Source of the DNA: a virus
IMG/VR virus record: IMGVR_UViG_3300023174_000036
Location: 1-64,000 of that record
Length of the DNA stretch: 64,000 nucleotides
Strand: one strand, 5' to 3'
Part shown: piece by piece, positions 1 to 64,000 of the stretch
Position numbering within the stretch: position 1 is the first letter of the stretch
Layout: each line of letters begins with the position of its first letter
Program-made: the position numbers and the translations under genes
The notes under the pieces: model-generated
Seen by the model: the letters and a program-made list of their open reading frames with translations, nothing else
What the model was told of the DNA's origin: nothing
The model's database searches: none

Positions 1-303
1 GATCAGGCCAGCCAGGACAGCCCTACTGACTTACGCATGAACTTTGACTCAGCATGGGCTCCGCCTATTGCGGCCATGGAGAAGTTTCAGGACTTGGGCT
101 TTAAGGTCAAGCTCGTCTATTGGGAATCGGGTATGTGCTTCTGCGGTGTCTTTGATGAGAATGGCGATGACTACTTTGACTACACTGATATGTCAGCAGA
201 CGAAGTGGAAGCCAACATCAACCCAGAGATTGACGAGTGTATGTGCATCGTAGAGAACCTGCGTGAATGGGAAGAAGACAACGCAGAAGAGGAGGAAGAG
301 TAA
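1..303 (+). CDS. YubB ferredoxin-like (DUF1281-type) protein, 3' part
   Basis: The reading frame is open to base 1, so this is the C-terminal part of a gene cut by the window edge; the first internal ATG is at 37. The stretch FDSAWAPPIAAMEKF followed by LGFKVKLVYWESGMCFCG matches the conserved tail pattern of YubB-like ferredoxin-fold proteins found on phages and plasmids, which read roughly FDTAWSPP...GF.V...Y.E.GM.FCG. The end is a run of glutamates. Its stop codon overlaps the next start as TAATG, which suggests translational coupling. The molecular function of the family is not known to me. Family assignment is by motif memory and moderately secure. Confidence 0.6.
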   Translation, partial: DQASQDSPTDLRMNFDSAWAPPIAAMEKFQDLGFKVKLVYWESGMCFCGVFDENGDDYFDYTDMSADEVEANINPEIDECMCIVENLREWEEDNAEEEEE

Positions 304-464
304 TGGACTTTTGGACATGGCTTGCTTCCTGCCCAGTGAAGTATGAAGTCGATAGCCTACAGGGCTTTGACGGAGTCAGTGTAGCGTTCTACCCACCCAC
401 AGAGGACGAAGAAGAGAATCAGGAAATTGAGTTGAATCACGGAATTGACAGCATCAATGAATGA
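303..464 (+). CDS. Small acidic hypothetical protein (53 aa)
   Basis: ATG at 303 overlaps the preceding TAA (TAATG) and follows a GAGGAAGAG purine run that can serve as ribosome-binding site. This start is preferred over an in-frame upstream ATG at 267 inside the previous gene. The product begins MDFWTWLASCPVKYE and is acidic in its second half. The last codons (I-D-S-I-N-E) contain the -35 box of the following promoter. I do not recognise the protein. Confidence 0.55.
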   Translation: MDFWTWLASCPVKYEVDSLQGFDGVSVAFYPPTEDEEENQEIELNHGIDSINE

Positions 465-473
465 TAGTATAAT
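445..473 (+). promoter_or_regulatory. Sigma70-type promoter P1
   Basis: TTGACA at 445-450, exactly 17 bp, TATAAT at 468-473. The -35 box lies inside the end of the upstream gene. It would drive the 503 and 627 genes. Both hexamers are perfect consensus. Confidence 0.85.
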
Positions 474-502
474 TAACACTTAATAACAACAAAGGTACAG
501 CA

Positions 503-640
503 ATGAAAACCAATCGCGAGAAGAACACGGAGTATGATGCTAAGGCGCAAGCCAGCATCCGCCCCAAAGAACCTGAATACAACTGGAAACCACTCGAAGA
601 AGTCATTCGGCAATGGGTGCTAAAGAATGAGCAGACTTGA
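503..640 (+). CDS. Small hypothetical protein (45 aa)
   Basis: An ATG at 503, about 30 bp after P1 and after an AAAGGTACAG leader, opens a 45-codon frame beginning MKTNREKNTEYDAKAQ and ending NEQT. The product is hydrophilic, with a central IRPKEPEYNWKPLEEV segment. It overlaps the next gene by 14 nt (ATGAGCAGACTTGA), typical of coupled phage genes. Function unknown. Confidence 0.6.
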   Translation: MKTNREKNTEYDAKAQASIRPKEPEYNWKPLEEVIRQWVLKNEQT

Positions 641-890
641 ACTATTCGGTAGACCCTGGACTGTATTCGATCCTGCTAACAAGGATCACAGAAGGTATTA
701 TCACCAATTTGTCCTAACGGCCAGTTGGGGTGAGTGCCCGGTTAGGTTTGTGGTGCCAGAAGACCACGGCGATTTGGTTACTATGATTCAACGCAGTTTG
801 ATTGCTTACTATGTAAACCGTGAGTTCAAATCAAAGAAACCACCTGCTCCTTTGGTTCGCCAAAAGAGGAAGAAAACGGTTGACAACTAA
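627..890 (+). CDS. Hypothetical protein (87 aa)
   Basis: The start at 627 lies inside the end of the preceding small gene, and the two should be translated together from P1. The product starts MSRLELFGRPWTVFDP, has a basic C-terminus (KSKKPPAP...RQKRKKTVDN) and no recognisable catalytic motif. Its last codons (T-V-D-N) contain the -35 box of promoter P2. Function unknown. Confidence 0.6.
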   Translation: MSRLELFGRPWTVFDPANKDHRRYYHQFVLTASWGECPVRFVVPEDHGDLVTMIQRSLIAYYVNREFKSKKPPAPLVRQKRKKTVDN

Positions 891-908
891 CCGAAATAGT
901 TGTATAAT
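880..908 (+). promoter_or_regulatory. Sigma70-type promoter P2 with inverted repeat in spacer
   Basis: TTGACA at 880-885, 17 bp, TATAAT at 903-908. The end of the -35 box and the spacer form an inverted repeat CAACTA-N7-TAGTTG (884-902). It drives the 964 and 1333 genes and possibly the tRNAs. Confidence 0.85.
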
Positions 909-963
909 TAGAACATGAACAAGGCGTTCATATTTTTTAACACACACAGAAGAGGTATTTAAA

Positions 964-1329
964 ATGGCTACAGATAAATTGTTTACGGTTGCAGGTATTA
1001 GTAAATTGGATGGCGAGTACAAAGTTCGCTTTGCCAATGATATCATGCGTATCAAGGTGTTGGCAAAACATGGTCACGAAGACATTCGATTGGCTGATCT
1101 CGAGAAGGCAGTTACCAAGCTCGAGGCTGCACAGATGATCTTGACTATGGAAGACTTTGCTGATGCAATTGCCCAGGCAACTATCACAGAGTATCTTGAA
1201 GACAAGACTCCTAAGGCTAAGGTCTCTAAGCCTGTTGCTACCAAAGCAACGAAGACTCCGGTAGCGAAGACTACCAAGGCACCTGCGAAAGCAGTTAAGG
1301 TTACTGAGGACGAAGACGCTCCTTTCTAA
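964..1329 (+). CDS. Hypothetical protein with Lys/Ala/Thr-rich basic tail
   Basis: ATG at 964 follows an AGAGG site. The 121-residue product has an apparently folded N-terminal part (about residues 1-80, MATDKLFTVAGISKLDG...). A low-complexity tail of K-A-T-P-V repeats (about 81-115) follows and ends in acidic EDEDAPF. The tail resembles histone H1-like or other nucleic-acid-binding tails in composition only. It is followed 3 bp later by the 1333 gene, so both are probably one transcript from P2. Function unknown; a DNA- or RNA-binding role is a guess. Confidence 0.6.
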   Translation: MATDKLFTVAGISKLDGEYKVRFANDIMRIKVLAKHGHEDIRLADLEKAVTKLEAAQMILTMEDFADAIAQATITEYLEDKTPKAKVSKPVATKATKTPVAKTTKAPAKAVKVTEDEDAPF

Positions 1330-1332
1330 GCT

Positions 1333-1524
1333 ATGTCATTCATTCAGTATGAAGTATGGGGTGTGGTGGACGGACGCGATGAACTAGTCGAGTGCGTCCC
1401 CACTCTCAAAGAAGCAGAAGAGATCCTCAAGGCTGAATTTGATTCAAACGAATTCTATACCGAAATGTTTATACTGGAAGACAGGGATGATGTATTGAAA
1501 GAAGTACGAAGACAGGCACACTAG
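1333..1524 (+). CDS. Hypothetical protein (63 aa)
   Basis: Starts 3 bp after the previous stop. The product (MSFIQYEVWGVVDGRDELVE...) looks like a small alpha/beta domain with an internal helix LKEAEEILKAEFD and acidic C-terminal half. I recognise no family. The tRNA genes begin 5 bp downstream, so the primary transcript may include them. Confidence 0.55.
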   Translation: MSFIQYEVWGVVDGRDELVECVPTLKEAEEILKAEFDSNEFYTEMFILEDRDDVLKEVRRQAH

Positions 1525-1529
1525 TTTCA

Positions 1530-1607
1530 GGGCCCCTAGCTCATGTTGGTTAGAGCAGTGGACTCATAATCCATTGGTGCCGTGTTCGACTCACGGGGGG
1601 CCCACCA
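1530..1607 (+). tRNA. tRNA with CAU anticodon (Ile2 or elongator Met)
   Basis: A full cloverleaf: acceptor GGGCCCC with GGGGCCC, D arm GCTC/GAGC, and an anticodon stem GTGGA/TCCAT around loop CTCATAA giving anticodon CAU. The T arm is CCGTG-TTCGACT-CACGG, with an encoded CCA end. The anticodon arm and following bases resemble bacterial tRNA-Ile2, whose C34 is changed to lysidine to read AUA. Elongator tRNA-Met also has CAU, so the charge identity is not settled by sequence alone. Phages often carry tRNA-Ile2 to serve AUA-rich genes. Confidence 0.9.
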
Positions 1608-1612
1608 TACAT

Positions 1613-1689
1613 CAGCCCTTAGCTCAGTTGGATAGAGCAACAGCCTTCTAAGCTGTAGGCCACTGGTTCGAATCCAGTAGGGCTGGCCA
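1613..1689 (+). tRNA. tRNA-Arg (UCU)
   Basis: Acceptor CAGCCCT pairs with AGGGCTG, the D arm is GCTC/GAGC, and the anticodon stem ACAGC/GCTGT encloses CTTCTAA, giving UCU. The T arm is ACTGG-TTCGAAT-CCAGT, and CCA is encoded. It reads AGA/AGG arginine codons. It lies 5 bp after the CAU tRNA, and the pair is probably processed from one transcript. Confidence 0.93.
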
Positions 1690-1691
1690 AT

Positions 1692-1718
1692 ACCCTGCCA
1701 TTTGACAGGGTTTCTTTT
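1692..1718 (+). terminator. Probable terminator after tRNAs
   Basis: ACCCTG (1692-1697) and CAGGGT (1706-1711) form a 6-bp stem with an 8-nt loop, followed by TTCTTTTT. The right arm overlaps the -35 box of the next promoter, so the end of one unit and the start of the next share sequence. Confidence 0.6.
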
Positions 1719-1730
1719 TGGTTGTATAAT
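1702..1730 (+). promoter_or_regulatory. Sigma70-type promoter P3
   Basis: TTGACA at 1702-1707, 17 bp, TATAAT at 1725-1730; perfect consensus. Drives the HNH gene at 1759. Overlaps the tRNA terminator. Confidence 0.85.
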
Positions 1731-1758
1731 TGATACATACAACACAACGGAGCCCAAT

Positions 1759-2160
1759 ATGAGCAAGATTCTAAATTTTCGTCCAGTGTGCGTGAATCAT
1801 GGTTGCAACAAGCCAGTGATGCAAAAAGGCGGCACTATTGATAATCCCACTGGCTGGCGAGTGCATTGCGGGCATTGCCAAAAGGCATCATATGGCGGGC
1901 ACGCTCATGCTGTGGGTGTTACTCCATTCAAGACAGGCCAATGCTCAAATCAACAGGGCAAATTGGGATTCTCTTGTGTGATTGATTGGGAATCAGCCAG
2001 CCAGCAAGGATTGGCCATTGCCACTGAGATTGATCACATCAACGGCGACCACATGGATAACAGACTGGTAAATCTGCAGGAACTTTGCCCAGTGTGCCAC
2101 AAAATCAAAGGCCAACGAGAAGGCAACTATGACGGATGGCGCAACTACAGAGCTGGTTGA
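1759..2160 (+). CDS. HNH-type endonuclease-like protein
   Basis: ATG at 1759, after ACGGAG, gives 133 residues; an in-frame ATG at 1702 lies upstream of the promoter start and is rejected. Residues 91-119 (EIDHINGDHMDN, then NLQELCPVCHKIKG) form an HNH signature: D92-H93, N101, N105, and C110-x2-C113-H114. Further cysteine pairs occur N-terminally (C11/C16 and C37/C40), suggesting zinc binding. HNH nucleases in T4-like phages are commonly free-standing homing enzymes, which nick DNA and spread to neighbouring phages. The stop codon TGA is part of the next -35 box. Confidence 0.75.
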   Translation: MSKILNFRPVCVNHGCNKPVMQKGGTIDNPTGWRVHCGHCQKASYGGHAHAVGVTPFKTGQCSNQQGKLGFSCVIDWESASQQGLAIATEIDHINGDHMDNRLVNLQELCPVCHKIKGQREGNYDGWRNYRAG

Positions 2161-2185
2161 CACTCTAACCAAAAGGCAGTATAAT
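2157..2185 (+). promoter_or_regulatory. Sigma70-type promoter P4
   Basis: TTGACA at 2157-2162 (its TGA is the stop codon of the HNH gene), 17 bp, TATAAT at 2180-2185. Drives the 2214 gene. Confidence 0.85.
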
Positions 2186-2212
2186 TAACACATAAACACA
2201 CACAGGAGCGAA
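2169..2212 (+). repeat. 44-bp exact direct repeat, copy 1 (promoter/leader)
   Basis: Covers the spacer end, TATAAT, untranslated leader and GGAGCGAA ribosome-binding site. Identical over 44 bases to 2471-2514. Indicates recent duplication or conversion of a promoter-leader module. Confidence 0.95.
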
Positions 2213-2213
2213 G

Positions 2214-2462
2214 ATGATAGCAGAACAAACCCGCACAGTAGTATTCCAGGGCATCACATACGATGCCACACACGGTGGTCCATTCGATAGAGGCTCAGCA
2301 GACAGCTACTACGGTCGCCCACAAGTTCCCCACAAATACCCCAACGGCACTGGCAATGCTCCACGCATTGAAGCCCCAGAGCTGACCCTAGCAGAGATGC
2401 GCGAGTACTACAGGGGCTATGAGTACAATGAGTGCTTTGGCGACAAGAAAGACTGGGGTTGA
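2214..2462 (+). CDS. Hypothetical protein (82 aa)
   Basis: ATG at 2214, one base after the GGAGCGAA site. The product begins MIAEQTRTVVFQGITYDA and is rich in Gly, Pro and Tyr, with a C-terminal helix LTLAEMREYYRGYEYNE. No known domain recognised. The stop TGA is embedded in the -35 box of P5. It belongs to the group of early-type single-gene units with GGAGCGA sites. Confidence 0.55.
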   Translation: MIAEQTRTVVFQGITYDATHGGPFDRGSADSYYGRPQVPHKYPNGTGNAPRIEAPELTLAEMREYYRGYEYNECFGDKKDWG

Positions 2463-2487
2463 CAGCCCGCCCAAAAGGCAGTATAAT
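2459..2487 (+). promoter_or_regulatory. Sigma70-type promoter P5
   Basis: TTGACA at 2459-2464 (contains the stop of the 2214 gene), 17 bp, TATAAT at 2482-2487. Confidence 0.85.
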
Positions 2488-2514
2488 TAACACATAAACA
2501 CACACAGGAGCGAA
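2471..2514 (+). repeat. 44-bp exact direct repeat, copy 2 (promoter/leader)
   Basis: Identical to 2169-2212; supplies promoter -10, leader and ribosome-binding site to the 2518 gene. Confidence 0.95.
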
Positions 2515-2517
2515 CCT

Positions 2518-2712
2518 ATGCTAGTACACTTTATCAACACCGGACACGGTTTGGACATGGGCGTGAAAGAAGTAGAATGCCAAAGCCTCCGGTTGGACCA
2601 TTCGGATGCACCCTACGCCATCGTAAGCCACCCTTTCCAACCCAACGGATGCTGTAGAGCAGAGCGCAACTATTTCAACGGCGAACTGCAATGGGTGGTT
2701 GACTTCGATTGA
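2518..2712 (+). CDS. Hypothetical protein (64 aa)
   Basis: ATG at 2518 after GGAGCGAA (2507-2514). The product begins MLVHFINTGHGLDMGVKE and contains C-C-R-A-E-R around residue 48. No recognised family. Its final codons (V-V-D-F-D) encode the -35 box of P6. Confidence 0.55.
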   Translation: MLVHFINTGHGLDMGVKEVECQSLRLDHSDAPYAIVSHPFQPNGCCRAERNYFNGELQWVVDFD

Positions 2713-2727
2713 TTTTGGCGCTATAAT
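2699..2727 (+). promoter_or_regulatory. Sigma70-type promoter P6
   Basis: TTGACT at 2699-2704 (one mismatch), 17 bp, TATAAT at 2722-2727. The -35 lies in the upstream coding region. Confidence 0.8.
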
Positions 2728-2760
2728 ACACACATACACAGCAAATAAGGAGCGAACTTT

Positions 2761-3090
2761 ATGCAACTGCTAATCACTACACAAACACAAGAAAACTACG
2801 GTGCCCACGATTGGGACGGAGTTGGTGAGTGCCCACAGTATTGGAAGTTCAAAGGCGGCCAGGACTACCGGTATGATTTGGGCAAGTTCGGTCGTAGCCA
2901 AGAGGCGCTCACTGAGTTGGTGATGGCCTTGCGTGGCCAGATTGAAGAAGACAATGACTACTACCGCAACCACATCATTGGTTGGGAAGTGGTTGCAGAC
3001 GACTACCTCACTGAGTTCGAACAGAGCCAGTTGGAGTACGAAGGGCGCATTGCCTATCCCGCAACCCGTTTGGAGTTGGAGACTGCATGA
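2761..3090 (+). CDS. Conserved phage hypothetical protein (109 aa)
   Basis: ATG at 2761 after GGAGCGAA (2749-2756). The N-terminus, MQLLITTQTQENYGAHDW then GECPQYWKFKGG, is of a type I associate with conserved hypothetical proteins of large phages. No catalytic motif is evident. The C-terminal half is acidic and helical (LTELVMALRGQIEEDNDYY). Its stop overlaps the next start as ATGA. Confidence 0.6.
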   Translation: MQLLITTQTQENYGAHDWDGVGECPQYWKFKGGQDYRYDLGKFGRSQEALTELVMALRGQIEEDNDYYRNHIIGWEVVADDYLTEFEQSQLEYEGRIAYPATRLELETA

Positions 3091-3188
3091 ACGACATCTT
3101 GTATGCGTTCTATATCACTATGGAACTGTGGATCTTCTGCGGTGTCCTGTTGACAGCTTTGGTAATTGAAGCTATAATTACTACTTAA
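3087..3188 (+). CDS. Membrane microprotein (33 aa)
   Basis: ATG at 3087 overlaps the previous stop (ATGA), indicating translational coupling. The 33-residue product is hydrophobic: after MNDILYAFYITMEL comes WIFCGVLLTALVIEA, enough for one transmembrane helix (about residues 13-30), ending IITT. The whole of promoter P7 (3150-3178) lies inside this coding region, so codon choice is constrained by two functions. No homologue recognised; coupling, hydrophobic pattern and lack of a competing frame support it being real, but it is short. Confidence 0.5.
   Translation: MNDILYAFYITMELWIFCGVLLTALVIEAIITT
3150..3178 (+). promoter_or_regulatory. Sigma70-type promoter P7, fully inside a small gene
   Basis: TTGACA at 3150-3155, 17 bp, TATAAT at 3173-3178. 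A short inverted repeat AGCTT/AAGCT spans the spacer. Confidence 0.85.
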
Positions 3189-3212
3189 ACAACACAATAG
3201 GGAGCGACCCAA

Positions 3213-3596
3213 ATGGCTAAAACAAATTATGACAACTTCGCGAGCTTTGACCTTAACGAAGCCTGTGATCACTTTGACTGTACTGATCAAAAGGCCTGGA
3301 AGAAGATCCGTCCTTTCATCGTAGCAGACGGTGAAGAGTACGCAGAGGTCATGGAGAAAGAGTTTGACTTTGAAGAAGTCACCGACACAGACCACATGGT
3401 GTTTGAAGCAGGCGTCAAGTATGCGCTTACCAAAATGAACATTGCACTGGACAAAGCAGGCATAGACGTGCAGGTCTGCGAGGTAGACTTGGTAGAGAGC
3501 ATGGGCTTTATGATGGTCCGTTGCGATGACGAGCCCGAGGACTTTGTAAAACGAGTGCTGAAGAAGCCCGTCATGATGGTTGACAGCTGGGTGTAA
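3213..3596 (+). CDS. Acidic hypothetical protein (127 aa)
   Basis: ATG at 3213 after GGGAGCGA (3200-3207). The product (MAKTNYDNFASFDLNEAC...) is strongly acidic with many Asp/Glu, three cysteines, and hydrophobic stretches consistent with a small alpha/beta fold. Acidic small early phage proteins often act as inhibitors or DNA mimics, but nothing here identifies a target. Its C-terminal V-D-S-W-V codons contain the -35 box of P8. Confidence 0.55.
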   Translation: MAKTNYDNFASFDLNEACDHFDCTDQKAWKKIRPFIVADGEEYAEVMEKEFDFEEVTDTDHMVFEAGVKYALTKMNIALDKAGIDVQVCEVDLVESMGFMMVRCDDEPEDFVKRVLKKPVMMVDSWV

Positions 3597-3608
3597 TCCA
3601 GTTATAAT
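3580..3608 (+). promoter_or_regulatory. Sigma70-type promoter P8
   Basis: TTGACA at 3580-3585, 17 bp, TATAAT at 3603-3608. A short CTGG/CCAG inverted repeat lies in the spacer. Confidence 0.85.
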
Positions 3609-3643
3609 ACATACTTACACAACACAACATAGGAGCGAAACTT

Positions 3644-3970
3644 ATGATTACAGCAGATCAAATTGCAGTTGGCAAACAACTAGCAGAGCAAGCGTCAGTA
3701 GACATGTACAACCAAATGGGCCGCAAGGATGCATTTGCCTGTGGCTTTGCTTGGGTAGACGTCTACGTGGATCGTACTAACAGCAAGCAGGCTAAGGAAT
3801 TGATTGCCGCAGGCTTTAAGAAGGACTACAAACCAAAATGTCTGAGCATTTGGAATCCAGGCAATTTGCCAGTCCAAAACATCGACATCAAAGAAGCGGG
3901 TGCGGATGCTATGGCCACTTACTTGAGAGGTTTGGGTTTGAATGCCTACAGCGGATCACGTTTAGACTAA
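3644..3970 (+). CDS. Hypothetical protein (108 aa)
   Basis: ATG at 3644 after GGAGCGAA (3632-3639). The product starts MITADQIAVGKQLAEQAS and includes a GFAWVDVYVDRTNSKQAKEL segment and a Lys-rich GFKKDYKPK stretch; it looks like a compact alpha/beta protein. No family recognised. The leader and promoter place it with the early units. Confidence 0.55.
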   Translation: MITADQIAVGKQLAEQASVDMYNQMGRKDAFACGFAWVDVYVDRTNSKQAKELIAAGFKKDYKPKCLSIWNPGNLPVQNIDIKEAGADAMATYLRGLGLNAYSGSRLD

Positions 3971-3979
3971 CCAAATGAC

Positions 3980-4008
3980 ATGACACGGAGTCGCCTCCGT
4001 GTTATAAT
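3980..4008 (+). promoter_or_regulatory. Sigma70-type promoter P9 with perfect inverted repeat between -35 and -10
   Basis: ATGACA (one mismatch) at 3980-3985, 17 bp, TATAAT at 4003-4008. ACACGGAG-TCGC-CTCCGTGT (3983-4002) is a perfect 8-bp inverted repeat filling the spacer. It could be an operator or a hairpin ending upstream transcripts. Confidence 0.75.
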
Positions 4009-4039
4009 TAATGTATATTAACACGCGAAGGAGCGAACA

Positions 4040-4936
4040 ATGGGTAATAAAGTTGTTACTAGTAAGATGTTGATGGCCCTGCAGAGTGATGTAAAGACTT
4101 TGGAAGTGGACACTACAGCAATTAAGGCCAAAGAAGCGGCATTGAAGAACGAAACAGATGAAGACATTTTGGGTCGTTTGCGTGACCGTTTTGAGATACT
4201 GGACGACATGACTCGTGCAGTCAAAGCAGGCAAGGTACGTGCTATGATTGTAACAGGCCCTCCAGGCGTTGGCAAGAGTTATGGCGTAGAGAATGTACTT
4301 TCAAAGCATGATGTGTTTGCTAACGTAGCACAAGACGAGAAGCTGAAGAAGTACGAAGTGGTTAAAGGTGCTATGTCAGCACTGGGCTTGTACAGCAAGC
4401 TATACCATTACAAGGATGCCAAGAACATCATTGTGTTTGATGACTGTGACTCAGTATTGCTGGACGACTTGAGCTTGAACATTCTCAAGGCAGCTTTGGA
4501 TACAAGCTCCAAGCGCATGATCCATTGGAACACTGACTCACACCTATTGCGTCGTGAAGGCGTGCCAGACAGCTTTGAGTTCAAGGGCGGTGCTATCTTT
4601 ATTACCAATATCAAGTTCGATCACGTTAAGAGCAAGAAGCTCCGCGATCACTTGGAAGCATTAGAGTCACGTTGCCATTACTTGGACTTGACTATTGACA
4701 CCACACGTGAGAAGCTACTACGCATTGAGCAGGTAGTTAACGAGTGTGGCATGTTGGACAAGTATGAGTTTGAAGACTACCAAAAGAGTGAAGTGGTAGA
4801 CTTTGTTAAGGCCAACGTTGACAAGCTACGTGAGCTGAGCTTGCGTACAGTACTTAAGGTAGCTGACTTGAAGCATGGCTTCCCGGACAAGTGGCGGGCA
4901 GTAGCAGAGGTTACATGTATGCGCAACAGCCGCTAG
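4040..4936 (+). CDS. AAA+ family ATPase
   Basis: ATG at 4040 after GGAGCGAA (4030-4037). The 298-residue product has Walker A GPPGVGKS at residues 73-80 and Walker B IIVFDDCD at 130-137. These are followed by an N-T-D-S-H segment and a sensor-like GGAIFITNI, all typical of AAA+ ATPases. The first 60 residues are helical. It uses ATP to remodel a protein or nucleic-acid partner that cannot be named from sequence. It is driven by promoter P9 and followed by a structured RNA that carries the complement of its own ribosome-binding site. Confidence 0.85.
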   Translation: MGNKVVTSKMLMALQSDVKTLEVDTTAIKAKEAALKNETDEDILGRLRDRFEILDDMTRAVKAGKVRAMIVTGPPGVGKSYGVENVLSKHDVFANVAQDEKLKKYEVVKGAMSALGLYSKLYHYKDAKNIIVFDDCDSVLLDDLSLNILKAALDTSSKRMIHWNTDSHLLRREGVPDSFEFKGGAIFITNIKFDHVKSKKLRDHLEALESRCHYLDLTIDTTREKLLRIEQVVNECGMLDKYEFEDYQKSEVVDFVKANVDKLRELSLRTVLKVADLKHGFPDKWRAVAEVTCMRNSR

Positions 4937-5114
4937 GCTAGTGTGTACAGTACAGCAAGCAGCCTACAAGAGCTGTACGCTGTAGCAGTAGGACAAGCTA
5001 GTAGATTCGCTCCCGAACGCTTGCCCATAAACACTAACGCCAACAAGGCAATGGTGTTTGGATCTAGGAACTCGTAAGCCCGATTCGCTCCCGGCTAGTT
5101 CCTAGATTTTTTTT
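4937..5114 (+). ncRNA. Structured non-coding RNA with two anti-ribosome-binding-site loops
   Basis: The stretch from the ATPase stop codon to a strong terminator has no gene and is rich in inverted repeats. GTACAGC (4950-4956) pairs with GCTGTAC (4972-4978), and CAAGC (4994-4998) pairs with GCTTG (5019-5023). The terminator hairpin follows at 5062-5114. The 12-mer GATTCGCTCCCG occurs twice, at 5004-5015 and 5082-5093, each time in a predicted loop. Within it UUCGCUCC is the exact complement of GGAGCGAA, the ribosome-binding sequence of five early genes, and UCGCUCCC complements GGGAGCGA of a sixth. No promoter is evident inside, so it is likely a 3' UTR or an RNA processed from it. The regulatory role is inference. 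Confidence 0.65.
5062..5114 (+). terminator. Rho-independent terminator with anti-RBS apical loop
   Basis: ATCTAGGAACT (5062-5072) pairs perfectly with AGTTCCTAGAT (5097-5107), followed by eight T. Inside, after a 4-nt bulge, AGCC (5077-5080) pairs with GGCT (5093-5096). The 12-nt apical loop CGATTCGCTCCC is the complement of GGGAGCGAATCG. Confidence 0.9.
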
Positions 5115-5331
5115 GATCGGATTATCGAAAAAGAAAAGCCTCCCGGAGGTTGAGAATACGAAATATTCTGCGAGGGGGGGTCGGGGCATATACATTTACA
5201 ACTGTTGTATTTTTACAACAGCGCATGGAATTTTGGTGGGCATAGGTGCCAAATCACCCCACCAAAAGCATAAGTACTTCTTTATAATTTTTTGCGCAAC
5301 GCCGCTACAGGTACACAGGACCATTTTGGGC
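5115..5331. other. Non-coding stretch with small hairpins
   Basis: No convincing gene on either strand. It holds a CCTCCCGGAGG inverted repeat (near 5140) that on the minus strand is followed by CTTTTCTTTTT, a possible leftward terminator. It also holds CTGTTGTA-TTTT-TACAACAG (near 5203-5222), a perfect 8-bp hairpin. A leftward RNA cannot be excluded. Confidence 0.4.
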
Positions 5332-5338
5332 ATAAATA
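5332..5338 (+). promoter_or_regulatory. T4-type late promoter box
   Basis: ATAAATA on the plus strand, 18 bp before the ATG at 5357 with GAGGA in between. Matches the T4 late consensus TATAAATA except the first base. Confidence 0.6.
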
Positions 5339-5356
5339 CCACATAGAGGATCCATC

Positions 5357-5779
5357 ATGCCAACACCCATATTACCCACCAAAACACAACTAGCTGGACT
5401 GCAATTCACACCCAAACAGCTGGTAGCAGACAAAACCGTTGAAGAGTATCTCACCATTACCAACAACTATGATTTCATACTCAAACTCATAGCCCAATAC
5501 AGAAGCGGAGCCAGAGCGTCATGGGCGGGTACTGGTGTAACTCCAGATGCATCCACTTATACTGAATTTGTTTATTTTTGTGATCTCCCCACATTGAATC
5601 TATTGATTGAGTATCTCACCAATGTAGACTATGGTTATGGCTATGTTGTGAAAGTGGCCAAAACTTCAGTTGGTTGGGAAACCAGAACCACTGCTATCTC
5701 CGTCACACCCAGTGACAGTTACATACTGCCCACTGGCAACAACGCAGGCAAATACGCACTGTTGGTATCTTGGGCTTAA
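5357..5779 (+). CDS. Hypothetical late protein (140 aa)
   Basis: ATG at 5357 is preceded by AGAGGATCC and a late-promoter box, so expression is probably late. The product begins MPTPILPTKTQLAGLQFTP. It reads like a small virion or accessory protein with beta-strand-forming stretches (VYFCDLPTLNLLIEYL, YVVKVAKTSVGWETRT). No family recognised. It stands alone between the early region and the pqqA-like gene. Confidence 0.6.
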   Translation: MPTPILPTKTQLAGLQFTPKQLVADKTVEEYLTITNNYDFILKLIAQYRSGARASWAGTGVTPDASTYTEFVYFCDLPTLNLLIEYLTNVDYGYGYVVKVAKTSVGWETRTTAISVTPSDSYILPTGNNAGKYALLVSWA

Positions 5780-5833
5780 AAACAACCCCACCAGAACTTC
5801 AAGTACTTCCCAAATTTTTTTTTGCGCCCACAA

Positions 5834-5858
5834 AAAATGGGCCCTAAAGACCCATTTT
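5834..5858 (-). terminator. Terminator downstream of pqqA-like gene
   Basis: AAAATGGG (5834-5841) and CCCATTTT (5851-5858) form an 8-bp stem with a 9-nt loop. On the minus strand the stem runs into TTTTTTG, so it fits termination of leftward transcripts from the pqqA-like gene; it may also act on the rightward gene ending at 5779. Confidence 0.7.
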
Positions 5859-5873
5859 GGTTGTTACTGTGCG

Positions 5874-5945
5874 TTAACGATTCATCACATACATGGTAAT
5901 TTCAAAGCCAAATCGCATTTCTTGTGCTGTTGGTTTAGTCCACAT
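5874..5945 (-). CDS. pqqA: PQQ precursor peptide PqqA-like
   Basis: A 23-codon gene on the minus strand with a strong AGGAGG site 9 bp before its ATG. The peptide begins MWTKP, contains MRFGFEITMY and ends MNR. Length, N-terminus and spacing match classical PqqA peptides (23 residues, e.g. MWKKP...GLEVTLY...NR). Glu15 and Tyr19 fall exactly at the positions that PqqE and the later enzymes cross-link and convert into pyrroloquinoline quinone, and FGFE-x-T-x-Y is the family hallmark. No pqqB-F genes are visible, so the peptide would feed host enzymes. A hairpin terminator follows. No clear promoter was found in the 120-bp leader. Confidence 0.85.
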   Translation of the reverse strand: MWTKPTAQEMRFGFEITMYVMNR

Positions 5946-6065
5946 GGTAGTTCCTCCTGGTTGATTACGGTTGTACATACTGTTCTTACACTAGTATGTA
6001 TCCGTATAGTAGCACGTATTCACCATGGAACACATAGTGAAAATCATTGATTCACCATAGTGATA

Positions 6066-6425
6066 TTATGGAGCAAAGTCACTGGCAGCTTGTGCTATAC
6101 GCCTGGCTTTAAGCTCATCTTCTTCACCAGTGTTGAGTTTCCCGCTCCATCCTGCCAAACTCAAAAACGGTACTCCCACTCTACTGGCAAAAGCACTGAG
6201 TCCATTCCAAAAGTTTGCGGCTCCATATGTGTTCACCGCATAGTTCAGCACACGCCATTGATCCACAGTCAAATAGGGTTTTAGCTGTGGGGCCGCAGTT
6301 ATAGCACCAGCGGCAACAGCACCAGTCCAATTGCCCTTGCTTATATAGTTCAGTATGGTTCGAATCAACACAGCATTTGCTGTGGCTTTTTCTGGCGCGG
6401 GCTCAGTGATTTCTTTCAGTCTCAT
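6066..6425 (-). CDS. Hypothetical late protein (119 aa)
   Basis: The start at 6425 (MRLKEITEPAPEK) is chosen because a perfect late box TATAAATA lies 5 bp upstream; the same frame is open to 6551 but the added residues look random. The product has an Ala/Gly-rich segment (WTGAVAAGAITAAPQL) and ends GEEDELKARR...ASDFAP. It may be a small virion-associated or membrane-active protein. No family recognised. It lies upstream of the pqqA-like gene on the same strand, so readthrough could supply pqqA. Confidence 0.55.
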   Translation of the reverse strand: MRLKEITEPAPEKATANAVLIRTILNYISKGNWTGAVAAGAITAAPQLKPYLTVDQWRVLNYAVNTYGAANFWNGLSAFASRVGVPFLSLAGWSGKLNTGEEDELKARRIAQAASDFAP

Positions 6426-6430
6426 ACATA

Positions 6431-6438
6431 TATTTATA
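6431..6438 (-). promoter_or_regulatory. T4-type late promoter TATAAATA
   Basis: Perfect TATAAATA on the minus strand, only 5 nt before the ATG at 6425; leaves essentially no room for a leader. Confidence 0.75.
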
Positions 6439-6673
6439 AGTATACATATGCTGATACCCATTCCGCTAGACCCCATAGCCGTAGACATCATAATAGAGCT
6501 ACTGTTGGAGTCTTTACAGTCATACGGGGCTGGGTGAGCATTAGCACTCATTTCGTGCGTTAACGCTCTGCTACTTCGTAGCTGTAAAAAATCTGCGCTT
6601 CGCGTTTGTTCTAAAATTTTGCGCTGGCGCTTCGCGATACTAAATAATCAGCGGTCCAATTAGTTTGAATCGC
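6439..6673. other. Intergenic stretch
   Basis: No supported gene, although a minus-strand frame from 6551 runs into the previous gene. It contains small hairpins such as GCTAC-TTC-GTAGC (near 6570) and repeated GCGCTTCGCG elements (near 6597 and 6628). No promoter besides the late box at 6674 was seen. Confidence 0.4.
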
Positions 6674-6680
6674 ATAAATA
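6674..6680 (+). promoter_or_regulatory. T4-type late promoter box
   Basis: ATAAATA, 27 bp upstream of the ATG at 6708, with AAGGA in the leader. Confidence 0.6.
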
Positions 6681-6707
6681 CACTTATAATTAAGGATATA
6701 CGATACA

Positions 6708-7025
6708 ATGAACCCGTTACCAACAACTTATACATTAGGACAGCGTACAATGAATTTTGTGGGTGCGTTGCAAAGTCTTTCTATTCACAGCAAGGAACAC
6801 CAGCACGTGGCACACCGAATTCTAGACAAGGTACATGCACCCAGATATCTTCACACGTTAACGCCAGAAGTGCTGGCCACCATGTACAGAACCATGCTGA
6901 CTGAAGCTGGACTTGATTCAGACTGTGTCACACAGTTCACTGACATTGCTGTGCAAATGAACCTGTTCCGTGATGTGGAAACACTGGATGACAATGTGAC
7001 TCCTTGGGTAGAACCACAGTCCTAA
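6708..7025 (+). CDS. Hypothetical late protein (105 aa)
   Basis: ATG at 6708 lies downstream of a late box and AAGGATATA leader. The product (MNPLPTTYTLGQRTMNFVG...) is rich in His and Thr, mostly helical in appearance. It includes KEHQHVAHRILDKVHAPRY and TPEVLATMYRTMLTEAG. No recognised family. It ends in a shared terminator with the convergent 7059 gene. Confidence 0.55.
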   Translation: MNPLPTTYTLGQRTMNFVGALQSLSIHSKEHQHVAHRILDKVHAPRYLHTLTPEVLATMYRTMLTEAGLDSDCVTQFTDIAVQMNLFRDVETLDDNVTPWVEPQS

Positions 7026-7030
7026 AACCA

Positions 7031-7054
7031 TGCCCGTTCCGCACGGGCATTTTC
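7031..7054. terminator. Terminator between convergent genes
   Basis: ATGCCCGT (7031-7038), TCCGC loop, ACGGGCAT (7044-7051), then TTT. Lies between the rightward gene ending at 7025 and the leftward gene ending at 7059. Confidence 0.75.
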
Positions 7055-7058
7055 ACCT

Positions 7059-7316
7059 CTAACTCCAGTGCAACAAGAACAGGGTTTTGTTGCGTTCTCG
7101 GCGGAAAGCTATACAGGCCTGCCAGTAATCCACACTGGTGCCGTTGTGATAAGCCCATTCCGAATAGTGATGTCCTATGTATTGATTCAGCCATGCTTCC
7201 ATCTCATCCACTGCTGTGACCCAATCCCATTGATCATTCACAATTATGGTGGGCCATGTGGCATAGGCAATGTGCTCAAACGGATGCAGTTCCGGAAGAT
7301 AAAAGCTTCTTGGCAT
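7059..7316 (-). CDS. Hypothetical protein (85 aa)
   Basis: The start at 7316 (MPRSFYLPELHPFEH) is favoured over the in-frame ATG at 7367, because a late-type CTAAATA box sits 5 nt upstream of 7316. The product is rich in Trp, Tyr and His (YATWPTIIV, WVTAVDEMEAWLNQYI, HHYSEWAYHNG), suggesting a small globular protein. No family recognised. Confidence 0.5.
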   Translation of the reverse strand: MPRSFYLPELHPFEHIAYATWPTIIVNDQWDWVTAVDEMEAWLNQYIGHHYSEWAYHNGTSVDYWQACIAFRRERNKTLFLLHWS

Positions 7317-7381
7317 AAAAATATTTAGCCCATACACTAAAAAGTTAAATATCATATACACCAACAAGGATCACGTGCCGT

Positions 7382-7921
7382 ATGACTTTAATAGAATTTC
7401 CGCTTGAAAAATTCATCAACGCTTACCAGTTCAACGGGTCAGAAACCAATGCTGAACTGATAAGATTAATACGCGAGGACGGCGGCAAATTAAGTCAGCA
7501 AACTGTGGTCAAAGCCTACATGACTGATTGGCGCTTGACCATGGATCATCAAAGTCCGTTACTGGATCCTTTCTTCAAGTTTCTCAATGAAGGGTTGTCC
7601 CACAGTATAGCCAGCCTTGCAGGTGTTACCAAAGATCCTTTCAAATATCGCATTGCCAACATTTGGGGAGCAATATACAGCAAGGATGACCACACTGAAG
7701 CACACAGTCACGCACCTTGTCAAATGAGTTTTGTGTACTATGTTCAAGCAGATGACTCAGTATCTGCTCCATTGATATTTCCTGAAATTGAACACACAGT
7801 GATACCCAGCACTGGCATGCTGGTCATATGCCCAGGTTGGCTTACCCATTATGTGCCCAAGTACAATCCAGTCACTGGGCAAGAACGCATAGTTATTGCA
7901 GGCAATATAGAACTACAATGA
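7382..7921 (+). CDS. 2OG-Fe(II) oxygenase-like protein (TIGR02466-type), copy 1
   Basis: The 179-residue product has the pattern of the putative 2OG-Fe(II) oxygenase family common in marine phages. Possible iron ligands are H108/H110 in the EAHSHAP segment and H156 in WLTHYVP, and the probable 2-oxoglutarate-binding Arg is R169 in the ERIVIAGNIE strand. These enzymes hydroxylate proteins or small molecules with Fe(II), O2 and 2-oxoglutarate; the substrate is unknown. The stop overlaps the next start (ATGA), and the next gene is a paralogue, so the two arose by tandem duplication. Confidence 0.65.
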   Translation: MTLIEFPLEKFINAYQFNGSETNAELIRLIREDGGKLSQQTVVKAYMTDWRLTMDHQSPLLDPFFKFLNEGLSHSIASLAGVTKDPFKYRIANIWGAIYSKDDHTEAHSHAPCQMSFVYYVQADDSVSAPLIFPEIEHTVIPSTGMLVICPGWLTHYVPKYNPVTGQERIVIAGNIELQ

Positions 7922-8475
7922 TAGACAGCACAGCACCAATCAGTTTTAACCTTGGACGATTTGTAAACACATACCAGTTCAGTGATTCTGAAACAATTCA
8001 AGCACTGATAGACACAATTAGGGCAGAAGCTGTGCGTGGCCAAAGACCCAGTAATGTACAGGCTTTGGTCACATGGAATCTTTACAACATTGATCACAAT
8101 GCCCAACCACAGGATAGATTTTTTACTTTTTTAAAAACCAGCCTTGAACACAGTTGGTCCAACTTGCTGTGTGATAACAAGGGCAGTGAATCAGTCAACT
8201 TTCGTATCAGCAGTATGTGGGGAGCAATTTATCAGCCAGGCGATTGGGCAGATTATCACACACACGGGCCCAGCAGAACCAGTTGGGTATATTATTTGCA
8301 AGCTGATCCTACTCAGGGTGCTCCTTTGGTTTTTGATAATACTGGTTATGAAATAATGCCCACCACTGGACAATTGATCATGTTCCCCAGCTGGTTGGGG
8401 CACAGTGTTCCCAAATTTATGCCCAAAGATGCCAGTGAACGCATTGTGCTGGCTGGCAATGTGGAAATACAATGA
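7918..8475 (+). CDS. 2OG-Fe(II) oxygenase-like protein (TIGR02466-type), copy 2
   Basis: The start at 7918 (ATGA overlap with copy 1) is preferred over an upstream in-frame ATG inside copy 1. The 185-residue product is clearly homologous to copy 1. It shares F-x-NTYQF-x-x-SET near the start, then MWGAIYQPGDWADYHTHGP, WVYYLQAD and WLGHSVPK...ERIVLAGNVEIQ. The candidate iron ligands (HTH and GHSVP) and terminal Arg are kept, so both copies may be active. Substrate unknown; T4-like marine phages often carry several such genes. Confidence 0.65.
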   Translation: MIDSTAPISFNLGRFVNTYQFSDSETIQALIDTIRAEAVRGQRPSNVQALVTWNLYNIDHNAQPQDRFFTFLKTSLEHSWSNLLCDNKGSESVNFRISSMWGAIYQPGDWADYHTHGPSRTSWVYYLQADPTQGAPLVFDNTGYEIMPTTGQLIMFPSWLGHSVPKFMPKDASERIVLAGNVEIQ

Positions 8476-8506
8476 ACATCACGTTGCCTTTGTCAAGACA
8501 GTACAA

Positions 8507-8950
8507 TTAGTCCTTGTGGTAGTAACGGTAGTTCACTGAGGTTTCGTTGGTCTGGTGCACGAGTGCGCCATTCTTGATATGAAAGCGTCGGGCCATTTCA
8601 GTTTGTGGACTCAGTGTAACAATGTCGTTGACTTCACTGTGTTCTTTCAAAATCCAATCAGCAGCCTTTTTGATTAAAGCCGCACCTGCGCCAGGACTGT
8701 AACTCCAAATGGTATAAAACACAGCTACATTTTTGCTCTTGCTGACTGATTTTAAATCTTCTTCGTTCTTGGGGATTTCTGTGAGCCATTGCAAACAAGT
8801 AGCCGCCAGGATCTCTTCCCCTGCTTTGAGTAACAAGATTTCAGCCGCATCGTTGATACGTTGCTCAAGAGGAATATGCGGACGAACTGGATCGTCTTTG
8901 ATTACTCGGGTCAAAGGGTCAGTGATGTCTCTAATGTGGTGCAATTCCAT
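8507..8950 (-). CDS. GNAT-like N-acetyltransferase
   Basis: ATG at 8950 with AGGACTTATC leader and a late-type box 31 bp upstream. The 147-residue product has a GNAT-like motif A (FYTIWSYSPGAGAALIKKAADWI), where SPGAGA stands for the acetyl-CoA pyrophosphate-binding Q/R-x-x-G-x-G/A loop. A later strand reads IVTLSPQTEMARRFHIKNGA, with the A-x-x-F-x-x-x-x-G pattern of motif B. It would transfer an acetyl group from acetyl-CoA; the acceptor is unknown. Confidence 0.6.
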   Translation of the reverse strand: MELHHIRDITDPLTRVIKDDPVRPHIPLEQRINDAAEILLLKAGEEILAATCLQWLTEIPKNEEDLKSVSKSKNVAVFYTIWSYSPGAGAALIKKAADWILKEHSEVNDIVTLSPQTEMARRFHIKNGALVHQTNETSVNYRYYHKD

Positions 8951-8980
8951 GATAAGTCCTAGTGTGTATCTTTATATGCG

Positions 8981-8987
8981 TATTTAT
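8981..8987 (-). promoter_or_regulatory. T4-type late promoter box
   Basis: ATAAATA on the minus strand upstream of the GNAT-like gene; normal leader of about 30 nt with an AGGA site. Confidence 0.6.
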
Positions 8988-9019
8988 TAACAAGTGTGTG
9001 AAATGTTGTTACAACTAGA

Positions 9020-10507
9020 TTACACCAGGTCATCACCCGGCAAACTGTTCAACAATTCACGCAATTTGGTACTGGCCACTTCAGCTTTGATTTTAGGTTT
9101 GGCCAAGTCAAATCCTTCCTTGGGACTTGCCCGCTCCCAAGCAGTTGTGCTGCCAGCTTCTTCGCCTTGTGCAGTTTGTCTTTGCTTGATGCTGTTGAGT
9201 AGCGTTGAACCTGCACTGGCTTGCCCTGAGCCATATGAATCTTCTTGTTCGCAGTCAGTGATACGCAAACTGTCAATGTTGAACTCCAAATCAATCTTTT
9301 GTCCAACACCACTGCTACTACGTGTTTTCATCAGTTGTATTTGATAACGTCCACGTTCACGCATGGCCCTGCTGGTAAAGATACCAAACACGTTATCAGC
9401 TGTCTGGATCTTACTTAATCCGCCTGAAATATGACTGTGGTCAAATTCAATTTCTTCCACAGCTCCACGATTCAACTGCGCCGCAGTGATAAACACACAG
9501 TTCTTTTCCACTGCCAAATTGCGCAGTTCTTCCGACACATACTTGTCTTTGACAAACAAGTTTTCAGCACTGATGCGCTTGCTCAAGGGCATTAACAAGT
9601 CCATGTAGTCTACCAACAGTACATCGACCTTACGGCCCATTTTGATTTCATACTCTTTCAAATAAGCACGAATGTCATTGGCAGTCTTGCCACTGGGCAT
9701 GTATTTGACTTGAAACTGTCCCGACTTCTTGCCAATCATTTTGACTTTCATTTCAACATCGTCAATGTTCTTGAAAATCTCTCTAGTGGCCATACCAGTT
9801 ACCATGGCATCCACACGCATACTCACAAGTTCTTCACTCAACTCAAGTGTTAAGTAAATTACATTATATCCAGCAAGAGCATAGTTGACACCAAGATTAG
9901 CCAGGAATAGGGATTTACCAGCACCGCTACCGCCCGCCCAAATGTTGAGTTCGCCACGATTAAAGCCCCCAAACAACTTGTCATCAACTGCTTTCCAACC
10001 TGTAGATATTTGTCCATTTTTATCCTTAATCCTCATTAGTCTAGCACGGGGATCTTCAAAGTAGTCAGTACCCATGTCTCGTTGCAGGCCAATTTGCACA
10101 GCCGCTTTGATCTTTTCTTCCACTGGTCCATACTCACCTTTTTCCAGCAAGTCGGCTGATTCTAAAATTGCACGTTCAAGACCTTTGTGGCGGGTAAATG
10201 TTTCAAAGTCATTCATCAACCATTCAAAATGTTCTTCCCGTAATTCAGTGGCGGCTTTTAAGTTTGAACCTGTGGCCGCATTTAAAATGTCAGGTGTGGG
10301 CAACACATTGTTCTCACTCACATATTTGGTTAAGAATTCTGCTGGCTCTTGTAGTCTACGGTCAAACAGTTTGCTGTCAAAAATGCTTTGGCAACGCACA
10401 AATGTACCAGCATCTGCCAACATCATTTCCAAATAGACTTTTTGGATTTCATATCCATAGTCTACATTTTGTCTTGCTTTATCTTTGTCTTTGTTGTATT
10501 CACTCAT
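9020..10507 (-). CDS. gp41: Replicative DNA helicase (T4 gp41-like, DnaB family)
   Basis: The 495-residue product has a helical N-terminal domain and a RecA-type C-terminal domain. Walker A is GGSGAGKS at about residues 192-199, the Walker B-like strand is VDVLLVDYMDLL, and later come FITAAQLNRGA and HISGGLSKIQTADNVFGI, as in DnaB/gp41 helicases. It unwinds DNA at the phage fork as a hexamer and pairs with the gp61-type primase encoded just upstream at 11579. The tail (after about residue 425) is low complexity. It lies in the leftward replication block. Confidence 0.92.
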   Translation of the reverse strand: MSEYNKDKDKARQNVDYGYEIQKVYLEMMLADAGTFVRCQSIFDSKLFDRRLQEPAEFLTKYVSENNVLPTPDILNAATGSNLKAATELREEHFEWLMNDFETFTRHKGLERAILESADLLEKGEYGPVEEKIKAAVQIGLQRDMGTDYFEDPRARLMRIKDKNGQISTGWKAVDDKLFGGFNRGELNIWAGGSGAGKSLFLANLGVNYALAGYNVIYLTLELSEELVSMRVDAMVTGMATREIFKNIDDVEMKVKMIGKKSGQFQVKYMPSGKTANDIRAYLKEYEIKMGRKVDVLLVDYMDLLMPLSKRISAENLFVKDKYVSEELRNLAVEKNCVFITAAQLNRGAVEEIEFDHSHISGGLSKIQTADNVFGIFTSRAMRERGRYQIQLMKTRSSSGVGQKIDLEFNIDSLRITDCEQEDSYGSGQASAGSTLLNSIKQRQTAQGEEAGSTTAWERASPKEGFDLAKPKIKAEVASTKLRELLNSLPGDDLV

Positions 10508-10524
10508 ACTTTATTATACGCTCT

Positions 10525-11472
10525 TTAAATTTTAATTGCAATGTGTTTGACAGGAGCCCATCGATATTTCCACTCTCTTTGCTTGGTATGATACAGCACT
10601 GAACCAATTGCACTACTAGGATCTCCGGGATTAGGTAGGCTCCAACAGTACTTAAATCTTGGCTCTACAAACTTTTTATTAGCTGTACTATTCATAGCAC
10701 ATCCGCCCATGTAAACTAAACTATCTGTATCAATTAGTTGTTTAGCTTTGAGCATAACAGCTGATACTTGATCTTCAAACACCTGTTGTACTGCGGCCGC
10801 AATGTCGCATTGATCTTGCAAATTATTAATAGGATAGGGCCAATCTAAAACACCTCTATGTAAGTTACGGGTTAAATTAACTGTGTAATCTATATAACTT
10901 TTAACCTCGGGCAAATATCTTTTGGGGTCACCTTGTTCTGACATTTGTTGTAGCAAATATTCTTGCTTGATTGGTTCTAATCCTATCAGTTGTGTAAACG
11001 CACTATAGAATAATCCTAGACTATGTGGATAACTTCTGCTCCACACTTTTTTTATTTCACCGTGTAGCCCTTCCCAGATAGTTGCACACTCAAACTCTCC
11101 TATTGCATCGAGGACGACAATAGCACAATGATTAAAAGGACTAGTATAGTAACCGGCGGCAGCATGACTTGCATGATGCGGCGTATAAGTGATTGGTGCA
11201 TAGTGTAACCTTATATTATTTAAATATCTTTTAGGTAATACTGACAAATCCATTGCTGTTTTATATTGACCAGCATACACTTGTCTAGCTTTCTTAACCC
11301 AAGGTCTTTCATACCAAAATAATCTATCCGGAGCTCCTTGGTGCAATGCTTCGGTTATTATAGATGTATCAAACTCATCGTCTTTACAAGTAGTCCACGA
11401 AATAAGTGCGCCGTCCTTAAATACGGCTAGACTTGACCCGTGATTAAGAGCGTTTATCCCCCACTGTATCAT
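10525..11472 (-). CDS. Carbamoyltransferase N-terminal-domain protein (NodU/TobZ-like), short form
   Basis: The 315-residue product contains the ASKHA-type N-terminal domain of NodU/CmcH carbamoyltransferases. It shows GINALNHGSSLAVFKDGALISW at the start, then the H-x-x-x-H pattern in PHHASHAAAGYYTSPF, and LVYMGGCAMNSTANKKF. It stops before the C-terminal YrdC-like domain that the 568-residue protein at 48429 has. It may make or bind carbamoyl-adenylate only, or be a degenerate partner. It overlaps the 11469 gene by ATGA and sits between primase and helicase genes, an odd place for an O-carbamoylation enzyme. Confidence 0.75.
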   Translation of the reverse strand: MIQWGINALNHGSSLAVFKDGALISWTTCKDDEFDTSIITEALHQGAPDRLFWYERPWVKKARQVYAGQYKTAMDLSVLPKRYLNNIRLHYAPITYTPHHASHAAAGYYTSPFNHCAIVVLDAIGEFECATIWEGLHGEIKKVWSRSYPHSLGLFYSAFTQLIGLEPIKQEYLLQQMSEQGDPKRYLPEVKSYIDYTVNLTRNLHRGVLDWPYPINNLQDQCDIAAAVQQVFEDQVSAVMLKAKQLIDTDSLVYMGGCAMNSTANKKFVEPRFKYCWSLPNPGDPSSAIGSVLYHTKQREWKYRWAPVKHIAIKI

Positions 11473-11582
11473 TTGTAGATAAATGGATCGCGTTTACGTA
11501 ATTCTTCAAGACGTTTTTTGAAACGCTTGCGTTCTTGGTATTTGTACCAAGGTGTAAGTAACCAATTAATTATTTTATTCAT
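11469..11582 (-). CDS. Small basic protein (37 aa)
   Basis: A 37-codon gene joined to both neighbours by ATGA overlaps: its start overlaps the primase stop and its stop overlaps the carbamoyltransferase start. The product begins MNKIINWLLTPWYKYQ, continues with a very basic RKRFKKRLEELRKR and ends DPFIYK. The pattern of an amphipathic N-terminus followed by a basic helix and DPFIY resembles small conserved proteins of T4-like cyanophages. Function unknown; the coupling and the pattern make it a real gene. Confidence 0.75.
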   Translation of the reverse strand: MNKIINWLLTPWYKYQERKRFKKRLEELRKRDPFIYK

Positions 11583-12547
11583 TCTATCTCCTTAAACCAT
11601 TTCTTTGCTCTCAATTGTATTTTGAGACTGTTTGATTCTTTTGCCGATACAATCAAGTATAATGTAGCCAATCTTCCTAATTTTATCACAGCATCATTTA
11701 CATCTTTAACGCCTTCGGGCCAATCAGGCATACTAACTGACCAGCCGTATTCTAATGCTTGCTCCACAGTCTTAGGACCTTCGTGATCTCTGTCTGGTAC
11801 TAGTATAATTTCCTTGCTTAGTTGTTTAAGCAACCAATTCTGACTGTCCTTTATTTCTGCTCCAAGTAAAGCACATCCATCAATACTTATCGCATCAAAC
11901 GGTCCTTCACAAACAATTACGAAGTTTCGATTGTTTATTTGTCTATCTAAATTAAACACATATCCCGGTTGTTGCTCGCTAATATACTTGGGTTTAACGT
12001 CGCCTATGGCCCGGGCAGTGTATCCTACAATGACATTGTCTTTGAGGAACGGTATAATCAACCGGTTGCTAAAACCTATCTTAGGAGTCCAATAGAAAGG
12101 ATAATCTTCGAGATATAAATTTCTATTTGAAAGATACTCGAGTACAGGAACTAACTTGTCCGGGATATGGTTTAAACTGGAAATGAGTTCACTATCAGGC
12201 GGTAATTCACGTGGTTCAAACTTAGGTATAACACTACGTATTACTGTATTTGTATTGTCATTTAATCTAAGAGCTTCTAGACGTAATTGATTTATAATGT
12301 CGTCACTCATGTTGAGTAATCGCATTAACTTATTCATCTTTTGACTAATTGCTCTGCCAGGTTGCCAACTGGCTTTGAACTGGCAATTAAAACAATGATA
12401 GCTGACAGCATCACCGGCATTGACGATAAAACCGCCACGTTGGCGTTTATCATCACAGCAAGGGGCATTAAAACTTATCCAACCGCTTGGAGTTTGTTTT
12501 CGCTTACCTGGTAAGTGTTGTAATAGTGTGTCGGCTATGAGGCTCAT
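11579..12547 (-). CDS. gp61: DNA primase (T4 gp61-like)
   Basis: The 322-residue product has an N-terminal zinc-binding motif (APCCDDKRQRGGF... then YHCFNCQ) and a TOPRIM domain. The TOPRIM motifs are FVIVCEGPFDAISIDG and EIILVPDRDHEG, carrying the conserved Glu and D-x-D. It synthesises RNA primers for lagging-strand replication with the gp41 helicase. Length is close to T4 gp61 (342). It is followed by two ATGA-coupled genes. Confidence 0.9.
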   Translation of the reverse strand: MSLIADTLLQHLPGKRKQTPSGWISFNAPCCDDKRQRGGFIVNAGDAVSYHCFNCQFKASWQPGRAISQKMNKLMRLLNMSDDIINQLRLEALRLNDNTNTVIRSVIPKFEPRELPPDSELISSLNHIPDKLVPVLEYLSNRNLYLEDYPFYWTPKIGFSNRLIIPFLKDNVIVGYTARAIGDVKPKYISEQQPGYVFNLDRQINNRNFVIVCEGPFDAISIDGCALLGAEIKDSQNWLLKQLSKEIILVPDRDHEGPKTVEQALEYGWSVSMPDWPEGVKDVNDAVIKLGRLATLYLIVSAKESNSLKIQLRAKKWFKEIE

Positions 12548-12559
12548 AGCACATTATAC

Positions 12560-13366
12560 TTAACTTACCACTACTTTGTCAACTGTTCCGAATGCCGAAT
12601 TATAGTTTCCGTTTTTCCAAGAAACTCTAAAATAATTGTAGTTACCAATCTCAACATCATTAAATGTGATAGTTGTAGTGGTTGCAACTGTGGTAGTTAT
12701 TGTTCGAATAGGCAATGCATTTAAATAAGAATTCACTGAAATAGTGCTGTTCTCCGTTCCTTCTAAATAAATGGTTCCTTTAAAGTTAGTAACTTCAATT
12801 TCAAAATCAAGAATCTTAACAGGCTCGGCTTCGTAAAATTTTGTGGCTATTGCAGGTGTGTGGTTTGTAACATTGCCATCGAGATCTATTTCCTGTGTAA
12901 AGTGTTCATATACCCTATCATCTCGAAAAGTTGGCATAGCATCGCCGACTACTTCTATAGTGCCCACGGCACCAAATCTTGTGTCAGCGTATAACAACAC
13001 ATCATCACCCATGGTATTCATGGCAGAAACACTGTATTTTAAATATTGACTGGTCAATTCATCTAAATCGTCTTGAGGTATAACAACTTTGGCAATGCCT
13101 TTCAATGCAGTTGGAGTAACAGTGTACGGGCTATTTCCCAAAGCATTACCCTGTGCATCCATGACATTAAGTTTGATAATTGGCAGTGTTGATAAATCAA
13201 TACGCTTTTGATCGGCATTCTTTATATCAAACTCAATGGTGTTATCAATGCCATTATAAATTTTTATTGTTCTCTGATACACGTTTGTATACTCCACAGT
13301 AAATCCTGCCAAATTGGCTAATAGTATGATCCTATTAGAATATAAATAACTTGAAATTTTTTGCAT
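12560..13366 (-). CDS. Putative virion protein with Ig/BppU-like beta domains
   Basis: The 268-residue product is almost wholly beta in appearance. An N-terminal domain of the phage BppU type (YQRTIKIYNGIDNTIEFDI..., LNVMDAQGN) is followed by a Thr-rich C-terminal domain ending VDKVVVS. Such modules occur in baseplate-upper or fibre-attachment proteins. A late promoter box (13387-13393) lies upstream with an AAGG site, which fits late virion expression. The assignment rests on fold-like pattern only. Confidence 0.5.
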   Translation of the reverse strand: MQKISSYLYSNRIILLANLAGFTVEYTNVYQRTIKIYNGIDNTIEFDIKNADQKRIDLSTLPIIKLNVMDAQGNALGNSPYTVTPTALKGIAKVVIPQDDLDELTSQYLKYSVSAMNTMGDDVLLYADTRFGAVGTIEVVGDAMPTFRDDRVYEHFTQEIDLDGNVTNHTPAIATKFYEAEPVKILDFEIEVTNFKGTIYLEGTENSTISVNSYLNALPIRTITTTVATTTTITFNDVEIGNYNYFRVSWKNGNYNSAFGTVDKVVVS

Positions 13367-13386
13367 TTGGACGGACCTTTATATAC

Positions 13387-13393
13387 TATTTAT
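13387..13393 (-). promoter_or_regulatory. T4-type late promoter box overlapping a divergent start codon
   Basis: ATAAATA on the minus strand for the 12560-13366 gene; it overlaps the ATG of the divergent rightward gene at 13392. Confidence 0.6.
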
Positions 13394-13766
13394 GGCAAAA
13401 CTACGAGACAATATAGAACAACAACTACCCTTTATCAGCGTGTTAAACTACGGTGAAAACGAATACGTGGGTATCATTATAAATCAAGATCAGTTTGTTA
13501 CTAGTTTCTATGATCTAAATGCTATTCGTACACCAGAAGAAAAATCTCAATTTTTAATTATTGGCGAAGCATGGTGGTGGGAATCAAATCGACAATTTCC
13601 AATTAATATATTCTGTAGAGAACAGATATATCCATTTCAGTATGCTATCAAGACTTTTAACAGCAAAGATACACGAATATTACTTGGTCCGTGTGTTAAT
13701 TTAATGAATTTAACTGTTAAACGTGTTAAACGTAAGAGTGTACAGTTAGTCCGTAAGGTTCGTTAA
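13392..13766 (+). CDS. Conserved phage hypothetical protein (124 aa)
   Basis: The start at 13392 (MAKLRDNIEQQLPFISVLNYGENEYVG) overlaps the divergent late box. The product has a beta-rich centre (EYVGIIINQDQFVTSFYDL, FLIIGEAWWWESNRQFPINIF) and a very basic C-terminus (VKRVKRKSVQLVRKVR). It resembles a conserved protein of T4-like marine phages near replication genes; function unknown. It overlaps the convergent 13746 gene by 21 bp. Confidence 0.6.
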   Translation: MAKLRDNIEQQLPFISVLNYGENEYVGIIINQDQFVTSFYDLNAIRTPEEKSQFLIIGEAWWWESNRQFPINIFCREQIYPFQYAIKTFNSKDTRILLGPCVNLMNLTVKRVKRKSVQLVRKVR

Positions 13767-14324
13767 TTTTTCACAAATTAAATTCATCTGCACCACAACG
13801 GCCGCCGCATATGCCACCGCGTGGGCTTTCTTAAAATAATATTCATCTCCGACAGGCTTTACCCACACCTCGTCTAAAACTTTGTTCCAGTCTTGACCTA
13901 TCAAATAGCGTTTTGCAGGGCGAATCATTGCTAGTACAGCCGCAAGTTGCTCGATGGTCTTTGGTTGCATTTCTCGAAGTATTGATCCGTGTCCGTTCAC
14001 GTGAAACAGCAGATTTGAAAAGTCGTCCTGTTGCAATAAATCCCATAACGGTTCAGTCTCCAGTAATTTTTTTAAGTGCTCTTTATTTTTAACGCCTTCA
14101 TAGACGCCTACATTCAGGAAATCTATTTTAAAATATCCTCTGTCTTCTGCAGATTTATAATCAATGGTGCTTAGTCCAGTTAACGGGTTGTACGGAATAG
14201 ACGTACAATATATGCCAGTGTTATGCTTTTTAAAAATGCCATGGTCTTCTATAGCCGCAGTAACGTGTTTGAAATGTTCAAGGGCTCGTGTTCTATCTGC
14301 AAAGTCAATATCAATATCTGGCAT
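13746..14324 (-). CDS. Miniature DnaE-like polymerase III alpha fragment
   Basis: The 192-residue product reads like a condensed bacterial Pol III alpha (DnaE) core in the right order. It starts MPDIDIDFADR (DnaE PDFDVDF catalytic Asp pair), then HNTGIYCTSIPYNPLTGLSTIDY (DnaE H-x-x-G-x-V-I-x-P-x-x-L-T). Next come YFKIDFLNVG (KFDFLGL, third catalytic Asp), IEQLAAVLAMIRPAK (DnaE A-L-x-R-P-G), and KKAHAVAYAAAVVVQM (KSHAAAYALVSYQ). The PHP, tau-binding and OB parts are absent. It may be a repurposed or accessory polymerase fragment. The catalytic residues appear present, but activity is doubtful. Confidence 0.65.
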   Translation of the reverse strand: MPDIDIDFADRTRALEHFKHVTAAIEDHGIFKKHNTGIYCTSIPYNPLTGLSTIDYKSAEDRGYFKIDFLNVGVYEGVKNKEHLKKLLETEPLWDLLQQDDFSNLLFHVNGHGSILREMQPKTIEQLAAVLAMIRPAKRYLIGQDWNKVLDEVWVKPVGDEYYFKKAHAVAYAAAVVVQMNLICEKLTNLTD

Positions 14325-15019
14325 TATATATTTGATTCCTTGGCTACTTGGCGAACTAATTCAGTATCTGCTGGCAGTTTTTTAAATCTGTTTAACCAAA
14401 AAGGTATATCCATAATTGCAGTGACGGCAGTCAACTGATCGTCTGTAAATTTCTTTATCATTGCTTTACCGCTTGAACTGTTTAATACCAACCACGGACT
14501 TACTTTGCCATCTTTAATATCATAAGTGGCACGACTAAGACTCACGTAATGAAAATAATGATTCCATTGACTATTGTTGTCATCAGCCCACGACATCATG
14601 TGATTGATAGTTCGCTGTAGAGCAGTTTCTACAGTTTCCGTCCGGACCAAATTGATAACATACTTGTCGTACAACTCATCCCTGCACCAATGGTCGAGTT
14701 TGACTCCGCTGGTAACAACGTAGTCAATAAATCGGTCCGGGTACAAAGGATTAACATTACTAACAAAGCTGCCAAACTTGACAAAAGCATTGTAATAAGG
14801 GCTCCTAGCAAAATCCTCATAAGTTTTATCTTGTTTACTATTTTGCGTTTTTCTGTAAAATCTGTTATAAGTGTCATATCCCAACATCACATGTTTTTCA
14901 GTCTTAGCAAGAGATCGTCTCTTTTGCTCGCACAAATGTACAGCCAATGTTTTTTCCTTTGTAAATCCTGATTTACAAAATTGGCAAGTGTACGTTTTGT
15001 TTTCGGAACTAATTATCAT
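14324..15019 (-). CDS. Zinc-finger hypothetical protein (231 aa)
   Basis: The N-terminus has a C-x2-C-x12-H-x3/4-C finger (CQFCKSGFTKEKTLAVHLC), like C2H2 fingers found in phage replication-associated proteins. A helical, aromatic-rich domain of about 190 residues follows with no known motif. It overlaps the DnaE-like gene downstream by one base and is preceded by the 15016 gene through an ATGA overlap, so the four genes 13746-15773 form one translationally coupled run. Function unknown, probably DNA transactions by context. Confidence 0.6.
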   Translation of the reverse strand: MIISSENKTYTCQFCKSGFTKEKTLAVHLCEQKRRSLAKTEKHVMLGYDTYNRFYRKTQNSKQDKTYEDFARSPYYNAFVKFGSFVSNVNPLYPDRFIDYVVTSGVKLDHWCRDELYDKYVINLVRTETVETALQRTINHMMSWADDNNSQWNHYFHYVSLSRATYDIKDGKVSPWLVLNSSSGKAMIKKFTDDQLTAVTAIMDIPFWLNRFKKLPADTELVRQVAKESNI

Positions 15020-15492
15020 TTAATCTTTTTGGCAATAGTTGCTTCGTCATACCCGTGTCGTCTTGCTAGATCTTTAAGCTCTTTGTCTGTAGACAGTTTT
15101 GCCATAATTTCAATTTCGTCTAGTTTTTTATTAGGGTATAGTTCTTCTAAAAATTTAGATTTCTTACTACTGCCTTCTTTCTTTTTATTTCCTAACCACT
15201 GGTGAAAGAACACAGTACTCTTGTCATAACTGCACATACACAGCAACAACCATAATAACTTAGGATGTTTTTGAAGCACATTCCAATTTTTATTAAAGTA
15301 CTCGTTAACAGTTAATACAAAATGTTCTTGTACGTCTCGTTTGGAACTTTGTACATTGCTGATATAACGATTGAGAATAAAATATTCGTTCTTAAGAGCT
15401 TTGCGTTGCTCTGCATCCATCTCGTCCCATAAGGTTCGAAAGTTCATATCTACAGCCGCAAGTTTTTCTTTAAGTTCAATTTTTTCACTCAT
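15016..15492 (-). CDS. Possible clamp-loader small subunit (gp62-like)
   Basis: The 158-residue product is helical. It has FILNRYISNVQSSKRDVQ, then HPKLLWLLLCMCS and a basic QWLGNKKKEGSSKKSKFLEELYP, ending in DLARRHGYDEATIAKKIK. Length, a short I-N-R-x-(I/L)-S motif near the start and the K-x-x-K-x-S-K-F-L segment recall T4-like gp62, the small subunit of the sliding-clamp loader. The match is weak and no gp44 or gp45 is in the window. Otherwise a conserved replication-region protein. Confidence 0.4.
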   Translation of the reverse strand: MSEKIELKEKLAAVDMNFRTLWDEMDAEQRKALKNEYFILNRYISNVQSSKRDVQEHFVLTVNEYFNKNWNVLQKHPKLLWLLLCMCSYDKSTVFFHQWLGNKKKEGSSKKSKFLEELYPNKKLDEIEIMAKLSTDKELKDLARRHGYDEATIAKKIK

Positions 15493-15773
15493 AGCGGTTT
15501 ATCCTTACTAAGCCTATATATCATTATAGCACGGTCTAATGCTTTTTGTAAAGCGGGATTGGTCTTTGCTTCTCGCCGAATCTCTCCCCACAGCTTATCT
15601 TCCATTATATGTTCGCGCAATGGTCGACCATCATTTGTGCGAGGATCAGGTTTATCTTCCATTTCGTACTTATAACCAATTAGTTTGCGTTCCGTGGCAC
15701 CAAACTCTCGGGCATATACTTCATCACCGTTGCGTTCGTAAATGTAAGTAGCACCAGGTTTAAGACTGCCCAT
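15489..15773 (-). CDS. Conserved hypothetical protein (94 aa)
   Basis: The start at 15773 (MGSLKPGATYIYERNGDEVYAR) is chosen because GAGGA lies 9-13 nt upstream; a GTG at 15788 would add five residues. It overlaps the upstream 2OG-like gene by 14 bp and couples to the downstream gene by ATGA. The product has an early beta segment, a DPRTNDGRPLREHIMEDKLW middle and a terminal helix ALQKALDRAIMIYRLSK. I associate this architecture with T4-like marine phages, but no function is known to me. Confidence 0.6.
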   Translation of the reverse strand: MGSLKPGATYIYERNGDEVYAREFGATERKLIGYKYEMEDKPDPRTNDGRPLREHIMEDKLWGEIRREAKTNPALQKALDRAIMIYRLSKDKPL

Positions 15774-16404
15774 CTTGCATATCCTCACGAGGCACTAATA
15801 TTGAATCAAATGCCATAACAGTTCTATGCCCATCACCTTTCCACGGATACACAGTATGCGGAAGATGACTTGGGAATAAGATAAAAGTTCCAGGCTCCGG
15901 CGTGTATTTCCAAGTATCGTTCATTATAAACTTGGTCAAATCTTTGTTTGTAGGCAACCTAAATAAAATTTGACCATCTGAGGGTAGTCTGGCTTCATCG
16001 TAATCCGGCGCACTGATATAAATGTTACCACTTAAATTGCCGGCAGGATGTGTGTGCATTTCTTGATAGTCGCCGGCAGTTTGCCTAATGGTCCAAATGC
16101 TGGTAACTTTGGGTTGACAATATTTTAAATCTTCTACGCCAGATTGTGTGGTAATTAAATCCATATAACCCTGGCATGCTTCTTCTAACCAAGATACAAG
16201 CCACTGTACATCTACATTCAAATTGTTGGGATAAACTTGTATTTGTTGTCCGCCTCGAATACTTAAACCTGCGTTATTTGCATCATTGAGTTCAGGATGC
16301 GAATGTAACATTTCAGAAAGATTAAATATTTTACTAAACTCAACGGGACTTACAGGGCCTGCTACCACAACCGTCGGCACAAAATAAGCTATTTTTAATG
16401 TCAT
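15760..16404 (-). CDS. 2OG-Fe(II) oxygenase-like protein (TIGR02466-type), third copy
   Basis: The 214-residue product carries the same core as the two tandem copies at 7382-8475. It has VTSIWTIRQTAGDYQEMHTHPAG with the H-x-H ligands, IYISAPDYDEARLPSDGQILF, then TFILFPSHLPHTVYPW with the distal His and HRTVMAFDSI with the Arg. It is more diverged from those two than they are from each other. It probably hydroxylates an unknown substrate. It is embedded in the leftward replication run and coupled to the 16401 gene by ATGA. Confidence 0.7.
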   Translation of the reverse strand: MTLKIAYFVPTVVVAGPVSPVEFSKIFNLSEMLHSHPELNDANNAGLSIRGGQQIQVYPNNLNVDVQWLVSWLEEACQGYMDLITTQSGVEDLKYCQPKVTSIWTIRQTAGDYQEMHTHPAGNLSGNIYISAPDYDEARLPSDGQILFRLPTNKDLTKFIMNDTWKYTPEPGTFILFPSHLPHTVYPWKGDGHRTVMAFDSILVPREDMQDGQS

Positions 16405-16907
16405 AATATTTTATCCAAGTGAATGATTTCGCTTTGTCTACTAATTTCTTTAACAAAGTATGCACAGTCTGGTTTGTCTCCAAACCTTGTGGGTGTTGCT
16501 AACAATTGCCCATTCTTCATTTTAGGAAAGTACCATTTAACATCGTTATAAAAATTTACAATTTCAATCTTCTTAAACTCAACTCTAAAGCTACTAAGTG
16601 GATTAAAAATTAGTGCTTCAAAACCTCTGTCATTTAAACTGGTTAACGGAAGAATTTCAATATCAGTTGCGGCACTGCTGTCACCTACTGCTATACTCCA
16701 ATCCAACGGCATTGCTATTTCATCTTCGCCTATTCGCAAAACCATTGCTGGAGCATTAAATGATTCTAAAAAGATTAACGGCATAAAGAAAAAATCTGGT
16801 TCTTTTGCGTCACTATTATCTAACACAGCGAATCTTGTGTTTTCATCCACTTCATCTGGTAAATTATTAAGTGAAAATGTTTTGTTATCAAGTGTTAATA
16901 TTTGCAT
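16401..16907 (-). CDS. Conserved T4-like phage hypothetical protein (168 aa)
   Basis: The segments AMPLDWSIAVGD, LPLTSLNDRGFEALIFNPLSSF and KIEIVNFYNDVKWYFPKMKNG, then YFVKEISRQSE, match a protein I know as conserved in T4-like cyanophages next to the replication genes. It has no assigned function. It is beta-rich, begins at 16907 just after the UvsW stop, and couples into the 2OG-like gene by ATGA. Confidence 0.7.
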   Translation of the reverse strand: MQILTLDNKTFSLNNLPDEVDENTRFAVLDNSDAKEPDFFFMPLIFLESFNAPAMVLRIGEDEIAMPLDWSIAVGDSSAATDIEILPLTSLNDRGFEALIFNPLSSFRVEFKKIEIVNFYNDVKWYFPKMKNGQLLATPTRFGDKPDCAYFVKEISRQSEIIHLDKIL

Positions 16908-16913
16908 AATTCC

Positions 16914-18380
16914 TTATTTTTGCCAATCTGTCTTTTCAATAGTGAAAGGATATTTGGCATCCTTGTAAAATTTCTTTCGTTCTGTAAGATGCCGTTTAGC
17001 ATACTTACAAGTGGACGTAATGTCCCATATTTGGACAAAATCTTTGTCTTCTGCTTTTCTTATGCCGCGGCCAATGCTTTGAATAACTCTAGTAAACGAT
17101 TTGCCAGACTCCAGCAATACCAAGTTAAAGATCCTAGGAATATTAATACCAACAGCCGCGACACCATAGGTTGCAACAATAATTTTGTTAGTACTTGTTT
17201 TAATTTCATCATACTCCTCTTTCCTATCTTTAGTTTTGACCTCTCCAGACACAAAAACAGCATCCTCTAATTCATTAATAATAAATTTGCCTGAATCAAT
17301 TCTATTAACTAGAACCAATGTGTTGCCTGTTTGTGATATTTTTTTAATTAATTTGCTGACATAGATCATTCTATCTTCGTCAGTCACTAGATACTTTAAT
17401 TCCTCGCTATATGCGGTAAATTCAGGTAGGTCTATCAGTTGTACTATATTAACATGGCAAGTGCTTAATACGCCAATATCTTGCAGTTCATGTGCTTTGA
17501 TTCCGCCAACTACCGGGCCAAGGCTTGCAAAAATTTGTTCGTATTCGAATTTTTCTTTAGGAACAGTACCGGTTAAACCCCAACGTATAGGTGCATTGCA
17601 TAAATTTTGTGTAAGCAAATTCTTTAACACTTCGGCTTTGGCCATATGCACTTCGTCAACAATCACACATTTGACTCCGTCAAGGAATTCAGCCAGTGTT
17701 ACAATATCGTGCTCGTGATTTTTACTTTTCTTATCTAGAATATTAAGACTTTGCCATGTACAAATGGTATGTGTTTTGTTTAAATCTTTACGGTCGCCAT
17801 AGTAAACACCTACATCTAGACCCACTGCAATAAAATCTTCCTCAGTTTGCTCCACTAAACTCTTGTTAGGCACAATAGTAATTGTGCGGCCATATTTCTC
17901 AGCCAACTGACTTAGGGTTGCAGTGGTAATTGTTTTGCCAGCACCTGTGGCAATTTCTTGCAAGCTCTGTGTATTGGTTAAAAATGTATTAATTGCCGCC
18001 ACTTGATAGTCACGCAACATAATAGGTTGGCCAGCCTGCTGGTGACCTTTTGGCCATACTTTACCTTGATCGGCCCAGTATGTTTCAGTCACTGGAGTAA
18101 ACGAAATTGCGCTGGTAGTGCGTAAATCTTCTACGTCATCAACACTAATTCCCAGCTTGCTCAGTATGCCAAATATAGCTTCTAGTTGGCTGAGATAACC
18201 ATTGCCGCCGAGACCAAATAAACTAACCATGCCGTCCCACCGTCCAAGTTTAAATGCTGGATGATATCTTGCATAGGGAATTTCGTATTTAAAAGAGTTG
18301 GCTAGCTTCTTGCGAGCATCAAGTGGCAAGCCTTCTAACTTGATGTTGACTTCGTCTTTGATTATCAATTTAACTGCCAT
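16914..18380 (-). CDS. uvsW: RNA-DNA and DNA helicase UvsW
   Basis: The start at 18380 (MAVKLIIKDEVNIKLEG) is preferred over an in-frame upstream ATG inside the previous gene. The 488 residues contain an N-terminal double-stranded-DNA-binding-like domain, Q-motif region LRDYQVAAI and Walker A ATGAGKT (144-150). The DEVH box is at 242-245, with motif III LTGTVP and motif VI QSIGRGIRK. UvsW is the T4 superfamily-2 helicase that drives branch migration and R-loop removal and switches off origin replication. Length is close to the T4 protein. Confidence 0.92.
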   Translation of the reverse strand: MAVKLIIKDEVNIKLEGLPLDARKKLANSFKYEIPYARYHPAFKLGRWDGMVSLFGLGGNGYLSQLEAIFGILSKLGISVDDVEDLRTTSAISFTPVTETYWADQGKVWPKGHQQAGQPIMLRDYQVAAINTFLTNTQSLQEIATGAGKTITTATLSQLAEKYGRTITIVPNKSLVEQTEEDFIAVGLDVGVYYGDRKDLNKTHTICTWQSLNILDKKSKNHEHDIVTLAEFLDGVKCVIVDEVHMAKAEVLKNLLTQNLCNAPIRWGLTGTVPKEKFEYEQIFASLGPVVGGIKAHELQDIGVLSTCHVNIVQLIDLPEFTAYSEELKYLVTDEDRMIYVSKLIKKISQTGNTLVLVNRIDSGKFIINELEDAVFVSGEVKTKDRKEEYDEIKTSTNKIIVATYGVAAVGINIPRIFNLVLLESGKSFTRVIQSIGRGIRKAEDKDFVQIWDITSTCKYAKRHLTERKKFYKDAKYPFTIEKTDWQK

Positions 18381-19560
18381 GATTTGCCTTCGAATCCAAT
18401 ACTGGTTTAGTGTCAGTATACGACACAACCAAGTCACAACAGTTGGCATATACCATAGATTTATTATTTCGTATAGTGTCTAACACAATCACACTCATAG
18501 GAGTCCATTTATTTTTTAATAAGAATTTAGGTATCTTATTAGCTTGAATCCCTACAACAACAGTATCGTCATCTAATTGAGCGTTGTATTTGTTACTGGA
18601 TATAAGTTGATTAAATTCTTTGCCAATGCCTTGGCTATCTAATCTAAAATATATACCAACACTGTTATTGACTTTGTTTTCTTTCAATGCTGTATCTAGC
18701 ACTTTCATATTTTTATATACTATGTCGGAATCCCAATTAGGAAATACTATTAGTATAGGAGCTCTACGTAGCTCTATCAAAGAAGATATCACTTGTTTTA
18801 AACTATAGAGTTTGCTGTCTACCCATACTTTAGATGTGTTCCTGTATGCAAGTTCTCCTGCTAATGTTCCAGGTTTTTCTTCTTTATTATCAAATGTGTA
18901 CTGATATCTAAAACTTCTATCTTTGATTATCAAATGATCAATTATTGTTTCGATGCCAAGTTCACTGGTAATACTTTTGTGAAAATTTTGATTTGAAATA
19001 TTAGAAATGTCAAACCTATCCTCGACTTCTTTTCTTTCCCAGCTTTTAATTATATTTGCGTAACTAATAATTTCTTCATCTATTTCAAATTGCAACGGAG
19101 ATAATAGATCAACTAACAACATAATATTTTGTTCAGTTAATGTTGCTGTGTATCCTTTGGCAGGATGTACTTGTACAAACCCTTCTATCTTATTGGCATT
19201 GGTTTGTAATAATTTTCTTATGTTAGCCGAATATGAAAAATTAATACTCAATAACACATCACCATCAACAGTCTTAGATAGTTGTAATTTTTTATATTCT
19301 TCGACTTGTCTAAAAGAACGTGTCCATACAGGATCAACTAGTAAATCGGACATATCGTGCCAAACTGTTTGTAACGATAGTATATGTTCCTTAAATAATT
19401 TTAATATCAATTTAGATTGATTTTCGGTAATAAAATAATGAGAATTTACAGATGTTGCAAGACTACGCAATACTCTGCTATCTCTAGCAGACATTAAGTC
19501 TTCTACAGTGGGATTAGTATTATTTACAATGTCTAGTAATAGCTCGTCTATAGTTATCAT
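18370..19560 (-). CDS. Hypothetical protein co-transcribed with uvsW (396 aa)
   Basis: The start at 19560 (MITIDELLLDIVNNTNPTVEDL) is chosen over an in-frame upstream ATG because the extension is low quality. It overlaps the uvsW start by 11 bp. The product is mixed alpha/beta with a C-terminal part resembling a degenerate P-loop or helicase-like fold (APILIVFPNWDSDIVYKNM, DTVVVGIQANKIPKFLL, MSVIVLDTIRNNKS), but no Walker motif is present. Position suggests a recombination-linked role; not recognised. Confidence 0.6.
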   Translation of the reverse strand: MITIDELLLDIVNNTNPTVEDLMSARDSRVLRSLATSVNSHYFITENQSKLILKLFKEHILSLQTVWHDMSDLLVDPVWTRSFRQVEEYKKLQLSKTVDGDVLLSINFSYSANIRKLLQTNANKIEGFVQVHPAKGYTATLTEQNIMLLVDLLSPLQFEIDEEIISYANIIKSWERKEVEDRFDISNISNQNFHKSITSELGIETIIDHLIIKDRSFRYQYTFDNKEEKPGTLAGELAYRNTSKVWVDSKLYSLKQVISSLIELRRAPILIVFPNWDSDIVYKNMKVLDTALKENKVNNSVGIYFRLDSQGIGKEFNQLISSNKYNAQLDDDTVVVGIQANKIPKFLLKNKWTPMSVIVLDTIRNNKSMVYANCCDLVVSYTDTKPVLDSKANHGS

Positions 19561-19606
19561 ATGAATTATTATAACACACTTTTGTTGTTTGTCAAAGAAA
19601 ATAGAC

Positions 19607-19640
19607 AAAAAAATAGGCCTCAATATTATTTAAGGCCTAT
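19607..19640 (-). terminator. Terminator after uvsY
   Basis: AGGCCTAT/ATAGGCCT 8-bp stem (19613-19620 and 19633-19640) with 12-nt loop; on the minus strand it is followed by TTTTTTT. Ends the uvsX-uvsY transcripts before the 18370 gene. Confidence 0.85.
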
Positions 19641-19663
19641 CGGACACCTTTTGGTGGAATTAG

Positions 19664-20119
19664 TTATAAACTTGCGTCTTCCATACCGGCAATTCTTAGT
19701 TTTACAATATTAGTGATTTGCCATTGCTTCTGATCAAGACCTTTGGTAATGCCAAGCCACTTGTTGCGCAACAGTGCAAATTCATTTATAATCTTTTCAA
19801 AGTCCACAACGTCAGCTTCGCCTTCTACAAATCTTTCACAATCTCTAGAACTTAATGCCCGCTGATAATTTTCAAGATATTTTCTAAAATGACTGCTTTT
19901 TAAACGGCGTAATTCAATGTTTAGATACTCTAAGATAGCTTCGATTTCTTGCAATTGTCCAAATCTATGTTCAACAACTCCAGGAAGAGCAGCCGAAGAT
20001 TTTTCCAAATTACCAACAAGTTTGATCTCAGATTTAGCTGACATCAACTCATCTTCAAAGTGCTGAACAGCATCAGGGATATGACTAATATCCTTGGCTA
20101 TCTTAGTGTACCATCCCAT
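19664..20119 (-). CDS. uvsY: Recombination mediator UvsY
   Basis: The 151-residue helical product has the T4-like marine phage UvsY pattern: LPGVVEHRFGQLQEIEAILEY, then LRRLKSSHFRKYLENYQRALSSRD, VVDFEKIINEFALLRNKWLG and KQWQITNIVKLR. UvsY loads UvsX onto single-stranded DNA coated with gp32; all three are encoded close together here. Its start overlaps the stop of the small gene at 20119. A terminator follows. Confidence 0.8.
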   Translation of the reverse strand: MGWYTKIAKDISHIPDAVQHFEDELMSAKSEIKLVGNLEKSSAALPGVVEHRFGQLQEIEAILEYLNIELRRLKSSHFRKYLENYQRALSSRDCERFVEGEADVVDFEKIINEFALLRNKWLGITKGLDQKQWQITNIVKLRIAGMEDASL

Positions 20120-20352
20120 TAAAACTCCATTTCTTTATAATCGCGGTCGTCTTCGTCTTCGTCGTCAAGATAATAACTAATAGCTTGGTCAAGTGTATCG
20201 TCAATACCGATAGCACCTTTCATTACTTTATCACTGACGCCAAAGTCTGCAAGCAAATCAATGTATCTTTCTGCCACATTCTCTAGTTGTTTTTTATCTA
20301 GATACTCTACAAAATTTAACCAAATATCACCAATTTGTGTTTCATTCAACAT
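20119..20352 (-). CDS. Small acidic protein between uvsX and uvsY (77 aa)
   Basis: Overlaps the end of uvsX by 11 bp and abuts uvsY by one base, so it is translated within the uvsX-uvsY unit. The product (MLNETQIGDIWLNFVEYLDKK...) is helical and ends in a very acidic DDEDEDDRDYKEMEF tail. A gene of this size and composition between uvsX and uvsY is a feature I associate with T4-like marine phages. Function unknown. Confidence 0.7.
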   Translation of the reverse strand: MLNETQIGDIWLNFVEYLDKKQLENVAERYIDLLADFGVSDKVMKGAIGIDDTLDQAISYYLDDEDEDDRDYKEMEF

Positions 20353-21397
20353 GCTCTTCTGTCTCCTCAGGAATGGTAGTTGTTGTTTTAATCAAATGAA
20401 ATTTATTCATTATCATATCTAATTTATCATCTTTCCATTCTTTTCGGTAGAATTTGTGTTCTTCTCCAGTCTCGGGATCAATCCATGCAAGTCTATTACC
20501 AGACTGTTTCAATAGACCTTGTTTTTCAAACATATCTACTAGACCACTGTATGGGTTCATACCTGTACTGTATGGGATTTTAATTTGCAATGTTTCAAAA
20601 GGTTTGCTATAGCGTGTTTTCATAATCTTGCATGAAGCACGAATACCATTCACTTCTGCAACCTTGTTGCCGTCTTCGTCTTCTTTCAACTTCAATTTCT
20701 TCATAGCAACTACGATAGAACTTGCGTAAACGAATCCTTGTCCACCTGAGATTTTGTCATCTGGATCAAACATATCTTGGCTAGCGTATGTGTGGTTGGT
20801 ACATACCATTCCAACGTTGTGATTACCAAACATGTTAACACAGTTACGAACTAATGAGGTTAATGCTTTTGGCTTACGGCCCATATCACCTTTCATGTCA
20901 CCAGCTTGAAACTGGTTAATGTCAGTGGGAGTAAGCAACATACCTAGTGAGTCTATGACAAACATGACCTTAGGACGATTTTCCATTACTTTATAATCTG
21001 TCATGAATTCGTGTATCGTTTTAGCAACGTCATCAATCATGGCCATATTAAGTTTAAGTAACTTGTCTTCACTGGTGTCAACGCCAAGGTCTTTCAACCA
21101 TTGTTCGTCAAGTGCATTTTCTGTATCAATTAAGATACAGTAGATACCTTGATCTTGTGCATTCTTAATGATGTTTCCGGAACAAATATAACTTTTGCCC
21201 GCTCCGGATTCGCCAGCAAATACCGTAACTTTGCCCAACGGAACACCTTTGTTCCAGTCACCGCTAATTAGATAGTTTAGTGCAAAATTACCTGTGCTAA
21301 CCCAATCAGTTGGGTCATTAAACCCAATGCCCAAACCGTCAATTGACTTGGTCAAGGTCTTTCTAAATTTACTTAAATCAAACGCTTTAGTTGCCAT
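20342..21397 (-). CDS. uvsX: RecA-like recombinase UvsX
   Basis: The start at 21397 (MATKAFDLSKFRKTLTK) is preferred; the longer frame has 11 more residues overlapping the upstream stop. The 351 residues include Walker A GESGAGKS (62-69), Walker B VMFVIDSLG, VGMVCTNHTYASQDMF and KISGGQGFVYASS, all UvsX hallmarks. It forms filaments on single-stranded DNA and promotes strand exchange for repair and recombination-dependent replication, with UvsY and gp32. Length is close to T4 UvsX (391). Confidence 0.95.
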   Translation of the reverse strand: MATKAFDLSKFRKTLTKSIDGLGIGFNDPTDWVSTGNFALNYLISGDWNKGVPLGKVTVFAGESGAGKSYICSGNIIKNAQDQGIYCILIDTENALDEQWLKDLGVDTSEDKLLKLNMAMIDDVAKTIHEFMTDYKVMENRPKVMFVIDSLGMLLTPTDINQFQAGDMKGDMGRKPKALTSLVRNCVNMFGNHNVGMVCTNHTYASQDMFDPDDKISGGQGFVYASSIVVAMKKLKLKEDEDGNKVAEVNGIRASCKIMKTRYSKPFETLQIKIPYSTGMNPYSGLVDMFEKQGLLKQSGNRLAWIDPETGEEHKFYRKEWKDDKLDMIMNKFHLIKTTTTIPEETEEHVE

Positions 21398-21398
21398 A

Positions 21399-21611
21399 TT
21401 AAACGTCCCTATCCATTTCGCATGCTTCACGTACCAGTGAAACTACTTCATCTAGGTTGTTACACAAGATTTTAGCGTTAACATAATCGCCTTTCTTGTT
21501 GCGTCCACCTGCTTCCACCATGAAGCCATTGTCGTACATGTTAACTGTAAACGACTCATTTACTTTGGTCAATTTGTCGCCAAATGACTTTATTGTTTTT
21601 GCTGTTGCCAT
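21399..21611 (-). CDS. Small hypothetical protein (70 aa)
   Basis: Lies one base upstream of uvsX with an AGGAGAAAT site before its ATG. The product (MATAKTIKSFGDKLTKVNESFTVNMYDNGF...) has two or three beta strands (SFTVNMYDNGFMVEAGG, YVNAKILCNN) and a C-terminal helix. It is probably co-expressed with UvsX; function unknown. Confidence 0.65.
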   Translation of the reverse strand: MATAKTIKSFGDKLTKVNESFTVNMYDNGFMVEAGGRNKKGDYVNAKILCNNLDEVVSLVREACEMDRDV

Positions 21612-21677
21612 TTTATTTCTCCTAATAAAGATAACCCGGGCGTATGACTAAGTCACAGAGGCCCAAGTCGTTTGCTT

Positions 21678-22655
21678 TTACTTCTGACGATTGCGAATCA
21701 TTGCAAGAATGTCTTGCGCACGACTATCACCGCCTTCTGTTGCTTGTGGAGCACTTGCTTTTGGAGCAGGTGCTGTTTTAGCTACAGGAGCGTCTTCCTC
21801 GTCATCGTGTGCTACAGGAGCACTTGCTTTAGGAGTTGATTGCTTTTGTGGATCGCCAGTGTTCTGACTCATGCCAGCTGGCTTGAAGTACTGACCCCAA
21901 CGTTCCATATCATATGGCTCGCCGTCAACTGACGCTTCAAACATTTCTTTCATGACCTTGAGTTCAACATCAGTTGGCTTTTTAGGCAAGAAGTCGTTTA
22001 GATTAAACAAACCATGCTCTTTGATTGCCGCTTGTTCCTGATCATTTAGTGGACGCTCACGACGACTCCAAGTACTGGTTGAGTAGTCAGCATATCCGCC
22101 CTTTGAACCTTTCTTCATGCGATAGTCCAAACCATGCACAAAGTCAGTTGGCAAATCTTCCAACTCTGGATCAACCAATGCTGAACGAATTGATGTAAAG
22201 ATTTGTGGGCCGATGATAAATCTACGGATTGGGTTTGCTGGTGTTTCTTTTTCTGCAAGACCATCTTCTACTACGAAGCCTTGGAAAATATAACTGCGTT
22301 TCTTCCAGTACTTACGGCCCATGTCTTCCAATGCTGGGTCTTTGAACCATGCACGAACTTCTGAAAGAATAGGACAAGTGTCGCCATACATTTCTACGCA
22401 TGGTACTTGAACAATGGTTGGTTTGCTTTCTGATTCACCTTTGATTCCGGCGAATGGCAATTTGATCATTGCACGCTCTACCCAGAAAAAAGTGTTGTCG
22501 GTGTTTCCATCTGGAAGGAAGCGTAGAACAGCTTCGTCACCTTCTTTTAGATTCCAGAATGGGTAAATTGAATTGTCCCCACCTGTTCTGTTACCGTCTG
22601 AACCACGTGATTCAGCTGCCTTAAGTTTTGCTCGAATTTCAGCCAAAGATGCCAT
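21678..22655 (-). CDS. gp32: Single-stranded DNA-binding protein gp32
   Basis: The start at 22655 (MASLAEIRAKLKAAES) has AGGAGAAATT upstream; an upstream in-frame start would add residues of no quality. The 325-residue product begins with the basic cooperativity segment, then has an OB-type core with GDEAVLRFLPDGN and FFWVERAMIKLPF. The zinc-binding region CVEMYGDTCPILSEV is followed by YIFQGFVV. An Ala/Pro/Lys-rich linker and an acidic stretch follow, ending DILAMIRNRQK. It coats single-stranded DNA and coordinates replication and recombination. T4 gp32 regulates its own translation; hairpins lie just upstream here. Confidence 0.93.
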   Translation of the reverse strand: MASLAEIRAKLKAAESRGSDGNRTGGDNSIYPFWNLKEGDEAVLRFLPDGNTDNTFFWVERAMIKLPFAGIKGESESKPTIVQVPCVEMYGDTCPILSEVRAWFKDPALEDMGRKYWKKRSYIFQGFVVEDGLAEKETPANPIRRFIIGPQIFTSIRSALVDPELEDLPTDFVHGLDYRMKKGSKGGYADYSTSTWSRRERPLNDQEQAAIKEHGLFNLNDFLPKKPTDVELKVMKEMFEASVDGEPYDMERWGQYFKPAGMSQNTGDPQKQSTPKASAPVAHDDEEDAPVAKTAPAPKASAPQATEGGDSRAQDILAMIRNRQK

Positions 22656-22695
22656 AATAATTTCTCCTTTTATATGCCTTTGTTTGCCTAATATT

Positions 22696-22746
22696 GTTTT
22701 ACACCTGTAAAACAAAAAGTGCATACATGTTATTGTACGCACTTTT
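22696..22746. promoter_or_regulatory. Two hairpins upstream of gp32 (terminator and/or gp32 operator)
   Basis: GTTTTACA-CC-TGTAAAAC (22696-22713) is a perfect 8-bp hairpin. AAAAGTGC (22715-22722) pairs with GCACTTTT (22739-22746), extended by TAC/GTA. On the minus strand the second hairpin precedes TTTTTGTTTT, so it fits a terminator for the 22800 gene. The first would lie in the gp32 leader, 40 nt before its start. Confidence 0.6.
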
Positions 22747-22799
22747 ATTTAGTAAAGCAAGAGAAATTATGCTCTAAATGTGAGCATTTTACTCAATTG

Positions 22800-24095
22800 T
22801 TATCGGTGATTAACCAAACTCACAATACGCTGTAATTCGTTGTAACCAACTGATTCTGCGGTGACTTTAGATTGTGCCGCGGCTGCTTTGGCCTTGTCTT
22901 CTTTATCATACCTAGATCCTTCTGGATACGGTTTGTATTTTTTATCCGGATTAACAGAAGCCGCTTGCGGTGGTGCCGCTTGCGGTGGTGCCGCTTGCGG
23001 TGGTGCCGCTTGTGCTACATCCGCAGGTGGTGCTGGATCTTCCTCACTACGATTCATTGCTTGTTGATATTGATCGTAGCTCATGTTGTTTGGTAATGCC
23101 CCTTTAATCTTAACAGTTGGATCAGCGGGTGTCTTAGGCTTTGGTGGTGCCAATTTAACTGCATATGGCTTGCCTCTCCAATTAAATTGCTTTTCGCCTT
23201 TTTTCCTTGCATCAGCAAATGCTTGATTAAACGTCATACTATCGCGATTAATTGGCTCAGCAGGAACTGCTGGAGTTACTGAGGCAGCTTGTGCTGGTTG
23301 AGCGTTAAGTTTAGAGTTTTTATAATCGCTGTATTGTTTCATTAAGCCTGCAATTTCTGGATCTTCGCTATCGCCATATGACTGAGCCAGCGTATCTAAT
23401 TGTTTTTCTTCTTCAGGAGTTAATGCTTCATTCAACTGACGTGATTCAATTAATCGTAATTTGCTTAAGAAGTAACTAGTACCTTCATTAGCTTTTAGTT
23501 TGGCGCCGTTGGCTTGCAAAGCGTAAGGAGATTGAGCGGCCGCTGGCGCTGCCGCGGTTGCTGGAGCCATTGCCTTTGCCAATAGTTCTTTAAATTGTTG
23601 TAGACTTTTTCCTACAGCTTCTCCGCTTGCACTGGCGGCGGCTGTTAAATCTTGTGTACTAGGAGCAGTTGGAGTAACACTTGCGGCTTGATTTGCATCT
23701 GGAGCGGCCATTAATTCTGGTTGCTCAGTAGGTGTTGGGGGATTCATTGCAACCCATTTACCATTTTCAATTTTGAAGGTACGCATACCTTTTGCGTCAA
23801 CTGCGTATGTTACTCCATCCTTACCAGTTTCACTTGCAACTGATCCAGGAGCAAGTTGTTCACGATGTTGTACAAGTGCCATGTTTGCACCAGCAGTGGA
23901 ATTCTTGCTAGCATCGTATGCACGTTGTTCGTCTCGGCTGTTACCGCCGGTAAGGCCTTCATAGCCCTGGCCGTTACCCCATGTGGAAGGATTGAATATA
24001 CTCCACTCGTCTACTTGTTGATTTTCGTAAACTTTCAAGTATTCTCTTAGGCTGTTTACTTTGTCCTTGAGTTGGCTTTCTGTAATCTTTTTCAT
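22800..24095 (-). CDS. Putative structural or prohead-associated protein with PQAAP repeats
   Basis: ATG at 24095 with AAGGACTTATT upstream. The 431-residue product starts MKKITESQLKDKVNSLREYLK, a start I have seen in marine T4-like phage structural proteins. It then has Ala/Pro/Gln-rich linkers, MTFNQAFADARKKG followed by KQFNWRGKPYAVKL, three exact APPQA repeats, and a terminal helix YNELQRIVSLVNHR. The low-complexity linkers suggest a flexible head or scaffold-like protein. Lies downstream of gp17 and the 24105 gene. Confidence 0.5.
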   Translation of the reverse strand: MKKITESQLKDKVNSLREYLKVYENQQVDEWSIFNPSTWGNGQGYEGLTGGNSRDEQRAYDASKNSTAGANMALVQHREQLAPGSVASETGKDGVTYAVDAKGMRTFKIENGKWVAMNPPTPTEQPELMAAPDANQAASVTPTAPSTQDLTAAASASGEAVGKSLQQFKELLAKAMAPATAAAPAAAQSPYALQANGAKLKANEGTSYFLSKLRLIESRQLNEALTPEEEKQLDTLAQSYGDSEDPEIAGLMKQYSDYKNSKLNAQPAQAASVTPAVPAEPINRDSMTFNQAFADARKKGEKQFNWRGKPYAVKLAPPKPKTPADPTVKIKGALPNNMSYDQYQQAMNRSEEDPAPPADVAQAAPPQAAPPQAAPPQAASVNPDKKYKPYPEGSRYDKEDKAKAAAAQSKVTAESVGYNELQRIVSLVNHR

Positions 24096-24104
24096 AATAA
24101 GTCC

Positions 24105-26798
24105 TTATCTTAATCCTGCAATTTTAAGCATTGTTGTTAGTTCTGAGCTTTCCATAGTGGGCATGTTGCCACCTTTCGGCATCTTGTCCATAATACCTTT
24201 CATCATAGCATGAGGATCCATATTACCACTAAATCCTGGCATGTCTAATTTTTGTTGGCCTTGTGGAACTTTGTCCATCATACCTTTCATCAAGTTGCCC
24301 ACATGGCTTTGAATTTGCGAACCCATCTTGTCAGGATCACTAAAATCAAAATCCATATCTTGTCCGTTTGCGCCTGGCATTTTTAATTTCATGCCTTTGG
24401 CAATATCTCTAAACTTGGCCATTGCATCTGCGTGGCTAGCTGGTTGCCCGTCTATTGTGCCTGTTTGATTATTTGTACTTGTAGATGTGGTGTTTGTACT
24501 TGTAGACGGAGCAGTAGCTTGTGTTGCATCGCTGGATCTGTCCATTTGATTAGTGTAGTTAGCAGATGATGGATCGTTAGCTTCTTGATCCTTGTACTGT
24601 TTTACCAATTCGTCAATGTCAGCATCTGAGTGTTTTGCTTTGAAGTCTGCCATGAGTTTAGCAAACTCTTCAGCTGACTCAGTGGATGCTTCGTCAATTG
24701 TGCTGTGCATACCGGACAAATGTTTGATATGGCCTAATTCATCGCCAGGCTGATTCACACTGCTGGGCGGATCCATTTTTTTAACCATTTGAATCACGCG
24801 GCCAACATCTTCCTTGGTTGCATTTTCAAAGTTGCCATTCTTAAAATTACTGATAATTTTTGTAATAACTCTAGTAGGACCAATGGTGAAGTTGCCTTCA
24901 GTAATTGTAGCGTCTCTGTTCCAGAAACCACTAATACTTTTTAATATTTCTTCTACTCCACTTTCTTTGGATTTGAATCCCACACTGGCTGGATTAATTC
25001 CACATTCTTGCAGAGCACTGAGTAAAGACATTTTCTTATGTCCAAAATCCAATTCAGTATCTGGACCTGCGCCACATTCAACTGCTTTGATTAATTTTGC
25101 TTTTAATGATGCAACACTTTCTGCAACAGGGCCTGCCAATTGCTCTTCGGGTGCTGGTTCAGGAGCGGCTGCTTGTGGTGCTGGTGCTTCGGGTGCTGGT
25201 GCTGGTGCTGGTTCAGGAGCGGCTGCTTGTGGTGCTGGTGCTTCGGGCTCTGCATCTGCCCCGCCAACTTCTTCGCCACCGCTGAAATCAATAGCATTAG
25301 AATTTAAAATACGTGCAATGTCATCGTTATCTTGAGCAATTCTTTCCAACTCCAATTGCACAGTTGCACGAACATCTAATTCAGGATCTGCTTTTTTTAA
25401 TTCGTCTAATGGAAATAAAGCTTCTCCAGTTACTGGGTCAACTTCAGGCAAATACTTAGACAATGTGTCAATAATATTAATATTAGCGCCCGGGCCGCCA
25501 GTCATTGGTGACTGGAATATTCTGTTTAGTTCTTGTATTGCACTGTTTCTAACTTTTTCATTTTTATCAAAAATTCCAAGACCTTCATCGTCGCCTTCAA
25601 CAATACCATTCATGAAGTTTTCAAATTGATCTTCAGGATCAAATGATTCTGTCTTAGGAATACCTTTTTGTGCAAGAGCTTTTGCGGCATCTTTACCTGT
25701 GCGATTGGGATTATTTTTTTTCTTGAAAGCAGATTGTTTTTTGTCAGCATCTTGTTCAGCTTTGTCTTTGTACCAAGGAGCAACATCTTCTTTGTCGTCT
25801 TCTGCTAATAAATCTTCTGCTGTTAGTTCTTTAACTGGCAATTGTGTGCCATCAACTAGTCTATAGATATATGGGAATACTGATTTTAATTCTTCATTAA
25901 ATGTACGAATAGTCAAACGATCAATCCAATCGTCCATTACTGCTTCAGGAATTAATTGTTCGTCTTGACTTTGAAAAGATTCAGCAAACTGCTCGTAGTA
26001 TGTGGAACGTTGTAAATTATGAATTTCTTTTTTAACTGATTCAATGCGCTCAATTACTTTGCTGGTAACTTCGCCCATTGCTTCGCTTAGTTGTGTTTGA
26101 CGTCCTACGTAGTTTTTAAATTTACGTAAGCTGGCAAGTTCTTCGCTAAGTCCACAAATATGCATACCAATTCCATCGTAAGGATGGCCGCCGTGTTTAA
26201 TGTGTTCTGCAAGAGCACGAGCACCATTAATATGTTTTGTAGGATAACGGAAACGTTCACCTGCGGCATTTTCAATATAGATACTTTCAATGTGCATAGT
26301 TCTGCCAGCGGCAAGTTCTGTGTTAACAGGTTGACTATGTTTAATAACTAATCGCGCTTCGCCTAAATCTTGGTAGCTTATTCTAGCAGTACCAAACAGC
26401 TTGTTTTCCATAATTGTATTATCCTTAACTTTTGCTCGAAACTGGTAGTCTCTTTTATCTAAATTGCTTTTGCCCATACGCTGAACATCATAATTTAACA
26501 GTCTATTTTTAGCAAATTTTCTAAAACTTCTAATAAATTTAAATGCGCCTGGGTGTTGTTTTTCTACAATATCACCGCTAACTTCGATTACTATGCCGTC
26601 ATCTGCATCTAGTGTAATAGCCACAGTTCCAATATCTTCACCGTCTTCTTTGTATTCAAATTCAAAAAATCTAGCTTTTGGAATATCTGTCTTTTTACTA
26701 AGCACATTGGCGTTTTCATCTCCGATAGTTATATCAGAGAATCTTGTTTGAATCTTGCCGTATAAATCCAAGGCAATTTTATCTAAATTAGCATCCAT
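24105..26798 (-). CDS. Large conserved virion-region protein (897 aa)
   Basis: ATG at 26798 lies 4 nt after an ATAAATA late box. The N-terminal 320 residues look folded (MDANLDKIALDLYGKIQTRF..., TMHIESIYIENAAGERFRYP, LASLRKFKNYVGRQTQLSE). The rest is acidic and low complexity, including two copies of an EPAPAPAPEAPAPQAAA-like repeat. The C-terminus is Met/Gly-rich (GMMDKVPQGQQKLDMPGFSG) and ends TMLKIAGLR. I associate it with a conserved, unassigned protein encoded next to the terminase gene in marine T4-like phages; a head or packaging role is likely from context only. Confidence 0.55.
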   Translation of the reverse strand: MDANLDKIALDLYGKIQTRFSDITIGDENANVLSKKTDIPKARFFEFEYKEDGEDIGTVAITLDADDGIVIEVSGDIVEKQHPGAFKFIRSFRKFAKNRLLNYDVQRMGKSNLDKRDYQFRAKVKDNTIMENKLFGTARISYQDLGEARLVIKHSQPVNTELAAGRTMHIESIYIENAAGERFRYPTKHINGARALAEHIKHGGHPYDGIGMHICGLSEELASLRKFKNYVGRQTQLSEAMGEVTSKVIERIESVKKEIHNLQRSTYYEQFAESFQSQDEQLIPEAVMDDWIDRLTIRTFNEELKSVFPYIYRLVDGTQLPVKELTAEDLLAEDDKEDVAPWYKDKAEQDADKKQSAFKKKNNPNRTGKDAAKALAQKGIPKTESFDPEDQFENFMNGIVEGDDEGLGIFDKNEKVRNSAIQELNRIFQSPMTGGPGANINIIDTLSKYLPEVDPVTGEALFPLDELKKADPELDVRATVQLELERIAQDNDDIARILNSNAIDFSGGEEVGGADAEPEAPAPQAAAPEPAPAPAPEAPAPQAAAPEPAPEEQLAGPVAESVASLKAKLIKAVECGAGPDTELDFGHKKMSLLSALQECGINPASVGFKSKESGVEEILKSISGFWNRDATITEGNFTIGPTRVITKIISNFKNGNFENATKEDVGRVIQMVKKMDPPSSVNQPGDELGHIKHLSGMHSTIDEASTESAEEFAKLMADFKAKHSDADIDELVKQYKDQEANDPSSANYTNQMDRSSDATQATAPSTSTNTTSTSTNNQTGTIDGQPASHADAMAKFRDIAKGMKLKMPGANGQDMDFDFSDPDKMGSQIQSHVGNLMKGMMDKVPQGQQKLDMPGFSGNMDPHAMMKGIMDKMPKGGNMPTMESSELTTMLKIAGLR

Positions 26799-26802
26799 GA
26801 TA

Positions 26803-26809
26803 TATTTAT
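26803..26809 (-). promoter_or_regulatory. T4-type late promoter box, 4 nt from start codon
   Basis: ATAAATA on the minus strand, then TATC, then the ATG of the 897-aa gene. It overlaps the end of the terminase gene. Confidence 0.65.
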
Positions 26810-28404
26810 CCTATGCCTGAGGAAATGAATATAGGCAATGGTGCGTCCCATTCTTCGCCAAATTCTGTGTTTACACTTAGGGTTTCAAATACCCGAGGAT
26901 CCCAATCTGCCAGCACCACGCTCATGCGGATTATCAGCAATAATGCACTTACCAAGTCATCATTTTGCCCAGATTTGGCTTTGAAACTGGTACCCGATGC
27001 AACAAAACTCTTTAGTTCACTGATTAGTCCTTTGCTGAGAATCCGCATTTTGTTTCCTTCAATAAGGAATTTTAATCGGGCACACGCTGATATTTTGTTA
27101 CCAAAGGTAGTGTTAAATCCCTTACGGAATTTCCTTACATGACCTTTCTTTACTGGCTCGCTGACAAACAATCCAGGAAATGTATCCTCGCCCATGTCTT
27201 TAATAACTACCAGAGCCGCTTCGCCTAGCGTGTTGTTTTCACAAGACCAGTAAATGCTGTTGGGATAACCTGGACCAATCTTTTCTTCTAAATTCTTTAG
27301 TATATCTCTAAATATTTTCACTTGATCTTGCACAATGGTCAAGTTATGTTGCCATTCTGCTACTTGGGTAAAACTGGGTAATTCAAACACTTGTATTGCC
27401 GCATAATCTCCGCCTGTGCCCAAACTAGGGTCTAATGCCGCCAAATACAAGTTTCCGCCTACTGGCTGTTTGTACCATCTAACTTGTCCCATTTTTTCAA
27501 CAGGATCTCGGCCCAGCAACTCTGCCAGTTTTAATGAACTGATTAAGGTTTCATCATATACTAAAAATTCGCAACCGTACTCACGCCGGAATCGCTCTTC
27601 TCCAATACGTCCCAGTTCTACACGTTTCCATTCATCGTCTCGATCTGGATGCTCATTCCATTCTGCACGGAATCCGTGGAATCCATTACGCCCTAATCCG
27701 TCTGTACGTACATCGCCATATTCGTCAAATGTGTCCTGACTCTCTTTCCAAATGATGGCAAATTCGTCTTCGTCACTGTTGGGCGTTGAAGTGATAATTG
27801 CTCGACCACCAGTTGCTAGTGTCGGGGAAATTGAAGTCCAAAACTCAGTGGCGATATTTGGCTGTACGAAAGCAAACTCATCGCAATATAGTAAGGATAT
27901 GGACATACCACGACCGGTATTACCAGTAGTAGTAGCTGATACAATTCTTGAGCCGTTGTCAAAGTCTATACTCCCTTTGTTGTAGCTGACCACACCACAT
28001 CGGATATGGTCAGCACATAGTTCGTATCCATAGCGGATACGTTGCATAATTTCCTGTGCACCTGTGTATTTGTGTGCGGCAACTAGAATAGTCTGATCTG
28101 GATGAAACATTGCAAACCATAACAGGTAACTGGAGGCGCATGTTGTTTTACCACTCTGACGCGGTAGCATGTTAATGTTGAATCGAAAATCGTGATAACT
28201 GTGTAATAGCCGCTCTTGATATTCAAACGGCTGGAACAACATCTTGCCTTTGACGGGATGTTGTATGTGAAAATGATTGCGAGAAAAATGCAAGTAGCCG
28301 TTGGTTGGATCTGAGCAAGCTAATAAATCTACAACTTGATCTTCCGTGAATTTTTCTCGGGTATGTGCTTTCTTGGTGATTACACCATCTAAACTTTTTG
28401 CCAT
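26806..28404 (-). CDS. gp17: Terminase large subunit (T4 gp17-like)
   Basis: The 532-residue product has the terminase ATPase Walker A PRQSGKTT (81-88) and Walker B LLYCDEFAF. The coupling motif is TSTPNSDEDEF, and the C-terminal RNase-H-like nuclease has LAALDPSLGTGGDYAAIQV and GQNDDLVSALLLI with the metal-binding Asp residues. It pumps DNA into the prohead and cuts concatemers at packaging start and end. Length is close to T4 gp17 (610). Start at 28404 is 4 nt after a GTAAATA late-like box. Confidence 0.95.
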   Translation of the reverse strand: MAKSLDGVITKKAHTREKFTEDQVVDLLACSDPTNGYLHFSRNHFHIQHPVKGKMLFQPFEYQERLLHSYHDFRFNINMLPRQSGKTTCASSYLLWFAMFHPDQTILVAAHKYTGAQEIMQRIRYGYELCADHIRCGVVSYNKGSIDFDNGSRIVSATTTGNTGRGMSISLLYCDEFAFVQPNIATEFWTSISPTLATGGRAIITSTPNSDEDEFAIIWKESQDTFDEYGDVRTDGLGRNGFHGFRAEWNEHPDRDDEWKRVELGRIGEERFRREYGCEFLVYDETLISSLKLAELLGRDPVEKMGQVRWYKQPVGGNLYLAALDPSLGTGGDYAAIQVFELPSFTQVAEWQHNLTIVQDQVKIFRDILKNLEEKIGPGYPNSIYWSCENNTLGEAALVVIKDMGEDTFPGLFVSEPVKKGHVRKFRKGFNTTFGNKISACARLKFLIEGNKMRILSKGLISELKSFVASGTSFKAKSGQNDDLVSALLLIIRMSVVLADWDPRVFETLSVNTEFGEEWDAPLPIFISSGIG

Positions 28405-28417
28405 ACATTATTTACAT

Positions 28418-28444
28418 AAAAAAAGCCACCCGCAGGTAGCTTTT
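28418..28444 (-). terminator. Terminator before terminase gene
   Basis: AAAAGCTACC and GGTGGCTTTT (minus-strand reading) pair with one mismatch around a 4-nt loop, followed by seven T. Ends the transcript of the 28467 gene before gp17. Confidence 0.8.
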
Positions 28445-28466
28445 GATATTTTGATTAGGATACTGT

Positions 28467-29267
28467 TTAATCGTATTTGTTATACTTGTCACGAATCTTG
28501 TCTAAGTTTTTGCCTTCTTTACCAGCTTTAGCTAATGCTTGCATACCTTTTTTACCGTATTTTTCATAGCCTTTAGCCGCACGACTCATAGTCTTTTTGT
28601 CGCCAGCTTCTTTGATTTCTTGATACATTTGAGATAACTTAGATGCTAGTGCTTCGTGCATTGGATTGCCGCCGCCGTTTACTTTTCTTGCTTCTGCGCC
28701 TTTGCTGGCAAGGTCGTTTCCAGTGGCAGTGACTGCGTCAATGCCTGCTGTGCTAGTATCTGGATGTGTTGTAGCTGATCCAAACCCGCCGTCGCCCATT
28801 TCTTCGTCAAATGCAACTTCAATATCATTATCACCGCCGAATAACTTGCTAACATCGTGACTGTGAACATCAGTATTATCGCTGCCTTCGATATCACGTA
28901 ATATATTCATTAGATCACGAACACCTCCGGCTCCTGAGCCGTGCAATGTGATATTCATATCTAAATTATCTTGCTGACCTTGTGGACCACTCATACCCAT
29001 CATACCCATTGGCATATCACCGCACTCTTCCAATGATTCGTTTGCAGTAGTTGGTTCTTTTTTAGTGTTATCCGTTTTATCTGACGTTTTGGCAGCTTGG
29101 TTTCCTGGCAATGTACTGCTGAGTCTTTCGCCTGGAACTTTTGGCTTATAAGAAACAGTGCCGTCAGGATTCTTTGTTTTAATCACGCCACCAGGTGCAG
29201 TTGGTTCTGAAGGAGCGGCTCCTTCGTCTATACTTCTAATACGTTGATATAATTCTGTAAAGTTCAT
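28467..29267 (-). CDS. Conserved phage protein with AAKGYEKYGKKG C-terminal motif (266 aa)
   Basis: The product has a low-complexity Pro/Gly/Thr-rich N-terminal half with MPMGMMGMSG, and a conserved C-terminal module. That module reads MSRAAKGYEKYGKKGMQAL, then AKAGKEGKNLDKIRDKYNKYD; I recognise it from several structural-region proteins of T4-like marine phages. The acidic middle (DIEVAFDEEMGDGG) is flexible. Probably part of the head or packaging region; function unknown. Ends in the terminator at 28418-28444. Confidence 0.55.
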   Translation of the reverse strand: MNFTELYQRIRSIDEGAAPSEPTAPGGVIKTKNPDGTVSYKPKVPGERLSSTLPGNQAAKTSDKTDNTKKEPTTANESLEECGDMPMGMMGMSGPQGQQDNLDMNITLHGSGAGGVRDLMNILRDIEGSDNTDVHSHDVSKLFGGDNDIEVAFDEEMGDGGFGSATTHPDTSTAGIDAVTATGNDLASKGAEARKVNGGGNPMHEALASKLSQMYQEIKEAGDKKTMSRAAKGYEKYGKKGMQALAKAGKEGKNLDKIRDKYNKYD

Positions 29268-29268
29268 G

Positions 29269-29856
29269 TTATTTTCCTCCTATTGGACTTTTACTTCCAG
29301 TAGCTTTTGTTTTTGATTGCTTAGGTTGTTTTTCAACAGGAACTTTTTTAGCCAGTAACGTATCGTTAACACCTTTAACTTGTTCTAATTCTTTTTTAGT
29401 TTTAGTTAATTCTTTAAGAAAGTTTTCTTTCTTTTTCTCGCCTACTAGATCTTGATTATTGCTGTTTTCGTATTCGTCAGCAAGAACTGATTTTCCAGAT
29501 TTAGTAGCATATTGATTATTGATAGCAAGCTCTTCTTCTTCTTTAATATTGCGTACACGAACATCATGTGCAGACTTATGTAATTTTTCTGCTAACAAAG
29601 TAGCAACTTGCAAACTAGTTGCAGGATAGCTGGTAGTCACATCAAACACCGTTACACCAATATTTTTATGGTTAGGAAAATCTGCTGGAGATTCTTGTAT
29701 TGGAGTGCTTTTACCTGCACTGCAAGATTCCACTTGAAATTGTCCCAAAGCAGATTTAATAATTGCGGCGCAGTCCTTTGGACAATCACCTGCAATTTTA
29801 ACTTTAAATTCGTAGACTCGTTTGCTTTCTACTAGATACTGTGTAAATGATTTCAT
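29269..29856 (-). CDS. Hypothetical late protein (195 aa)
   Basis: ATG at 29856 with AGGAATATAC and a late box at 29875-29881. The N-terminal half is a compact alpha/beta domain with several cysteines (YEFKVKIAGDCPKDCAAIIK, NIGVTVFDVTTSYPATS). The C-terminal half is Lys-rich coiled coil or disordered (KKKENFLKELTKTKKELEQV..., ending SKSPIGGK). It may be a head-core or scaffold-like protein. Not recognised. Confidence 0.55.
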   Translation of the reverse strand: MKSFTQYLVESKRVYEFKVKIAGDCPKDCAAIIKSALGQFQVESCSAGKSTPIQESPADFPNHKNIGVTVFDVTTSYPATSLQVATLLAEKLHKSAHDVRVRNIKEEEELAINNQYATKSGKSVLADEYENSNNQDLVGEKKKENFLKELTKTKKELEQVKGVNDTLLAKKVPVEKQPKQSKTKATGSKSPIGGK

Positions 29857-29874
29857 TGTATATTCCTGATAATG

Positions 29875-29881
29875 TATTTAT
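29875..29881 (-). promoter_or_regulatory. T4-type late promoter box
   Basis: ATAAATA on the minus strand, 18 bp before the ATG at 29856, at the very end of the gp16 gene. Confidence 0.6.
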
Positions 29882-30357
29882 TTCATATTGCGTAGTTTTT
29901 CCAATAGACTATTGCGATCTGCTACTATAAAGCCGTCACCGGGTATACTGACACTGTTGTCTTCTTGGACTGAATCATTATCTAACTTTTGTTTCTTGAG
30001 TTGTAACTCAATCATTTTGAGTTTTTTGTCAATTTTAGCGGCTTTAGCGTCAATGGCATTTTTAAGCATACCGCCAGCAACTTCAAAAATACGTCCGCTG
30101 TAGCGAGCTTCTACATTCATGCCTAGGTCCATCAAATCGTCATACGCATCCGTAGCACGTTGCGCTAATGCATCAAACTCAGCATCGCTAGCATCGCCTA
30201 ACCCTTTAACTGCGGGCAATGCCGCTGAGATTTTGTCAAATTCGCTCATGTCGCGAAGGAACGGTTGTGCGACTTCAGCTTTGGCTTTTTTCTTTTCTTC
30301 TTCCGTGACCAGCTTTTTGCTTTCAGGAAGGTTTAAAATTTCTTCAAGTTTCTTCAT
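29878..30357 (-). CDS. gp16: Terminase small subunit (T4 gp16-like)
   Basis: The 159-residue helical product contains the characteristic marine T4-like gp16 core. It has AYDDLMDLGMNVEARYSGRIFE, split here as DLMDLGMNVEARYSGR and IFEVAGGMLKNAIDAKAAKID, then KKLKMIELQLKKQKLD, matching the central helical hairpin that oligomerises. gp16 binds viral DNA and regulates gp17 ATPase and nuclease activity. It lies in a leftward packaging block with gp4 and gp17. Confidence 0.85.
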   Translation of the reverse strand: MKKLEEILNLPESKKLVTEEEKKKAKAEVAQPFLRDMSEFDKISAALPAVKGLGDASDAEFDALAQRATDAYDDLMDLGMNVEARYSGRIFEVAGGMLKNAIDAKAAKIDKKLKMIELQLKKQKLDNDSVQEDNSVSIPGDGFIVADRNSLLEKLRNMK

Positions 30358-30365
30358 ATTATTAC

Positions 30366-30803
30366 TTATGCAGTGCCGGTATGAAACAGATCATTTTCGT
30401 TGAGTATACGAAACTTGATACCCTGTTGTTTACACCATAAATTGGCGGCACTCCATTTGGCTTGATTCTTAATAAACTGCGCTTGATTGTATTTGTTTTT
30501 GCCCACACGCTCAATAATTTGCTGACTGGATGGTTTAATTTCAATCAGCTCAACAATCATTTTGCTGTTTTTATCTACATACTGAATAAAAAAATCCGGT
30601 ACATATACTGTTTGGCGGCCAGTTAGCGGGTCTCTATATGGTATTTGTATGGCTTCACTTGCCCATTTTTGTACACTTTTGTTGTTGTCGCAAAAATTCA
30701 TGAAACTCCATTCCCAACTAGATCTATATGTAGGAACTTTGTTTCCTACATATTTTTCTGGGTGTTTCATTACAAATTTTCCGCGAGCAAATTTGGATGC
30801 CAT
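30366..30803 (-). CDS. gp4: Head completion protein (T4 gp4-like)
   Basis: The 145-residue product has the gp4 pattern: HPEKYVGNKVPTYRSSWEW, YVPDFFIQYVDKNSKMIVELIE then IKPSSQQ, and KNQAKWSAANLWCKQQGIKF. The PDF...E-x-K order resembles a restriction-endonuclease-like active site. gp4 (also called gp50) completes filled heads before tail joining in T4. Length matches T4 gp4 (150). Confidence 0.88.
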   Translation of the reverse strand: MASKFARGKFVMKHPEKYVGNKVPTYRSSWEWSFMNFCDNNKSVQKWASEAIQIPYRDPLTGRQTVYVPDFFIQYVDKNSKMIVELIEIKPSSQQIIERVGKNKYNQAQFIKNQAKWSAANLWCKQQGIKFRILNENDLFHTGTA

Positions 30804-30804
30804 A

Positions 30805-31167
30805 TTACACTAAAATATTTCTACTTTCGTAAGTGTCTGCTATTGTAGAAATATGATACCCCAGTATGCTTGTTTTTTCTCTGTATGAGTTTAATACCTG
30901 AGCAACTACTTGCCCAAGCTGAACATCAGTTAGTCCTTTAAGACTGTCAAGTAATACAAATACATTTACATTATCAACACGCGACTGATTAAGCAGAATA
31001 ATTGCAGTACTTCTTGCACTGTCTGTGTCAAATCCTCGTTTCATAAAGAATCCAACAGTGGCATCAATTTCGTTGGCAGGAAACGTAACTTCGTGTACAA
31101 AGAAGTTATCAAAAAATTGTTTAGCATCGACTTTACTTGATTGCTCTTGCGGTAAATTATTGGCCAT
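30805..31167 (-). CDS. Conserved structural-region protein (120 aa)
   Basis: The product contains QFFDNFFVHEVTFPANEIDATVG, split as FFDNFFVHEVTFPANEID and GFFMKRGFDTDSARSTAI, then ILLNQSRVDNVNVFVLLDSL and YESRNILV. I recognise this as a conserved T4-like marine phage protein encoded beside gp4. It is helical and probably a small virion or tail component. No biochemical role is known to me. Confidence 0.65.
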   Translation of the reverse strand: MANNLPQEQSSKVDAKQFFDNFFVHEVTFPANEIDATVGFFMKRGFDTDSARSTAIILLNQSRVDNVNVFVLLDSLKGLTDVQLGQVVAQVLNSYREKTSILGYHISTIADTYESRNILV

Positions 31168-31170
31168 ATA

Positions 31171-32166
31171 TTATCCTAGATTAACTTTTTTAGCTTCAGT
31201 TGCTGTTGACTCGGCTGTTTTAACTGGGAATGTTATTCCTTGTATACCGCCAATAGTTTGTGTTGAATTTGTAGATAATAATCCTGGAGTACCTTGCAGT
31301 GCTTTTTCCTGAGTGTTTTGATAAGTGTTAACCGACTCAACAATGTTGTTTAATGTTTCTGCACTGTTTCTGGTAACATTTTGTTGTGATACAAAACTTG
31401 GACTTAGGCTATTAGAGTCAACAACTCCTTCTAATGGACTAGGGGTAACGTCGTAGTGTTCTAAACCAAACCCTTCTACTGTTTCTGGACTAACAGTTCC
31501 TGCGCCATATGATACTGCTTCAAATGAAATAGTCATTGTATTATCATGAACCTTAGTGCTGGAATAATCTAACCCTGCATGATCCCAGCTGGCAATTAAC
31601 GGATTATGTAATTTGTAACTTACAAATTCATGTCGAGCCATTTGATAAATTGTTATATGGTTAAAAAATGGAATATTGCTACCGTTATCTAAACCAAATG
31701 GCGTGGTAATAAAATCAAAATTCTTAGTTGCATTTCTGTTATAAGCAGTTCCATTTTTTGCACTAGTTGGATCTGCATAGTAATAACTGTAATAGTTTTG
31801 CCACAATTGATTGATTAAACCCATGTTATCGTCATGAAATTTAATTGTTGCATTTTCAAACTTATGTTGCATCTGTATTACTTTTTTTCTGTTATATTGA
31901 TTAGCAGTCTCTGACGATATAGTAAATTTAGGTAACGATATACTTTTGACCAGCATATTAATTTCGTTTCTATGTCGTTGTAATAAGTCAATACTTTTTA
32001 ATGCGCCGGGATTTATACTAAAAGATACATGAAATAAATGATCAAACTTTGGAGCAAGTCTAAATGAATCGTCTGCAAATAGTCTGCTTGCGTGACGTTG
32101 ATCCCGCAAGTAAACATGACTTGTAGGACTATGTGATTTTAAATATTTGCTAGGTGTAAAGGCCAT
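31171..32166 (-). CDS. Tail tube-like/baseplate tube protein (gp54- or gp19-related)
   Basis: The 331-residue product has a tube-type core: NEINMLVKSISLPKFTISSE, QYNRKKVIQMQHKFENATIK then FHDDNMGL, and later DNTMTISFEAVSYGAGTV. This resembles T4 gp19 and gp54, where gp54 (320 residues) starts tail tube assembly on the baseplate. An Asn/Thr-rich tail follows. ATG at 32166 lies 5 nt after an ATAAATA box. gp54-like is the better guess by length. Confidence 0.6.
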   Translation of the reverse strand: MAFTPSKYLKSHSPTSHVYLRDQRHASRLFADDSFRLAPKFDHLFHVSFSINPGALKSIDLLQRHRNEINMLVKSISLPKFTISSETANQYNRKKVIQMQHKFENATIKFHDDNMGLINQLWQNYYSYYYADPTSAKNGTAYNRNATKNFDFITTPFGLDNGSNIPFFNHITIYQMARHEFVSYKLHNPLIASWDHAGLDYSSTKVHDNTMTISFEAVSYGAGTVSPETVEGFGLEHYDVTPSPLEGVVDSNSLSPSFVSQQNVTRNSAETLNNIVESVNTYQNTQEKALQGTPGLLSTNSTQTIGGIQGITFPVKTAESTATEAKKVNLG

Positions 32167-32171
32167 AATAA

Positions 32172-32178
32172 TATTTAT
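32172..32178 (-). promoter_or_regulatory. T4-type late promoter box, 5 nt from start codon
   Basis: ATAAATA on the minus strand followed by TTATT and the ATG at 32166. A 16-bp perfect palindrome TTAACTACGTAGTTAA (32187-32202) lies just upstream of it. Confidence 0.65.
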
Positions 32179-32214
32179 CTTAAATATTAACTACGTAGTT
32201 AATGACTAGTCACT

Positions 32215-32240
32215 AAAAAACCCGCTGAGCGGGTTTTTTT
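32215..32240 (-). terminator. Strong bidirectional-looking terminator after tail tube gene
   Basis: AAAAAACCCGC-TGA-GCGGGTTTTTT, an 11-bp stem; ends the leftward gp19 transcript. Confidence 0.88.
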
Positions 32241-32250
32241 AATTTGTTGA

Positions 32251-32895
32251 TTATCTGTAAGGAACGCCGCCACCTGTTGTAGCAGTACCTGCACGTTTCT
32301 GTCCAAAACCTTCAGTTCCCATACCAGCGCCTGGCCCAATTTGCTGTGCGTTGTCGTATTGGATACTAATATCAATAGTCATAACGTCGGCAGCACCAGT
32401 ATAGCTCAGTGTTTGATAATTTGTGCTGTCAACGTAACAGCCATACAATTCCCAAGTTTCAAGCACTGTGGGAGTGTTAGTACCGTTACCGCCATCTAAC
32501 ATTTCAATTCGTGTTAGGAACTTATAATCACCAGCACTTGCCGCAGAGCTTTGTTCAAAGAAGTCAAACTGCTTTTGATTTTGCTCGCCAACTAATTTAG
32601 TCACGTTGTTAGAAACATCGTCACGTAATTTAATTGTTAGTGGTTGCCATGTTGGCTTACCAGCATAGTGAATCTTACTGTTATAAACTTCAATAGTCTG
32701 ATCTGCAAATTTCACGTTAGGTCTGCCACAATCAGCTACTTGTTTTGTTAATTCTACTGTACCACCTGATACACCAAAGTTTTCAAAACTAACTCTGAAT
32801 CTGTACTTTAACTTAGGCATTAACATGCCTTGAGTACTTGAGCTTTGGTTACTAGCTAGCGGTACTGTAAATCTTGATAATGATGCAATTGACAT
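32251..32895 (-). CDS. gp19: Tail tube protein (T4 gp19-like)
   Basis: The 214-residue product has the gp19 beta core (MPKLKYRFRVSFENFG, LTKQVADCGRPNVKF, IHYAGKPTWQPLTIKLRDD, VMTIDISIQYDNAQQ). It ends with a Gly-rich tail. It forms the inner tube of the contractile tail and is encoded directly downstream of the sheath gene, as in T4 (gp18-gp19). It is somewhat longer than T4 gp19 (163), like other marine relatives. AGGAGAAC precedes the ATG. Confidence 0.85.
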   Translation of the reverse strand: MSIASLSRFTVPLASNQSSSTQGMLMPKLKYRFRVSFENFGVSGGTVELTKQVADCGRPNVKFADQTIEVYNSKIHYAGKPTWQPLTIKLRDDVSNNVTKLVGEQNQKQFDFFEQSSAASAGDYKFLTRIEMLDGGNGTNTPTVLETWELYGCYVDSTNYQTLSYTGAADVMTIDISIQYDNAQQIGPGAGMGTEGFGQKRAGTATTGGGVPYR

Positions 32896-32911
32896 TGTGT
32901 TCTCCTAATTA

Positions 32912-35900
32912 TTATAGACCTTTAATCTCGCCAGTATTCTTCAAGCGTAATGGAATGTAGATAAATTCCACTGCTTTTACTGGTTCAATTGCGACATCAA
33001 GGTATAGTTCGCTACGATCGATTCGTGCTGGTGTATTGTTTGATGTATCGCAAACTACAAGATAGTCGTACAATGCACGTTGTCCTACTAGTTCTAATAG
33101 TAAACTTTCAGCGGCTTGTTTGATTTCATTACGTGTGATAGTGTCGTTTGGTTCAAACACATATGGTTTTGCCAATTGACTAAACTGTCTACGTAGATAA
33201 ATTACCAAACGTGCAACGTTGATTCTGTCTAATGAACTAGCACTCAGTTGACGTGTGTACTGTCCGTAGTTTACTAAACCTGTTCCGGTAATGTATGTGA
33301 TTGGGTTTACATGGATACTTGCAAGTGTATCGCGTTGTCCAGTGTTTAATGCTGTTGCATTGAATTCGCCTGTTAACGAGTCAATGTAACCTACTGAACT
33401 TACGTTAGTGATACCGCCACGGCGTGTACCAGCTGGAGCAAACCATGGATATGAAACATTATCGCTCAATGCGATAGTGCGCATCATCATGTAGCTTGGA
33501 GGAACAACAACGTTATTTCCCAACAAGTCTGTAGTGTAACCCCATGGATAGAACATACCCAAGTATGCATCTGTGGTTAACAAACCATCGTCGCCGTTGT
33601 TAACTGCATTGTCAGTATTGTTACCCCAGTTACTGATTGTTGTTGCATCTGGCTTCAAGCGAGCAGGAGTATCACCAATAACAAATGCACTAATGCCTCT
33701 ATCATAATTCAATGCAACCAATGATGTGATTGTTTCAGGATAACCTGGGCAAGCAATCAAGTTAAATATGCGACTTTCTTCGTCACGAATTTGTTGGTTA
33801 GCGTTGATTTCTGCATTTAATGCGGCAACCACAACTTCACGTACTGCTTTACGTCCAAAATTTCCAGCGCCGTTAACTTGGTTAGCGGCAGCACTGAGCC
33901 AACGATGTGGATAGTAGTTGGTCATCAATGCGTTTGATTGACGAGTATTTCGTGTAGTGGTATCAACGTAATTTCTAACAAATTTCAACACGTTGTATCC
34001 GCTACGACGCATGTTCCATAACAACATGCCTTTTGGATATAGTGCAGGATCCGGAGCATCAAAATCTAAGAAGTTGCTGGTCAACAAATCACTAATTTCT
34101 GCTTTAGTAGCAGTTAGACCGTCTGTGTTCCAACGTGCATCGTGGAATAGTACACCGTTTTCACTTGTTTGATCTGAGTTGTCTAACAATACCCATTTCT
34201 TAGTTAGATAATTGTATCGTTTGATTAACGGATAGTTTTCTAAATCGCTAGTGTCAATCCACAAGTCGCCGTTGGCCAACGGTGTTCCGTCGCTTTGTAC
34301 AGTTGGTTGTGTTGCACTTACTTTAGGACCCATTGGATCGGTTATATCTCCACCAACTTGGTTTTGAGTGTAGTTCTTATAGCCAACCCATGTGGTGCCG
34401 TTGTGTATCATGATATCAACTTCGTCAATATCGTTGTTGTACCATAATTGGCCGTCAGCGGCAATGTTTGTTGGAGGTGTTGCACTTGCGGCTGCAATTG
34501 CTGTACCGTTTAACACAGCTGACCATAAACTTGCAACATAGTTATTTGCAGTGCCTGCTGGGTTAGGATACAAATTAGCAGTTGTGCTAGTTGAAAATAT
34601 TTTTGCTAAAGGCAAATTAGTAGTGTCAACTAATCTAAAATCTCCACCAACAGTGTGAGTAATGTTAATTGAGTTGTTGGCATTTTTTGTAGCAACTAAT
34701 TTTGAATCAGGTAATGCGGCGTTAAAGGCAGCAATAACTGCATCTGAATCTGCGGCAGCACCTGCGGCTGTGAATGTAATAGTCACAGCTGAAGTTAATG
34801 TACCACTACCAATTACGCTTTCTTGTACTGTAAAGCTGTTTGCGCCTGCTGTAAATGTACTGCTAGTAATAGGCGAGCTAGTAATAGTAGTTGCACCTAC
34901 ACCACTGCGTTTGTAAATTTTAAATGTAGCAATCTCTGGACCGCCTTCGTCATCGTTGTATTTGACATACACTGAGTTAACTGACAAATTGATACCACCA
35001 CCGCTTGGATCAAGTGTTGCCAACGCAGACTGATTTGTTGGGAATAGCTTTGTAGTTTGTGTGATCCAAGAACGAGTTGCGCTGTTGTATTTCTTAATAA
35101 TCCAGTCTGCGCCAGCATTTGCGTTGGTAGTTTTAACCCATACAGAGCCAGTTGGACGACCGTTAGCAGTTGATGTGTTGTCCGTAATTTTATATGTAGG
35201 AACACTTGTGTGTGCTGACATTGCCATGGCAGGAGCCATGTATGTTGTAGAGCTTAAACCAACTTTGGCTACTGTAGTTCCAGATAATACAATGTCTACA
35301 CCTGTTGAGAACAAGTTTAATTTTTCATTAATTATTGCGGCTGTTACACCAGAAACTGTAGTGCCAATTGCGGCTACTAATCCAGTTAGCGTAGTTACAC
35401 CAGTGAATGTAGTTGAATTGATAACAAGAGTATCGCCAGTTAACAATGTAATTGAACTATTAGCAATAGTTCCTGTGGCTGCTGGCCAACTTGCGGCCCA
35501 TGCTGTGGAACCAACTTCAACCCATGTGCCTGCGGCAGTTGCTGATGTATATTTTTTAAAATATAATTTGTTTAATGTTGTTACTGCAACCATTGCATAG
35601 TCGCCAATTGCGCCAACGCTTGCTAATGGTACATAATTAGGAGCCGCTGTAACTTTAGAAGCTTCTGTAATTACTGTTACTTTTTGTACACTGAATGATT
35701 GTCCGTCTGCAACTGTTGCAGGGCTAGCGTTCCATTCAAATACACCAAATTTAGTGTCAGTGGTATCAAGCCAATATGTGCCGTCTTCTGCTGGACTTGT
35801 TGGTGTTGTTGGAGTACCAGTAAGTTGTCCTACATCCAAGTCAGCACGTACAACATATGCACGATTACTCACGCCTAAGAAACTGTATGCAGTAGCTAGG

Positions 35901-36181
35901 CCATATTCATTCTGTTCGCCAGCATGGATAGGATTATTATTTGCATCAGTATAAAATTTAGGAATACCAAACGTATCTGACAAATCTTTCTGACTTGTTA
36001 GTAAGTATACTTTTCCAGCGTTTGCTTTCAATGTGCCAGGCGCTGTGCCTGTTGCCGCTCCGTTTTGTTTGTTTTCTGCTGATGCAACTACAATTAACGG
36101 AACTGTGCCGGCCGCGGCTGGTGTATAGAAACTTTCATCTATAACTGTTACGCTTACGCCTGGTGAACTAAGTTGAGCCAT
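32912..36181 (-). CDS. gp18: Tail sheath protein (T4 gp18-like), enlarged
   Basis: The N-terminus (MAQLSSPGVSVTVIDESFY) and C-terminus are clear gp18 sheath: LNTGQRDTLASIHVNPITYI, LVNYGQYTR, DRINVARLVIYLRRQ and VEFIYIPLRLKNTGEI. They form the contractile sheath that drives injection. At 1089 residues it is much longer than T4 gp18 (659). The middle (about residues 130-680) holds inserted repeat modules of the type PTSPAEDGTYWLDTTDTKFG, NIAADGQLWYNNDIDEVDI and LANGDLWIDTSDLENYP. These are likely exposed on the sheath surface. GGAG lies before the ATG. Confidence 0.9.
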   Translation of the reverse strand: MAQLSSPGVSVTVIDESFYTPAAAGTVPLIVVASAENKQNGAATGTAPGTLKANAGKVYLLTSQKDLSDTFGIPKFYTDANNNPIHAGEQNEYGLATAYSFLGVSNRAYVVRADLDVGQLTGTPTTPTSPAEDGTYWLDTTDTKFGVFEWNASPATVADGQSFSVQKVTVITEASKVTAAPNYVPLASVGAIGDYAMVAVTTLNKLYFKKYTSATAAGTWVEVGSTAWAASWPAATGTIANSSITLLTGDTLVINSTTFTGVTTLTGLVAAIGTTVSGVTAAIINEKLNLFSTGVDIVLSGTTVAKVGLSSTTYMAPAMAMSAHTSVPTYKITDNTSTANGRPTGSVWVKTTNANAGADWIIKKYNSATRSWITQTTKLFPTNQSALATLDPSGGGINLSVNSVYVKYNDDEGGPEIATFKIYKRSGVGATTITSSPITSSTFTAGANSFTVQESVIGSGTLTSAVTITFTAAGAAADSDAVIAAFNAALPDSKLVATKNANNSINITHTVGGDFRLVDTTNLPLAKIFSTSTTANLYPNPAGTANNYVASLWSAVLNGTAIAAASATPPTNIAADGQLWYNNDIDEVDIMIHNGTTWVGYKNYTQNQVGGDITDPMGPKVSATQPTVQSDGTPLANGDLWIDTSDLENYPLIKRYNYLTKKWVLLDNSDQTSENGVLFHDARWNTDGLTATKAEISDLLTSNFLDFDAPDPALYPKGMLLWNMRRSGYNVLKFVRNYVDTTTRNTRQSNALMTNYYPHRWLSAAANQVNGAGNFGRKAVREVVVAALNAEINANQQIRDEESRIFNLIACPGYPETITSLVALNYDRGISAFVIGDTPARLKPDATTISNWGNNTDNAVNNGDDGLLTTDAYLGMFYPWGYTTDLLGNNVVVPPSYMMMRTIALSDNVSYPWFAPAGTRRGGITNVSSVGYIDSLTGEFNATALNTGQRDTLASIHVNPITYITGTGLVNYGQYTRQLSASSLDRINVARLVIYLRRQFSQLAKPYVFEPNDTITRNEIKQAAESLLLELVGQRALYDYLVVCDTSNNTPARIDRSELYLDVAIEPVKAVEFIYIPLRLKNTGEIKGL

Positions 36182-36285
36182 TTTTTAATCTCCATGAGTA
36201 CATGTTCTTCAATGTATTTAGTGGATTTTGGATTTTTATCCTTGTTATTAGCTAGAAAAAGGTTTTGAAAAGGTGTAAATAAAGT

Positions 36286-36612
36286 ATGAGACCACTTTGT
36301 ACTTGCGGAATTAAACCTGCGGCTGTTAACTATAAAAAAAATGGGCGTACTTATTATAGGAGCCAGTGTGAATCTTGTCTCGCTGGTAAAGGCGTTGCTA
36401 GATGGTATCGTTCAGGATATCGTATGAAAAATACTTGCGATAAATGCGGGTTTAAAAGCCTGCATAAAGAAGTATTTGCAGTGTTCCACGTAGATGGAGA
36501 TTTAAATAATTGCAGGCCGCTTAATCTTAAGACAGTGTGTGCAAATTGTCAGCGTGTTCTTCACAAAGAAGGTCAGAAGTGGAAGCAAGGTGATCTTGTA
36601 CCAGATCTTTGA
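36286..36612 (+). CDS. HNH/zinc-ribbon protein (108 aa)
   Basis: The product has CTCGI and C-x2-C pairs N-terminally (SQCESCLAG), then CDKCGFKS. An HNH-like FHVDGDLNNCRPLNLKTVCANCQRV follows, split as FHVDGDLNNCRPLNL and KTVCANCQRVLH: H-x-D-G-D, N, N and C-x2-C in the right order. It may be a homing-type or packaging-associated nuclease. ATG lies 4 nt after a GTAAATA box. Its last 86 bp overlap, on the opposite strand, the end of the dNMP kinase gene. Confidence 0.65.
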   Translation: MRPLCTCGIKPAAVNYKKNGRTYYRSQCESCLAGKGVARWYRSGYRMKNTCDKCGFKSLHKEVFAVFHVDGDLNNCRPLNLKTVCANCQRVLHKEGQKWKQGDLVPDL

Positions 36613-37225
36613 CTCTGGCAAACAAGTCATCTATACTGCCATTGTTATCAAGTACTGCATCAAATCTAGTTCCAACCCATGCAGTTTCGCTGGCATGAAT
36701 TCCTAATTTTTCAAGTTTGCTACGGCTAGTGGACCAAGAAAAATTACCAGTTTCTCCCTTGTTGGCATTAACAGCATCGTCGTACCATTCAGGTTCCGGA
36801 CCACGATGAACCCGTATTACAATACCGCCAGCGTCTTTAATACTTTTGATTTCATTAGGAAATCTGCAATCGCTGATAACGATGTCGTCTTTGCTGTTAC
36901 GGAGTTTGTTTTCAAGACTAGCAATCCATATGTCATCGTGAAAGCTCTTACGGCACACTTCAGTGCCCCAGTATTGTAGTACCCAGCGAGGTGTTAGGTT
37001 AGGCATATCAAGTCGTTGAGCCCACCATGGGTCTACTTGTTCGCGCCATTCACGTGCTTGTTTTGTGCGTCCTTCAAGCATTGTTCTATCCCAGCCAAAC
37101 ACATGAGCTACCGCGTCTTTTAAGGAGTTAGCAAATGATTCTCGTCGGAAGCCATGGAAGTTAGTAAGATAATCAGCAACTGTATCTTTGCCAGAACCAA
37201 TAAACCCGCATACACCTATAATCAT
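36527..37225 (-). CDS. gp1: Deoxynucleoside monophosphate kinase (T4 gp1-like)
   Basis: The 232-residue product starts with P-loop GFIGSGKDT (residues 7-15) followed by VADYLTNFHGFRRESFANSLKDAVAHVFGWDR, quoted here only as FGWDRTMLEG and SFANSLKDA. It has WVLQYWGTEVCRKSFHDDIW, IVISDCRFPNE and IVIRVHRGPE, all of the T4 gp1 dNMP kinase family. It phosphorylates dNMPs for phage DNA synthesis. Length is close to T4 gp1 (241). The C-terminus overlaps the HNH gene on the other strand. Confidence 0.9.
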   Translation of the reverse strand: MIIGVCGFIGSGKDTVADYLTNFHGFRRESFANSLKDAVAHVFGWDRTMLEGRTKQAREWREQVDPWWAQRLDMPNLTPRWVLQYWGTEVCRKSFHDDIWIASLENKLRNSKDDIVISDCRFPNEIKSIKDAGGIVIRVHRGPEPEWYDDAVNANKGETGNFSWSTSRSKLEKLGIHASETAWVGTRFDAVLDNNGSIDDLFARVKDLVQDHLASTSDLLCEEHADNLHTLS

Positions 37226-37282
37226 AGCGTCTCCTAATGTAACGCTAGTATATAACAGATTTATTACAAGGTCAAATATTTT

Positions 37283-38071
37283 TTAACCAATTACAAAAGT
37301 ATAACCCGTGCCGCCCGCAACATAGGTTTCTAGTTCTTTATCCAGTTCTTTTAATTCGGTAGTACCTGCACTAATTAAATCTTTACCGTTTAGCTGAATG
37401 CCGCCCGAACCTGGGCCAGCAATGGTGCCAAACTTGCTACGAGCTTCGCCCAGCATGATTTTACAGTTGGCAAGCGAATAATCCTTCAACCACTGTTTAG
37501 CATAAATGTCTTGTAGTAAAACCCAGTCGGGTCGAAAATTTTGGCTCTTGATTAAAATTTGTTCGCCTTGAGCAAACGGTCGTTGAAGAATATTTAAAAT
37601 ATGACTGGTTGGTTTCCAATTGAATTCAATGAATGCACCAAACATACGACCAGCTAGTTTTTGATATCCTGCAAACATTTCATATGTGGCCAAGCCGCCC
37701 ATAGACGACCCGGTTAACAAATAAGTGTTGGTATAGGCCAAATTAAACGGTTCAAACAAAGTTCCGCCTGCGCCCATGCCAGTACGCGAACCGATAGCTC
37801 TACGGAACACACTTTGTACACTGATAATTTCGTCAGGCAGTCTATATTCGTTTACATCCTGTTGTAGTTCTAAAAAACTGTAGCTTTCTTCAACAGCATT
37901 TGGACTACGTTGTCTATATCGGTTCATAGCACGATCTAGCGCAGTTTCATAGTGGATTGGATCTAGCTCTACTTCGATCATTCCATCGCCCAGCATGGCT
38001 TTAACGTATTCAAATACTTTGTTTCGCTCTATTATCGATGATGATGTATTAGTTGGGGCTTTATCGTCCAT
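37283..38071 (-). CDS. gp13: Neck protein (T4 gp13-like)
   Basis: The 262-residue product has the T4-like neck pattern: FEYVKAMLGDGMIEVELDP, HYETALDRAMNRYRQRS, NEYRLPDEIISVQSVFRRA, FNLAYTNTYLLTG and LQDIYAKQWLKDYSLANCK. Then comes LGEARSKFGTIAGPGSGGIQ. gp13 seals the filled head and joins head to tail with gp14. GGAG before the ATG and a late box at 38088-38094 upstream. It is divergent from gp14 on the plus strand. Confidence 0.85.
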   Translation of the reverse strand: MDDKAPTNTSSSIIERNKVFEYVKAMLGDGMIEVELDPIHYETALDRAMNRYRQRSPNAVEESYSFLELQQDVNEYRLPDEIISVQSVFRRAIGSRTGMGAGGTLFEPFNLAYTNTYLLTGSSMGGLATYEMFAGYQKLAGRMFGAFIEFNWKPTSHILNILQRPFAQGEQILIKSQNFRPDWVLLQDIYAKQWLKDYSLANCKIMLGEARSKFGTIAGPGSGGIQLNGKDLISAGTTELKELDKELETYVAGGTGYTFVIG

Positions 38072-38087
38072 TTTAGTTCTCCACTCA

Positions 38088-38107
38088 TATTTATCTAACG
38101 ATAAATA
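38088..38107. promoter_or_regulatory. Divergent pair of late promoter boxes between gp13 and gp14
   Basis: ATAAATA on the minus strand (38088-38094) serves gp13; ATAAATA on the plus strand (38101-38107) lies 4 nt before the gp14 ATG. Confidence 0.7.
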
Positions 38108-38111
38108 TCAT

Positions 38112-39548
38112 ATGCCAAGACTATCCCTATACAAACCCGAACGTGGGCAAGATTTTAAGTTTATGGACCGACAAATATCTGAAATGTTTCAGGTTGGCGG
38201 TACTGACGTATATTTGCACAAATACATGGGTCCAAAGCTAAATGCCAACGGCACTGCCGATCAGCCTGTTATTGACTCATATAATGTAGCAAATATACAA
38301 GATTTGTTATTTTTAGAAAATCGTGATAGGAAGTATGACGAAGAAATTTATCGCATCAGGGGATGGTATAATGTTGCAAACATTGACTTTAATCTAAGTC
38401 AGTTTGGATTTTTCATTGATAATGATTCCATTTTTATGACAGTGCATATTAATGATTTTATCAAATATATTGGTCGAAAACCTATTGCAGGAGATGTATT
38501 TGAGCTGCCGCATTTGCGTGACGAATTTGCATTAAACGATTACGATATCAGTTTACCGCGTTACTATGTTATTGAAGATGTGGGCCGTGCCAGTGAAGGT
38601 TTTAGTGCAACATGGTATCCGCATTTGTATAGACTCAAGTGCAAAAAAATTGTGGATAGTCAACAATTTGCTGACATACTCAATAAACCAGCAACAGATG
38701 CCAACGGTGATCCAAGTGGTTTAACACTGAGAGAATTACTCAGCACCCACAGTAAAGAATTAGAAATCAATGATCAAATAGTTGCACAGGCAGAGGCCGA
38801 CGCTCCAAAAAGCGGATACGAAACTAGACAATTTTATACACTAGCTGTGAATGAAACCGGCAAGCCCGTGCTGTCAACAGCAGATGCTGGCAACATTGAT
38901 GCCAGCAATGCATCCAATATACGTGCAAGTAGTCAAGATGGCGTTCCTGATAGAACGGGTTACACTGGATATCTTGTAGGCGACGGGTTTCCTGTCAACG
39001 GTCTTGATTTTGGATTTGGTATACAGTTTCCTGCCACAGCCATGCAAGATGATTTCTTTTTACGCACTGACTTTTTACCTAATAGATTGTTTAGATTTGA
39101 CGGTTCTCGATGGGTCAAAGTTGAAGATGCTGTACGCATGAACATGACCAATAACGATTCAAGAAATACACAAAAGACTGGATTCATCAACAACAACAGT
39201 TACATGTATACTGATAAAGTTATTGAAGATGCGGTTACATTGACTAAGGGTACCAGTGTAATCAACACTACAATTGATTTTGCAAGAACTGCTCCTTACA
39301 TTGTTTTAAAGATAGACACATATACTATGGAATATGCTATCGCAGATTATCCAACCATGCTTACTTCTTACAGTTACACTAGTCCGTTGGGTGTAGTGTC
39401 TAACAAGATTAGAATTACATTGCCTGTTGTGGGATCTGTACAACAAACTGTTCCTTACGATGGTGTGTGGACTGCAACATTGTACAATGTAAGAATGGCG
39501 CAAAAACAAAGCCTTAGCAAGGCGCTTAGACCTAGGGCAGATTTATAA
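38112..39548 (+). CDS. gp14: Neck protein (T4 gp14-like)
   Basis: The start at 38112 (MPRLSLYKPERGQDFKFMDRQ) is the typical marine gp14 start; a longer frame begins inside gp13's leader and is rejected. The product (478 residues) continues with ISEMFQVGGTDVYLHKYMGP and DLLFLENRDRKYDEEIYRIR, then DFIKYIGRKPIAGDVFELPH, as in gp14 of T4-like cyanophages. With about 256 residues in T4, the C-terminal half (after residue 240) is an extra beta-rich part. It forms the neck with gp13. Overlaps gp15 as TAATG. Confidence 0.85.
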   Translation: MPRLSLYKPERGQDFKFMDRQISEMFQVGGTDVYLHKYMGPKLNANGTADQPVIDSYNVANIQDLLFLENRDRKYDEEIYRIRGWYNVANIDFNLSQFGFFIDNDSIFMTVHINDFIKYIGRKPIAGDVFELPHLRDEFALNDYDISLPRYYVIEDVGRASEGFSATWYPHLYRLKCKKIVDSQQFADILNKPATDANGDPSGLTLRELLSTHSKELEINDQIVAQAEADAPKSGYETRQFYTLAVNETGKPVLSTADAGNIDASNASNIRASSQDGVPDRTGYTGYLVGDGFPVNGLDFGFGIQFPATAMQDDFFLRTDFLPNRLFRFDGSRWVKVEDAVRMNMTNNDSRNTQKTGFINNNSYMYTDKVIEDAVTLTKGTSVINTTIDFARTAPYIVLKIDTYTMEYAIADYPTMLTSYSYTSPLGVVSNKIRITLPVVGSVQQTVPYDGVWTATLYNVRMAQKQSLSKALRPRADL

Positions 39549-41047
39549 TGCAACATTTTTACGACGGACAAATAAGACGTTACTTAACGCAGACAATGCG
39601 TGTGTTTAGCAATTTTGTAGTCAAGTACGGTGACGGTACTCTAGTACGCATACCAGTGCTGTACGGCGATGCAGATAGACAAGCCGCGAGTATTATAAGA
39701 CAAAACAGTGAAAATAAAATAAACAGCACTCCCCGCATTGCTGTGTATGTGTCCGAACTTAGTTTAGATAGAGATCGTTTAAGTGACAGCAGTTATGTTG
39801 GTAAAATGCATTTTAGAGAACGTGACACTCAAATTGATCCCGCTACTGGTCATGAAACATACAATCAAGCACAGGGTAGAAATTTTACTGTTGAAAGATT
39901 AATGCCAACTCCTTTTAAATTAAAATTAAAAGTTGACATATGGGCCGCAAATACAGATCAAAAATTACAAATACTTGAACAAATTTTAGTGTTGTTTAAT
40001 CCAAGCCTAGAATTGCAAACCACCGACAACTATATTGACTGGACTAGCTTAACAGTTTTAAATTTAAACGATATTAAATGGAGTAGTAGACAAGTTCCTG
40101 TGGGTAACGACACGCCAATTGATATTGCCAGTTTGGGATTAGATACTCCTATCTGGATCAGTCCGCCTGCTAAAGTCAAACATCTTGGTGTTATCACAAA
40201 AATTATCACAAGTTTTTATCAAGATTCAGACACTAGCCCAACTGGATATATTGACGGATTAGGTGAAGATCTAGCAACACCAACTACCACATTATCAACG
40301 TTGTTGTCATCAATGACCACTACAATAAGTCAATATGGCATACAAATTTACAACAAACAAGCTATACTGTTGGGATCAAGCGAAAGCGTAACTCCTCCAG
40401 AACCCACATTAGAAATTCCAGTACGTCGTGGTTCCAAAATCAATTGGCAGGAATTGTTTGATCAATATCCTGGCAAATACGTTGCGGGATCCAGCAGATT
40501 GTATTTGACTCAACCCAACGGGTCGTCAGTTGTGGGCACTATTGCAATTAATGCCTTAGATGCTAGTATTTTAACAGTTGACTGGGATCCAGATACTTTA
40601 GTTACTAACACCGGCATAGACAGCCTTGGAAGATTAGACTTTGAAGGCTCTGTTAATGATAGTCCTGGATATAATGCAAGTACTGGCTATCGTCCTAATA
40701 GTCCAGGAACATTTGATGCTATTGTTAATCCATTGACGTTTAATCCTGGCGCAGTTGCCGCTGGCACTAGATACTTAATTATTGAAGATATTGGAAACAT
40801 TATTAATGCTGATGGTGCAGATGCTTGGAAAAGCACAGGCGGTGCAGATCTCATAGCCAATGCTAACGATATTATTGAATGGACTGGCACACAGTGGCGG
40901 GTTATATTTGACAGTGTTCACAAAGCTGATGTAATGATATGGCAAACGAATATATACACTGGAGTTCAATACTTATGGAACGGAGTTTCCTGGGTCAAGA
41001 GCTTTGAAGGTGAATATAGGGCCGGCCAATGGAAGATAGAACTTTAA
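39548..41047 (+). CDS. gp15: Tail sheath stabiliser (T4 gp15-like)
   Basis: The start MQHFYDGQIRRYLTQTMRV and following FSNFVVKYGDGTLVRIPVLYG, quoted as FVVKYGDGTLVRIPVLYGD, match gp15 of T4-like marine phages. Further conserved parts are AVYVSELSLDRDRLSD, ERLMPTPFKLKLKVDIW and LFNPSLELQTTDNYIDWTSL. gp15 caps the finished tail and binds the neck. It is 499 residues against 272 in T4; the C-terminal 230 residues include G-x-R-Y-L-I-I-E-D-I-G-type repeats shared by marine virion proteins. Confidence 0.85.
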   Translation: MQHFYDGQIRRYLTQTMRVFSNFVVKYGDGTLVRIPVLYGDADRQAASIIRQNSENKINSTPRIAVYVSELSLDRDRLSDSSYVGKMHFRERDTQIDPATGHETYNQAQGRNFTVERLMPTPFKLKLKVDIWAANTDQKLQILEQILVLFNPSLELQTTDNYIDWTSLTVLNLNDIKWSSRQVPVGNDTPIDIASLGLDTPIWISPPAKVKHLGVITKIITSFYQDSDTSPTGYIDGLGEDLATPTTTLSTLLSSMTTTISQYGIQIYNKQAILLGSSESVTPPEPTLEIPVRRGSKINWQELFDQYPGKYVAGSSRLYLTQPNGSSVVGTIAINALDASILTVDWDPDTLVTNTGIDSLGRLDFEGSVNDSPGYNASTGYRPNSPGTFDAIVNPLTFNPGAVAAGTRYLIIEDIGNIINADGADAWKSTGGADLIANANDIIEWTGTQWRVIFDSVHKADVMIWQTNIYTGVQYLWNGVSWVKSFEGEYRAGQWKIEL

Positions 41048-41478
41048 CAGACAAAATTATATGTAGTGGAGCATTGATTTGTTCTCAGGATACCAATAGA
41101 TTTTTATTGTTGCAAAAAGCACACGGTAAACATGCTGGTACTTGGGGACTAGTGGGCGGCACTAATCTCGTAGGAGAAAATCCATGGCAGGGTTTGCAAC
41201 GAGAAATGGAGGAAGAGATCGGTACTCTTCCTTATATTAAAAAAACACTCCCCCTTGAAAAATTTGTCAGCAATGACAGTATTTTTAATTTTCATACATA
41301 TTTTTGTGTAGTAGAAAAAGAATTTATTCCGGTACTGAGTGCAGAACACGATGCATGGGGGTGGTTTGATCTTAGTAGATTACCAAAACCTGTACATAGA
41401 GGTCTTGATTTAAGTTTAAAAAACAAAGTCATTCAAACAAAAATACAAACTGTAATAGATATTATAGATAGTTTATAA
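41029..41478 (+). CDS. Nudix hydrolase
   Basis: The 149-residue product has a complete Nudix box: GTNLVGENPWQGLQ then REMEEEIGT, fitting G-x5-E-x7-R-E-U-x-E-E-x-G-U. Upstream, RFLLLQKAHGKHAGTWGLVGG is the usual strand before it. Such enzymes cleave nucleoside diphosphates linked to another group. T4 NudE acts on dinucleoside polyphosphates, and other phage Nudix proteins may decap RNA. It overlaps gp15 by 19 bp and is followed by a terminator. Confidence 0.9.
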   Translation: MEDRTLTDKIICSGALICSQDTNRFLLLQKAHGKHAGTWGLVGGTNLVGENPWQGLQREMEEEIGTLPYIKKTLPLEKFVSNDSIFNFHTYFCVVEKEFIPVLSAEHDAWGWFDLSRLPKPVHRGLDLSLKNKVIQTKIQTVIDIIDSL

Positions 41479-41481
41479 AAT

Positions 41482-41507
41482 AAAAAAGCCGCATATAGCG
41501 GCTTTTT
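41482..41507. terminator. Bidirectional terminator
   Basis: AAAAAGCCGC-ATATA-GCGGCTTTTT between the rightward Nudix gene and the leftward 1164-aa gene; A-run and T-run on either side serve both directions. Confidence 0.9.
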
Positions 41508-41524
41508 GTTGAGTACAGTTTGAA

Positions 41525-44500
41525 TTAAGCCTGCGCTTCACCCCAACGTAGAACCAAGTTACAAGGAATGTTTCCTGAACCTGACGCACGGTAAACGTTA
41601 ACAGCTAGCACGTCTGGACCATTAGGATATGCACCTCGTCCGCCTAACACTGTATTTGTAAGTTCTTTCAATCCACTTAGATCCAATACGCTTTGTGTTC
41701 CTGGCGCCGCAATGAACGAGAAAACCTGCTCACCCGGTTGCGCATATGGTGGTTGTCCAAATTTGAACGTAACCGTTGTACTTGCAGGAGTAATTGTAGT
41801 AGCATCCGATGATTGGTTAAATGTCACACGATAATACTGTGTACCAAAATATGTTACCAATGATGCAGTATTAACATAGGTACTACCTGGGAATATACCG
41901 CCTTGGTTGACCTCGGTACCCACCGTAGCATTAGTTGCTTCCCAACTTGCTTTTTGGAAGAAGATCTGTGATGTTCTTGTAACTGGATAACTGTTAGTTA
42001 CCGTACAAGTGCTAACACCCGATGTTGCGCCTGTGGCATTTCTACTCATTGTTATGTAATAATACTGAACGCTGTTGAATGTTCCGTAGAAAGTAATAGC
42101 ACTGATTACTGTGTTTGCTGGAATAAAACCACCAGTTTGAGCACTGAGTGCCTGACCAGTTTGCAAACCGTTGGCAATATAAGTGGCATAGTTTGCGGCT
42201 GTAATAAACAAGTTAGGATAATTGCTCAGTGTTGAACTTGACTGTCCAGGGATAATTTCAAGAGCTAGCGTACCTGTTGGAAACGCCGCTGTTGTAATGG
42301 CACTTGTGGTTTGACTTGCGCCGCCTGCCCATACCACTGAACCACCGGAAGCAACTTGTGAGAAACTAGGCAATCCGCCAGCACCTGAAGTTTGTAGTCC
42401 GTTCCAAGTGATATCAGTAACGTTGGTTGGATAATTTTGTGGATTTAATACACCTTCAATAATCAATCCGCCAGTACCAGTGTCAGCTGTAATTTCAAGA
42501 GCTTGTAATAGTAACTGCGCACGATTCAACAGGTCTCTGTCGCCCAAATCACCAATTAGTGAGTTACTTACACTTGGTGCAAGACGAATCAAGAAAGCTG
42601 TTTGTTTGGTAGTAGTTACTTGCAAGTTTGTGCTTTGATAGTTAAACAAGTAGCCGCGATCTGAGTCAAATCCGCCGTCTTGTAAAAAGGCCGAACCCCA
42701 ATGACTGATGTTAGGTGTAGCTGTTTGACTGCAAAACAACACACCTGTGGTAGCAGTATGAGTAGCGGCCGCGCCTGCTGTGAATGTGCGTTGACTACCA
42801 GCAGTGTATATTGACAAATTGGTTGCTCTCACTGCACCTGTTAAATTACCAGCACCTGTTGTGGTGCTCTTGCCAGTGTAGGCAATCAATTCGTTATCAA
42901 TATAAACTGTTCCAGCTGTTGGGAACAGTGTTAGGTCTGCCACTGGAATTGTGTTTGCCACAGCATCAATAGTTGCTGTCAACTGACTTCTTGCGCCTTC
43001 ATTCAGCACTTCATAACGAACTGGACTGTTACCTGAACGCTGATATGCTTCTCTGTTTACGTTGTTGCCTTTGAGTCTGTGTACAAATATGTACTTGCCT
43101 TCTGGACCTCTTAGCATAAAATCAATAAATCCAGCGCCATACCAAGTCCATTGCAAGCCAATCATCTGCATTCTACCAGGTAAGATATTGAAACCGCTTG
43201 GATTGAATGGGCCGTTAGATCCGTCGCAACGGTCAATGTTCCACTTACTTTGTGGCACTATATAATCAATGGTCTTTGCAATCTTAATACCCAATGCAGT
43301 ATTAACACCGCGATAGTCTGGGCTCATGGTCAAACTGGTGTCGTTTGTAATACCAGTAACAATGTGTGTCATTCCGCGAATAACAATACGATCACCCACT
43401 GTCAACTGACTGGTAAATCGTGTGTTCACTCCGTTTAATAAATTACTGTCTGGAATTGCTGTTACGTTACCAGATATTTGGAATGTGCTTGAACGTTTGC
43501 CAACGGCCATGGTCTGGCCGTCATACTGCCAAAACTGTCCATTTTGATCATCAAATGTGCCTGCACGAACAACAGAGCCTGTCCATCTTTCAACAACCAC
43601 AAAACTTGGGCCGTCTAATGCCGCAGTGGTTCCGCCAAGTACGCTTTTGGCAGTTACCGTAAATGTACGTTCATCAACAATAGTGGCCACAGTGTATGTG
43701 TCCATGTAGCCTGAAGTGAATATGCCCCACAAGCTGATAGTTGCACCCACTTGAAGATTATGATCAACATCATCTGTAGTTACGGTAATAGTACTGCCAA
43801 TTGTGGTGCCGCTTGCAGTAACCAGTTTTAAATCATAGTTTGGTGCAAACAACGCACCGGTGTTGTAGTTAATGGCCTTACCAGATTGGTAACGAATATA
43901 TTTCTTGCTCATACGAATTGCCTGAGCACCGTATGCTGGACTACCTGTGCTTAAAATAACGCCGCCGTCAAGTGGACGATGCTGATAGAACGCATCTGGA
44001 CGAGCATAAACTACACCACCAAGTGTGCCAGTAATCACGGCAGCGGCTCTACTTGTGTAAGTAAATGTTGTAGGTGTTGGCACTGATTCAATAAAATATG
44101 GGCCGCCTGCAACTTTGTGATTTTGTGTGTCGCCTGCATCACTGCTGATACTTACTATAATTGTACTGCCAGGAAGTAGTCCATGAGCATTGGGAAAAGT
44201 CACTGTGATAACCGGAGTTGCGGCACCTGAATATGCAAATGACGGTGCACTGATTGATGCACCAGTATAAAAGCCGCCTTTACGCAATTGAATATATGAT
44301 GTGTACAGTGTGTCGCCACTGTTACCCACTGCGGCTTTTGCATAGTAGGTGAAGCTACTGGTTGACGGTGTTGAGAAAATAGTAAACGATCCTTCTGCGC
44401 GGCTAAATCCTGTAACGCCTGTGCTGAGACCTTTGATAGTGAATGGTTGTCCAACTACCATACTGTGCAGTGAACTTGTGGTCACTGTGATTAAACTTGC

Positions 44501-45019
44501 ACCAGTAGCGCCGTTGGTTGTGATGGCACTAACTGTCATGTCAGTGCCAGGAATTTCATAGATGCTTGGATAGCCACGAAGCATACTGACTGCTTGCCAT
44601 TTGGTACCTTGCAATCCGTATTCAAAGTCAGCGTCTAGCATGGAGTAAGGCTGTGAAACACGAGTACGTTCAAACGCATCTGTACCCATTTCCCAAGGAC
44701 GCACTGTTTGTATTGGCTCTTCGCGGAAAATTTGGATAGCGTCGTTGGCGCTGTGTCCTACACTGCTTACTGCAAGAGTAATTGTTGTGATACCGTCTGT
44801 GTTATCCAACACTGTTGTAAAGTTGCTATCATTGGCTCGACTGAAGCTGATTGCAGTATTGGCGTTGGTTGTGTCGGCAAAATTGTAATAAATTATGTTT
44901 CGTGTGGTATTGGTAATAATTAACAGTTGATTTAAATCAACTTTACCTGGTACCTTAATCGTGCCTACACCTGCCGCGCCTGGCGTAAAAACATATTGTC
45001 TGATCTGACTTTTAGCCAT
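41525..45019 (-). CDS. Large virion structural protein (1164 aa)
   Basis: The start MAKSQIRQYVFTPGAAGVG then TIKVPGKVDLNQLLIITNTT is one I know from marine T4-like virion structural proteins. The rest is beta-rich. There are repeated VTTSSLHSMVVGQPFTIKGL-like and VTFPNAHGLLPGSTIIVSIS-like units (each about 80-90 residues, with a G-x-x-I/F-x-V-x-G pattern). A globular part with WNIDRCDGSNGPFNPSG and YGAGFIDFMLRGPEG follows. It probably forms part of the baseplate periphery or fibre base. GGAG precedes the ATG. Confidence 0.65.
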   Translation of the reverse strand: MAKSQIRQYVFTPGAAGVGTIKVPGKVDLNQLLIITNTTRNIIYYNFADTTNANTAISFSRANDSNFTTVLDNTDGITTITLAVSSVGHSANDAIQIFREEPIQTVRPWEMGTDAFERTRVSQPYSMLDADFEYGLQGTKWQAVSMLRGYPSIYEIPGTDMTVSAITTNGATGASLITVTTSSLHSMVVGQPFTIKGLSTGVTGFSRAEGSFTIFSTPSTSSFTYYAKAAVGNSGDTLYTSYIQLRKGGFYTGASISAPSFAYSGAATPVITVTFPNAHGLLPGSTIIVSISSDAGDTQNHKVAGGPYFIESVPTPTTFTYTSRAAAVITGTLGGVVYARPDAFYQHRPLDGGVILSTGSPAYGAQAIRMSKKYIRYQSGKAINYNTGALFAPNYDLKLVTASGTTIGSTITVTTDDVDHNLQVGATISLWGIFTSGYMDTYTVATIVDERTFTVTAKSVLGGTTAALDGPSFVVVERWTGSVVRAGTFDDQNGQFWQYDGQTMAVGKRSSTFQISGNVTAIPDSNLLNGVNTRFTSQLTVGDRIVIRGMTHIVTGITNDTSLTMSPDYRGVNTALGIKIAKTIDYIVPQSKWNIDRCDGSNGPFNPSGFNILPGRMQMIGLQWTWYGAGFIDFMLRGPEGKYIFVHRLKGNNVNREAYQRSGNSPVRYEVLNEGARSQLTATIDAVANTIPVADLTLFPTAGTVYIDNELIAYTGKSTTTGAGNLTGAVRATNLSIYTAGSQRTFTAGAAATHTATTGVLFCSQTATPNISHWGSAFLQDGGFDSDRGYLFNYQSTNLQVTTTKQTAFLIRLAPSVSNSLIGDLGDRDLLNRAQLLLQALEITADTGTGGLIIEGVLNPQNYPTNVTDITWNGLQTSGAGGLPSFSQVASGGSVVWAGGASQTTSAITTAAFPTGTLALEIIPGQSSSTLSNYPNLFITAANYATYIANGLQTGQALSAQTGGFIPANTVISAITFYGTFNSVQYYYITMSRNATGATSGVSTCTVTNSYPVTRTSQIFFQKASWEATNATVGTEVNQGGIFPGSTYVNTASLVTYFGTQYYRVTFNQSSDATTITPASTTVTFKFGQPPYAQPGEQVFSFIAAPGTQSVLDLSGLKELTNTVLGGRGAYPNGPDVLAVNVYRASGSGNIPCNLVLRWGEAQA

Positions 45020-45087
45020 TTATACTATCTCCAATGTATTAAGTTTATTTAGCTTAAATGCAGGGTTCATACTGTAACCTGGGCATT

Positions 45088-45864
45088 TTAGCGTCCTGTG
45101 AAATAAGCAAACATTATGCTGTTTTCCACGTATCTCTTTGTAGCCAACTGACTTGAGTTTGAATTCCATTTTTCGTCCGGTGCTGTGACCGTTGCTGAAG
45201 TGAATCTACCAGTTGATGCAGTGGTTGTGCCAACTGCTGTATTATCTATTGTGCCAGTTACGGCTGGGTTAACTGTTATAGTACCTGTGCCAGTTGGGCT
45301 AAATGTTATAGACTGGTTGGTTGCTGTTGCACTGATTTGCCCAATTAAGTTAGTAGCAACGCCTGCAGTTCCAAGTGTTATTGATCCAGTTGGGCTGACA
45401 GTTACACTGCCGCCAGGACTAACAGTTACACTGCCAGTTGGACTAATTGTGGCGCTGTTGGTAACTGATAGTGTGCTGAATCTACCAGTAGCTGATGTTG
45501 TAGCACCAATGTTTATATTGTTAATGTTACCCGTAACGCTGGGAGACATAGTAACTGTGCCAGTTGGGCTAAGGGTTACTGTGCCAGTTGGACTGAGAGT
45601 TACATTTCCAGTTCCTGCTAGGCTAACTGTTCCTGCAACATTTAAACCGGTCAATGTTCCTAAAATATTAACAACACTTGATCCTAAAGTTGTTCGACTT
45701 AATAATAAATCTCCAGACGATCCTATATAAGATCCTTGCGTTAATTCAAGACGAGATCCAGTGACTGTTATTGTTTGTGTTATTAAATTTCCAGTGGAAT
45801 CTACAACGAAATACGGGCTAGTATATCCGCTTGCTGATCTAAATAGTTCGTAAACAGTACTCAT
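45088..45864 (-). CDS. Repeat-rich tail-fibre-like protein (258 aa)
   Basis: The product contains many short LSPTG-T(V/I)-T units (NVTLSPTGTVTLSPTGTVTM, PTGSVTVSPGGSVTVSPTG) and blocks of type INNINIGATTSATGRFSTL. It ends MFAYFTGR after a TKRYVENS motif, usual for fibre or adhesin stalks. First of three neighbouring leftward genes with the same repeat family. Probably a thin beta-structured virion fibre. No enzymatic motif. Confidence 0.6.
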   Translation of the reverse strand: MSTVYELFRSASGYTSPYFVVDSTGNLITQTITVTGSRLELTQGSYIGSSGDLLLSRTTLGSSVVNILGTLTGLNVAGTVSLAGTGNVTLSPTGTVTLSPTGTVTMSPSVTGNINNINIGATTSATGRFSTLSVTNSATISPTGSVTVSPGGSVTVSPTGSITLGTAGVATNLIGQISATATNQSITFSPTGTGTITVNPAVTGTIDNTAVGTTTASTGRFTSATVTAPDEKWNSNSSQLATKRYVENSIMFAYFTGR

Positions 45865-45874
45865 AAATTTCTCA

Positions 45875-46549
45875 TTAACTCATTATCATACCGTAGGCAG
45901 CGGCCAAAGCCGCGGCATATCCCACGGTAACTGCACTGGAGGCACCTGCTGGTTGTGCTGTCATTCTAACTGTGGTAAATCGACCAGCTAGCGGCGCACC
46001 AAGGCCAACGCTAACATTATTCATACTACCAGTTTGTGCGGGATTAATAGTTACTAAACCAGTACCAGTTGGGCTTATACTGATGTTGGCGTTGTTGCCG
46101 TTAAATGACACGTTGCCGGTTGAAGACAAAATAGTGAATGTTGCAGGTGCTGGTGTTGTTGCTCCAAAAACAACATTATTAATATTGCCAGTCACTGTGG
46201 GATTCACAGTTAGCGTGCCAGTTCCAGTTGGACTGATAACAATATTGGCATTGTTTGGGCTAAAATTCACTGTTGACAATGCTGTCAATCCGTTAAATGT
46301 GCCTGCTGCCGGTGCAATAGCACCAATAACAATATTGTTGATTGCACCAGTAACTGTGGGATTCGCTGTTAAAGAATTAGTCACAGTTAAATCTGTAATA
46401 GTTCCGCTGGTATTAAGAGTTACAGTATTGGTAACTGCATTGGTCGTAACAGAAATGCCGCCAGCTGGCTGAATAGTAAGTGTGTTATTTGTTGAATTAA
46501 GACCAATAGTGGGTTGGCCAGCTACTGCTAAGTAGGTATATCCGTTCAT
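45875..46549 (-). CDS. Repeat-rich tail-fibre-like protein (224 aa)
   Basis: Built from about three copies of a unit with VTGAINNIVIGAIAPAAGTF, then NISISPTGTGLVTINP. Gly/Thr/Asn-rich, beta-type, ends AAALAAAYGMIMS. It overlaps the 46546 gene by ATGA, so it is translated with it. Paralogous in repeat unit to its neighbours on both sides; likely a virion fibre component. Confidence 0.6.
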   Translation of the reverse strand: MNGYTYLAVAGQPTIGLNSTNNTLTIQPAGGISVTTNAVTNTVTLNTSGTITDLTVTNSLTANPTVTGAINNIVIGAIAPAAGTFNGLTALSTVNFSPNNANIVISPTGTGTLTVNPTVTGNINNVVFGATTPAPATFTILSSTGNVSFNGNNANISISPTGTGLVTINPAQTGSMNNVSVGLGAPLAGRFTTVRMTAQPAGASSAVTVGYAAALAAAYGMIMS

Positions 46550-47739
46550 ACTGATGCTCCAAGTAGTATAGATTTCAATTGACTCAAGGCTATCAAATAC
46601 TCGCCCTGTGTTGATGTTGATTCTATTGTGATAGTAGTAAATTGTGCTGGCGCTGGAGTTGTTAATCCAATAGTTACATTGTGCATAGCTCCTGGTACAG
46701 CTGGGTTTATAGTCAATGTGCCTGTGCCAATTGGACTAATAGTTATAGTTTGACTATCGGCAAATGTCACATGTCCGTTTGCTGACAAACTACTAAATGT
46801 TCCAGCCCTTGGTGTAGTTGAGCCAACACGTACATTATTAACATTCCCCGGTGTAGCAGGATTAAATGTCACTGTACCGCTGCCAGTTGGCGACATGGTT
46901 ATTTGTTGATTGCCGTCTGTCATAGTGACTGAGCCACTGGCCGACAGTTGTGTAAATGTTCCCGGCTTGTTATTAGTACTGCCAATAGCTACATTGTTTA
47001 AGGCGCCACCACTTGTTGGATTAATAACAAATGAATTACTAATTGCCAAATCAGTAATACTTGTCAAATTAAGTGTAAGTGTATTTGAAGTAGCGTTTGT
47101 TGTAATTGTTAGCGAACCGTCTGTGTTAACAAAATTCATTTTTGAAAATACAAAATCAGACGTTAGTGTGCTTTGTCCAGGAACTACAATATTGTTTATA
47201 GCACTTACTATAATAGACCCAGCATCATCAAGTTCTAAAAAGCCGTTGGGCAAATTAGAATTATTCCAGTTTCTCAACACACCCGCTTCACCGCCAAGAT
47301 TGGTTGCATCGCCCGTTACTGTAGGAATCCCAATAGGATTTAATCTTTCAGAATACGTTGCTTTGAATGTTAATTTGATATCCGCTAATGGAGTAACGCC
47401 ATCTGGTTGAAAATAAGGTGTTGCTATCAGTGTAATTCTTGAATTGTCAGAAGTTGCTGTGAACTTGACTAGATCTATTCCCAAGTTAAGTCTACCATAA
47501 CTCATTACGGATACTTCGTTTACTCGGGCTGAGACTAACAAGTTCACGTGTTCAACATCGTTGACTCCACGCTCGATTACAATCTCGTAAGCCGCTGTTG
47601 AGAACTCGCCTGCCATCCACTGATCAACCACCGTGGTATTAGGCACACGTATTTCTTGCCCTTTAAAGGAAAAATTTGCGCCGTTTCTAAGTTTAAGAGT
47701 GTTTCTTAAACCCTTTATAAAAAAATCAGAAAAGTTCAT
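46546..47739 (-). CDS. Tail-fibre-like protein with N-terminal attachment domain (397 aa)
   Basis: The N-terminal 190 residues (MNFSDFFIKGLRNTLKLRNG, then VVDQWMAGEFSTAAYEIVIER) look like a virion attachment domain. The C-terminal 200 carry three copies of the same NNV-x-IGSTTPRAGTFSSL / ISPIGTGTLTINP repeat as the two following genes. A late box is at 47760-47766. It probably heads a three-gene fibre operon. Confidence 0.62.
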   Translation of the reverse strand: MNFSDFFIKGLRNTLKLRNGANFSFKGQEIRVPNTTVVDQWMAGEFSTAAYEIVIERGVNDVEHVNLLVSARVNEVSVMSYGRLNLGIDLVKFTATSDNSRITLIATPYFQPDGVTPLADIKLTFKATYSERLNPIGIPTVTGDATNLGGEAGVLRNWNNSNLPNGFLELDDAGSIIVSAINNIVVPGQSTLTSDFVFSKMNFVNTDGSLTITTNATSNTLTLNLTSITDLAISNSFVINPTSGGALNNVAIGSTNNKPGTFTQLSASGSVTMTDGNQQITMSPTGSGTVTFNPATPGNVNNVRVGSTTPRAGTFSSLSANGHVTFADSQTITISPIGTGTLTINPAVPGAMHNVTIGLTTPAPAQFTTITIESTSTQGEYLIALSQLKSILLGASV

Positions 47740-47759
47740 AGAGTCTCGCCATTACAGTG

Positions 47760-47766
47760 TATTTAT
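47760..47766 (-). promoter_or_regulatory. T4-type late promoter box
   Basis: ATAAATA on the minus strand, 20 bp upstream of the ATG at 47739; start of the fibre gene set. Confidence 0.6.
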
Positions 47767-47831
47767 TCATAGTCAGGATTATTGGTCAGCCTCTTAAAAA
47801 CTGCTAAATTACTATAACTAAGGAGTTAAAC

Positions 47832-48404
47832 ATGGGTCGTTATTCAGAGTATTTCCAAGATATTTGGAAACTGCAAGCAAATCGCAAAGTGTTAGGGTTA
47901 ACACTATTCGGGGTAATTTATGATAATTCAACCCCTTTTACACCAGGTAATAAATTAATAGTAGCCGAAGGCGTTGCTGAAGCACTGTCAATATTGTCAA
48001 AAAAGGGTTACGATTTTTTAATTATTGCTGGACAACCTCCCAGCAAAACACGTAATCTAGATCAAGTGGATTTTGAAAATATCCTTGGTGCAACTCGTGA
48101 ACTGATGCAATCAACAAATTCTAGAATAAAGAATGCCTACTATGCTCCGGGTACAGATAAAAATGACCCATATGTCAAACCCAATACCGGTATGTTTGAA
48201 CGTGCTGGCAGTGAAAACCAGCTGACTTGGGAAGAGATTTATTATGTGGGTGCGGAAATTAATGACGTCAAAGCCGCAACAAAAATGAAAGCAATGCCTA
48301 TCCTTATCAAATCTGCTAGTACAAAAACCAAAGCATTTGAATTAACACATCAAATAAAAGTCAAAGAGTTTGGCAGTTTATTAGAATTTGCTAATTCAAT
48401 ATAA
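47832..48404 (+). CDS. Degenerate HAD-fold protein (GmhB/HisB-N-like)
   Basis: The 190-residue product follows the HAD order of heptose-bisphosphate phosphatase GmhB: motif I region LGLTLFGVIYDN, then TPGNKLIVAEGVAEALSIL, YDFLIIAGQPP, VKPNTGMFERAG and IYYVGAEINDVKAATKM. The nucleophile and acid Asp (family D-x-D-G-V-I) are replaced by T and F, motif II S/T-N by A-G, and the first motif IV Asp by Ala. The KP and last Asp remain. It should lack phosphatase activity and may have become structural or regulatory. AAGGAG lies before the ATG. Confidence 0.6.
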   Translation: MGRYSEYFQDIWKLQANRKVLGLTLFGVIYDNSTPFTPGNKLIVAEGVAEALSILSKKGYDFLIIAGQPPSKTRNLDQVDFENILGATRELMQSTNSRIKNAYYAPGTDKNDPYVKPNTGMFERAGSENQLTWEEIYYVGAEINDVKAATKMKAMPILIKSASTKTKAFELTHQIKVKEFGSLLEFANSI

Positions 48405-48430
48405 AAAAGGAGCTTAACGCTCCTTTTTTT
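48403..48430. terminator. Bidirectional terminator
   Basis: AAAAAAGGAGC-TTAAC-GCTCCTTTTTT between convergent genes (HAD-like rightward, carbamoyltransferase leftward). Confidence 0.9.
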
Positions 48431-50135
48431 ATACTTCTTCGAAATCACCTTTTTTAGTAATCAGCTTGCCTAATTCTGGAAGCCACATATACTTTAAGTC
48501 TGACTTAGCCAACGTTTCTAATGCCTGCTTGACTGTTTCTACTAGTGGGTCGCCTGCAAGATTAAAACTGGTATTAAACAGGATAGGAACATTTTTAATC
48601 TTGTTGAACTCACTGATCAAATCATAGTAGTGAGAATTTTGTTCTTTAGTTACAGTTTGAATTCTACATGTACCGTCAACGTGTGTAATTGCAGGAATCA
48701 ATGCTTGCTTATCTTCTTTAACATCCACTGCATACATCATAAACGGACTATCACTGCGTGTTCTAAAGTCAAACCACTCGCCGGCATGTTCTGCCATAAC
48801 AGATCCTGCAAAAGGCCTAAACCATTCTCTACGCTTTACTTTGTTAACAATAGCTTTGCCGTCTTGAACTGTTGGATCAAACAAAATACTACGATTACCC
48901 AATGCACGTGGGCCTGCTTCACTGCGACCTTGATACAACGTAACAATATTTCCGTCTGCAATTAACTGTGCAACTTCTGTGCTGGTCACAGACCTTTCTA
49001 AAAACCCAGTGTAGTCAATATTGTCATATCTTTTTTCGTCAATAGGACCAATATACAATGAAGTTAGCGGTGCTGGTGTTGCATCTTCGCTTACAGATCT
49101 ATAAACATGTTGACACACGCCCATGGCATTGCCGCCATCGTGACTGATTGGTTCATGGTAAAACTCAACATCTGGGAATTCTTTCAAGTATTCGTAGTTG
49201 GCAACACAGTTTAATCCAAATCCGCCCGCCATAACAATTTTCTTTTTACCAGTGAGTTCAATAGTTTTACGTATTAGACCAAACACACGTTCTTCAGCGG
49301 CCTTTTGCACAGCATACGCAATGTCTTTACGATAATCTCCAACTAGTGATTCGTCATCATGCCATTCTTTTTTATCATTTAGTTCTAATAAATCTGGATC
49401 TAAATCTGCACGAATAAAGTTACCTGCTGGAAAACGTGGTTTAATAAACGCACGATTGTTGAATCTACCATCATTAATTTTAATGTCTGGATTAGGTTTA
49501 CCATATGGTGCTAGACCCATGGTTTTTCCTGCTTCGATTGGGTGAAAGCCAAGGAACTGTGTCACTGCTTCATATGCTTTAGTAAGGCCGTGACTATCGG
49601 AAATTTCCGATTGGTGACCGTTTTCTTCTAATGCAAAATTATCAGCATGGTTTGCGCCGTATTGCTTGTAATGACACTCTACTTTTGCCGGGTAACCTAC
49701 AGACCAAATTGATTCTACTTCCCAAGTTATCTTTTTAAACTCAGGATCACTGCATCCACTGCCAGCACCATCAATTACCAATGCGGCCGCTTCGTCAAAT
49801 CCACTGTTATAAAATGCAGTGAGTGCATGAGTCATATGGTGTATGTCTCCTGCTGGCACTGTTTGAAATGGGATTCCTGGTTGTTTTTTTCGAACAACTG
49901 ATGTATACACATCTTCCTGATTCCACGGTGTTATAGGAAAATCATTCGATGTTGAACAAATAATCAAGAAATCCACATGATCAGTATATGTAAAAGCAAG
50001 GTCAATACCGGCAAATGGATTACCGTCATATTTGGTTCGTGTTAACCGCTCTTCCTCTACATAAAAAATTAATTCGCTATCTTTATATAGTGCTGTACTA
50101 CCATTGTGACCAATATTGATTCCTAAAAGATACAT
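48429..50135 (-). CDS. Carbamoyltransferase (NodU/CmcH family), full length
   Basis: The 568-residue product has both domains. The N-terminal ASKHA-type domain has LLGINIGHNGSTALYKD, VEEERLTRTKYDGNPF, HHMTHALTAFYNSGFDEAA (metal-binding His) and IVMAGGFGLNCVANY. The C-terminal YrdC-like domain has IVTLYQGRSEAGPRALGNRS and VPILFNTSFNLAGDPLVET. It makes carbamoyl-AMP from carbamoyl phosphate and ATP and puts the carbamoyl group on a hydroxyl of a sugar or other small molecule. The GT9-like gene lies 9 bp upstream. Target may be host or virion glycan, or modified nucleotide. Confidence 0.92.
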   Translation of the reverse strand: MYLLGINIGHNGSTALYKDSELIFYVEEERLTRTKYDGNPFAGIDLAFTYTDHVDFLIICSTSNDFPITPWNQEDVYTSVVRKKQPGIPFQTVPAGDIHHMTHALTAFYNSGFDEAAALVIDGAGSGCSDPEFKKITWEVESIWSVGYPAKVECHYKQYGANHADNFALEENGHQSEISDSHGLTKAYEAVTQFLGFHPIEAGKTMGLAPYGKPNPDIKINDGRFNNRAFIKPRFPAGNFIRADLDPDLLELNDKKEWHDDESLVGDYRKDIAYAVQKAAEERVFGLIRKTIELTGKKKIVMAGGFGLNCVANYEYLKEFPDVEFYHEPISHDGGNAMGVCQHVYRSVSEDATPAPLTSLYIGPIDEKRYDNIDYTGFLERSVTSTEVAQLIADGNIVTLYQGRSEAGPRALGNRSILFDPTVQDGKAIVNKVKRREWFRPFAGSVMAEHAGEWFDFRTRSDSPFMMYAVDVKEDKQALIPAITHVDGTCRIQTVTKEQNSHYYDLISEFNKIKNVPILFNTSFNLAGDPLVETVKQALETLAKSDLKYMWLPELGKLITKKGDFEEV

Positions 50136-50143
50136 AATATTCC

Positions 50144-51067
50144 TTATTTGACTGTTTTCTTGATGTGGGCACGGATGTTGGCAATGATTGTTTTAAGTTC
50201 TTCTTTGCTAAAATCCATAATTGTATCGTTTAATCTATCTGCTTCTTCGCTAGCAAACCCAGCAATTCTAATTGGGCTGTACACACGTTCAATGTTTTTC
50301 TTTTCTACAATATTAAAATGCTCTGGATAGGTAGTGTTAATTGGAAAAGTACTTCCGCACACCACAGTTCCTGGTTTGTCAAATGCATAAGCCATATGTT
50401 GTCCTACGCTGTCACACCCAATGAAATAGTCACTAGACTCAATAACTGCGGCCCATACACGCAATGGCACATTGCCTTCTGGTTGGAACAAGGGAAGATT
50501 AATCACATCTAATTTGTGTTCTCCCATGTAAACCATGTTGTAATCCTTGGCCAATTCGCCCACAAGTTCAATAAACGTACTTTGCTCAATACTGCGACTG
50601 CTTGGATCAAACACAATACCTGGTCCCATACTACTGCTACGGCCAAAAGGCTGAATAACAATTGTTTTTTCTTTTTGGCTTGCTTGGCGCACTTGAGATA
50701 ATATTCCCATAGCACTCATTTCTTCTGTTTTGCTTAATACCAGTGTTGGTTTATTATTCTTTGTTGAACGTTCTCCAACAATTTCCCACCAAAAACTCTG
50801 TTGTAAACTACTGCGTTGATTGTAGTATTCGTGATCTCTATAAGGTTCAGTTGATACACATAAGTTATCTTTGATAAGATTTTCAAACAAGCCTTTGTGA
50901 TTCACATCCCAGGCTTTTTCTTGTAATGTGGGATGTCCAAGGAATATCTCCAAGCCGCCTTCACAAACAATTCCTGCCAACTCGCCTCTGCGATCTAACT
51001 CTTCAAGAGCGGGTATACTAGCAATTACGCGGCCTGCCCCACCATTGATAAACACAACTTTTTTCAT
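50144..51067 (-). CDS. GT9-like glycosyltransferase (heptosyltransferase family)
   Basis: The 307-residue product has the N-terminal VVFINGGAGRVIASIPALEEL of ADP-heptose:LPS heptosyltransferases and the second-domain signature FIGCDSVGQHMAYAFDKPG then TVVCGSTFP. Family members read D-S-G-x-x-H-x-A-x-A...P-x-V-x-x-F-G-x-T-x-P. It would transfer a sugar from a nucleotide sugar. Length is near the family norm. A perfect late box lies upstream, so it and the carbamoyltransferase are probably expressed late. Confidence 0.75.
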   Translation of the reverse strand: MKKVVFINGGAGRVIASIPALEELDRRGELAGIVCEGGLEIFLGHPTLQEKAWDVNHKGLFENLIKDNLCVSTEPYRDHEYYNQRSSLQQSFWWEIVGERSTKNNKPTLVLSKTEEMSAMGILSQVRQASQKEKTIVIQPFGRSSSMGPGIVFDPSSRSIEQSTFIELVGELAKDYNMVYMGEHKLDVINLPLFQPEGNVPLRVWAAVIESSDYFIGCDSVGQHMAYAFDKPGTVVCGSTFPINTTYPEHFNIVEKKNIERVYSPIRIAGFASEEADRLNDTIMDFSKEELKTIIANIRAHIKKTVK

Positions 51068-51095
51068 AATATTCCTTAATCTACGTAGTTAATTA

Positions 51096-51103
51096 TTTAT
51101 AGT
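51096..51103 (-). promoter_or_regulatory. T4-type late promoter TATAAATA
   Basis: Perfect TATAAATA on the minus strand, 28 bp upstream of the ATG at 51067. The leader contains CTACGTAGTTAAT (51083-51095), also found at 32191-32203. Confidence 0.75.
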
Positions 51104-51125
51104 TCAAAAAAATGTCAAGGTGCAA

Positions 51126-51908
51126 TTACGAAATATTGTGCTGTTGAATATGTTCAAACAATTTTTCTGCATAAAACATATGTGGCACTTCTGTAAAATG
51201 ATTCATAATTAGCATTTGATCAGGATAATTTTTGCATCCATAATCGTAAAAACTACTAGTATCCAAATTATAATAGTTTTTGCATGAAAAGTCTAGATTT
51301 TTGGTATTAAATAACGGGTGACATGTATTAACAAACAAGTGTGCATATCCTCTATTTTCCAATAATTCATGTAGTGCAATAATCCTGGCTTCCTGATTTG
51401 GAACTTGAAGCACATCATCCCACAAGTATTTGGAGGCCCATGGCACTATACTATTATCAGTATCAACAACATCATCGCCGACTGTGAATGTTATTCCCGA
51501 CTGCGGGTTACAAAATACTACTCCAAAGTCTTGAAATTCGACAGGGTATGACGGATCTTTATTAGTCTTAAAATGATTTAAAACTTCTCTCCAATTGGGA
51601 ATTTTACTAAGCCATGCTTCTCCTGATATTTCAATTCTAGATAATGAGCTCCAACCCACTAAAACAAATGTATCCTTAGGATCATGTCCAGATTTTTCTA
51701 ATTCATTGAGATCAAAAATTGTTCTTTTAAAAATATGATCATTACTTGAACCGTTGTATGATTTATTAATATAAGTGTCACAGTTCAAATAGCGGCTTAG
51801 ATGCTTGGCAAATGAGTGTTCTTTACAAGCAACATCTCTGCTGCCAGGTGCAATAGTTTCCATTCCAAACACAAAACTATCACCATTAGTATACAGTGTT
51901 TTTTTCAT
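51126..51908 (-). CDS. SGNH/GDSL-like hydrolase-fold protein
   Basis: The start of the 260-residue product, LYTNGDSFVFGMETI, fits block I (G-D-S-x-x-x-G) of SGNH esterases. Later FVLVGWSSLSRIEI may stand for the G/N block, and NHFTEVPHMFYAEKLFEH has a late His-x-x. In known proteins of this fold these enzymes remove or add acyl groups on glycans. The catalytic triad is not fully certain. It is ATGA-coupled to the 51905 gene. Confidence 0.6.
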   Translation of the reverse strand: MKKTLYTNGDSFVFGMETIAPGSRDVACKEHSFAKHLSRYLNCDTYINKSYNGSSNDHIFKRTIFDLNELEKSGHDPKDTFVLVGWSSLSRIEISGEAWLSKIPNWREVLNHFKTNKDPSYPVEFQDFGVVFCNPQSGITFTVGDDVVDTDNSIVPWASKYLWDDVLQVPNQEARIIALHELLENRGYAHLFVNTCHPLFNTKNLDFSCKNYYNLDTSSFYDYGCKNYPDQMLIMNHFTEVPHMFYAEKLFEHIQQHNIS

Positions 51909-52624
51909 ATTATATTTTCTCTAATCTTTTTCAATACTTGTCGTTGTCTTCCTGAATGAAAAAACAATTTATACAAGTAAGTTAACGATTTCTTGGGTTG
52001 ATATTTTTTATAATTAACGCATCCTTGGGTCATATTCCATAATTCAGGAGTTAAATCAAACCGTACTAACTTAATAGAGTCCGTGGTATTAAATTTTATA
52101 TAGTACAACGGATCACCCGTTGAAATGTTAAGAGTTTGAAATCTATGTTTCATTTCAAAAGCGCCTTCTATAGGTCTAAACCATTTTGCAATATTAAATG
52201 TTCCTGGAATATATGTACAACTAGATTGAAATTCAGTATTATGTAAAAATGCAGGACTAGTTGTTATTTCTAAATCATCTTCGCAAAAAAATAAGAAATT
52301 ATGATAGACATTAAACATAGGGTTGGAACGCGAAGTTGGTTTTGGTGTAAAATGCTCAGAAATTTCATCTCTATGTCCTTGTTCATTTACAAAAGTTCCG
52401 TTTGAATAGTCCACTGTGAGTTTGCTAGTCCATGGACAACGTACTACAAATGTGTTCTGCACTGATTTTAAAAATGCCGGACAATCCATGTAGTTGTTAT
52501 ATGCATTTTCTTTATTTTTATTGGCTAGCAATTCTTTATATAAACTATCAGGTTCTTGATACAGCATAAAATCATTGCCGTACAAGTCTGGTGGAACTGA
52601 TGCAGAATAGTAGATAGTCTTCAT
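51905..52624 (-). CDS. Unknown protein paralogous to the 53226 gene (239 aa)
   Basis: Beta-rich product, with CPAFLKSVQNTFVVRCPWTS, SCTYIPGTFNIAKWFRPIEG and LNISTGDPLYYIKF. These lie in the same order as CPGIRDLISTGYVINLWQDI, FTVASGIIDSSKYPMI and LKKGTPLMQLVAV of the 53226 gene. So the two appear to be members of one family, perhaps a jelly-roll fold. ATGA-coupled to the SGNH-like gene, one-base overlap with the 2OG oxygenase gene. Function unknown. Confidence 0.55.
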   Translation of the reverse strand: MKTIYYSASVPPDLYGNDFMLYQEPDSLYKELLANKNKENAYNNYMDCPAFLKSVQNTFVVRCPWTSKLTVDYSNGTFVNEQGHRDEISEHFTPKPTSRSNPMFNVYHNFLFFCEDDLEITTSPAFLHNTEFQSSCTYIPGTFNIAKWFRPIEGAFEMKHRFQTLNISTGDPLYYIKFNTTDSIKLVRFDLTPELWNMTQGCVNYKKYQPKKSLTYLYKLFFHSGRQRQVLKKIRENII

Positions 52625-53229
52625 TATCGAGGAATTTTAATAAACCAACCAGTTAAAATATACTTGTTTTGTGTAAACATAGTATTGCCGCGATGTACAT
52701 GAGTCATCCCTGCTGGCCAAATTACAACGGTTCCGGCTGTAGGTTTAACACGAGTTCGTTGATATAAAAATTCAGTTTCTCCCTCGCCGTCGGGCACATC
52801 ATTTAGATATATCATCCATACCAACTCACGTTGTGACATGTTATAGTTACTACTTTCATAATGCCAAGTGTGAAATCCACCGCTGGGTTCTGTACATTGT
52901 AGTTTTAACTCGCTGGGCCACAGTGGTAATTCTGCTAGCTGTTGATATTTTTCAACATATTTGTCCAGTGCAACCCATAACCAACTTACTACATTTTCTG
53001 CATGTTTATCGTGATAATTCAAAAACCATGCAGAATCGTCTCTTAATAATGGCATACCTTTCTTAATATTATCTTTTGCAGAATGTATAATATTTCGTTG
53101 CATAGTTTTGTTAAGTTCAAAATTTTCAATCAACATTTGACAAAATTCAGCAGGTATAAATCTAGGAAATTCTGCAATAAAATCCTTTTCAGTCATTATG
53201 ATATTATCAAGGTCTATATTATGCTTCAT
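52624..53229 (-). CDS. 2OG-Fe(II) oxygenase (prolyl-4-hydroxylase-like)
   Basis: The 201-residue product has a P4H-type core: GGFHTWHYESSNYNMSQREL with candidate ligands H123 and E125. Then come WMIYLNDVPDGEGETEFLYQ, VKPTAGTVVIWPAGMTHVHRG with the distal His H177, and K189 in KYILTGW, where the family has a basic residue for 2-oxoglutarate. It would hydroxylate an unknown substrate. E instead of D in the H-x-D motif is allowed in some members but reduces certainty. It is coupled to both neighbours by overlaps. Confidence 0.75.
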   Translation of the reverse strand: MKHNIDLDNIIMTEKDFIAEFPRFIPAEFCQMLIENFELNKTMQRNIIHSAKDNIKKGMPLLRDDSAWFLNYHDKHAENVVSWLWVALDKYVEKYQQLAELPLWPSELKLQCTEPSGGFHTWHYESSNYNMSQRELVWMIYLNDVPDGEGETEFLYQRTRVKPTAGTVVIWPAGMTHVHRGNTMFTQNKYILTGWFIKIPR

Positions 53230-53906
53230 AGTAGTTTATCCATGTTTCTATATTGCGCGGCAGTGTGCATTTTACTTGCAATCCAATTTCTTAAAACACC
53301 AACTGATTTTTTAATTGGAGAATCCGAATCGTACATTTTTATTTCTGGTTGTTTTTTGACAGCAACTAACTGCATTAATGGTGTGCCTTTTTTCAATAAT
53401 AATTCACCTTCAAATTTTCTTAAAATTATTTGTACAAGAATCATAGGATATTTACTACTGTCAATAATACCCGATGCCACTGTAAAATGAGGAGACTCGT
53501 TATAAAATACCGGAAGGCATAATATTGACGTGTCTTTTTTAGTTCGTACATACCATGGACAACGTAACTTCATAGAGAAATTAAAATATTCTGGTCCAAA
53601 CGAATATCCAGCAAAAGTACGCTCATCGTGAAATTGTATATCTTGGAATGGGTTACCATCGTGGTCAGTCATAGTTCCACTGCCCGAAGCATTGACACTG
53701 TGATCTGGATTAACTGTTATTAGTATGTCTTGCCATAGATTTATCACGTATCCTGTAGAAATTAAATCTCTAATTCCAGGACAACTCATCATTGAATGGC
53801 TTTCTTTTTCAAAAGGCAGCGGGCGTGTAGGACTTGATGCCGCTAATATTGGTTCTATTTTTTCAATTCCTGCTATTATAGGAAAAAACTCAATCTGTTC
53901 ACTCAT
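53226..53906 (-). CDS. Unknown protein heading the 51126-53906 operon (226 aa)
   Basis: ATG at 53906 is preferred to a GTG at 53918, which lies in the terminator stem. The product (MSEQIEFFPIIAGIEKIEPI...) is beta-rich and is a family member of the 51905 protein. LILKKGTPLMQLVAV-type ends are common in phage-encoded JmjC or cupin-adjacent proteins, but no metal ligands are clear. The four genes 51126-53906 overlap stop-to-start and must be one operon. Confidence 0.6.
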   Translation of the reverse strand: MSEQIEFFPIIAGIEKIEPILAASSPTRPLPFEKESHSMMSCPGIRDLISTGYVINLWQDILITVNPDHSVNASGSGTMTDHDGNPFQDIQFHDERTFAGYSFGPEYFNFSMKLRCPWYVRTKKDTSILCLPVFYNESPHFTVASGIIDSSKYPMILVQIILRKFEGELLLKKGTPLMQLVAVKKQPEIKMYDSDSPIKKSVGVLRNWIASKMHTAAQYRNMDKLL

Positions 53907-53909
53907 TAA

Positions 53910-53945
53910 AAACCTCACTGTGTGTTATATAGCACAGTGAGGTTT
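53910..53945 (-). terminator. Long perfect hairpin terminator
   Basis: AAACCTCACTGTG (53910-53922) pairs over 13 bp with CACAGTGAGGTTT (53933-53945), 10-nt loop, TTTTT on the minus-strand side. Ends the leftward 53965 gene and immediately precedes the 53906 start. Confidence 0.9.
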
Positions 53946-53964
53946 GTTGTTGCTGTAATACTGA

Positions 53965-54561
53965 TTAAGGTGCAGGTGCGCCAGGTGAATTACTTTCAGC
54001 AACATCTGCTGGTTTAGTAGCGTTTGGATTAGTGTTAACACGTTTAATGCGAACCTCAGTAAAATCAGGATTTTTACGGTCCCAATCTCTACCAAAACCT
54101 ACATTAATAGTGAATGTTTGTCCAACTTCATACCCTTCGCCTGCGTCGTTGATTTCAACACTAACTGCTTTTTCAGTTTGCTGGTCATAAGTTACAGTTG
54201 CAACCAAACGCTTACCGTCACCAATGTCATATTGATTTCTAACTGGTGGTGTTTCGTAGTTAGACCCTGCATTGGTAATTTCTAATTCCAATACTGCTCC
54301 CAGTGGGATAGCAATTGGCTTTGGAGCAGTGTCTGGGGCAGGTGCTTCAGCTGTTTTCTTTTCTCCCCAGGCTGAGCCTGTATACCAAGTTTGTGAACTT
54401 TCTTCAAAAACATTTCCAATTGCCGCATGTTCGTCGGGTACTTGTCTCCAGAATTCTAGTGCATCTGGATGCCATAATCCGTTTGGATCTTCGTCATGAA
54501 GTTGGTAAATTTCAAAATTACCGTCTCCATCGCTATCAACCATTTTTGCCCATTGTGTCAT
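53965..54561 (-). CDS. Virion-associated hypothetical protein (198 aa)
   Basis: AAGGAGATTTAA precedes the ATG at 54561. The product (MTQWAKMVDSDGDGNFEIYQ) has a domain with WHPDALEFWRQVPDEHAAIG, an Ala/Pro/Lys linker and a beta domain. The repeated motif LELEITNAGSNYETPPV and VSVEINDAGEGYEVGQTFTI, G-x-x-Y-x-x-x-P, is widespread in marine phage virion proteins. Probably a small fibre or baseplate accessory. No enzyme motif. Confidence 0.55.
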   Translation of the reverse strand: MTQWAKMVDSDGDGNFEIYQLHDEDPNGLWHPDALEFWRQVPDEHAAIGNVFEESSQTWYTGSAWGEKKTAEAPAPDTAPKPIAIPLGAVLELEITNAGSNYETPPVRNQYDIGDGKRLVATVTYDQQTEKAVSVEINDAGEGYEVGQTFTINVGFGRDWDRKNPDFTEVRIKRVNTNPNATKPADVAESNSPGAPAP

Positions 54562-54571
54562 TTAAATCTCC

Positions 54572-56197
54572 TTAATCTTTCCAATAAATTATTGCAACGC
54601 CTGAACCTGCGTTACTAACGATGTTGTCCAATATGCATGGTGGAAATGCCAGTGGTGTACTTGCCGCGCCATTACAGCAGTCAAAAGATCCGCCCCAACA
54701 TATACATAAAATATAGCATTTAAACACGCCTGCGCCGCCGCCCAATCCTGCTTTACTTGCAAATCCGTGAACACCAATTCCGCCTGAACCGCCAAATATA
54801 CCAGCTTGGCTGATAATGCCTGGAGCCACGTTCCTTGGTTGATCGTATGCATTGGTAGCACTGCCCTGTAATCCCATTTGGCAAACTGCTTGCCAATCCA
54901 GGAACCAGCCTGGAGTACATGGCCAACCCACGTTGATAGGATCGCACAAGTTAGGATAAACTGCACCGCCGGTGCCAGCACCTTCGCCTGAATCTTCTGG
55001 TTTACCTCCCCATGAACATCCCTGTACCCAATAGTTACCTTGGTCCATTTGTCCGTCTGTACAATAACCTAAACCTTTGCCTGGAGCTCCTGTTCCTGAG
55101 ATAGAAAATACGTCATGCCACGGCCATTTTTTAGGCGCTGTTCCACAGCAAACATCGTGTTCGCTACGGCCTGTACACATACATAATGCGCAAGTCCAAT
55201 ACATGGTATCTGGAATACCTTCGTGATTATCGCAGCCACCGCGACCACCAGCACCTGTTCTCCAAATGCCGCCTTCGCACAAGCCAACCCATAGGGTTTG
55301 TTCGCAACTTGACATTTTTGGTACAAAACGACTGCCACCACCACCACCAGAGATTGTTATACTACATAAGCCTGGTTGACTACTGTTTCCGTACATACGA
55401 CAAATGCAGTTACAACGTGCAGAAATATGGCAACATTTGTTCAAATATCCAATGCCGCCACCGCCGCCTGCCATTGCTCCGCCTTCCGAGCCGCCGTAGG
55501 TACTTTGCTTACTACAAACAGTTCCACCGTTTCCACCGCATGGGTATACAAAACTGCCTGCTGATCCGCCACCTGGAAAATAGGGTACACAATATGCGTC
55601 ACCAACTGAGCTAATACAATTGCAGCCGTAAACTACACAATATCCACAGCAAGTGGTAGGAAATATACAGATACAAGTACTTGGGCATGTGCCATTGACC
55701 TCTTGATAGTTTCGTCCCCATCCACCGCATCCACCGCGACTGTTCATTACGTTGCCGCCTGAACCTGCGCCTGGAGTTCTAGTCACTGCGCCAGCGCCAG
55801 TTAGTGTTTGAGCAACACCACCTTGGCAAGTGTATCCAATAGTGGTATCTTGACTTTGGCGTCCAACTACAATGGTCATAACACAACCAGCTGTCACTGT
55901 ATGCACTGATTCGGCATAGCCACCGCCTGACCCTGCAAAATTACAATAAAAATCACTTACACATGCTTTACCACCACCACCAACTGCAATTGCTCGCACA
56001 CAAGCAGTTGAACTGCCTGCAGTAGTTGGTGGTACAACAAATGTATAACTACCTGGTTTATCTAAAATAACCCTATTTTGCCAGCATTCGTTAGAATCAT
56101 ATGAATATTTGTAATTATTAACCTGGTAGCATGTAGTGGGTGAATAACTAGTGCAAGCCGTTGGCTGTGCTGTTCCTGTACTTATATAACGTCCCAT
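54572..56197 (-). CDS. Gly/Cys-rich tail adhesin-like protein, copy 1 (541 aa)
   Basis: The product has poly-Gly segments (AGSGGGYAES, GGSGGIGVHGF, GLGGGAGVF) typical of glycine-rich phage adhesin tips, and remarkably many cysteines, often as pairs (TTCCGYCVVYGCN, NKCCHISARCNCICRM). It begins MGRYISTGTAQPTACTS and ends FPPCILDNIVSNAGSG then VAIIYWKD. It is probably a receptor-binding fibre tip. It is paralogous to the 56201 gene, and the two share a 74-bp identical block near the C-terminus. Confidence 0.7.
   Translation of the reverse strand: MGRYISTGTAQPTACTSYSPTTCYQVNNYKYSYDSNECWQNRVILDKPGSYTFVVPPTTAGSSTACVRAIAVGGGGKACVSDFYCNFAGSGGGYAESVHTVTAGCVMTIVVGRQSQDTTIGYTCQGGVAQTLTGAGAVTRTPGAGSGGNVMNSRGGCGGWGRNYQEVNGTCPSTCICIFPTTCCGYCVVYGCNCISSVGDAYCVPYFPGGGSAGSFVYPCGGNGGTVCSKQSTYGGSEGGAMAGGGGGIGYLNKCCHISARCNCICRMYGNSSQPGLCSITISGGGGGSRFVPKMSSCEQTLWVGLCEGGIWRTGAGGRGGCDNHEGIPDTMYWTCALCMCTGRSEHDVCCGTAPKKWPWHDVFSISGTGAPGKGLGYCTDGQMDQGNYWVQGCSWGGKPEDSGEGAGTGGAVYPNLCDPINVGWPCTPGWFLDWQAVCQMGLQGSATNAYDQPRNVAPGIISQAGIFGGSGGIGVHGFASKAGLGGGAGVFKCYILCICWGGSFDCCNGAASTPLAFPPCILDNIVSNAGSGVAIIYWKD
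54627..54700 (-). repeat. 74-bp identical block, copy 1
   Basis: Exactly the same 74 bases at 56259-56332, encoding the WGGSFDCCNGAASTPLAF region of both Gly/Cys-rich proteins; points to gene conversion or recent duplication. Confidence 0.95.
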
Positions 56198-56200
56198 TTC

Positions 56201-57844
56201 TTATGCTTCCTTATAGTAAACAATAGCCATGCCAGATCCAGCATTGCTCAATAAATTATCCAATATGCATGGTGGAAATGCCAGTGGTGTACTTGCCGCG
56301 CCATTACAGCAGTCAAAAGATCCGCCCCAACACACGCAAGTGAAATGACATTTGGATGTGCCGCCGCCGCCACCAAAACCAGCTTTGCTGGAAAAGTTAC
56401 AGCCGCCCAATCCACCTGAACCGCCTAGTGTTCCTGCACAAGTTAAGAATCCGCTGAATAATTTGTCCTTTAGTGCATAGGCCGCATCGCATCTGAATGG
56501 ATCTGCCAGTGCGCCAAGACAGCACAGCAATATCCAGTTTACTGAACAAGCTGGACTAGCGTCATTTACTGGATAAGCATCTCCCCATTGGTCTGCATTA
56601 CAACAGCGAAACATTGCGCCGCCTGTGCCAGCGCCTTCGCCTGAGTTTGCTGGACGACCCCAGAATGAACTCAATTGGGTTGGTTCGCAACACCAAAAAT
56701 AATTTGTTTCGTTAACATGACCTGGTGCTCCTACGCCGCTGATGTTACAAATGTCCCACCATGGATATGAGCATGGATCAAAACGTTTGGGATTAAAGTC
56801 AATTTTCCAATGTGCGCAACTAACACCATACGACTCGTTGTAACGACAGCGTTGCCACATGTTCCATCTTGCTGGCTGTGCTTCTGTAGCTTGAGTATTT
56901 GGGCCGCCCAAGCCGCCACAACCGCCCTGCCATTTGTGCATAGTACAAATACCTTCCCAGCTACGACATTGCATAGGTTGCGGAGTGTGACTGCCACCAC
57001 CACCACCAGCACCTGTTGGAGCACAGATTTGCCATAATTGACAATTGCCGCCTACAATTCCGTCATAGCCTGGACATACGCAGTTACAGCAAGTGAACTG
57101 CCAAACGGGTGCTGGACTGCCACCTGCATGTCCGCCGCCCACGCCACCACCGCCACCTGCAGTTCCGCCGTGACTGATAGTTCCTGAATTACAAACAATC
57201 ATGCCGCAACCACCTTGGCAGTGTCGTGGACTACCAGCTGAGCCGCCGCCAGCGTATGCTGCCACGCAACAACCATTTCGGGTATCGCCGTGATCAGCAT
57301 CTGTATATGAAAATACAACACAGTATCCACAGCAAGTTGTGGCATTTTGATAGATACAAGCACCACAATAATGGGTTAGTGATCCGTTACAGAAATTACA
57401 GTTAAAACCAGCACAGCCGCCGCAACTATTCCAGTTACCGCCTGATGCCGCACCTGGTGTACATGCTGCCGCGCCGCCAGCAGTGTGAACGCCTACGCTG
57501 TTACATGCAACTGATGAATCTTGACTCTGACGGCCTACCACAATAGTAAATGTTGTGGCACCTGGAGTAACAGCATGGCATTTGTCGCTGTATGCGCCGC
57601 CTGCTCCAGCAAAACCACAACAGTTTCCGTTGGTACAAACTGGTTTGCCACCACCACCCACAATTACAGTTCTTGCGCAAATAGCATTAGATGGTACTGT
57701 GTATGTATAAGTGCCTGGACGATCATATACTATTTTATATTGCCAGCACTCCTTACCGTCGTAATAAACTTTAGCACCCGGAACTTTTGGGGCTACTTTA
57801 GCAAGATTTTGTGCAGTTATATTAATTGGTACAAAACGTCCCAT
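56201..57844 (-). CDS. Gly/Cys-rich tail adhesin-like protein, copy 2 (547 aa)
   Basis: Paralogue of the 54572 gene: similar start (MGRFVPINITAQNLAKVAP), the WQYKIVYDRPGTYTYTVPS domain, and TFTIVVGRQSQDSS. Many glycine stretches (GGGGVGGGHAGG) and cysteine pairs (TTCCGYCVVF, FTCCNCVCPG) follow, and the conserved WGGSFDCCNGAASTPLAF end. Divergence is high in the middle but low at the end. Probably receptor-binding; duplicated tips could widen host range. It lies 3 bp upstream of copy 1. Confidence 0.7.
   Translation of the reverse strand: MGRFVPINITAQNLAKVAPKVPGAKVYYDGKECWQYKIVYDRPGTYTYTVPSNAICARTVIVGGGGKPVCTNGNCCGFAGAGGAYSDKCHAVTPGATTFTIVVGRQSQDSSVACNSVGVHTAGGAAACTPGAASGGNWNSCGGCAGFNCNFCNGSLTHYCGACIYQNATTCCGYCVVFSYTDADHGDTRNGCCVAAYAGGGSAGSPRHCQGGCGMIVCNSGTISHGGTAGGGGGVGGGHAGGSPAPVWQFTCCNCVCPGYDGIVGGNCQLWQICAPTGAGGGGGSHTPQPMQCRSWEGICTMHKWQGGCGGLGGPNTQATEAQPARWNMWQRCRYNESYGVSCAHWKIDFNPKRFDPCSYPWWDICNISGVGAPGHVNETNYFWCCEPTQLSSFWGRPANSGEGAGTGGAMFRCCNADQWGDAYPVNDASPACSVNWILLCCLGALADPFRCDAAYALKDKLFSGFLTCAGTLGGSGGLGGCNFSSKAGFGGGGGTSKCHFTCVCWGGSFDCCNGAASTPLAFPPCILDNLLSNAGSGMAIVYYKEA
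56259..56332 (-). repeat. 74-bp identical block, copy 2
   Basis: Same as 54627-54700. Confidence 0.95.
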
Positions 57845-57858
57845 TGCATTACCCCTTA

Positions 57859-58197
57859 TTAAGTTGTACTAGTTTCTATGCCGTATGCTACAGCACTAAC
57901 ACCTGTATTGCTTGCACGTACTGTGATATATTTGTTAGTTGAATCACAAACAATACCAGTACGCTCAAGTACGGAGTTTGCTGGAATAGTAACGTCATAT
58001 TCTAAAAATGCGTTATCAGCAGGAGCAGTGTTACCTGATGCTGATGTAGTTGTTAGTGCAATACGCACCTGGACTGCTGTTGCATTTCTATTACACAATG
58101 ATACGTTAACCACTGCAAATGTTGTTGCAGGGCAAGTATACAAATTTGTGTATGTTGCTGATGCTAAATCAGCGATTCCTAGTCTTCCTGTTGCCAT
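57859..58197 (-). CDS. Small virion structural protein (112 aa)
   Basis: The product MATGRLGIADLASATYTNLY, then TTFAVVNVSLCNRNATAVQV and IPANSVLERTGIVCDSTNKY, is of a type common among marine T4-like phages, encoded in fibre regions. It is a single beta-sandwich-like domain, perhaps a fibre cap or decoration. It lies between two large fibre genes and has AATTGGAGAATTAAA before its ATG. Confidence 0.65.
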   Translation of the reverse strand: MATGRLGIADLASATYTNLYTCPATTFAVVNVSLCNRNATAVQVRIALTTTSASGNTAPADNAFLEYDVTIPANSVLERTGIVCDSTNKYITVRASNTGVSAVAYGIETSTT

Positions 58198-58212
58198 GTT
58201 TTAATTCTCCAA

Positions 58213-61200
58213 TTATCTTAATAAGAAGTAGTTTAGTGCTAAGGGACTACCATCTACTCCCTGTGTAAAGTTTGCTCTATTCTTTATATTTATCGCCGCG
58301 CCTGTTGTATTACTTATCACATTTCCAGTAATTTGTAAATTACCAGCTACCAACGTATTTACGTTTACTGTAGATCCACCACCACCAATTTGGCTAGCAA
58401 TAAATGTTCTAATTGCTCGCTGTGTTGGTACGATATTGTCACTATTTGCAGTAAATGTACCGTCTGTTGAGAAACTGGTAATACTGGTATTTGAGCTACC
58501 CAGTGTAACAGCACCCAATGTCAGTGTTTGTAATCCGCTCAAGTTAAACGCATTGGCATTCAATGTGGCAATACCAGTTGACTGTTGAACTGTGAACAAA
58601 TCACCCACGTTAAAATTACCATCTTGGTCAGTACTGGTGTAGAACACACGACCACCGTTATTTTCAACAGTTTCGTTGGCCTGATCTGCTGCCTGGGTTG
58701 GTATACCTGGGTAGTTGGTTGTGGCAAAATTACCAGTTCCAATACTTAAGAAATCGTGTCCAGTTAAACGACATTGGCTATACAATATTCGCATGGTAAT
58801 AGCAACACCGTGTACGGGGCTAAGACTAATGCTCATGCTTGGGCTGAGTTGTAGGGCCGCACTGTAATTACCAGTACTACCACTTAAACTACTCACGCTG
58901 ACCAATTTGTAATAAGTTGCATTTCCGGCAAATTGTACGTTTGCACCTGGAGTTGGAACTGACGTCATTCCGCTGACATTTATGTATTGAGTTGTTTGGA
59001 ATATATCAGCAAATCCAACACCAGAAACGTTGGTAGTTGCTGTGGTATATCCAGTTCCTCTGTTGGTAAACGATGGATTACCCAATGCACCAATGCCCAT
59101 ACGCACTGTAAAGGTTGCGGCACTGGTTGCATTTGGATCAGTAATGGTCACCGATGGTGCAGTTGCATATCCACTTCCAGGTTCTATTAGTCTGAAACTA
59201 GCAATTTGTCCCGAAGCAATAACCACACGAGCTTGTGCTGTTGTAAAGTTAGGAATTGAAACTGCATTGGCGCTGGTTACTGTACCGCCAGCAATAACAA
59301 CCCAAGTTGGCAACGCCGCGTTTATCGTTATAGATCCAGTAGTGCTGGTATAGTTATTGCTCACAGTCCATGTACTGCTGGAACTGGTTGCAGTACCTGT
59401 CAAATTGGCCACTATTCTAGTGCCAGCACTGATTCCAATACCATTCAATGTTTGTCCAACCACAATGCCAGATCCAGTTGGAGCACTGGTCACTGTTAGT
59501 GTTGTGCTGGTAATGCTACCAGTAAAGCTGGTTTTTGTGTTACCAAATTCCAGTGCGGCCCATGAATCGTTAGTCAACGCACGACTAGTCCAGTTAATAC
59601 CATCCGGACTGCTTGCGGCAGCGCCCGCGCCAGACACACTGGTCCATGCACCAAGACTCAAATTGGCAATTTGAACAATTGGAGTCAGTGTTGCGCTGGT
59701 ACTTAATGTAACTTGATTATTAACAGGATCAACTGTGGCAATATAGTATGTTGTGCCTGAAGTTAATCCGCCCAAATATGAACCAGCTGTGGTTGGCACA
59801 GAGCCGCCAATGCCTGGAGCAACTGTGATACTATCGCCAAGATAACTTGTACTAATAATCAACTGGTTTGTAGCACTAAGAATACCAGTAATATAATAGT
59901 TGAAACTTGCACTTAGAGATGTTGCCAAACTGCCTGTGCTGGTGTCGCTGATTTGAGTAGTCCACTGTGCATTTCCTGCAGATCCACCATTTTGTAGTGT
60001 GATAACTGGTGTTAATGTTGGTGAAGCACTGACTGTAATATTAGCACCTGACACACTGGCCACATAATATAAGCGGCCGTTTACTAGTCCAAACTTGTCG
60101 TCAATACCAGTAGTCCATGCATCGTTACCGTTGATTAGTGTGGCAATTGGGCTTAATGTTGGACTTGTACTCAAACGCACATAGTTTCCGCTTGCACTTA
60201 CAGCCGCAACATAGTAAGGAGTACCTGATGTTAAGCCACCAAAGCCTGCGGCAAACGATCCAACAAAGCTACCTGCTGTTGTACCGCTGGTAAATGACAC
60301 CGCATTTCCAAAGTATGTTGTACTGACAGCAATCTGGTTAGTGCTTGGAACAGTTGCAATCACATAATATGTTGTGCTGTTGCTTAAACCACCAAATGTT
60401 CCGCTTGCTGGAGTAGTAAACTGTTCACCATCTTGTATGTGTCGAACACTATTCACTACCATCAAGTTAGCAGTACCTGTAATTGTTGTACTGGTTACGT
60501 TTGGACCTGTAAAGTAGTTAACTTGCCATGTTCCGCCAGCGCCAGTAATGCCGTTGATGTTGGAAACAATATAAGTTGGCTTGCTGATCACACTACCTGA
60601 AGTAATCATACTGCCAGTAGTGGTGTTTAAATAGCTGACTGTTGTTGCACTAGATGCTGTAACTACAAAAGTTCCGTTGTATCCAACAGGAGTTACACCT
60701 TGAATAGTAATCAACTGTCCAACAATTGGAGCAGTGGCACTTGAGAATGTAATAGTGGCTGTTGTGCCGTTACCACTGGTTGCTGTAACTGCATAATTTT
60801 GTGCAATTGGTATATTTGTACCAGTTAATATCATGCCTGGGAACGGTGCGCCAGCTGACACTGTTAATACACCAGCAGTTGATATTGTACTAGTAGTCAT
60901 ACTAGTTGTCTGTTGACCTAGTGTACTACCAACTGTTACTGATACAGCGTCAGTGACTGGTGTAATAACTTGTCCAACTGCGGCACTTACACTGTTGCTT
61001 AAACGTGCCCAGTTACCGCCTGATGCAGTTTCAAGAATAGTGGTAGTTGCGCCTCCCAGCACGTCACCTGCTCTAACAAGCCATGCACCGTTGGCATTTG
61101 TCAATGGTAATTCTGGAGTTAGAGTTGGGCTTGAGCTGAGTTTTACATAGTTACCAGTGACTGCTGTGACATAATAAACTGCGTTGGCCACATCGCCTGG

Positions 61201-64000
61201 CATTAAATTACCAAAACTTGCACCAACGTTCATAGGAACCACTAATCCAGTACCAGTACCAAGTGTAAAGTTTGCACCTTTAAATGTAGCACTGATTGCA
61301 ATAGTAGTTGCGTTGACCACTTGTGAAATATAATATGTTGTTCCAGCAACAATGTTATTGGAACTGCTGTTAAATTGCACTGGTGCACCAACTATCATGC
61401 CTGCTGTGCTTGGAACTGTGATTATGTTGTTAGTACCAGTAATAGTTGTTGATGCCACTGCAACTGTTGCTGATAAGTTAGTTTGCCATAATGATCCAGT
61501 GATGTTGTTTACCACATAGCATGGCTCACTGATAATTGTACCAGTTGTGGTCAATGCACCAGTTGCACTACTGTTAAATGTTACTTGTGTAGTTGAAGCT
61601 GTGGCCACGGTCCATGTACCGTTGTATGTTGTTGGAGTCATACCGCGAACAGTAATGGTTTGACCAACAATAAACGGAGTAGCACCTTGTGTTGCATAAG
61701 TCAGTGTCACAACTGATCCAGATCCTGATGATACTGTTACTGGAATACTCTGTGCTGTTTGAACACCAGTACCAGTCAATACCATACCCGCAACAGGAGT
61801 TCCCGAACCAACTGTTAACACACCCAGTGTATCTATGCTACTTGCAGTTAGAGAAGTTGTGGCATTAGTAGTGGCTGAAGCTATTACGCTTTGAGAAACT
61901 GCTGTTAAGAACAAGCTGGCGCCAGCAGTGATACCAGTTGCACTTGCAAGTAATAATTGATTTGAACCGCTGGCTGTTTGAGTTGCAGTTGTATTCACTA
62001 TTGTTGCGGTTGGCACAATTACGTTACCTTGCACAACACCAGTACCACTGCTGAGTGTGATTAAATTACCACTGCTGGCAGTCTGTTGAATACTTGGAGT
62101 ACGTGCGGCAGATCCTCCACCAAATGTTATATTTTGTCCCACTGTTAATCCAGCGGAACTTGCCACGTTAATGGTGTTATTCGTACCAGTCATTGCGGTT
62201 GCCGCAACTGCCAATGCTGTATTGGTTTGATAATTTACACCACTGATTGCAAGGGTACCTGTTGGTGCAAAACTGGTGCTGACTGTGTAAGTACCTGCTC
62301 CTCCCGACCCACCCACAAACGCTGTGATATAACCTGTCAAACTGTTACCGTAAATGGTGTTGGTTTGTGTGATATTGTGACTTATACTCAAAGTATAACT
62401 TAAACCGCTGAATGAAGTTCCGCCAGCAATGGCTGCGGTTGTTGCTGGAGTAATATAGTAAGTGCCTGCGGCACCTGGTGCATAGAAGTTGTATGTTCCA
62501 GAACCGTCAGCAATAAAGTTGTTTGACAATGTGATAGTTGTGCTGGCTATGCTAGTCACATAGGTGTTTGTTGGAATACCAGTTCCTGTAACTAACTGTC
62601 CGTTGGCAATACTTGCGGCACTGCTCACAACAAACTGATTAAATCCAGCTACCCCAAAACCAGCTGTTGCAGTCAATGTTGGACTAGCAACTGCGGCCAC
62701 ACTGCTGGTTACTTGTGCAGTTACAAATGCTGCCGAGCTGGTGATAGTTCCGCCAGTTCCAAGATCGTTTGTTAATGCACTGTAGAAACGTACAAAAGTT
62801 GCGGTACATGCTGAAACAACCCATGATGTGTTATATGCACTAACACTTGTACCTGTAATGTCAATACGTTGTCCAACAGCAAATGCCGCTGATCCAGTTG
62901 AAGCATAGTTTACCCTAACTTCAAGTCCGTCTGTTACAATGCTGGTGATGTTGAGAAACTGTGCTTGAGGAATTGTCGCAGGGCCACTTAGCACTGCGCC
63001 TGGAACAACAGACCCAACACCCACTGCACTCACAGTCATAACTACTGGAGTTGCAACTATGCTTGAAGTACTTGCAAGTGTTTGTGGAATATTCACAGTC
63101 CATGTGCTTGATGCACTTGTGCTGGTGCCTGTTAAGTTTCCAGTGATATAGTTCCCGCCAAGTACATTGTTTCTAGTAGGATCAAGTGTGCTGATGCTCA
63201 ATACCATACCAATGTTTAGGCCAGCACCGCTTGGTGCTGATGTCACAGTCAATATGTTACCACTGATACTGCCTGTAAATGTAACATCAGTACCTTTGGC
63301 CACACCAGCGAACCAGCTGGCAGTTGCTGCCGCTGTGATAGTTGTGCCAGTTGCAACGTTAGGGCCAGCAATAAACATACCGCTTGTTGGAGTTCCTGTT
63401 GTTGCACCTGGAATCGATAATGCTGTTCCAATAATTTGTTGGAAGTTTGATGTATAACTGTTGCCACTTAGAGCTTGTCCAAGTGCCACAGTACCAGTTA
63501 CTGTTCCGCCAACTGTTAATGTTGTTCCTGATACACTGCTTGCAGATGATGTAAATGCAGTAGTTCCAGTAATAAAAGTAGGAGTGCTTTGAACAAATCC
63601 AAATGTAGTAACTGTGGTTGTTAAACTGCTGGTAAATTGTATCTGACTTGTTGTTGGCGTACCAGTAACCGTCCATGATCCGTTGTAACCAGTAGGAATA
63701 GCACCTACAATTCTAACAGTTTGTCCAGTAACAAACGGAATAGTCTTTTGTGTGGCATATGTCACTGTTACTGTAGTAGAATTTCCGCTCATTGCTGTGA
63801 TAACAATGTTTTGTGCAGTTGTGACACCTGTGCCAGACAGCACCATACCCACTGCAAGGCTTCCAGATTGAGCCATACCTGGACTTAAAATTCCGTTGGC
63901 ATCAATACGAGATGTACCGCTCAATAATGCCACTGCTCTGTTGGCATTTGTTGTTGTGGTTGTTACTGTGGCTACTGATGGTACTATACTTTGTCCTGTG
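58213..64000 (-). CDS. Giant repeat-rich virion fibre protein (partial, more than 1920 aa)
   Basis: The frame stays open through the right edge, so the N-terminus lies outside; the GTG at 63933 is not the start. It is Gly/Thr/Val/Ser-rich. It has at least four diverged copies of a long unit such as VLSGTGVTTAQNIVITAMSG, FVTGQTVRIVGAIPTGYNG, SWTVTGTPTTSQIQF, and many YYV-x-x-V/I...ITLS units. The C-terminus, VFYTSTDQDGNFNVGDLFTV then QQSTGIATLNANAFNLSGLQ, is known from T4-like marine phage fibre proteins. Probably a long tail fibre or side fibre stalk. Confidence 0.75.
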   Translation of the reverse strand, partial: TGQSIVPSVATVTTTTTNANRAVALLSGTSRIDANGILSPGMAQSGSLAVGMVLSGTGVTTAQNIVITAMSGNSTTVTVTYATQKTIPFVTGQTVRIVGAIPTGYNGSWTVTGTPTTSQIQFTSSLTTTVTTFGFVQSTPTFITGTTAFTSSASSVSGTTLTVGGTVTGTVALGQALSGNSYTSNFQQIIGTALSIPGATTGTPTSGMFIAGPNVATGTTITAAATASWFAGVAKGTDVTFTGSISGNILTVTSAPSGAGLNIGMVLSISTLDPTRNNVLGGNYITGNLTGTSTSASSTWTVNIPQTLASTSSIVATPVVMTVSAVGVGSVVPGAVLSGPATIPQAQFLNITSIVTDGLEVRVNYASTGSAAFAVGQRIDITGTSVSAYNTSWVVSACTATFVRFYSALTNDLGTGGTITSSAAFVTAQVTSSVAAVASPTLTATAGFGVAGFNQFVVSSAASIANGQLVTGTGIPTNTYVTSIASTTITLSNNFIADGSGTYNFYAPGAAGTYYITPATTAAIAGGTSFSGLSYTLSISHNITQTNTIYGNSLTGYITAFVGGSGGAGTYTVSTSFAPTGTLAISGVNYQTNTALAVAATAMTGTNNTINVASSAGLTVGQNITFGGGSAARTPSIQQTASSGNLITLSSGTGVVQGNVIVPTATIVNTTATQTASGSNQLLLASATGITAGASLFLTAVSQSVIASATTNATTSLTASSIDTLGVLTVGSGTPVAGMVLTGTGVQTAQSIPVTVSSGSGSVVTLTYATQGATPFIVGQTITVRGMTPTTYNGTWTVATASTTQVTFNSSATGALTTTGTIISEPCYVVNNITGSLWQTNLSATVAVASTTITGTNNIITVPSTAGMIVGAPVQFNSSSNNIVAGTTYYISQVVNATTIAISATFKGANFTLGTGTGLVVPMNVGASFGNLMPGDVANAVYYVTAVTGNYVKLSSSPTLTPELPLTNANGAWLVRAGDVLGGATTTILETASGGNWARLSNSVSAAVGQVITPVTDAVSVTVGSTLGQQTTSMTTSTISTAGVLTVSAGAPFPGMILTGTNIPIAQNYAVTATSGNGTTATITFSSATAPIVGQLITIQGVTPVGYNGTFVVTASSATTVSYLNTTTGSMITSGSVISKPTYIVSNINGITGAGGTWQVNYFTGPNVTSTTITGTANLMVVNSVRHIQDGEQFTTPASGTFGGLSNSTTYYVIATVPSTNQIAVSTTYFGNAVSFTSGTTAGSFVGSFAAGFGGLTSGTPYYVAAVSASGNYVRLSTSPTLSPIATLINGNDAWTTGIDDKFGLVNGRLYYVASVSGANITVSASPTLTPVITLQNGGSAGNAQWTTQISDTSTGSLATSLSASFNYYITGILSATNQLIISTSYLGDSITVAPGIGGSVPTTAGSYLGGLTSGTTYYIATVDPVNNQVTLSTSATLTPIVQIANLSLGAWTSVSGAGAAASSPDGINWTSRALTNDSWAALEFGNTKTSFTGSITSTTLTVTSAPTGSGIVVGQTLNGIGISAGTRIVANLTGTATSSSSTWTVSNNYTSTTGSITINAALPTWVVIAGGTVTSANAVSIPNFTTAQARVVIASGQIASFRLIEPGSGYATAPSVTITDPNATSAATFTVRMGIGALGNPSFTNRGTGYTTATTNVSGVGFADIFQTTQYINVSGMTSVPTPGANVQFAGNATYYKLVSVSSLSGSTGNYSAALQLSPSMSISLSPVHGVAITMRILYSQCRLTGHDFLSIGTGNFATTNYPGIPTQAADQANETVENNGGRVFYTSTDQDGNFNVGDLFTVQQSTGIATLNANAFNLSGLQTLTLGAVTLGSSNTSITSFSTDGTFTANSDNIVPTQRAIRTFIASQIGGGGSTVNVNTLVAGNLQITGNVISNTTGAAINIKNRANFTQGVDGSPLALNYFLLR

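Follow-up and report, generated by a model that had tools for sequence, protein, structure and literature searches.

RNAs that present anti-Shine-Dalgarno (anti-SD) sequences in their loops have been described in several settings. In LhrC of Listeria monocytogenes, redundant C-rich sites lie in two loops, one of which is the terminator loop, and pair with the SD sequence of the target (PMC4132741). The locus described here resembles this family of UCCC-loop sRNAs, to which RNAIII, RsaE and SprD also belong, in having anti-SD loops that include the terminator loop. Those RNAs, however, are bacterial, occur in GC-poor Gram-positives and use a generic UCCC, whereas the present RNA is phage-encoded, lies behind a protein gene, pairs over 8-14 nt that include a clade-specific extension and is addressed to the phage's own ribosome-binding sites (RBSs).

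The cuckoo or CcsR RNAs of alphaproteobacteria also have anti-SD loops, and the cuckoo loop, CCUCCUCCC, differs from the loop AUUCGCUCC found here. These sRNAs occur in repeated copies and share a transcript with the small protein gene that precedes them (PMC10253847). In Staphylococcus aureus, a motif in the 3' UTR of icaR pairs with the SD of its own mRNA (PMC3868564); the ATPase mRNA discussed below has a matching layout, but icaR concerns one mRNA and the present case 16 RBSs in one genome. RegA of phage T4 competes with the ribosome at the initiation regions of about 30 mRNAs (PMC3014915) and is thus a phage regulator with a similar physiological niche, although it is a protein. VpdS, PreS and PAK_P4as15 are phage-encoded RNAs that act on phage or host mRNAs, the last of which may delay lysis; the first two belong to temperate phages, PAK_P4as15 acts as an antisense RNA in cis, and the accessible part of the source describes none of them with an RBS address common to the phage's own genes (PMC12197685). 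Our literature search, limited to listings and passages of open-licence PMC papers, turned up no phage RNA whose RBS "address" has coevolved from lineage to lineage. The anti-SD loop principle is already known from LhrC and RNAIII; what we did not find in print, within that limit, is a phage RNA loop and phage RBSs coevolving as a lineage-specific address.

The DNA analyzed here (the window, 64,000 nt) is the first 64 kb of a 356,312-bp virus record. We propose, with a probability of roughly 0.8, that loops in the 3' UTR of an ATPase gene pair with RBSs and that this 3' UTR, or an RNA cut from it, blocks translation of the targets, including the ATPase mRNA.

The RNA downstream of the ATPase gene

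The ATPase gene product matched phrog_1250 (E 4e-83), and tblastn with it matches annotated nrdC.10; its match to Pfam AAA_16 (E 2.4e-6) is under the curated cut-off. The gene and the elements that follow it are:

4040..4936, + strand: NrdC.10-like AAA ATPase gene, 298 aa; precedes the 3' UTR, and its own RBS is a predicted target
4937..5114, + strand: 3' UTR of the ATPase gene or putative regulatory RNA, ending in the terminator U-tract; fold z -2.97, two loop copies, hairpins present in all 80 nearest relatives
4991..5026, + strand: hairpin I, GGACAAGC...GCUUGCCC, bearing loop copy 1 (MFE fold)
5004..5015, + strand: loop copy 1, GATTCGCTCCCG (exact match)
5029..5059, + strand: spacer hairpin AAACAC...GUGUUU, without the loop motif (MFE fold)
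5062..5107, + strand: hairpin II, the terminator stem, outer helix AUCUAGGAACU/AGUUCCUAGAU (z -4.95)
5082..5093, + strand: loop copy 2, GATTCGCTCCCG, in the terminator apical loop (exact match and fold)
5107..5114, + strand: U8 tract (from the sequence)

The original prediction that the 12-mer GATTCGCTCCCG occurs twice was borne out, as the window contains no further copy besides those at 5004-5015 and 5082-5093, not even when one mismatch is allowed (chance mean 0.05). The region 4937-5115 folds better than its shuffles (z -2.97), and none of 200 shuffles of the terminator hairpin folds as well as the original (z -4.95). Both copies had been placed in hairpin loops, the second in the apical loop of a "perfect" terminator. 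The position of copy 2 stands, but the terminator is not perfect: an 11-bp outer helix is followed by an asymmetric internal loop, a short inner helix and then U8. Copy 1 does lie in a hairpin, but its loop is only partly open, since the MFE fold pairs UUCG with CGAA and leaves only CUCC unpaired. In relatives the equivalent first hairpin is built on different scaffolds, most of which, as judged by eye, do not permit the UUCG/CGAA fold.

The region shows one feature expected of a 3' UTR-derived sRNA (a terminator shared with a protein-coding gene), one of an Hfq-dependent sRNA (a U-tract of at least about 7 behind the terminator, here U8 at 5107-5114, in the absence of Hfq-binding data) and one of an LhrC-type RNA (several loops, one in the terminator, complementary to the target SD). 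It fails the further LhrC-type expectation of a sequence or structure match to a described RNA family, as Rfam gave no match at 4937-5115 up to E 5 when window positions 1-7000 were searched. No promoter-like site was listed between 4937 and 5061 in our scan.

Ribosome-binding sites in the window and the whole record

GGAGCGA, the complement of the central part of the loop, occurs eight times in the window (chance mean 2.23; largest count 6 among 100 shuffles). The two copies on the - strand are the two loops, and the six on the + strand (2205, 2507, 2749, 3201, 3632, 4030) form the SD element of all six genes (2214, 2518, 2761, 3213, 3644, 4040) that had been named as targets. The site at 3201 reads GGGAGCGAC and the remaining five read GGAGCGAA. 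A sigma-70-like promoter precedes each gene:

2157..2185, + strand: promoter (12/12) before gene 2214
2205..2211, + strand: RBS GGAGCGA of the 82-aa gene 2214-2462; duplex with loop -14.1 kcal/mol
2459..2487, + strand: promoter (12/12) before gene 2518
2507..2513, + strand: RBS GGAGCGA of the 64-aa gene 2518-2712; duplex -13.9 kcal/mol
2699..2727, + strand: promoter (11/12) before gene 2761
2749..2755, + strand: RBS GGAGCGA of the 109-aa gene 2761-3090; duplex -13.9 kcal/mol
3150..3178, + strand: promoter (12/12) before gene 3213
3201..3207, + strand: RBS GGAGCGA (GGGAGCGAC) of the 127-aa gene 3213-3596; duplex -15.6 kcal/mol
3580..3608, + strand: promoter (12/12) before gene 3644
3632..3638, + strand: RBS GGAGCGA of the 108-aa gene 3644-3970; duplex -14.1 kcal/mol
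3980..4008, + strand: promoter (11/12) before gene 4040
4030..4036, + strand: RBS GGAGCGA of the ATPase gene; duplex -13.9 kcal/mol

These energies describe the bare duplex and leave out the cost of opening the hairpin. They range from -13.9 to -15.6 kcal/mol for the early RBSs and from -18.8 to -21.6 kcal/mol for the late leaders described below, and from -5.8 to -9.8 kcal/mol for the loop with 18 other GGAG RBSs of the window. The original interpretation is supported with regard to pairing of loop and RBS; shut-down of an entire early regulon has not been shown, and some early genes use other RBSs. Two adjacent tRNA genes (Met CAT, Arg TCT; window 1530-1689) lie just upstream of this early gene block.

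Across the whole record GGAGCGA is found 25 times (13 forward and 12 reverse, compared to 5 and 3 for the reversed-letter control). Two copies are the loops, 16 are RBSs before ATG, one is a second site in a late leader and six lie elsewhere. Ten of the 16 RBSs fall between 353 kb and 4 kb and would constitute one early block if the record's ends join, which has not been shown; further targets are located at 74, 177, 262, 278, 284 and 287 kb.

This distribution bears on whether the loops act only in cis, that is, on their own mRNA through 5'-3' UTR pairing as proven for icaR (PMC3868564), with every early transcript that reads through to 5114 carrying the hairpins. Such a scheme accords with the finding that the ATPase RBS is a target in the CGA and CCA classes of relatives (see below) alike, and no + strand terminator was listed between 1700 and 5400, although this is weak support given that the scan also misses the real one at 5062-5114. 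However, each of the six targets in the window has its own promoter-like site, other targets are spread from 74 to 287 kb and the late leaders belong to other transcription units. Because the targets have separate promoters and units, action in cis alone cannot explain the common RBS, and we consider it unlikely.

Late-gene leaders with a longer complement

Several exact matches to the loop pattern were RBSs and not hairpins, so we searched for the 14-nt complement before ATG. The matches listed by the exact 14-mer scan mix real hairpins, late leaders and chance matches, and no rate was taken from them. The pattern CCGGGAGCGAATCG-N0-5-ATG, where CCGGGAGCGAATCG is the 14-nt perfect complement of the loop, was found in 98 stretches, 80 of which were examined. 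A late-promoter-like TAAATA lies 13-25 nt upstream in 42 of these 80; one more, L582, was left out of an initial count of 43, as its distance is 37 and it is a hairpin. The others comprise 21 hairpins read from the opposite strand (plus L582) and 16 matches of other kinds. A control pattern of the same composition gave 17 stretches, none with TAAATA. Late genes with this perfect complement are the strongest predicted targets and had no place in the original prediction.

The proteins encoded behind these leaders include CsgF (4 of 4 tested: L082, L093, L114 and L152; E 4e-18 to 5e-8), DUF4337 (2 of 2 tested) and a 93-aa family of unknown function, phrog_18771; two further ones tested, those of L175 and L125, gave no match of note. 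By eye, CsgF-like starts are present in 16-17 and the 93-aa family in 12 of the 42, several rows being near-copies. We also observed that unrelated late gene families (L082, L093, L114, L148, L152 and others) have the identical 14-nt RBS CCGGGAGCGAATCG. Phage CsgGF has been proposed to regulate lysis (PMC9004378), a link that the present data do not show, and CsgF was sought in the window's own record without success.

That record has a late-promoter-like CTAAATATTA at position 278,913, with TCGGGAGCGAATCGA after it. A further 40 nt downstream comes TGGAGCGAATCAATG, which serves as RBS for a DUF4337 protein of 194 aa. The span 278912-278959 (locus L201:1501-1552) contains a 13-nt complement of the loop and a second site, GGAGCGAATC, at the DUF4337 RBS, indicating that the record also has a late-type gene with two sites. 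Two sites are arranged in this way in the leader of L175 too, where the gene that follows is unrelated: in both leaders, the full complement lies about 40 nt upstream of the RBS, with GGAGCGA at the RBS itself. Two loops per RNA and two sites per leader would allow bivalent binding, which we infer from the layout alone.

The distant site in L201 and L175 could instead dock or titrate the RNA, in keeping with a reading in which the pairing is real but its effect positive, either because target mRNAs are protected or activated or because they act as sponges that control the RNA. Our data show pairing and not its sign, which is not known. Nevertheless, the SD itself is covered in nearly all targets, and this usually blocks initiation, as in LhrC and icaR; by inference, initiation should be blocked here as well, and a positive effect seems quite unlikely.

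Conservation of the loop on changing stems

Relatives were fetched with the ATPase protein (phrog_1250), blind to the RNA motif. In each of the 80 nearest loci (71-100% identity), TCGCTCC lies no more than 700 nt past the end of the ATPase gene, and the conserved core loop, the 9-nt AUUCGCUCC, is displayed on several unrelated scaffolds. Among 122 distinct hairpins, a set selected by TCGCTCC, the A before the core is constant and the next base is U in 118 and A in 4. The CCUCCUCCC loop expected of a cuckoo RNA is not what these hairpins carry, the core being A(U/A)UCGCUCC in 122 of 122. A helix score of at least 6 was reached by the hairpin's own arms in 108 of 122 cases, versus 7.6% of 24,189 swapped arms; since own arms pair and swapped arms rarely do, the stem is free to change and the loop is not. 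An extra hairpin of L071 closes the loop with A-U in place of G-C. Both L071 and L065 have three loop-bearing hairpins and not two.

Members of the next clade (L227-L302) have the hairpin at a greater distance, 600-870 nt after the ATPase gene; a small gene for a winged-helix protein (HTH_39) comes before the hairpin and another terminator-like hairpin after it. Where the available sequence extends 950 nt or more downstream, the loop-bearing hairpin is present in 67 of 68 loci. Loci of this clade without a match are contig ends, except for L265, where the hairpin and the next promoter appear to have been deleted.

Covariation of loop and ribosome-binding site

Covariation of loop and RBS in relatives had been named as a check of the original prediction, and the outcome was positive. 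Distant loci (most with 47-65% identity) were added, and 28 loci that derive from the genome of the window itself were left out. Those with identical last 300 nt of the ATPase gene were merged, giving 324 distinct loci, some of which had been found by the motif itself; four were then set aside because their alignments were short. A fixed rule served to count RBSs (GGAG 2-11 nt before ATG, ORF of at least 40 aa, ATPase strand). The resulting table of 320 classed ATPase loci is nearly diagonal (counts of GGAGCGA / GGAGCCA / GGAGUAU / GGAGCUA among all GGAG-type RBSs):

CGA-type loops (138 loci): 590 / 4 / 8 / 10 of 1228
CCA-type loops (45 loci): 0 / 71 / 1 / 0 of 150
UAU-type loops (11 loci): 0 / 0 / 9 / 0 of 51
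CUA-type loops (3 loci): 0 / 0 / 0 / 3 of 13
No recognized loop (123 loci): 13 / 37 / 10 / 21 of 428

The loop UCGCUCC thus goes with GGAGCGA, UGGCUCC with GGAGCCA and AUACUCC with GGAGUAU. Some of the 37 loopless GGAGCCA sites belong to members of the CCA clade whose hairpin was lost at a contig end or is too imperfect for the rule. When loci were grouped into 41 clusters at 85% ATPase identity, the complement of the loop outnumbered every other RBS in 34 and shared first place in another 3, a match that was reached in 0 of 20,000 shuffles of the loops among clusters; GGAGUCG, a control triplet that is not the complement of CGA loops, did not occur at all. Four clusters are exceptions: in three with a CGA loop some other RBS is commoner than GGAGCGA, and one with a CUA loop likewise lacks its complement among the commonest RBSs. 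Base 8 is A in 417 of the 590 GGAGCGA sites and A or G in 62 of the 71 GGAGCCA sites; it can pair with the U of the loop, so that the pairing extends further. The ATPase gene of CCA-class genomes has GGAGCCAACC as its RBS, which is complementary over 10 nt to the conserved part of the loop. Among six CCA records searched, it stands directly before AUG at the ATPase RBS in three and before a GUG start in a fourth; no late gene with GGAGCCAACC was found in the six.

Of the compensated switches, that from CGA to CCA is well populated, whereas UAU (9 of 51 RBSs) and CUA (3 of 13; Fisher p 0.03) rest on few sites and are given little weight. Because the classes follow clades, independent switches are few and pooled p-values overstate independence. 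On an ATPase tree (70 rows, quick method), the four loop classes cannot be explained by fewer than 5 changes. L331 is placed there at a distance from the main CGA clade and has a UCGCUCC loop on a new stem together with two GGAGCGA RBSs. Loops matching other RBSs that are mildly enriched in some clusters (GGAGCAA, GGAGUUA, GGAGCAU) were sought in the sequence around the loci and not found. In L355, 4 of 6 GGAG-type RBSs read GGAGCAA, but the 2.2 kb downstream contain no loop complementary to it; this loop may lie elsewhere. In the L490 cluster, three members (L485, L486 and L498) have a hairpin with the loop ATTCGCTC at +37 after the ATPase gene, and their RBSs are not GGAGCGA; either the loop was retained and its targets lost, or it has another use.

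The joint change of loop and RBS also bears on whether the RBS extension was selected for another reason, for example by a ribosome containing the phage's bS21, with the loops being decoys or having an unrelated role. The phage does encode this ribosomal protein (294442-294597, - strand, E 5e-19), which could itself influence SD choice; bS21 contacts the SD/anti-SD helix (PMC9723584). Such selection, however, does not predict that a CCA extension in place of CGA is met by a loop altered to match it exactly, and we regard it as very improbable. A DNA-level repeat, such as a phage protein binding site that falls at RBSs and terminators by chance, would account for a short sequence recurring on both strands but not for sites at SD distance before ATG and in hairpin loops with compensating stems, nor for loop and RBS switching together; already disfavored, it is most improbable.

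Proposed model of the regulation

Loop/RBS pairing is strongly supported by comparison of genomes, which shows a conserved loop on changing stems, covariation of loop and RBS and sites in the RBS position. That the RNA represses, acts in trans and is processed to a stable form, and when it does so, is inference without transcript data. No expression data, isolate or host were available, and neither a covariance model nor a structure prediction was made.

In the mechanism that we propose, the 3' UTR of an early transcript, or a piece processed from it, would display AUUCGCUCC on two hairpins, the second being the terminator. The loop would pair with the GGAGCGA(A) common to the early genes, including the ATPase mRNA, and block 30S binding, making the RNA a self-limiting translational repressor of an RNA-addressed regulon. 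Late-gene leaders with a 13-14 nt complement, present in many relatives and in the record's own late gene at 278 kb, would be bound as well, and synthesis of late membrane or envelope proteins is probably delayed by this RNA for as long as it has not been swamped or cleared.

A wider scheme is conceivable, which we offer tentatively and do not favor outright: large aquatic phages may run an RNA-addressed translation programme, in which a clade-specific tag beside the SD is read by one RNA on interchangeable scaffolds. Weak 7-8-nt sites would shut early genes as the RNA accumulates and strong 13-14-nt sites would keep envelope genes of the late class (CsgF, DUF4337, the 93-aa family) silent until late in infection, the RNA being a counterpart of RegA and a late-gene or lysis timer, and the tag would be re-coded between lineages. 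A search for RegA (PF01818) gave no match in the record, but this test is weak because control genomes gave none either. If the scheme is true, re-coding would keep the regulators of rival phages apart in a shared cell. The mechanism proposed above would itself amount to a multi-gene translational regulon of a giant phage run by an RNA, with evolution having supplied the compensatory mutations. Early shut-off and late timing in giant phages would become directly testable, portable orthogonal RBS/loop pairs would be on offer and RBS tags readable from metagenomes would be explained.

Distant relatives

No isolated close relative was found by blastn of 4040-5200 in a phage collection, and all 1234 records matched by tblastn with the ATPase were below 60% identity. 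Bacterial genomes scanned for the ATPase gave no relative and hence no clue to the host. The corresponding regions of PA5oct and Cronobacter phage S13 contain neither the motif nor GGAGCGA. The annotation of Pseudomonas phage PA5oct does list a "putative lncRNA" (L303, 246116-246734), based on RNA-seq, some 2 kb upstream of its ATPase homologue.

Follow-up and report, generated by a model that had tools for sequence, protein, structure and literature searches.

An orphan pqqA gene in a jumbo phage and its distribution among phages of Methylophilaceae

PqqA in described viruses and in the jumbo phage

That phages can carry pqqA, the gene for the precursor peptide of PQQ, is already known as a principle from viruses of Lake Baikal, which are predicted to infect Methylophilaceae and for which PqqA and methanol dehydrogenase were described in 2020 (PMC7678222). 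Viral pqqA is furthermore among the auxiliary genes listed in a reservoir study (PMC13188868). The Baikal virus population VP_266 resembles the jumbo phage described here in that it is a predicted Methylophilaceae virus with PqqA, proposed to support methanol dehydrogenase (PMC7678222); however, VP_266 also encodes methanol dehydrogenase, whereas no PQQ-dehydrogenase propeller was found in the 356-kb record of the jumbo phage. In known producers PqqA has a length of 23-39 residues, and the atoms of PQQ originate from its Glu and Tyr, of which the exchanges Glu to Asp or Tyr to Phe abolish PQQ in Acinetobacter (PMC2294125). Methylophilaceae harbor several pqqA genes, usually together with a single set of the remaining pqq genes (PMC4109929), as was also counted here, with a median of three pqqA copies per genome, two or more in 171 of 187 genomes, and a maximum of 12.

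The record IMGVR_UViG_3300023174_000036 represents a tailed jumbo phage of 356,312 bases. Its first 64,000 nucleotides, named the window in the following, encode the terminase large subunit (26806-28404), a virion protein (41525-45019), UvsX, UvsY, a single-stranded DNA-binding protein, a primase, and a DnaB-like helicase whose closest counterparts are found in Agrobacterium phage Atu_ph07 and in Pseudomonas phages including PA5oct. The helicase gene is adjoined by a gene for a Nol-like carbamoyltransferase (10525-11472, minus strand; PF02543, phrog_1601), and three 2OG-Fe(II) oxygenases of phrog_81 are encoded at 7382-7921 (+), 7828-8475 (+) and 15760-16404 (-), the first two of which are overlapping neighbours. 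Within this bona fide phage genome, pqqA is a metabolic gene of host type and can be counted among the auxiliary genes.

The gene is located on the minus strand (5874-5945) and encodes, in 23 codons, the PQQ precursor peptide MWTKPTAQEMRFGFEITMYVMNR. The peptide reaches 37.9 bits against TIGR02107, which is an equivalog model (cutoff 20, E = 1.1e-9, profile positions 1-21 of 21), and 39.5 bits against PF08042 (cutoff 21.1, E = 5.1e-10, profile positions 1-19 of 19); both curated cutoffs are therefore exceeded nearly twofold with the full profiles covered. The original prediction of a minus-strand gene with a classical PqqA of this length, an FGFE-x-T-x-Y core and an NR end is borne out by the translation, which gives 23 residues, a size within the range of known producers, with the core FGFEITMY and NR at the C-terminus, and the Shine-Dalgarno sequence AGGAGG (5953-5958, minus strand) is indeed present 7 nt before the ATG. 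Codons 15-19 (5889-5903, minus strand) read E-I-T-M-Y, and Glu15 and Tyr19, the residues that become PQQ, thus occupy the expected positions of the E-x-x-x-Y motif. In the whole 356-kb record the PqqA profile search gives this gene as the sole match (E = 1.8e-9), and the PqqA model matched none of 14 control genomes. PHROG holds no entry for PqqA, and no sequence match with a solved structure was obtained for the phage peptide. Short frames are common, and a 23-codon frame might be regarded as a product of chance; the E values of about 1e-9 against two curated models and the absence of the PqqA pattern from 100 shuffles of the window, however, leave this explanation a negligible probability, and it was rejected. 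As judged from its sequence, 5874-5945 is confirmed as a true, full-length pqqA.

Downstream of the pqqA stop, between the gene and the convergent ORF 5357-5779 (+), an 11-bp hairpin AAAATGGGTCT-TTA-GGGCCCATTTT followed by TT is predicted (5834-5858, minus strand), one arm of which is T-rich. Its folding energy is -17.4 kcal/mol (z = -2.2, with 6 of 200 shuffles equally stable), and it is probably a terminator, possibly a bidirectional one; a scan for consensus terminators did not flag it. Upstream, a gap of 120 nt (5946-6065, minus strand) is the place where a promoter of its own would be expected, and a promoter scan found no sigma-70 consensus there.

No further pqq gene had been seen in the window, and this holds for the whole record as tested. 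PqqB and PqqD were not found in the 356 kb, and none of its ten radical SAM proteins is a PqqE (best TIGR02109 score 21.9 bits, cutoff 381). PqqC had no match in the record either, in a weak search whose HMM control itself matched nowhere, and tblastn with Acinetobacter PqqB-E against the record yielded only a 22% radical-SAM-like stretch. Hence pqqB-E were found neither beside pqqA nor elsewhere in the genome, with the PqqC part weakly controlled. The radical SAM proteins, which were rejected as PqqE candidates, comprise four full-length twitch-domain proteins (NF033640), several viperin/MoaA-like proteins, a KedN5-like protein of the B12 type and a QueE-like protein. Ten such proteins in one phage are an unusual density; their genes are located outside the window, at 140, 217-221, 235-250 and 266-268 kb of the record.

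Orphan pqqA among jumbo relatives and unrelated phages

Among 50 records with a related helicase, pqqA was detected in two, a 26-kb contig and a 357.6-kb record, and 48 had no match, which indicates that the gene is not essential to the jumbo lineage, although most of these records are fragments. Further pqqA-bearing contigs encode proteins that share as much as 96% identity with their counterparts in this phage. At least six different neighbourhoods of pqqA were found across the jumbo relatives, and the neighbouring genes map to widely differing parts of this genome. Whereas the gene lies at about 6 kb in this phage, its surroundings are equivalent to 349-350 and 298 kb of this genome in contig L118, to 348 and 8.5 kb in L021, to 277 kb in L109, to 261 kb in L004, L049 and L034, to 79 kb in L108 and the 357.6-kb record, and to 21.7 kb in L036 and L393. 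In the relative L151, moreover, flanking sequences that match about 5098 and 7065 are retained with a similar distance between them, and PqqA was not found in that record. A single ancestral position of pqqA in the jumbo lineage was therefore rejected. With the mosaic gene order of these phages, rearrangement rather than new capture may account for some of the varied neighbourhoods.

Outside the jumbo lineage, tblastn with the phage PqqA against 50,697 phage records gave 12 matches. Nine of these are records of Methylophilales/Methylophilaceae phages, namely Venkman, P19250A, MEP301, MEP401, MEP402 and four Melnitz variants, and the tenth is an environmental podovirus from a spring. The remaining two, both designated "Acinetobacter phage MD-2021a", were set aside as bacterial: the one that was inspected, CAKLQF020000010.1, contains a bacterial ppk and a pqqBCD-radical SAM region beside pqqA, and CAKLQH020000055.1 has the same PqqA peptide match. 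Thus, all host-assigned phages with an orphan pqqA in this collection infect Methylophilales/Methylophilaceae. A Pseudomonas PqqA used as query against the same records retrieves the same set, and phages of other PQQ-making hosts in the collection, e.g., Pseudomonas or Acinetobacter, have no detectable pqqA. Venkman, Melnitz, MEP301, MEP401/402 and P19250A, which include complete genomes of cultured phages, each carry one orphan pqqA as the jumbo phage does, but have much smaller genomes and belong to other lineages. None of the ten phage matches is annotated as PqqA; five have no annotation at this place and the others a "hypothetical protein". In both cases inspected, the hypothetical protein covers pqqA on the opposite strand (2961-3056 of the Melnitz locus L228 and 2067-2195 of L231 from MW202481), and these are probably wrong calls that mask a real pqqA.

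The carriers include unrelated lineages, as MEP301, Venkman and MEP402 have TerL proteins without significant alignment to one another, and what MEP301 and MEP402 have in common with other methylophage lineages at the DNA level is for the most part limited to the pqqA of about 75 bp. Pelagiphages of the same collection with a Venkman-related TerL had no PqqA match. The conservation in relatives that had been anticipated is accordingly observed in some jumbo relatives, and additionally in phages that are unrelated but share this host group. In a limited literature search no mention of pqqA in these cultured methylophages was found. What is new here is the jumbo phage as carrier and the breadth, conservation and repeated capture or movement of the gene, and this broader pattern appears to be undescribed.

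In IMG/VR, a degenerate pattern retrieved at least 119 pqqA loci, and a second pattern, which left codons 15-23 free, gave at least 119 copies. Among the matches listed, Glu15, Thr17 and Tyr19 are invariant in 119 of 119 viral copies, at positions that the pattern did not constrain, and hence none shows the substitution at Glu15 or Tyr19 that would have spoken against a precursor function. Many viral PqqA are identical to host PqqA in amino acids, yet the DNA differs between viral copies, and copies with the same peptide likewise differ, e.g., 20 copies of one peptide comprise 19 distinct sequences with a mean of 7.7 differences in 69 bases. These two observations also bear on the idea of a repurposed peptide, which would bind PqqD/PqqE or another host factor and thereby block or redirect the enzymes. 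Competition for binding by orphan PqqA-like peptides is conceivable in principle, but a decoy need not retain both reacting residues, nor is the identity with host PqqA despite differing DNA what would be expected of it, and we regard repurposing as very improbable. Over codons 15-23 of viral pqqA, pN/pS is 0.12; as synonymous sites are near saturation, this value is a sign of purifying selection rather than an exact measure of it. A Shine-Dalgarno-like motif is found in 138 of 145 viral copies, and pqqB-E are nearby in none of 145 viral loci compared with 91 of 120 bacterial loci retrieved with the same pattern.

The ribosome site and the low pN/pS are difficult to reconcile with pqqA as a non-functional passenger, i.e., a fragment recently acquired from the host that is neither expressed nor selected, or contamination of viral contigs with host DNA. 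Many IMG/VR matches do lie on short contigs, and stand-alone pqqA copies also occur in Methylophilaceae themselves; however, the gene is present in complete genomes of cultured phages and shares its contig with terminase, helicase and virion genes in the jumbo phage, which makes a passenger quite improbable. Viral PqqA of other types, e.g., MKWETPKYKDLRFGFEITMYINNR, were observed in L032, L068, L086, L119 and similar loci; they resemble forms of gammaproteobacterial methylotrophs or Burkholderiales, and phages of other PQQ-using hosts may thus also carry pqqA. Altogether, we consider it rather probable that orphan pqqA is near-universal and host-diagnostic in Methylophilaceae phages, with small podo- or siphophage-sized genomes, myophages and jumbo phages among the lineages, and that it has been captured repeatedly by unrelated lineages, is kept under purifying selection and supplies the substrate only.

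Source of the gene and probable host

The phage PqqA is matched by 185 of 187 Methylophilaceae genomes, the best with 87% identity and 41 bits, and in a sample of 399 genomes from the order the Methylophilaceae set provides the highest-scoring ones, while the best other genome reaches 35.1 bits. With Methylophilaceae PqqA it shares the length, W2, P5, R11, G13, F14, E15, T17, Y19, N22 and the ribosome site, and it stands alone as many Methylophilaceae copies do. In contrast to the common Methylophilaceae peptide, it differs at T6, Q8, I16 and R23, and its identity with the closest of the sampled host copies is 87%. That the host is methylotrophic and Methylophilaceae-like, as guessed at first, thus gains support from the nearest cellular PqqA and from the host-assigned orphan carriers. 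On the basis of PqqA alone, a host within the Methylophilaceae is probable rather than proven, since a peptide of 23 residues cannot support a tree.

Proposed role of a substrate-only gene

Each PQQ made consumes one PqqA, whereas the cell already contains PqqB-E, which act as catalysts, so that the supply of PqqA alone, at 72 bases, would be the cheapest way of intervening. It is likely that the phage provides only this consumable substrate to the host PqqB-E and thereby sustains the PQQ-dependent methanol dehydrogenase; we infer expression of the gene, use of the peptide by host enzymes and a benefit to the phage. During infection the phage would make the PqqA peptide, host PqqD/PqqE would bind it and cross-link Glu15 and Tyr19, and a host protease, PqqB and PqqC would complete PQQ. 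In this way, the PQQ-dependent methanol dehydrogenase could remain active, and with it the supply of energy and C1, while host gene expression is shut down. Cyanophage psbA is a comparable case, in which the phage supplies a fast-consumed component of a host energy pathway; however, the psbA product is an enzyme subunit, whereas PqqA is a substrate peptide that is destroyed when the cofactor is made. One PQQ producer grown on methanol has five pqqA copies; its stand-alone copies are transcribed, and one of them is among the two most expressed (PMC9851590). Acetic acid bacteria produced more PQQ when expression of pqqA was increased, either by itself or together with pqqB (PMC7936290 and work cited there).

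Against substrate supply, the several pqqA copies of the host may make substrate limitation doubtful. The same median of three host copies, through which an extra dose may be small, and the lack of a detected PQQ dehydrogenase in this phage would also fit a functional PqqA with another benefit, such as service to other quinoproteins, PQQ release to neighbours, or replacement of lost host pqqA mRNA without more PQQ. This we hold to be unlikely, as the restriction to phages of methylotrophs, to the exclusion of Pseudomonas and Acinetobacter phages in the collection, points to methanol dehydrogenase, which the Baikal methylotroph viruses even encode themselves (PMC7678222).

With substrate supply as the preferred reading, the presence of an unannotated 72-base gene in all nine records of cultured methylophages found by the search (the taxonomy names further Methylophilales phages, e.g., MEP431-434) suggests that the supply of PqqA, and not of the enzymes, can limit PQQ during infection. 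For uncultured phages, pqqA offers a one-gene marker for assigning hosts. The gene would represent a low-cost metabolic takeover, in which the consumed substrate is supplied and the enzymes are borrowed. Methanol oxidation by Methylophilaceae, which is PQQ-dependent, draws on an important carbon source of lakes and oceans; our findings suggest that these viruses keep the methanol metabolism of their hosts running during infection.
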